This document shows positions 1-8,462 of a DNA stretch of 8,462 nucleotides, in pieces. Within the stretch, counting starts at the first letter, position 1. Each line of letters begins with the position of its first letter. The position numbers and the translations under genes are program-made. This stretch comes from Bacillota bacterium (lineage in GTDB: Bacteria > Bacillota > Clostridia > Tissierellales > Sporanaerobacteraceae): NCBI GenBank assembly GCA_029779375.1, contig JAKPAR010000326.1, positions 1 through 8,462 on the forward strand, written 5' to 3'. The notes beneath the pieces were generated by a model. It was not told where the DNA came from, did not search any database, and saw only the letters and a list, made by a program, of their open reading frames with translations.

Positions 1-101
1 GTGGATTAGTTGTCCTTGAAGGTGCTGGACATTATTCATATTTGGACTCATTTGGCAGATTTTCTATCATATTAGAAACCTTTTTATTGGGAGGTGAATA
101 A
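1..101 (+). CDS. Alpha/beta-hydrolase-like protein, C-terminal fragment
   Basis: The frame starting at base 3 is open from the window edge to TAA at 99-101 and encodes 32 residues. The piece GLVVLEGAGHYSYLDSFG has the look of the last strand and catalytic-histidine loop of alpha/beta-fold hydrolases (hydrophobic strand, then G-x-G-H, then an aromatic), followed by a closing helix with FSIILETFL. The start, the nucleophile elbow and the acid residue lie outside the window, so substrate and exact family cannot be named. The Shine-Dalgarno of the next gene overlaps its last codons and only three bases separate its stop from the next start, so the two are probably co-transcribed and translationally coupled. 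In Bacillus subtilis a carboxylesterase gene of this fold lies near rnr-smpB-ssrA, a loose parallel only. Confidence 0.62.
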   Translation, partial: GLVVLEGAGHYSYLDSFGRFSIILETFLLGGE

Positions 102-104
102 GAG

Positions 105-1742
105 GTGCAAATAAATATTTTATTTTCAGTTTCTATTGTTCTGTGTATTGTTGCAGTTGTATTTAGGTCAAAATTCTTCTTACATATGATGCAACTTGAA
201 GGATATAAAAATGAACAATATAAAAAATGGATGAATAGTTCTTCAAAAGTATATACAAAAAAGATGAGGAACAGTTTGATATATTTAACTATTTTGACAG
301 CAGCATATATTATAATTGCTGGATTTAACAAGAGTATATTTTTATTGTATGGATATTTGGGAGTATTTATTGCAATAATGTTGTTTACAATTGATTTTAA
401 AAAGGAAGAAGCAAAAAAAGAATTAGTATTTACTCCGAGAGCTAAAAGACTTTACGGTTCAAATTTCATTATTGTTTTTCTCATACTATTGCTTGTATAT
501 TTGATATATAAAGGAGTAGTTAGTGATAGACAGTTTTATTTGCCTATTATGCTTTATATGTTTTTTATTTTAGATTATTTTCAACCTAAAATCATGATAT
601 TGGCAAATATATTAGTTGCTCCAATTGAGAAAAAGATAAATATGTACTATTATGAAAAAGCACAAGAAAAAATAAAATCCATGAAAAATTTGAAGGTTGT
701 AGGTATAACAGGGAGTTTTGGAAAGACTAGTACAAAATTTGTCACAGCTACAATACTAGATGAAAAATATAATGTTTTAAAAACCCCTGAAAGTTTCAAT
801 ACTCCTATGGGAATCAGTAAAGTCATAAATAGCGATTTAAATGATGATGTAGAAGTATTTATTGCTGAAATGGGAGCAAGAAATATCGGAGACATAAAGG
901 AATTGGCGAAACTTACAAGTCCTAGTATTGGGGTTTTGACCTCTATAGGTCCAGCTCATTTAGAAACCTTCAAGAATATAGAAAATATAATGAAGACTAA
1001 ATATGAACTCATAGAAGAATTGCCTGCTGATGGAGTAGCTATTTTTAATTATGACAATGAATATATAAAAAAATTAGCAGATAAGACTTTTAAAGAAAAA
1101 ATACTTTATGGATTAGAAAACATAGATGAATTAGATATTTATGCTACAGATATTGAAGTTTCCAAACTTGGTTCAACATTTACTCTAAAAGACAAGGAAG
1201 GAAATGAGATAAGGTGTACGACAAAATTGTTGGGTAAGCACAATATTTACAATTTGTTAGCGGGAGCCAGCGTTGGAACGGCCTTGGGACTTTCTTTTGA
1301 AGAAATAAAAAGAGGGATTGAAAAAGTTGAACCTATACCTCATAGATTAAATATTATAGATCCAGGTACTGGCATTATAATTATAGATGATGCTTTTAAT
1401 TCGAATCCAATAGGAGCAAGGGCTGCATTAGAAGTTTTAGGTCAATTTAAAGAAGGTAAAAAAATAATTATAACTCCTGGAATGGTTGAATTGGGAGAAA
1501 GAGAAGAAGAGGCCAATAGAGAATTAGGAACTAATATAGGAAAGGTTTGTGACTATGCTATATTGGTAGGAGGAAAACGAACTAAACCAATTTATGAAGG
1601 ATTGATGGAAGTTGGTTATAGTGAGGAAAATATATTTGTTGTAGACAATTTAGATGAAGCAACTGTAGAGTTGCAAAAAATTGTTAAGCCTAAAGATGTA
1701 GTATTATTTGAAAATGACTTACCTGACAATTATGATGAGTAA
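105..1742 (+). CDS. murF: Membrane-anchored MurF-type Mur ligase
   Basis: ATP-dependent Mur ligase of the MurF type. MurF adds D-Ala-D-Ala to the UDP-MurNAc-tripeptide, the last cytoplasmic amino-acid addition in peptidoglycan precursor synthesis. The product is 545 residues, against roughly 450 for ordinary MurF. The extra part is an N-terminal region of about 190 residues with around five hydrophobic segments (near 3-20, 58-73, 78-96, 119-137 and 143-158), so the enzyme is probably membrane-bound. The ATP-binding P-loop GITGSFGKT is at 200-208, a conserved EMGARN follows, His285 sits in GPAHLETF, Lys299 is a candidate carbamylated lysine, and DDAFNSNP (428-435) matches the MurF signature DDxYNANP. 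The C-terminus ends in VLFENDLPDNYDE rather than the usual KGSR-type motif. The GTG start is chosen because GGGAGGTGA (89-97) lies just upstream. A ligase follows 23 nt downstream, which fits MurF receiving D-Ala-D-Ala. It could be a paralogue rather than the sole MurF. Confidence 0.85.
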   Translation: MQINILFSVSIVLCIVAVVFRSKFFLHMMQLEGYKNEQYKKWMNSSSKVYTKKMRNSLIYLTILTAAYIIIAGFNKSIFLLYGYLGVFIAIMLFTIDFKKEEAKKELVFTPRAKRLYGSNFIIVFLILLLVYLIYKGVVSDRQFYLPIMLYMFFILDYFQPKIMILANILVAPIEKKINMYYYEKAQEKIKSMKNLKVVGITGSFGKTSTKFVTATILDEKYNVLKTPESFNTPMGISKVINSDLNDDVEVFIAEMGARNIGDIKELAKLTSPSIGVLTSIGPAHLETFKNIENIMKTKYELIEELPADGVAIFNYDNEYIKKLADKTFKEKILYGLENIDELDIYATDIEVSKLGSTFTLKDKEGNEIRCTTKLLGKHNIYNLLAGASVGTALGLSFEEIKRGIEKVEPIPHRLNIIDPGTGIIIIDDAFNSNPIGARAALEVLGQFKEGKKIIITPGMVELGEREEEANRELGTNIGKVCDYAILVGGKRTKPIYEGLMEVGYSEENIFVVDNLDEATVELQKIVKPKDVVLFENDLPDNYDE

Positions 1743-1765
1743 TTTTCTATTTAGGAGGGAATAAA

Positions 1766-2938
1766 ATGGGAAAAAAAGTTGGTGTAATATTTGGTGGAAG
1801 AAGCGTTGAACATGAAGTATCTGTTATTACAGGTATTCAAATAATGGAAAACATAGACAGAGAAAAATATGATATAGTACCTATATATATAAATAAGGAA
1901 GGAAGATGGCTTACTGGAGATAGTCTATTTAAGTTTGAAAATTTCAAAGAAAACAATTTGAAAGATTTAAAAGAAATAGTTTTCACTCCATTTCATGATG
2001 ATCACAAATTCTATTCCCATCCAAATGAAAAGGGAGGACTTTTTAGCAATAAAAAGATTGTAGAAAATATAGATGTTATTTTTCCAGCTCTTCATGGAAC
2101 AAATGGTGAAGATGGAACTATACAAGGCTTGTTTGAGCTCATGAATATTCCATATGTAGGAGGAGGAGTACTTACTTCTAGTGTGGGAATGGATAAAATA
2201 CTTATGAAAGATGTATTTAAAGCAAATGCTCTTCCTGTAGTTGATTATATGTGGTTTTATAGATCAGAATGGGAAGAAGATAAAGAAAAAGTATTGAAAA
2301 ATATAGAAAATAAGCTAAAATATCCTCTATTTGTGAAACCAGCAAATTTAGGTTCTAGTGTGGGAATATCAAAGGCTGTTGATAGTGAGAGTTTGGATAG
2401 AGCAATAGAGGTAGCTATTAGATATGATAGAAAGATAATCATAGAAAAAGCTGTAGAAAATCCAAGAGAAATAAACTGTGCAGTTATGGGTTACGACAAC
2501 AAATTAATGGTTTCGCTATGTGAAGAACCTCTTGGATTTAATGAACTTCTTTCATATGAAGATAAATATGTAAAGAGCAATATGAAAGGGGCAAAAGGAG
2601 AGAGAAGAAGAATTCCTGCTGATATAGGAGAAGCTAAAACAAAAGAGATAGAAGAAATAGCAATGAAGGCTTTTCATTCTATAGATGGAAGAGGAAATGC
2701 AAGAATAGACTTTCTACTAGATGAAGAAAACAATGTCTATATAAATGAAATAAATACTATGCCAGGTTCTATTGCCTATTATCTATGGGAAGGAAAAGGC
2801 ATATCTTTCAAAGAGTTGGTAAATAGGATGATTGATATTGGACTTAAAGCTCATGAAGATAAAAATAAAAACATGTATTCCTATGATGTAGATCTTTTCA
2901 ATAAGATCCAATTTGGAGGTAAAGCTAGAAAAATGTAA
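1766..2938 (+). CDS. ddl: D-alanine--D-alanine ligase
   Basis: Cytoplasmic ATP-grasp ligase that joins two D-alanines to make the dipeptide used by MurF, encoded just upstream. It has 390 residues, within the range of the family. GVIFGGRSVEHEVSV at the N-terminus carries Glu15, the equivalent of the catalytic Glu of E. coli DdlB. FPALHGTNGEDGTIQG and VGMDK are family signatures, FVKPANLGSSVG is the ATP-grasp lysine and glycine-rich loop, and the metal ligands are Asp315, Glu328 and Asn330 in ARIDFLL and INEINTMPG. The omega-loop reads SYEDKY with Tyr264 kept. That tyrosine is typical of D-Ala-D-Ala ligases, and its replacement marks D-lactate-incorporating resistance ligases, so an ordinary D-Ala-D-Ala product is inferred. 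The start is supported by AGGAGGG at 1753-1759. A terminator overlaps the stop codon and closes the operon. Confidence 0.95.
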   Translation: MGKKVGVIFGGRSVEHEVSVITGIQIMENIDREKYDIVPIYINKEGRWLTGDSLFKFENFKENNLKDLKEIVFTPFHDDHKFYSHPNEKGGLFSNKKIVENIDVIFPALHGTNGEDGTIQGLFELMNIPYVGGGVLTSSVGMDKILMKDVFKANALPVVDYMWFYRSEWEEDKEKVLKNIENKLKYPLFVKPANLGSSVGISKAVDSESLDRAIEVAIRYDRKIIIEKAVENPREINCAVMGYDNKLMVSLCEEPLGFNELLSYEDKYVKSNMKGAKGERRRIPADIGEAKTKEIEEIAMKAFHSIDGRGNARIDFLLDEENNVYINEINTMPGSIAYYLWEGKGISFKELVNRMIDIGLKAHEDKNKNMYSYDVDLFNKIQFGGKARKM

Positions 2939-2965
2939 GATATTTTATATATCTTACATTTTTTT
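2931..2965 (+). terminator. Intrinsic terminator after ddl
   Basis: A perfect 13-bp stem (2931-2943 with 2949-2961) encloses a 5-nt loop, and a run of seven T (2959-2965) forms and follows the 3' base. The 5' arm contains the ddl stop codon. The stem is AT-rich but long, so it should end the hydrolase-murF-ddl transcript. Confidence 0.85.
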
Positions 2966-2976
2966 CACGATGAGGG

Positions 2977-3023
2977 TTAAGAATATGGCTTAAGGGTAAA
3001 ATATAAGTAGATTTATCTACAAT
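2977..3023 (+). promoter_or_regulatory. Possible sigma-A promoter region of rnr
   Basis: After the ddl terminator, rnr needs its own promoter. Candidate -10 boxes are TAAAAT (2997-3002), TATAAG (3002-3007) and TACAAT (3018-3023). The only -35-like element is TTAAGA (2977-2982), which is 14 or 19 nt from the first two boxes, so none is a textbook pair. A short palindrome, GTAGATTTATCTAC (3007-3020), overlaps the region and could be a small hairpin or operator. Confidence 0.25.
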
Positions 3024-3044
3024 AGAAAAGGTGGAGGAGAATTT

Positions 3045-5156
3045 ATGAGTGTTAGAGAAAACATTGTATTGTTCATGGAAGAAAAACTATATAAGCCTAT
3101 GACAAGAGAAGAGTTGGCTAAATCTTTTGAAATAGATAAAAAAGATATGAAAGATTTTTTTGAAATTCTAGACAGTATGGAAAAAGAAGGAGCTATAATT
3201 AAGACTAGAAATGATTTATATGGACTTCCTGAAAAGATGAATTTAGTAGTTGGAGTATTAGAAGGTAATGAGAGAGGCTATGGCTTTGTCATTCCAGATG
3301 ATAAAGAAAAGGCAGATATATATATATCTGCAGAAGATATGAATGGAGCCCTTCATGGAGACAAAGTTATAGCTAGAATACTGAAAAAGGGAGAAAATGG
3401 GAAAAGAGAAGAAGGAGAAATTTTAAGGGTACTTTCAAGGGCCAATGAGACTATTGTGGGAACATTTGAACATAACAAGAATTTTGGTTTTGTACTTCCT
3501 GACGATTCTAAAATAAGCATGGATGTATTTGTATCTAAAGCAGATATGAATGGAGCAAAGAACAATCAAAAAGTAGTAGTAGAAATAACTAGATGGCCTG
3601 AAAAAAGAAGAAATCCTGAAGGGAAAATTGTTGAAATATTGGGATATATAGATGAAAAAGGAACTGATATACTTTCTGTAATCAAACAATTCAAATTGCC
3701 AGAACAATTTCCAAACAAGGTATTAGATCAGGCAGATAGACTAGAGGATAGTGTATCTAACGAGGAAATAAAAAAAAGAGTAGACTTAAGAGATATGACT
3801 ATTTTTACTATAGACGGTGCAGATGCAAAGGATTTTGACGATGCTGTTTCTATAGAAAAATTAGATAATGGAAATTTCAAACTAGGAGTACATATTGCAG
3901 ATGTATCTCACTATGTAAAAGAAAATTCTATTATTGATAAGGAAGCATTGAAAAGAGGTACCAGTGTTTATTTATTAGATAGAGTTATACCGATGCTACC
4001 TGAAAAGCTTTCCAATGGAATTTGCAGTTTAAATCCCAATGTTCCAAGGCTTACATTATCTGTTTTCATGGAAATTGATAAAAATGGTAAAGTAGTTAAT
4101 CATGAAATAGTAGAAAGTGTTATTGAAAGTAAGGAAAGACTTGTATATGATGATATATCAGATTTGTTGGAAAAAGATGATGAAAAGTTGAAAGAAAGAT
4201 ATGCTCATATATATGATGATTTAAAACTCATGGAAGAGCTATGTCACATATTGAATGAAAAGAGGGAAAGGAGAGGTAGTTTAGATTTTGATTTTCCTGA
4301 AACTAAAATAATACTTGATGACAGGGGCATTCCTATTGAAATAAGAGCAGAAGAAAGGCGAATTGCAAATAGGATGATTGAAGAATTCATGCTTGTATGC
4401 AATGAGACAGTTGCAGAATATATGTATTGGTCTCAAGTCCCATTTATATATAGAATTCATGAAGACCCTGATATAGAAAAAATAAATCAGTTCAATAAAT
4501 TTATTCACAATTTTGGATACAATCTGAAAGGTTCACAAGAAGTCCATCCAAAAGAACTTCAATCTCTTATGAATAAAATGAAAGGTAAGAAAGAAGAAAG
4601 CCTTATAAACACTCTTATGTTGAGATCGCTTAAAAAAGCAAGATATAGTAGTGAAGTGGCTGGGCATTTTGGATTGGCAGCTAAATACTATTGCCATTTC
4701 ACATCCCCTATAAGAAGATACCCAGACCTTCAAATTCACAGAATAATAAAGAGCTACATAAAAGGAAAATTAGCTCCAGACAAAATGGATGTATTGGAAA
4801 ATAGACTTGCCTATGTAGCAGATATATCATCAACCAATGAGAGAATTGCAGAAGAAGCTGAAAGAGCAGTAGAGGATTTGAAGAAAGCAGAATACATGAA
4901 AGAAAGAGTAGGAAATGTGTATGAAGGTATGGTCTGTTCATTGACTCATTTTGGAATGTTTGTTCAGCTTGACAATACCATAGAGGGTCTTGTACATTTC
5001 AGCAATATGACTGATGACTATTATTTTTATGATGAAGAAAAATACTATATCGTGGGAGAATCGAGCAAAAAACAATATAGAATTGGAGATATGGTGAATA
5101 TAAAAGTAATAGGAGCAGATGTGCTAAAGGGAACTATTGACTTCATGCTTGTCTAA
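3045..5156 (+). CDS. rnr: Ribonuclease R, 3'-5' exoribonuclease
   Basis: Processive 3'-5' exoribonuclease of the RNase II/RNB family, able to digest structured RNA; it works in RNA turnover and in removing non-stop mRNA during trans-translation. The product has 703 residues. The order is an N-terminal winged-helix-like domain (about 1-65), two cold-shock-type OB folds (about 68-125 and 138-200; both contain GYGFV/NFGFV-type RNP motifs), the RNB catalytic domain (about 245-575) and a C-terminal S1 domain (about 620-703). The active-site aspartates are Asp257, Asp263, Asp265 and Asp266 in IDGADAKDFDDA, with the same spacing as E. coli Asp272/278/280/281. GHFGLAAKYYCHFTSPIRRYPDL is the conserved late RNB motif. 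The chain stops at the end of the S1 fold and lacks the lysine-rich tail of many homologues. GGAGGAG (3033-3039) supports the ATG. It lies upstream of smpB and ssrA, its functional partners. Confidence 0.96.
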   Translation: MSVRENIVLFMEEKLYKPMTREELAKSFEIDKKDMKDFFEILDSMEKEGAIIKTRNDLYGLPEKMNLVVGVLEGNERGYGFVIPDDKEKADIYISAEDMNGALHGDKVIARILKKGENGKREEGEILRVLSRANETIVGTFEHNKNFGFVLPDDSKISMDVFVSKADMNGAKNNQKVVVEITRWPEKRRNPEGKIVEILGYIDEKGTDILSVIKQFKLPEQFPNKVLDQADRLEDSVSNEEIKKRVDLRDMTIFTIDGADAKDFDDAVSIEKLDNGNFKLGVHIADVSHYVKENSIIDKEALKRGTSVYLLDRVIPMLPEKLSNGICSLNPNVPRLTLSVFMEIDKNGKVVNHEIVESVIESKERLVYDDISDLLEKDDEKLKERYAHIYDDLKLMEELCHILNEKRERRGSLDFDFPETKIILDDRGIPIEIRAEERRIANRMIEEFMLVCNETVAEYMYWSQVPFIYRIHEDPDIEKINQFNKFIHNFGYNLKGSQEVHPKELQSLMNKMKGKKEESLINTLMLRSLKKARYSSEVAGHFGLAAKYYCHFTSPIRRYPDLQIHRIIKSYIKGKLAPDKMDVLENRLAYVADISSTNERIAEEAERAVEDLKKAEYMKERVGNVYEGMVCSLTHFGMFVQLDNTIEGLVHFSNMTDDYYFYDEEKYYIVGESSKKQYRIGDMVNIKVIGADVLKGTIDFMLV

Positions 5157-5205
5157 AAAAAAGAGCCATTCAAGATAGGATTTCTATTTTGATATGCTCT
5201 TTTTT
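5157..5205 (+). terminator. Intrinsic terminator after rnr
   Basis: AAAAAAGAGC (5157-5166) pairs perfectly with GCTCTTTTTT (5196-5205), starting at the base after the rnr stop. An inner helix, CAAGATAG (5171-5178) with CTATTTTG (5184-5191) containing one G-U pair, extends the hairpin. The A-run on one side and T-run on the other could let it act on either strand. It separates rnr from smpB. Confidence 0.85.
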
Positions 5206-5331
5206 ACTAGTTCTTGAATTAACTGTTTTGCTAAATCCATATTATTATGTTTAAGGTTATATAGTATTAGATTTAAGAATAGGCTCAAATTTTCATCTAT
5301 GTGTTAAATTTTGGATTATAGCAAGGAGTTA

Positions 5332-5360
5332 TTGACATAGTGGAAAAAATTTGATAAACT
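5332..5360 (+). promoter_or_regulatory. Sigma-A promoter of smpB (and perhaps ssrA)
   Basis: A perfect -35 box TTGACA (5332-5337) is followed by a 17-nt spacer and TAAACT (5355-5360, four of six matches to TATAAT). Transcription should begin near 5367, which is downstream of an ATG at 5363 and upstream of the preferred smpB ATG at 5396. The 126 bases between the rnr terminator and this promoter show nothing else I can support. Confidence 0.7.
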
Positions 5361-5395
5361 AAATGATAGACTCAAAAAGTAATGTGGTGATTGTT

Positions 5396-5857
5396 ATGAC
5401 TAATGAAAATGTTAAAATAGTGGCTACCAATAGAAAAGCAAGACACGAATACTTTGTAGAAGATACTATAGAAGCAGGTATAGTTCTCACTGGAACAGAG
5501 GTCAAATCTATAAGAAAAGGCAGATGCAATATCAAGGATAGCTATGTTCTTATTGAAAATGGAGAAGCTTATATTTACAATATGCATATAAGCCCTTATG
5601 AGCAAGGAAATATATATAATCAAGATCCTCTTAGAACTAGAAAACTTCTTCTTCATAAGAGGGAAATTGGGAAATTGGCAGGATTTATTTCACAAAAAGG
5701 GTATGCATTGATTCCATTGACAGTTTATATAAAGGATGGATTAGTTAAAATTGAACTTTCTATTGCCAAGGGCAAGAAATTGTATGACAAGAGAGAAGAT
5801 ATTGCAAAAAAAGAAGTTGAAAGAAAAATTCAAAGACAAGTAAAAGAAAGATATTAA
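5396..5857 (+). CDS. smpB: SsrA-binding protein SmpB
   Basis: Small RNA-binding protein that partners tmRNA in trans-translation: it binds the tRNA-like domain and mimics a codon-anticodon helix in the empty A site of a stalled ribosome. From the chosen ATG the protein has 153 residues, the usual family size. Conserved blocks are the N-terminal [23 protein letters not shown] (the OB-fold signature), [21 protein letters not shown] and the C-terminal [12 protein letters not shown] basic tail ([16 protein letters not shown]) corresponds to the helix that enters the mRNA channel. An in-frame ATG at 5363 would add 11 residues, but it lies upstream of the predicted transcription start and has no nearby Shine-Dalgarno. 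The chosen ATG follows a modest GGTGA at 5387-5391. tmRNA begins 9 nt after the stop, giving the common smpB-ssrA pairing. Confidence 0.95.
5829..5857 (+). promoter_or_regulatory. Possible tmRNA promoter inside the end of smpB
   Basis: TTCAAA (5829-5834), a 17-nt spacer and TATTAA (5852-5857) each match the sigma-A boxes at four of six positions. They would place the start near 5864, just before the mature tmRNA 5' end at 5867. This would let tmRNA be made in large amounts independently of smpB mRNA. Both boxes lie in AT-rich coding sequence, so the match is only suggestive. Confidence 0.35.
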
Positions 5858-5866
5858 TTAATCAAT

Positions 5867-6216
5867 GGGGGCGAATTTGGTTTCGACGGGGACGTGGAGT
5901 AAAGAGCAGCGAGTCGTTGTCGCCAAGCAACGTTAAAAGTGGCAACTAAAATTAAACGCAGACGATAATTACGCATTAGCTGCCTAGTCAGGTAGCCGTC
6001 CTGCTTGAGAATCCCACGACTCAAGATAGGGCGTCAATTTAGTGGGGACCCGAGCCCTACAAAGCTTTGAGTAGGGAACGGAAATCATGAAGCTACTGAA
6101 GCTTGAACCCTGTCAGTAGGGGTCAAGTGGAGGGAATGAAAAAATACTGACTGCACTCGGAGAAGCTCTTTACAAAGCGTTTTCGGACGTGGGTTCGACA
6201 CCCACCGCCTCCACCA
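5867..6216 (+). ncRNA. ssrA: Transfer-messenger RNA (tmRNA)
   Basis: A 350-nt one-piece tmRNA that rescues ribosomes stalled on broken mRNA and adds a degradation tag. The 5' end GGGGGCG (5867-5873) pairs with CGCCTCC (6206-6212) to form the seven-pair acceptor stem (one G-U), followed by A and an encoded CCA. The conserved 5' block AATTTGGTTTCGACGGGGAC forms the D-like region, and the T arm is GTGGG-TTCGACA-CCCAC at the 3' end. The tag frame starts at 5958 and ends at TAG 5985-5987. The stretch between the tag and the T arm carries several GC-rich complementary segments, as expected for the pseudoknots. Alanine charging is expected from the family. It lies directly after its partner smpB and ends before a terminator. 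Confidence 0.97.
5958..5987 (+). other. tmRNA-encoded proteolysis tag ADDNYALAA
   Basis: The resume codon GCA (5958-5960) opens a nine-codon frame, ADDNYALAA, closed by TAG. With the alanine delivered by the charged tmRNA, the full tag would be ten residues, one shorter than the E. coli tag. The YALAA end matches the usual recognition end for ClpXP-type proteases. The short ADDN-type head resembles clostridial tags and supports the taxonomic guess. Confidence 0.9.
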
Positions 6217-6243
6217 TACATAAACTAAATATTGATACAATAG

Positions 6244-6277
6244 AAACTCCTTGATTTCAAGGGGTTTTGTTGTTTTT
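6244..6277 (+). terminator. Intrinsic terminator after tmRNA
   Basis: AAACTCCTTG (6244-6253) pairs with CAAGGGGTTT (6258-6267) in ten pairs (one G-U) around a 4-nt loop, followed by a T-rich tail broken by two G (6265-6277). It sits 28 nt after the mature tmRNA 3' end, so the precursor would need 3' trimming to expose CCA. Confidence 0.85.
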
Positions 6278-6308
6278 GGGGATGAATATAAGATGGATTT
6301 TCTATATT

Positions 6309-6346
6309 TGCACACAGTAATGCTAAATTATGCACACGGGTGTGCA
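6309..6346 (+). repeat. Palindrome with an extra upstream half-site, candidate operator
   Basis: TGCACA-CGGG-TGTGCA (6331-6346) is a perfect 6-bp inverted repeat. A direct copy of its left half, TGCACAC, lies at 6309-6315, 22 nt upstream start to start (two helical turns). This GC-richer motif stands out in AT-rich DNA 40-75 bp upstream of the first sigma-D-like promoter, where an activator or repressor could bind. No known regulator consensus is recognised. Confidence 0.4.
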
Positions 6347-6383
6347 GTTTGTTGTTGTTATAAAAATAAATTCACAAAAACTC

Positions 6384-6411
6384 TAAACTTTTATAATTGC
6401 CTTGACGATAT
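6384..6411 (+). promoter_or_regulatory. Sigma-D (FliA-type) promoter, distal to csrA
   Basis: TAAA (6384-6387), a 16-nt spacer and GACGATAT (6404-6411) match the flagellar sigma consensus TAAA-N15-GCCGATAA closely (four of four at -35, and seven of eight against the GCCGATAT form of the -10). The start would be near 6418, giving a leader of about 125 nt before csrA that begins with the 6422-6448 hairpin. Flagellin-associated genes are classic sigma-D targets. Confidence 0.6.
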
Positions 6412-6421
6412 ATGTATTGTA

Positions 6422-6448
6422 GGGGATGGGAAATAGCATTCCATCTCC
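6422..6448 (+). other. Hairpin at the predicted 5' end of the csrA leader
   Basis: GGGGATGG (6422-6429) pairs with CCATCTCC (6441-6448), eight pairs with one G-U, around an 11-nt region. It lies within a few bases of the predicted start from the distal sigma-D promoter, so it could protect the 5' end of the message. It lacks a good T-run, so it is not called a terminator. GGA is present in its 5' arm, which could matter for CsrA autoregulation, though it is paired rather than looped. Confidence 0.4.
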
Positions 6449-6452
6449 TTTA

Positions 6453-6505
6453 ACAAAGATAAATAAAAATATTTCAAAAAGTATTAATCTTTTATTTATC
6501 TTTGT
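6453..6505 (+). repeat. Perfect 16-bp inverted repeat upstream of csrA
   Basis: ACAAAGATAAATAAAA (6453-6468) is exactly repeated in inverted form at 6490-6505 around a 21-nt loop. The right arm runs into the -10 element of the proximal sigma-D-like promoter. As RNA from the distal promoter it would form a long A-U-rich hairpin; as DNA it could bind a dimer. Its function is unknown. Confidence 0.7.
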
Positions 6506-6511
6506 CGATAT
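6485..6511 (+). promoter_or_regulatory. Second sigma-D-like promoter, proximal to csrA
   Basis: TAAT (6485-6488), exactly 15 nt, then GTCGATAT (6504-6511) again gives seven of eight matches at the -10 (GCCGATAT form) and three of four at the -35. Its -10 begins exactly 100 nt after that of the distal promoter. The start would be near 6518, leaving a leader of about 25 nt that contains the csrA ribosome binding site. Confidence 0.5.
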
Positions 6512-6542
6512 ATATAATAAGACAAATCAAGGAGGAGATTAT

Positions 6543-6734
6543 ATGTTGGTTTTAGGCATGAGGCCTAACGATTATATATTAATTGGTGACGATATCATGG
6601 TTAAGGTCATCAAAAGTAGTGGAGACAATATTCGCCTTGCTATTGAGGCTCCCAAAGATGTACCTATTGTTAGGGGAGATGTTTATGAAAGAAATATATG
6701 TGAGGGGAATATGAATGAAGACAAGATTGATTAA
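6543..6734 (+). CDS. csrA: Translational regulator CsrA
   Basis: Small dimeric RNA-binding protein that binds GGA motifs in mRNA leaders and blocks translation; in Firmicutes its best-known target is flagellin mRNA. The protein has 63 residues, the normal size. MLVL at the start, IGDDIMVKV, GDNIRLAIEAPKDVPIVR and VYERNI follow the CsrA pattern, and the RNA-contacting Arg44 is present. The N-terminal TRK of typical CsrA is replaced: residues 5-10 read GMRPND, so Arg6 is lost and Arg7 kept, and His43 is replaced by Val. The start is fixed by AAGGAGGAG about 5 nt upstream; an upstream in-frame ATG would add 39 unrelated residues. The gene precedes flagellin by 88 nt, as in fliW-csrA-hag clusters, but fliW, whose product antagonises CsrA in B. 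subtilis, is absent here. Confidence 0.9.
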   Translation: MLVLGMRPNDYILIGDDIMVKVIKSSGDNIRLAIEAPKDVPIVRGDVYERNICEGNMNEDKID

Positions 6735-6740
6735 TTATGG

Positions 6741-6762
6741 TAATAAGCCAATAGGCTTGTTA
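6741..6762 (+). other. Hairpin between csrA and flagellin
   Basis: A 9-bp stem (6741-6749 with 6754-6762, one T-G pair) has an AATA loop; its core is AAGCC/GGCTT. No T-run follows, so it is not a simple terminator. It could be a processing or stability element separating the csrA part from the more abundant flagellin mRNA, a guess from position only. Confidence 0.4.
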
Positions 6763-6772
6763 TAAATTCATT

Positions 6773-6815
6773 CGTGGGAAGGGAAGCCTACGGAGTTTTA
6801 AAAATAAAAGGAGGT
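6773..6815 (+). promoter_or_regulatory. Predicted CsrA target in the flagellin leader
   Basis: CGTGGG (6773-6778) and CCTACG (6787-6792) form a 6-bp stem that shows AAGGGAAG in its loop. A GGA-type motif in a hairpin loop is the preferred CsrA target. A second GGA lies in the strong flagellin Shine-Dalgarno AAAGGAGGT (6807-6815), and a third in CGGAG just after the stem. A loop site about 28 nt upstream of a site over the ribosome binding site resembles the known layout of the B. subtilis hag leader, where a CsrA dimer blocks ribosome access. csrA is the adjacent upstream gene. Confidence 0.6.
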
Positions 6816-6822
6816 ATATATA

Positions 6823-8076
6823 ATGAGAATTAACAACAATCTTATGGCTATGAACACTCATAGACAACTAGGAATCAACAACAACATGACTGCAAAGTCA
6901 CTAGAAAAACTATCATCAGGATTTAGAATTAACAGAGCTGGAGATGACGCAGCAGGACTAGCAATATCAGAAAAGATGAGAGGCCAAATCAGAGGATTAA
7001 ACATGGCTTCAAAGAATGCACAAGATGGTATTTCTCTAATTCAAACAGCAGAAGGTGGACTTAATGAAACACACGCAATCCTTCAAAGAATGAGAGAACT
7101 AGCAGTACAATCATCAACTGACACAAATGTTGATGCTGATAGAAATGCTATTCAGGATGAGATGAACCAGTTATTAAAAGAAATAGACAGGATTTCAAAT
7201 ACTACAGAATTTAACACTCAGAAGTTGCTTGATGGATCATTTGAAGGTCAATTCCAAATTGGAGCAAATGAAACTCAAAACATGAGCCTAGCTGTTAACA
7301 AAATGGATTCATCTAGCCTTGGTCTTGTAGGTTCTATGACTGTAGAAACAGCAACCACCGCTGTTGGTGCTTTATTAAAAGATGGAACTTATACAGTAGA
7401 TTCAACAGGTGGGAAATTACTAGATGCAGCAGGAAAAGAAGTAGGTGTAGTATCTGGGAAAGAGATTACTTTAGCAGATGGAACGACAAAAATAACCTTT
7501 ACAAATGAAGATCTTACGGCAGGAGCAAAGGTTACTATTGGCAAAGATGGAAAAGAAGCAGTTTTAGATAAAGTTGTGGTTGCAGGGAATGAAAATAAAT
7601 TAGCAGCTGGAGAATATGAAATAAGCGGTACAGATGTATTAAAAGATGGTAAAAAGATAGGTGCAGTTGATGGAACTATAAAAACACAAATAAACTTTAC
7701 TGATGGTACTACATTAGATACTGCAACAGTATTTGGTAAAACAGCGGCCCTTGCAGGTAAATTTACTATAAAAGGTGTAGACGTAACAAATAGATTACAA
7801 GCTGAAGGAAGCATTACTGCTATAAATAAGGCTATTGAACAAGTATCAACTGAAAGATCAAAACTTGGTGCAGTTCAAAACAGATTAGAACATACAATCA
7901 AGAACCTTGATACATCAGCAGAAAACTTACAAGCAGCAGAATCAAGAATCAGAGACGTAGACATGGCAAAAGAAATGATGGAATTCACAAAACAAAACAT
8001 ACTACAACAAGCGGCAACAGCTATGTTGGCTCAAGCAAATTCACTTCCTCAGGGAGTACTTCAATTATTAAGATAA
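6823..8076 (+). CDS. hag: Flagellin (reading through into the intron, unspliced form)
   Basis: Structural subunit of the flagellar filament, exported by the flagellar type III apparatus. This frame gives 417 residues. The N-terminal D0/D1 helices are textbook: MRINNNLMAMNTHRQL, KLSSGFRINRAGDDAAGLAI and EKMRGQIRGLNMASKNAQDG, through about residue 165. A variable, surface-exposed region (about 170-325) is rich in Lys, Asp, Gly and Thr and contains related segments near 186-222 and 260-297, each with a G-x-Y start and a DGTT end. The C-terminal D1/D0 helices resume near 330 (AINKAIEQVSTERSKLGAVQNRL) and end SLPQGVLQLLR. The last 14 codons and stop lie inside the inferred group I intron. After splicing, codon 403 (GCT, 8029-8031) joins 8411 and the protein ends QAPQTVLQLLR, again 417 residues. 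The strong AAAGGAGGT fixes the start. Confidence 0.95.
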   Translation: MRINNNLMAMNTHRQLGINNNMTAKSLEKLSSGFRINRAGDDAAGLAISEKMRGQIRGLNMASKNAQDGISLIQTAEGGLNETHAILQRMRELAVQSSTDTNVDADRNAIQDEMNQLLKEIDRISNTTEFNTQKLLDGSFEGQFQIGANETQNMSLAVNKMDSSSLGLVGSMTVETATTAVGALLKDGTYTVDSTGGKLLDAAGKEVGVVSGKEITLADGTTKITFTNEDLTAGAKVTIGKDGKEAVLDKVVVAGNENKLAAGEYEISGTDVLKDGKKIGAVDGTIKTQINFTDGTTLDTATVFGKTAALAGKFTIKGVDVTNRLQAEGSITAINKAIEQVSTERSKLGAVQNRLEHTIKNLDTSAENLQAAESRIRDVDMAKEMMEFTKQNILQQAATAMLAQANSLPQGVLQLLR

Positions 8077-8099
8077 TATGAGGAATGAATTTATGGGTC
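8028..8099 (+). other. Extended P1 helix of the intron containing the alternative flagellin end
   Basis: The exon end GGCT (8028-8031) pairs with GGTC (8096-8099), with a T-G pair at the inferred splice site as group I introns require. CA (8032-8033) pairs with TG (8094-8095). After a small internal loop, 8037-8043 pairs with 8086-8092 and, past one bulged C, 8045-8051 pairs with 8079-8085, both perfectly. That gives about 20 pairs in all. The 27-nt loop (8052-8078) holds the last codons and the TAA of the unspliced flagellin. The 3' exon also begins CA, so it can replace intron CA on 8094-8095 as P10 before exon ligation. Confidence 0.75.
8032..8076 (+). repeat. Direct repeat: alternative flagellin 3' end (copy 1, inside intron)
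   Basis: These 45 nt align without gaps to 8411-8455. They share CAAGCAAA at the start and 19 identical bases at the end (8059-8077 against 8438-8456). Nine of fifteen codons are identical and three of fourteen residues differ (Ser/Gln, Leu/Ala, Gly/Thr). The differing middle codons are the ones locked in the P1 stem. Confidence 0.9.
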
Positions 8100-8410
8100 C
8101 ATTAGAGAGCAATCTCTAATCGCAAATTGGGTGAATTGCTGGAACTTCCTAAAGCCCTACTCCCTACAACGTAGTCTGAAAGGACAAGCGTGAAAGGTTG
8201 AAAAGTAGTAGAGATGAAACAATGGATAATCAGCAGCCGAGCTCCTGTTCTGAAAAGATGGAGAAGGTTCAACGACTAGGATATACCACCTAAAGCGTAA
8301 TGCCATGGTGATGAAATCCATAGGGGCAGAGGTGCCCTCGAAGTACCCAACAACCACTATTATGGTTGAAGATATAGTCTGGCATATATTGAAAAATATG
8401 TGATGGTCCG
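8032..8410 (+). ncRNA. Self-splicing group I intron in flagellin
   Basis: A 379-nt intron with the conserved group I core and no protein gene. P2 is 8101-8108/8113-8120 with a GCAA tetraloop. P3 is about 8127-8133/8287-8293, P4 8136-8141/8231-8236, a P6-type stem 8242-8245/8260-8263, and P7 8274-8278/8375-8379. A P8-type hairpin is 8301-8308/8318-8328, and a further stem is 8351-8356/8363-8368. P9 is about 8383-8387/8396-8400. The core blocks AATTGCTGGAA, AATCAGCAGCC, GTTCAACGACTAG and AAGATATAGTC correspond to the P, Q, R and S elements. The 5' site is set after T8031 and the terminal G is 8410. These borders join GCT to CAA in frame and restore an intact flagellin end, which strongly supports them. 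Splicing would need only guanosine and magnesium. The first 45 nt duplicate the 3' exon. Confidence 0.92.
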
Positions 8411-8455
8411 CAAGCAAACCAAGCACCTCAAACAGTGCTTCAATTATTAAGATAA
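8411..8455 (+). CDS. hag: Flagellin 3' exon (spliced C-terminus)
   Basis: Fourteen codons plus TAA (8453-8455) encode QANQAPQTVLQLLR, a typical flagellin C-terminus. It has no ribosome binding site or start of its own and reads in frame with codon 403 only when the intron is removed. The spliced coding sequence is 6823-8031 joined to 8411-8455. The C-terminal D0 helix it completes packs the inner core of the filament and takes part in export and chaperone contacts in known flagellins. The flagellin terminator must lie beyond the window. Confidence 0.88.
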   Translation, partial: QANQAPQTVLQLLR

Positions 8456-8462
8456 TTGAATT

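What the first reader, a model, noticed from the sequence alone, without database searches (positions are those of the whole stretch)
8028..8455. Group I intron that offers two complete flagellin C-termini
The intron interrupts flagellin after codon 403, yet its own first 45 nt encode a full alternative end with a stop. Unspliced and spliced mRNAs both give 417-residue flagellins, differing only at three positions (SLPQG against QAPQT). Usually intron retention destroys the product; here both outcomes look functional. Group I introns have been reported in flagellin genes of thermophilic bacilli, so the host gene is not unique, but an intron carrying an alternative terminal exon in its 5' end is unusual and may be a C-terminus switch or a way to make the intron harmless.
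Basis: partly seen in the sequence, partly recalled or inferred. Interest (0 to 1): 0.93.

Follow-up and report, generated by a model that had tools for sequence, protein, structure and literature searches.

The report
Flagellin intron carrying spare gene ending
Near the end of a bacterial flagellin gene sits a predicted self-splicing intron whose first 45 bases encode a complete second copy of the gene's ending, so messages that splice and messages that do not would both give full-length flagellin; 58 of 60 related introns at this same site carry such a spare ending, which likely protects the host from failed splicing.

Summary
8032-8410 is a group I intron by covariance model (94 bits) in a flagellin gene. 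Its first 45 nt encode a full C-terminus (QANSLPQGVLQLLR*), and the 3' exon 8411-8455 encodes another (QANQAPQTVLQLLR*). It is not a one-off: of 60 introns found at this site, 58 carry the in-frame tail, and all 60 keep the 5' U and the terminal G.

The intronic tail is selected as protein. Against the gene's own second tail, codons 6-14 show 281 synonymous but only 17 amino-acid differences in 53 genes. Its first codons also pair with the segment behind its stop codon, extending P1, so it is dual-coded; this likely explains the residue differences and argues against a functional switch.

Best reading: a fail-safe. Translation of unspliced mRNA ends inside the P1 loop, upstream of the ribozyme core, with a complete flagellin. 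At two other flagellin sites related introns have no tail; there all 32 end the unspliced frame in Ala-Ala (8 in YALAA), like tmRNA tags, a predicted degron. So these introns appear to encode the fate of their own unspliced product: completed or condemned. Splicing, translation and degradation are untested. The 2009/2012 papers on thermophilic Bacillus flagellin introns could not be read.

The parts
6823..8031 (+). flagellin 5' exon, codons 1-403, ends ...ATG TTG GCT|
   Evidence: ORF 6823-8076; Pfam Flagellin_N and Flagellin_C; exon ends in U in 60 of 60 introns at this site
8032..8410 (+). predicted group I intron, 379 nt
   Evidence: RF00028 match 8081-8401, 94.1 bits; 5' U and terminal G in 60 of 60
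8032..8076 (+). intronic alternative C-terminus (tail 1): QANSLPQGVLQLLR and stop TAA
   Evidence: in-frame tail of 14 or 15 residues in 58 of 60 introns at this site; purifying selection
8027..8033 (+). P1, 5' strand: as folded U8027-A8101, G8028-C8100, G8029-C8099, (U8098 bulged), C8030-G8097, U8031.G8096, C8032-G8095, A8033-U8094; another register has G8029.U8098 and G8028-C8099
   Evidence: fold of the window strand; comparison over 60 introns
8094..8101 (+). P1, 3' strand with the guide sequence GGGUC (8095-8099), 18 nt behind the tail-1 stop
   Evidence: stop-to-guide distance 7-18 nt in 56 of 58 tailed introns
8037..8051 (+). P1 extension, 5' strand, inside tail 1 (8037-8043 and 8045-8051)
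   Evidence: fold; own tail pairs better on average than swapped tails or own tail 2 across relatives
8079..8092 (+). P1 extension, 3' strand, just behind the tail-1 stop codon
8081..8401 (+). stretch matched by the Rfam group I model, catalytic core included
8411..8455 (+). 3' exon: second C-terminus (tail 2) QANQAPQTVLQLLR and stop TAA
   Evidence: a tail 2 behind each of the 60 introns (required by the census)

Best explanation
8032-8410 is a predicted group I intron whose first 45 nt encode a complete spare flagellin C-terminus, and it likely acts as a fail-safe: a spliced message would end in tail 2, while ribosomes on an unspliced message would finish tail 1 and stop inside the P1 loop, before they reach the catalytic core, having made a full-length flagellin. 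Tail 1 is dual-coded: its codons 2-7 also pair with the segment just behind its stop codon and so bring the guide sequence to the splice site (supported by folding and comparison). Translating tail 1 must therefore open P1, so translation and splicing of one molecule are expected to compete (inferred). Both tails are under protein-level purifying selection (shown), so both isoforms are probably made in nature (inferred). The residue differences between the tails lie mostly where P1 constrains tail 1, so they are likely a cost of RNA folding and not a functional switch (inferred).
For: Covariance match. 58 of 60 introns at this site carry the in-frame tail of 14/15 residues; all 60 keep 5' U and 3' G. 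Guide base 4 can pair with exon base -3 in 60 of 60. Tail 1 against own tail 2, codons 6-14: 281 synonymous and 17 amino-acid codon differences in 53 genes; 120 and 10 in 24 representatives under 90% core identity. pN/pS of codons 6-14: tail 1 0.147, tail 2 0.143; tail 1 read in frames +1 and +2 (13 codons): 1.01 and 3.05. Residue 8 of tail 1 matches the gene's own tail 2 in 48 of 53 (null 29.1, 0 of 20000 shuffles), in 22 of 24 representatives (null 13.8, 0 of 20000); residue 14 in 50 of 53 (null 46.3, 17 of 20000): tail 1 follows its host's flagellin. Post-stop segment pairs with own tail 1 at -6.7 kcal/mol on average against -4.2 with swapped tails (0 of 5000) and -3.2 with own tail 2 (tail 1 stronger in 42 of 49, equal in 4); representatives -7.97 against -4.3 (0 of 20000). 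Both isoform ends score 114.8 bits for Flagellin_C, the truncated one 93.5. Not automatic near a gene end: site C lies 4 nt upstream, yet 0 of 9 introns there carry a tail, and 0 of 23 at site B.
Against: No RNA or protein data. 12 of the 60 genes also carry a tail-less site B intron, so for them an unspliced transcript still fails upstream. Two site-A introns have no tail (L191, L207), on separate branches of the core tree (L207 is a long branch), so it is dispensable when splicing is good. The P1 extension is clear only in part of the introns taken singly: 33 of 49 pair better than shuffled segments by more than 1 sd. Residue 7 is uninformative (47 of 53 match, as in every shuffle, since tail 2 never varies there). 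Shuffles do not model relatedness; the representatives do so only roughly. A paper seen in passages (PMC4853749) reports second-hand that splicing of the thermophilic Firmicutes flagellin intron is temperature dependent and promotes motility at higher temperature, which suggests that unspliced message is not fully equivalent there; I could not read the originals.
Confidence: 0.75

Rival explanations
1. A regulated C-terminus switch: the ratio of spliced to unspliced message is controlled (temperature, translation rate, CsrA upstream of the gene) and the two flagellins differ in function.
For: The two tails differ by 1-3 residues within codons 1-5 in all 53 genes compared; the Geobacillus-type intron is reported second-hand to splice temperature-dependently (PMC4853749); translation through tail 1 would have to open P1, so ribosome traffic could set the ratio; a CsrA gene lies directly upstream.
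Against: Codons 2-5 are where tail 1 pairs with the post-stop segment, which explains the difference without a functional switch. Elsewhere tail 1 follows the host's own tail 2 (residue 8). Pfam scores the two isoform ends alike.
Confidence: 0.13
2. The intron hardly splices; the gene in effect ends at tail 1, and tail 2 is a remnant.
For: Tail 1 is complete; two loci look like this end state: L019 (no U at the site, altered distal tail) and L184 (flagellin ending intact, intron relic and tail downstream).
Against: In 60 of 60 site-A introns the splice-site U and the terminal G are kept; tail 2 is under as strong selection as tail 1 in codons 6-14; the core region P4-P7 has 85% mean column identity over 11 introns.
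Confidence: 0.06
3. Tail 1 is never translated to its stop; it is an RNA element of P1 that resembles coding sequence because it arose by duplication of exon 2.
For: Codons 2-7 take part in the P1 extension.
Against: Codons 6-14 vary at synonymous positions and hardly at residues (281 against 17); shifted frames lose the signal; introns at sites B and C, and two at site A, do without a tail.
Confidence: 0.04
4. Assembly chimera at the contig end.
For: The window ends 7 nt behind the second stop codon of a fragmented MAG (402 contigs).
Against: The same layout occurs in another assembly (L002, MAG UBA4916) and in isolates such as Geobacillus jurassicus, Anoxybacillus rupiensis and Neobacillus mesonae.
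Confidence: 0.01

Closest known systems
Group I introns in flagellin genes of thermophilic Bacillus/Geobacillus (Hayakawa & Ishizuka 2009, 2012; known to me only through PMC3984707 and PMC4853749, passages seen)
   Same: Same host gene; Geobacillus jurassicus (L069) carries a site-A intron of this family. The cited titles speak of self-splicing in Geobacillus stearothermophilus.
   Different: Here: site A in 8 of 391 genomes of the window's own class and 41 of 398 of the class of G774, Neobacillus mesonae; conserved spare C-terminus in the P1 loop; contrast with sites B and C. Whether those papers note the two endings, or concern the same site, could not be checked.
Clostridium tetani group II intron C.te.I1 in a surface layer protein gene (PMC3919590, abstract and outline seen)
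   Same: A self-splicing intron in a surface protein gene with more than one coding outcome; the unspliced mRNA also encodes an isoform.
   Different: Group II, four alternative splicing reactions, distinct isoforms; here group I, the spare ending lies inside the intron's own P1 loop and encodes nearly the same end.
c-di-GMP-controlled group I ribozyme of Clostridioides difficile (PMC3984707, passages seen)
   Same: Alternative outcomes of a group I intron affect what is translated.
   Different: There the ligand changes where the ribosome binding site ends up; no alternative C-terminus. Rfam gave no riboswitch match in the window at gathering score.
IStrons (group I intron plus insertion sequence; PMC3984707, passages seen)
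   Same: Mobile group I introns in protein genes of Firmicutes.
   Different: The window intron is 379 nt, too short for a transposase gene; one relative (L206) has a LAGLIDADG ORF in the intron instead.
SsrA (tmRNA) degradation tag (PMC7652416, passages seen)
   Same: The tail-less relatives at sites B and C end the unspliced frame in Ala-Ala, eight of them in YALAA; that paper says for E. [quoted passage not shown]
   Different: Here encoded in the mRNA by an intron, not added by tmRNA; degradation is untested.

Membership tests
Group I intron | conserved catalytic core | tested here: met
   RF00028 over model positions 1-253, 94.1 bits, gathering 50
Group I intron | U.G wobble at the 5' splice site inside P1 formed with an internal guide sequence | tested here: met
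   exon U in 60 of 60; guide GGG[C/U/A] (sought as such) at 34-38 nt before P4, base 4 pairing with exon base -3 in 60 of 60; window fold has U8031.G8096
Group I intron | terminal G before the 3' exon | tested here: met
   G8410; 60 of 60 introns
Group I intron | guanosine-dependent self-splicing | not testable with these tools
   needs in vitro transcription
Group I intron | subgroup IA2 | not tested
   stated for the thermophilic flagellin intron in PMC4853749; not examined here
Flagellin | N- and C-terminal helical domains | tested here: met
   Flagellin_N E 4.6e-49, Flagellin_C E 1.3e-31
Alternative terminal exon | both outcomes give a complete reading frame with stop | tested here: met
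Alternative terminal exon | both outcomes occur in the cell | not testable with these tools
   selection on both tails is indirect evidence
SsrA-like degron (relatives at sites B and C only) | C-terminal Ala-Ala | tested here: met
   32 of 32; codon positions 1 and 2 invariant, wobble positions and stop vary
SsrA-like degron (relatives at sites B and C only) | Leu before Ala-Ala | tested here: inconclusive
   LAA in 10 of 32, EAA in 11 of 32, others 11 of 32
SsrA-like degron (relatives at sites B and C only) | degradation by ClpXP | not testable with these tools
   needs an assay

The most novel reading that the evidence does not exclude
Flagellin group I introns carry in their P1 loop a product-fate cassette: at the C-terminal site a complete spare ending that rescues the unspliced product, at two other sites an SsrA-mimicking Ala-Ala degron that condemns the truncated product. 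The intron thus encodes the handling of its own splicing failures, and ribosome traffic through P1 decides which flagellin is made.
Probability: 0.5. Interest if true: 0.92.

Novelty: new variant of a known kind. Interest (0 to 1): 0.83.

Why it matters
Introns in bacterial protein genes are expected to pay for every ribosome that arrives before splicing. This family shows two written answers to that cost, both conserved: finish the protein, or (predicted) tag it for destruction. It makes an open question directly testable: how a self-splicing intron survives in a gene that is usually strongly expressed (general knowledge), in cells where translation is coupled to transcription. The tail is also a short natural example of a sequence under selection as protein and, it appears, as ribozyme helix at once.

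Tried and rejected
Regulated switch as the first choice: rejected because the tail differences fall where P1 pairs. Assembly chimera: rejected by recurrence. Phage or plasmid origin of the unit: in the rows listed (20 of 44 phage records, 9 of 9 plasmid records) the match covers either the flagellin part or the core, and no record covers 80% of the query; none of 46 stretches from viral contigs with the core motif has a flagellin tail, by a regex, within 1500 nt. Host-specific degron: tmRNA tags end in AA in all 32 found among 36 loci scanned, but the residue before does not follow the host's tag, for example in G147 and G910, so only the generic Ala-Ala is claimed. RNA structure alone as the reason for Ala-Ala: the two Ala codons lie in a P1-extension hairpin, but codon positions 1 and 2 never vary in 32 while the wobbles do. 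L067 P4-like motif: no second tail behind it, taken as chance. The ORF L019:4094-4663, which I thought nuclease-like, matched no Pfam family. Rfam gave no riboswitch in the window at gathering score.

How the census was made and what was left out. looked, in all loci held at that time except the viral ones, for the P4 motif GTGAAYTGCWGG with a flagellin tail 2 within 1300 nt behind it, then for the exon motif: site A ATG-(YTN or ATG)-(GCN or TCN) followed by CAR or AAR, site C GCNATGCT followed by NGA, site B GWYGTNGAY. Splice-site U (site A), terminal G, tail length and last residues are not part of these motifs; the first codon behind sites A and C partly is. One locus with a tail 2 fitted no site (L184), 26 had no tail 2. 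A later look at all fetched core-search loci outside the classes found no further flagellin intron except copies of classified ones and L184. The second intron of L220, read by eye, has two tails but a variant P4 motif and is not among the 60. Eight weak matches (under 50 bits) were not fetched. Rows dropped: one search used 53 of 54 tailed introns then held (the 15-residue tail left out); one search used 49 of 54 (four without a regex match for the guide, one with an insert of about 100 nt); pN/pS used the 57 tails of 14 residues; one search used 25 representatives of 58, 23 for pairing and 24 for codons.
Full report
What is there. The window is 1-8462 of contig C161 of a 1.8 Mb metagenome-assembled genome in 402 contigs. 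Upstream lie a Mur ligase, D-Ala-D-Ala ligase, an RNB-domain exonuclease, SmpB, a tmRNA gene and CsrA. The flagellin gene starts at 6823. Its frame runs through codon 403 (GCT, ending at 8031) into QANSLPQGVLQLLR* (stop 8074-8076). Behind that stop lies a group I intron core (RF00028, 8081-8401, 94.1 bits), then G8410 and a second ending, QANQAPQTVLQLLR*, at 8411-8455. It is the only RF00028 match in the genome. Both isoforms are 417 aa; their last 89 residues score 114.8 bits each for Pfam Flagellin_C, and the piece cut at codon 403 scores 93.5.

Recurrence. A scan for flagellin C-termini kept 80 loci (582 relatives among the candidates, a capped list). Ten of them, plus the window, showed two flagellin tails with a group I core between, at ATG-TTR-GCT|CAR and G|CAA. 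A covariance model of the core (R1, 155 positions) was run over 391 genomes of the window's class, 398 of its phylum and 398 of the class of G774, the genome of Neobacillus mesonae L044 (strict filters, which lose some weak matches). After removing identical cores, 92 flagellin introns were classified by exon motif (the motifs are given under Tried and rejected): 60 at site A (after MLA, MLS or MMA and before Q, the window's site), 23 at site B (after RDVD) and 9 at site C (within the Leu codon of AML, 4 nt upstream of site A; all 9 have G before the AGC that opens the 3' exon). Genomes with site A: 8 of 391 in the window's class and 41 of 398 in the class of G774 (a 42nd, L220, was read by eye). 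Of the 60, one is the window, 10 came by flagellin similarity and 49 by core similarity; of the last, 47 carry the tail.

The tail is a rule at site A and absent at the other two. 58 of 60 site-A introns begin with an in-frame tail of 14 (57) or 15 (1) residues. The two exceptions, QLLVA* (L191) and QFEQVA* (L207), sit in different tailed branches of a tree of the cores (L207 is a long branch), so the tail was probably lost at least twice. The tree does not decide whether it arose once: the site-A introns of Geobacillus, Anoxybacillus and three relatives group with sites B and C (98/97). Introns at sites B and C stop after 5-7 residues (32 of 32). Closeness to the gene end is thus no sufficient cause: site C is only 4 nt away.

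Splice sites. All 60 site-A introns keep U before and G at the end of the intron, neither being part of the search. A guide sequence, sought as GGG[C/U/A], lies 34-38 nt before P4 (36 or 37 in 57 of 60); its three G's are so by the way it was sought, but its fourth base can pair with exon base -3 in 60 of 60: G-C 46, G-U 12, T-A 2 (the two T-A introns are sisters). The strand of the window folds on its own into P1 8027-8033 with 8094-8101, U8031.G8096 included and U8098 bulged (-20.9 kcal/mol, z -2.1, 9 of 200 shuffles as good). In Neobacillus (L184) a flagellin gene without intron ends in exon 1 followed directly by 46 nt identical to the tail behind a nearby intron relic, the identity starting exactly at the predicted 3' splice site.

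Two layers of information in tail 1. Compared with tail 2 of the same gene, codons 6-14 differ in 281 synonymous and 17 amino-acid codons over 53 genes; with one representative per core cluster (under 90% identity) 120 and 10 over 24. pN/pS for these codons is 0.147 among tails 1 and 0.143 among tails 2, while tail 1 read in frames +1 and +2 gives 1.01 and 3.05. Where flagellins differ by host (residue 8: G, A, Q, T, S), tail 1 follows the same gene's tail 2 in 48 of 53 (shuffled mean 29.1), residue 14 in 50 of 53 (46.3); residue 7 says nothing. Codons 1-5 are looser in tail 1 (0.416) than in tail 2 (0.076), and this is where the segment between the tail-1 stop and the guide sequence pairs back: with its own tail -6.7 kcal/mol on average, with swapped tails -4.2, with its own tail 2 -3.2 (49 introns, tail 1 stronger in 42; 33 exceed shuffled segments by more than 1 sd; representatives -7.97 against -4.3 and -4.09). 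In the window the extension is 14 pairs with one bulge, 8037-8051 with 8079-8092. The stop lies 7-18 nt before the guide sequence in 56 of 58.

How it probably works. Shown by sequence: the anatomy, the pairing potential and selection on both endings. Inferred: a ribosome that reaches the site before splicing opens P1, completes tail 1 and stops before the core; it delivers flagellin and leaves the core folded, so that the message can still splice and later ribosomes make tail 2. Translation and splicing then compete, and either outcome is acceptable. That in-frame stops may help group I introns to fold under translation is in print (PMC3984707, passages); what this site adds is that the stop comes behind a complete product.

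The relatives suggest a second answer. The window's own tmRNA encodes the tag ADDNYALAA. The tail-less introns at sites B and C end the unspliced frame in Ala-Ala in 32 of 32 cases: at site B YAEAA 9, YALAA 8 and six others, at site C 9 further endings in AA. The first two bases of both Ala codons never vary, the wobble bases and the stop codon do. None of the 58 tailed introns ends so, nor do 19 non-flagellin introns for which a long frame ending near P1 was found (longest-frame heuristic; 11 end EQGGSR). The two tail-less site-A introns end in VA. Tags of 36 scanned tmRNA loci, 32 found, all end in AA. PMC7652416 (passages) states for E. [quoted passage not shown] So the short extensions are predicted degrons that remove truncated flagellin. 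Against this: Leu precedes Ala-Ala in only 10 of 32 and Glu in 11, the codons also sit in a hairpin, the introns are related to each other, and nothing was assayed.

Mobility. One site-A intron (L206) holds a LAGLIDADG ORF (PF03161, E 1.4e-19). Twelve loci carry both a site A and a site B intron. L019 and L184 look like later stages: flagellin endings intact, intron relic and an extra tail downstream.

Literature. Searches for group I intron with flagellin and related terms and with ssrA/degron listed no paper whose title or shown start of abstract speaks of two flagellin endings or an intron-coded degron; the lists were capped, the library lacks most subscription journals, and the two primary papers on the thermophilic Bacillus flagellin intron are not held. 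Novelty is claimed with that reserve.

Noticed in passing
window 5867-6216 and site B/C introns (23 and 9 loci): The window's tmRNA tag is ADDNYALAA; tail-less flagellin introns at two other sites end the unspliced frame in Ala-Ala (32 of 32), 8 of them in YALAA: a predicted intron-encoded degron.
   Followed up: partly
L206:1659-2387: A site-A flagellin intron contains a LAGLIDADG endonuclease-like ORF.
   Followed up: partly
L019:3277-4950 and L190 (reverse strand) 2500-2960: Intron 3' halves with an altered or decayed flagellin tail behind a flagellin gene; similar ORF ends (L019:4094-4666, no Pfam family) lie just before them.
   Followed up: partly
L184:1080-1840: Flagellin paralog without intron whose ending is identical over 46 nt to the tail behind an intron relic downstream; a small ORF (MAVKHIPTGVV...) lies between.
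   Followed up: partly
L129 (reverse strand) 960-1850; 12 loci in all: Flagellin genes with two group I introns (sites B and A), cores about 450 nt apart in L129.
   Followed up: partly
window 6543-6734: CsrA gene directly upstream of the flagellin gene; a possible link between flagellin translation control and splicing was not examined.
   Followed up: no
L229, L231, L234, L235, L237, L241-L246: Introns of the same core family in another gene (not identified), whose unspliced frame ends in ...EQGGSR*, without Ala-Ala or a spare flagellin tail.
   Followed up: partly
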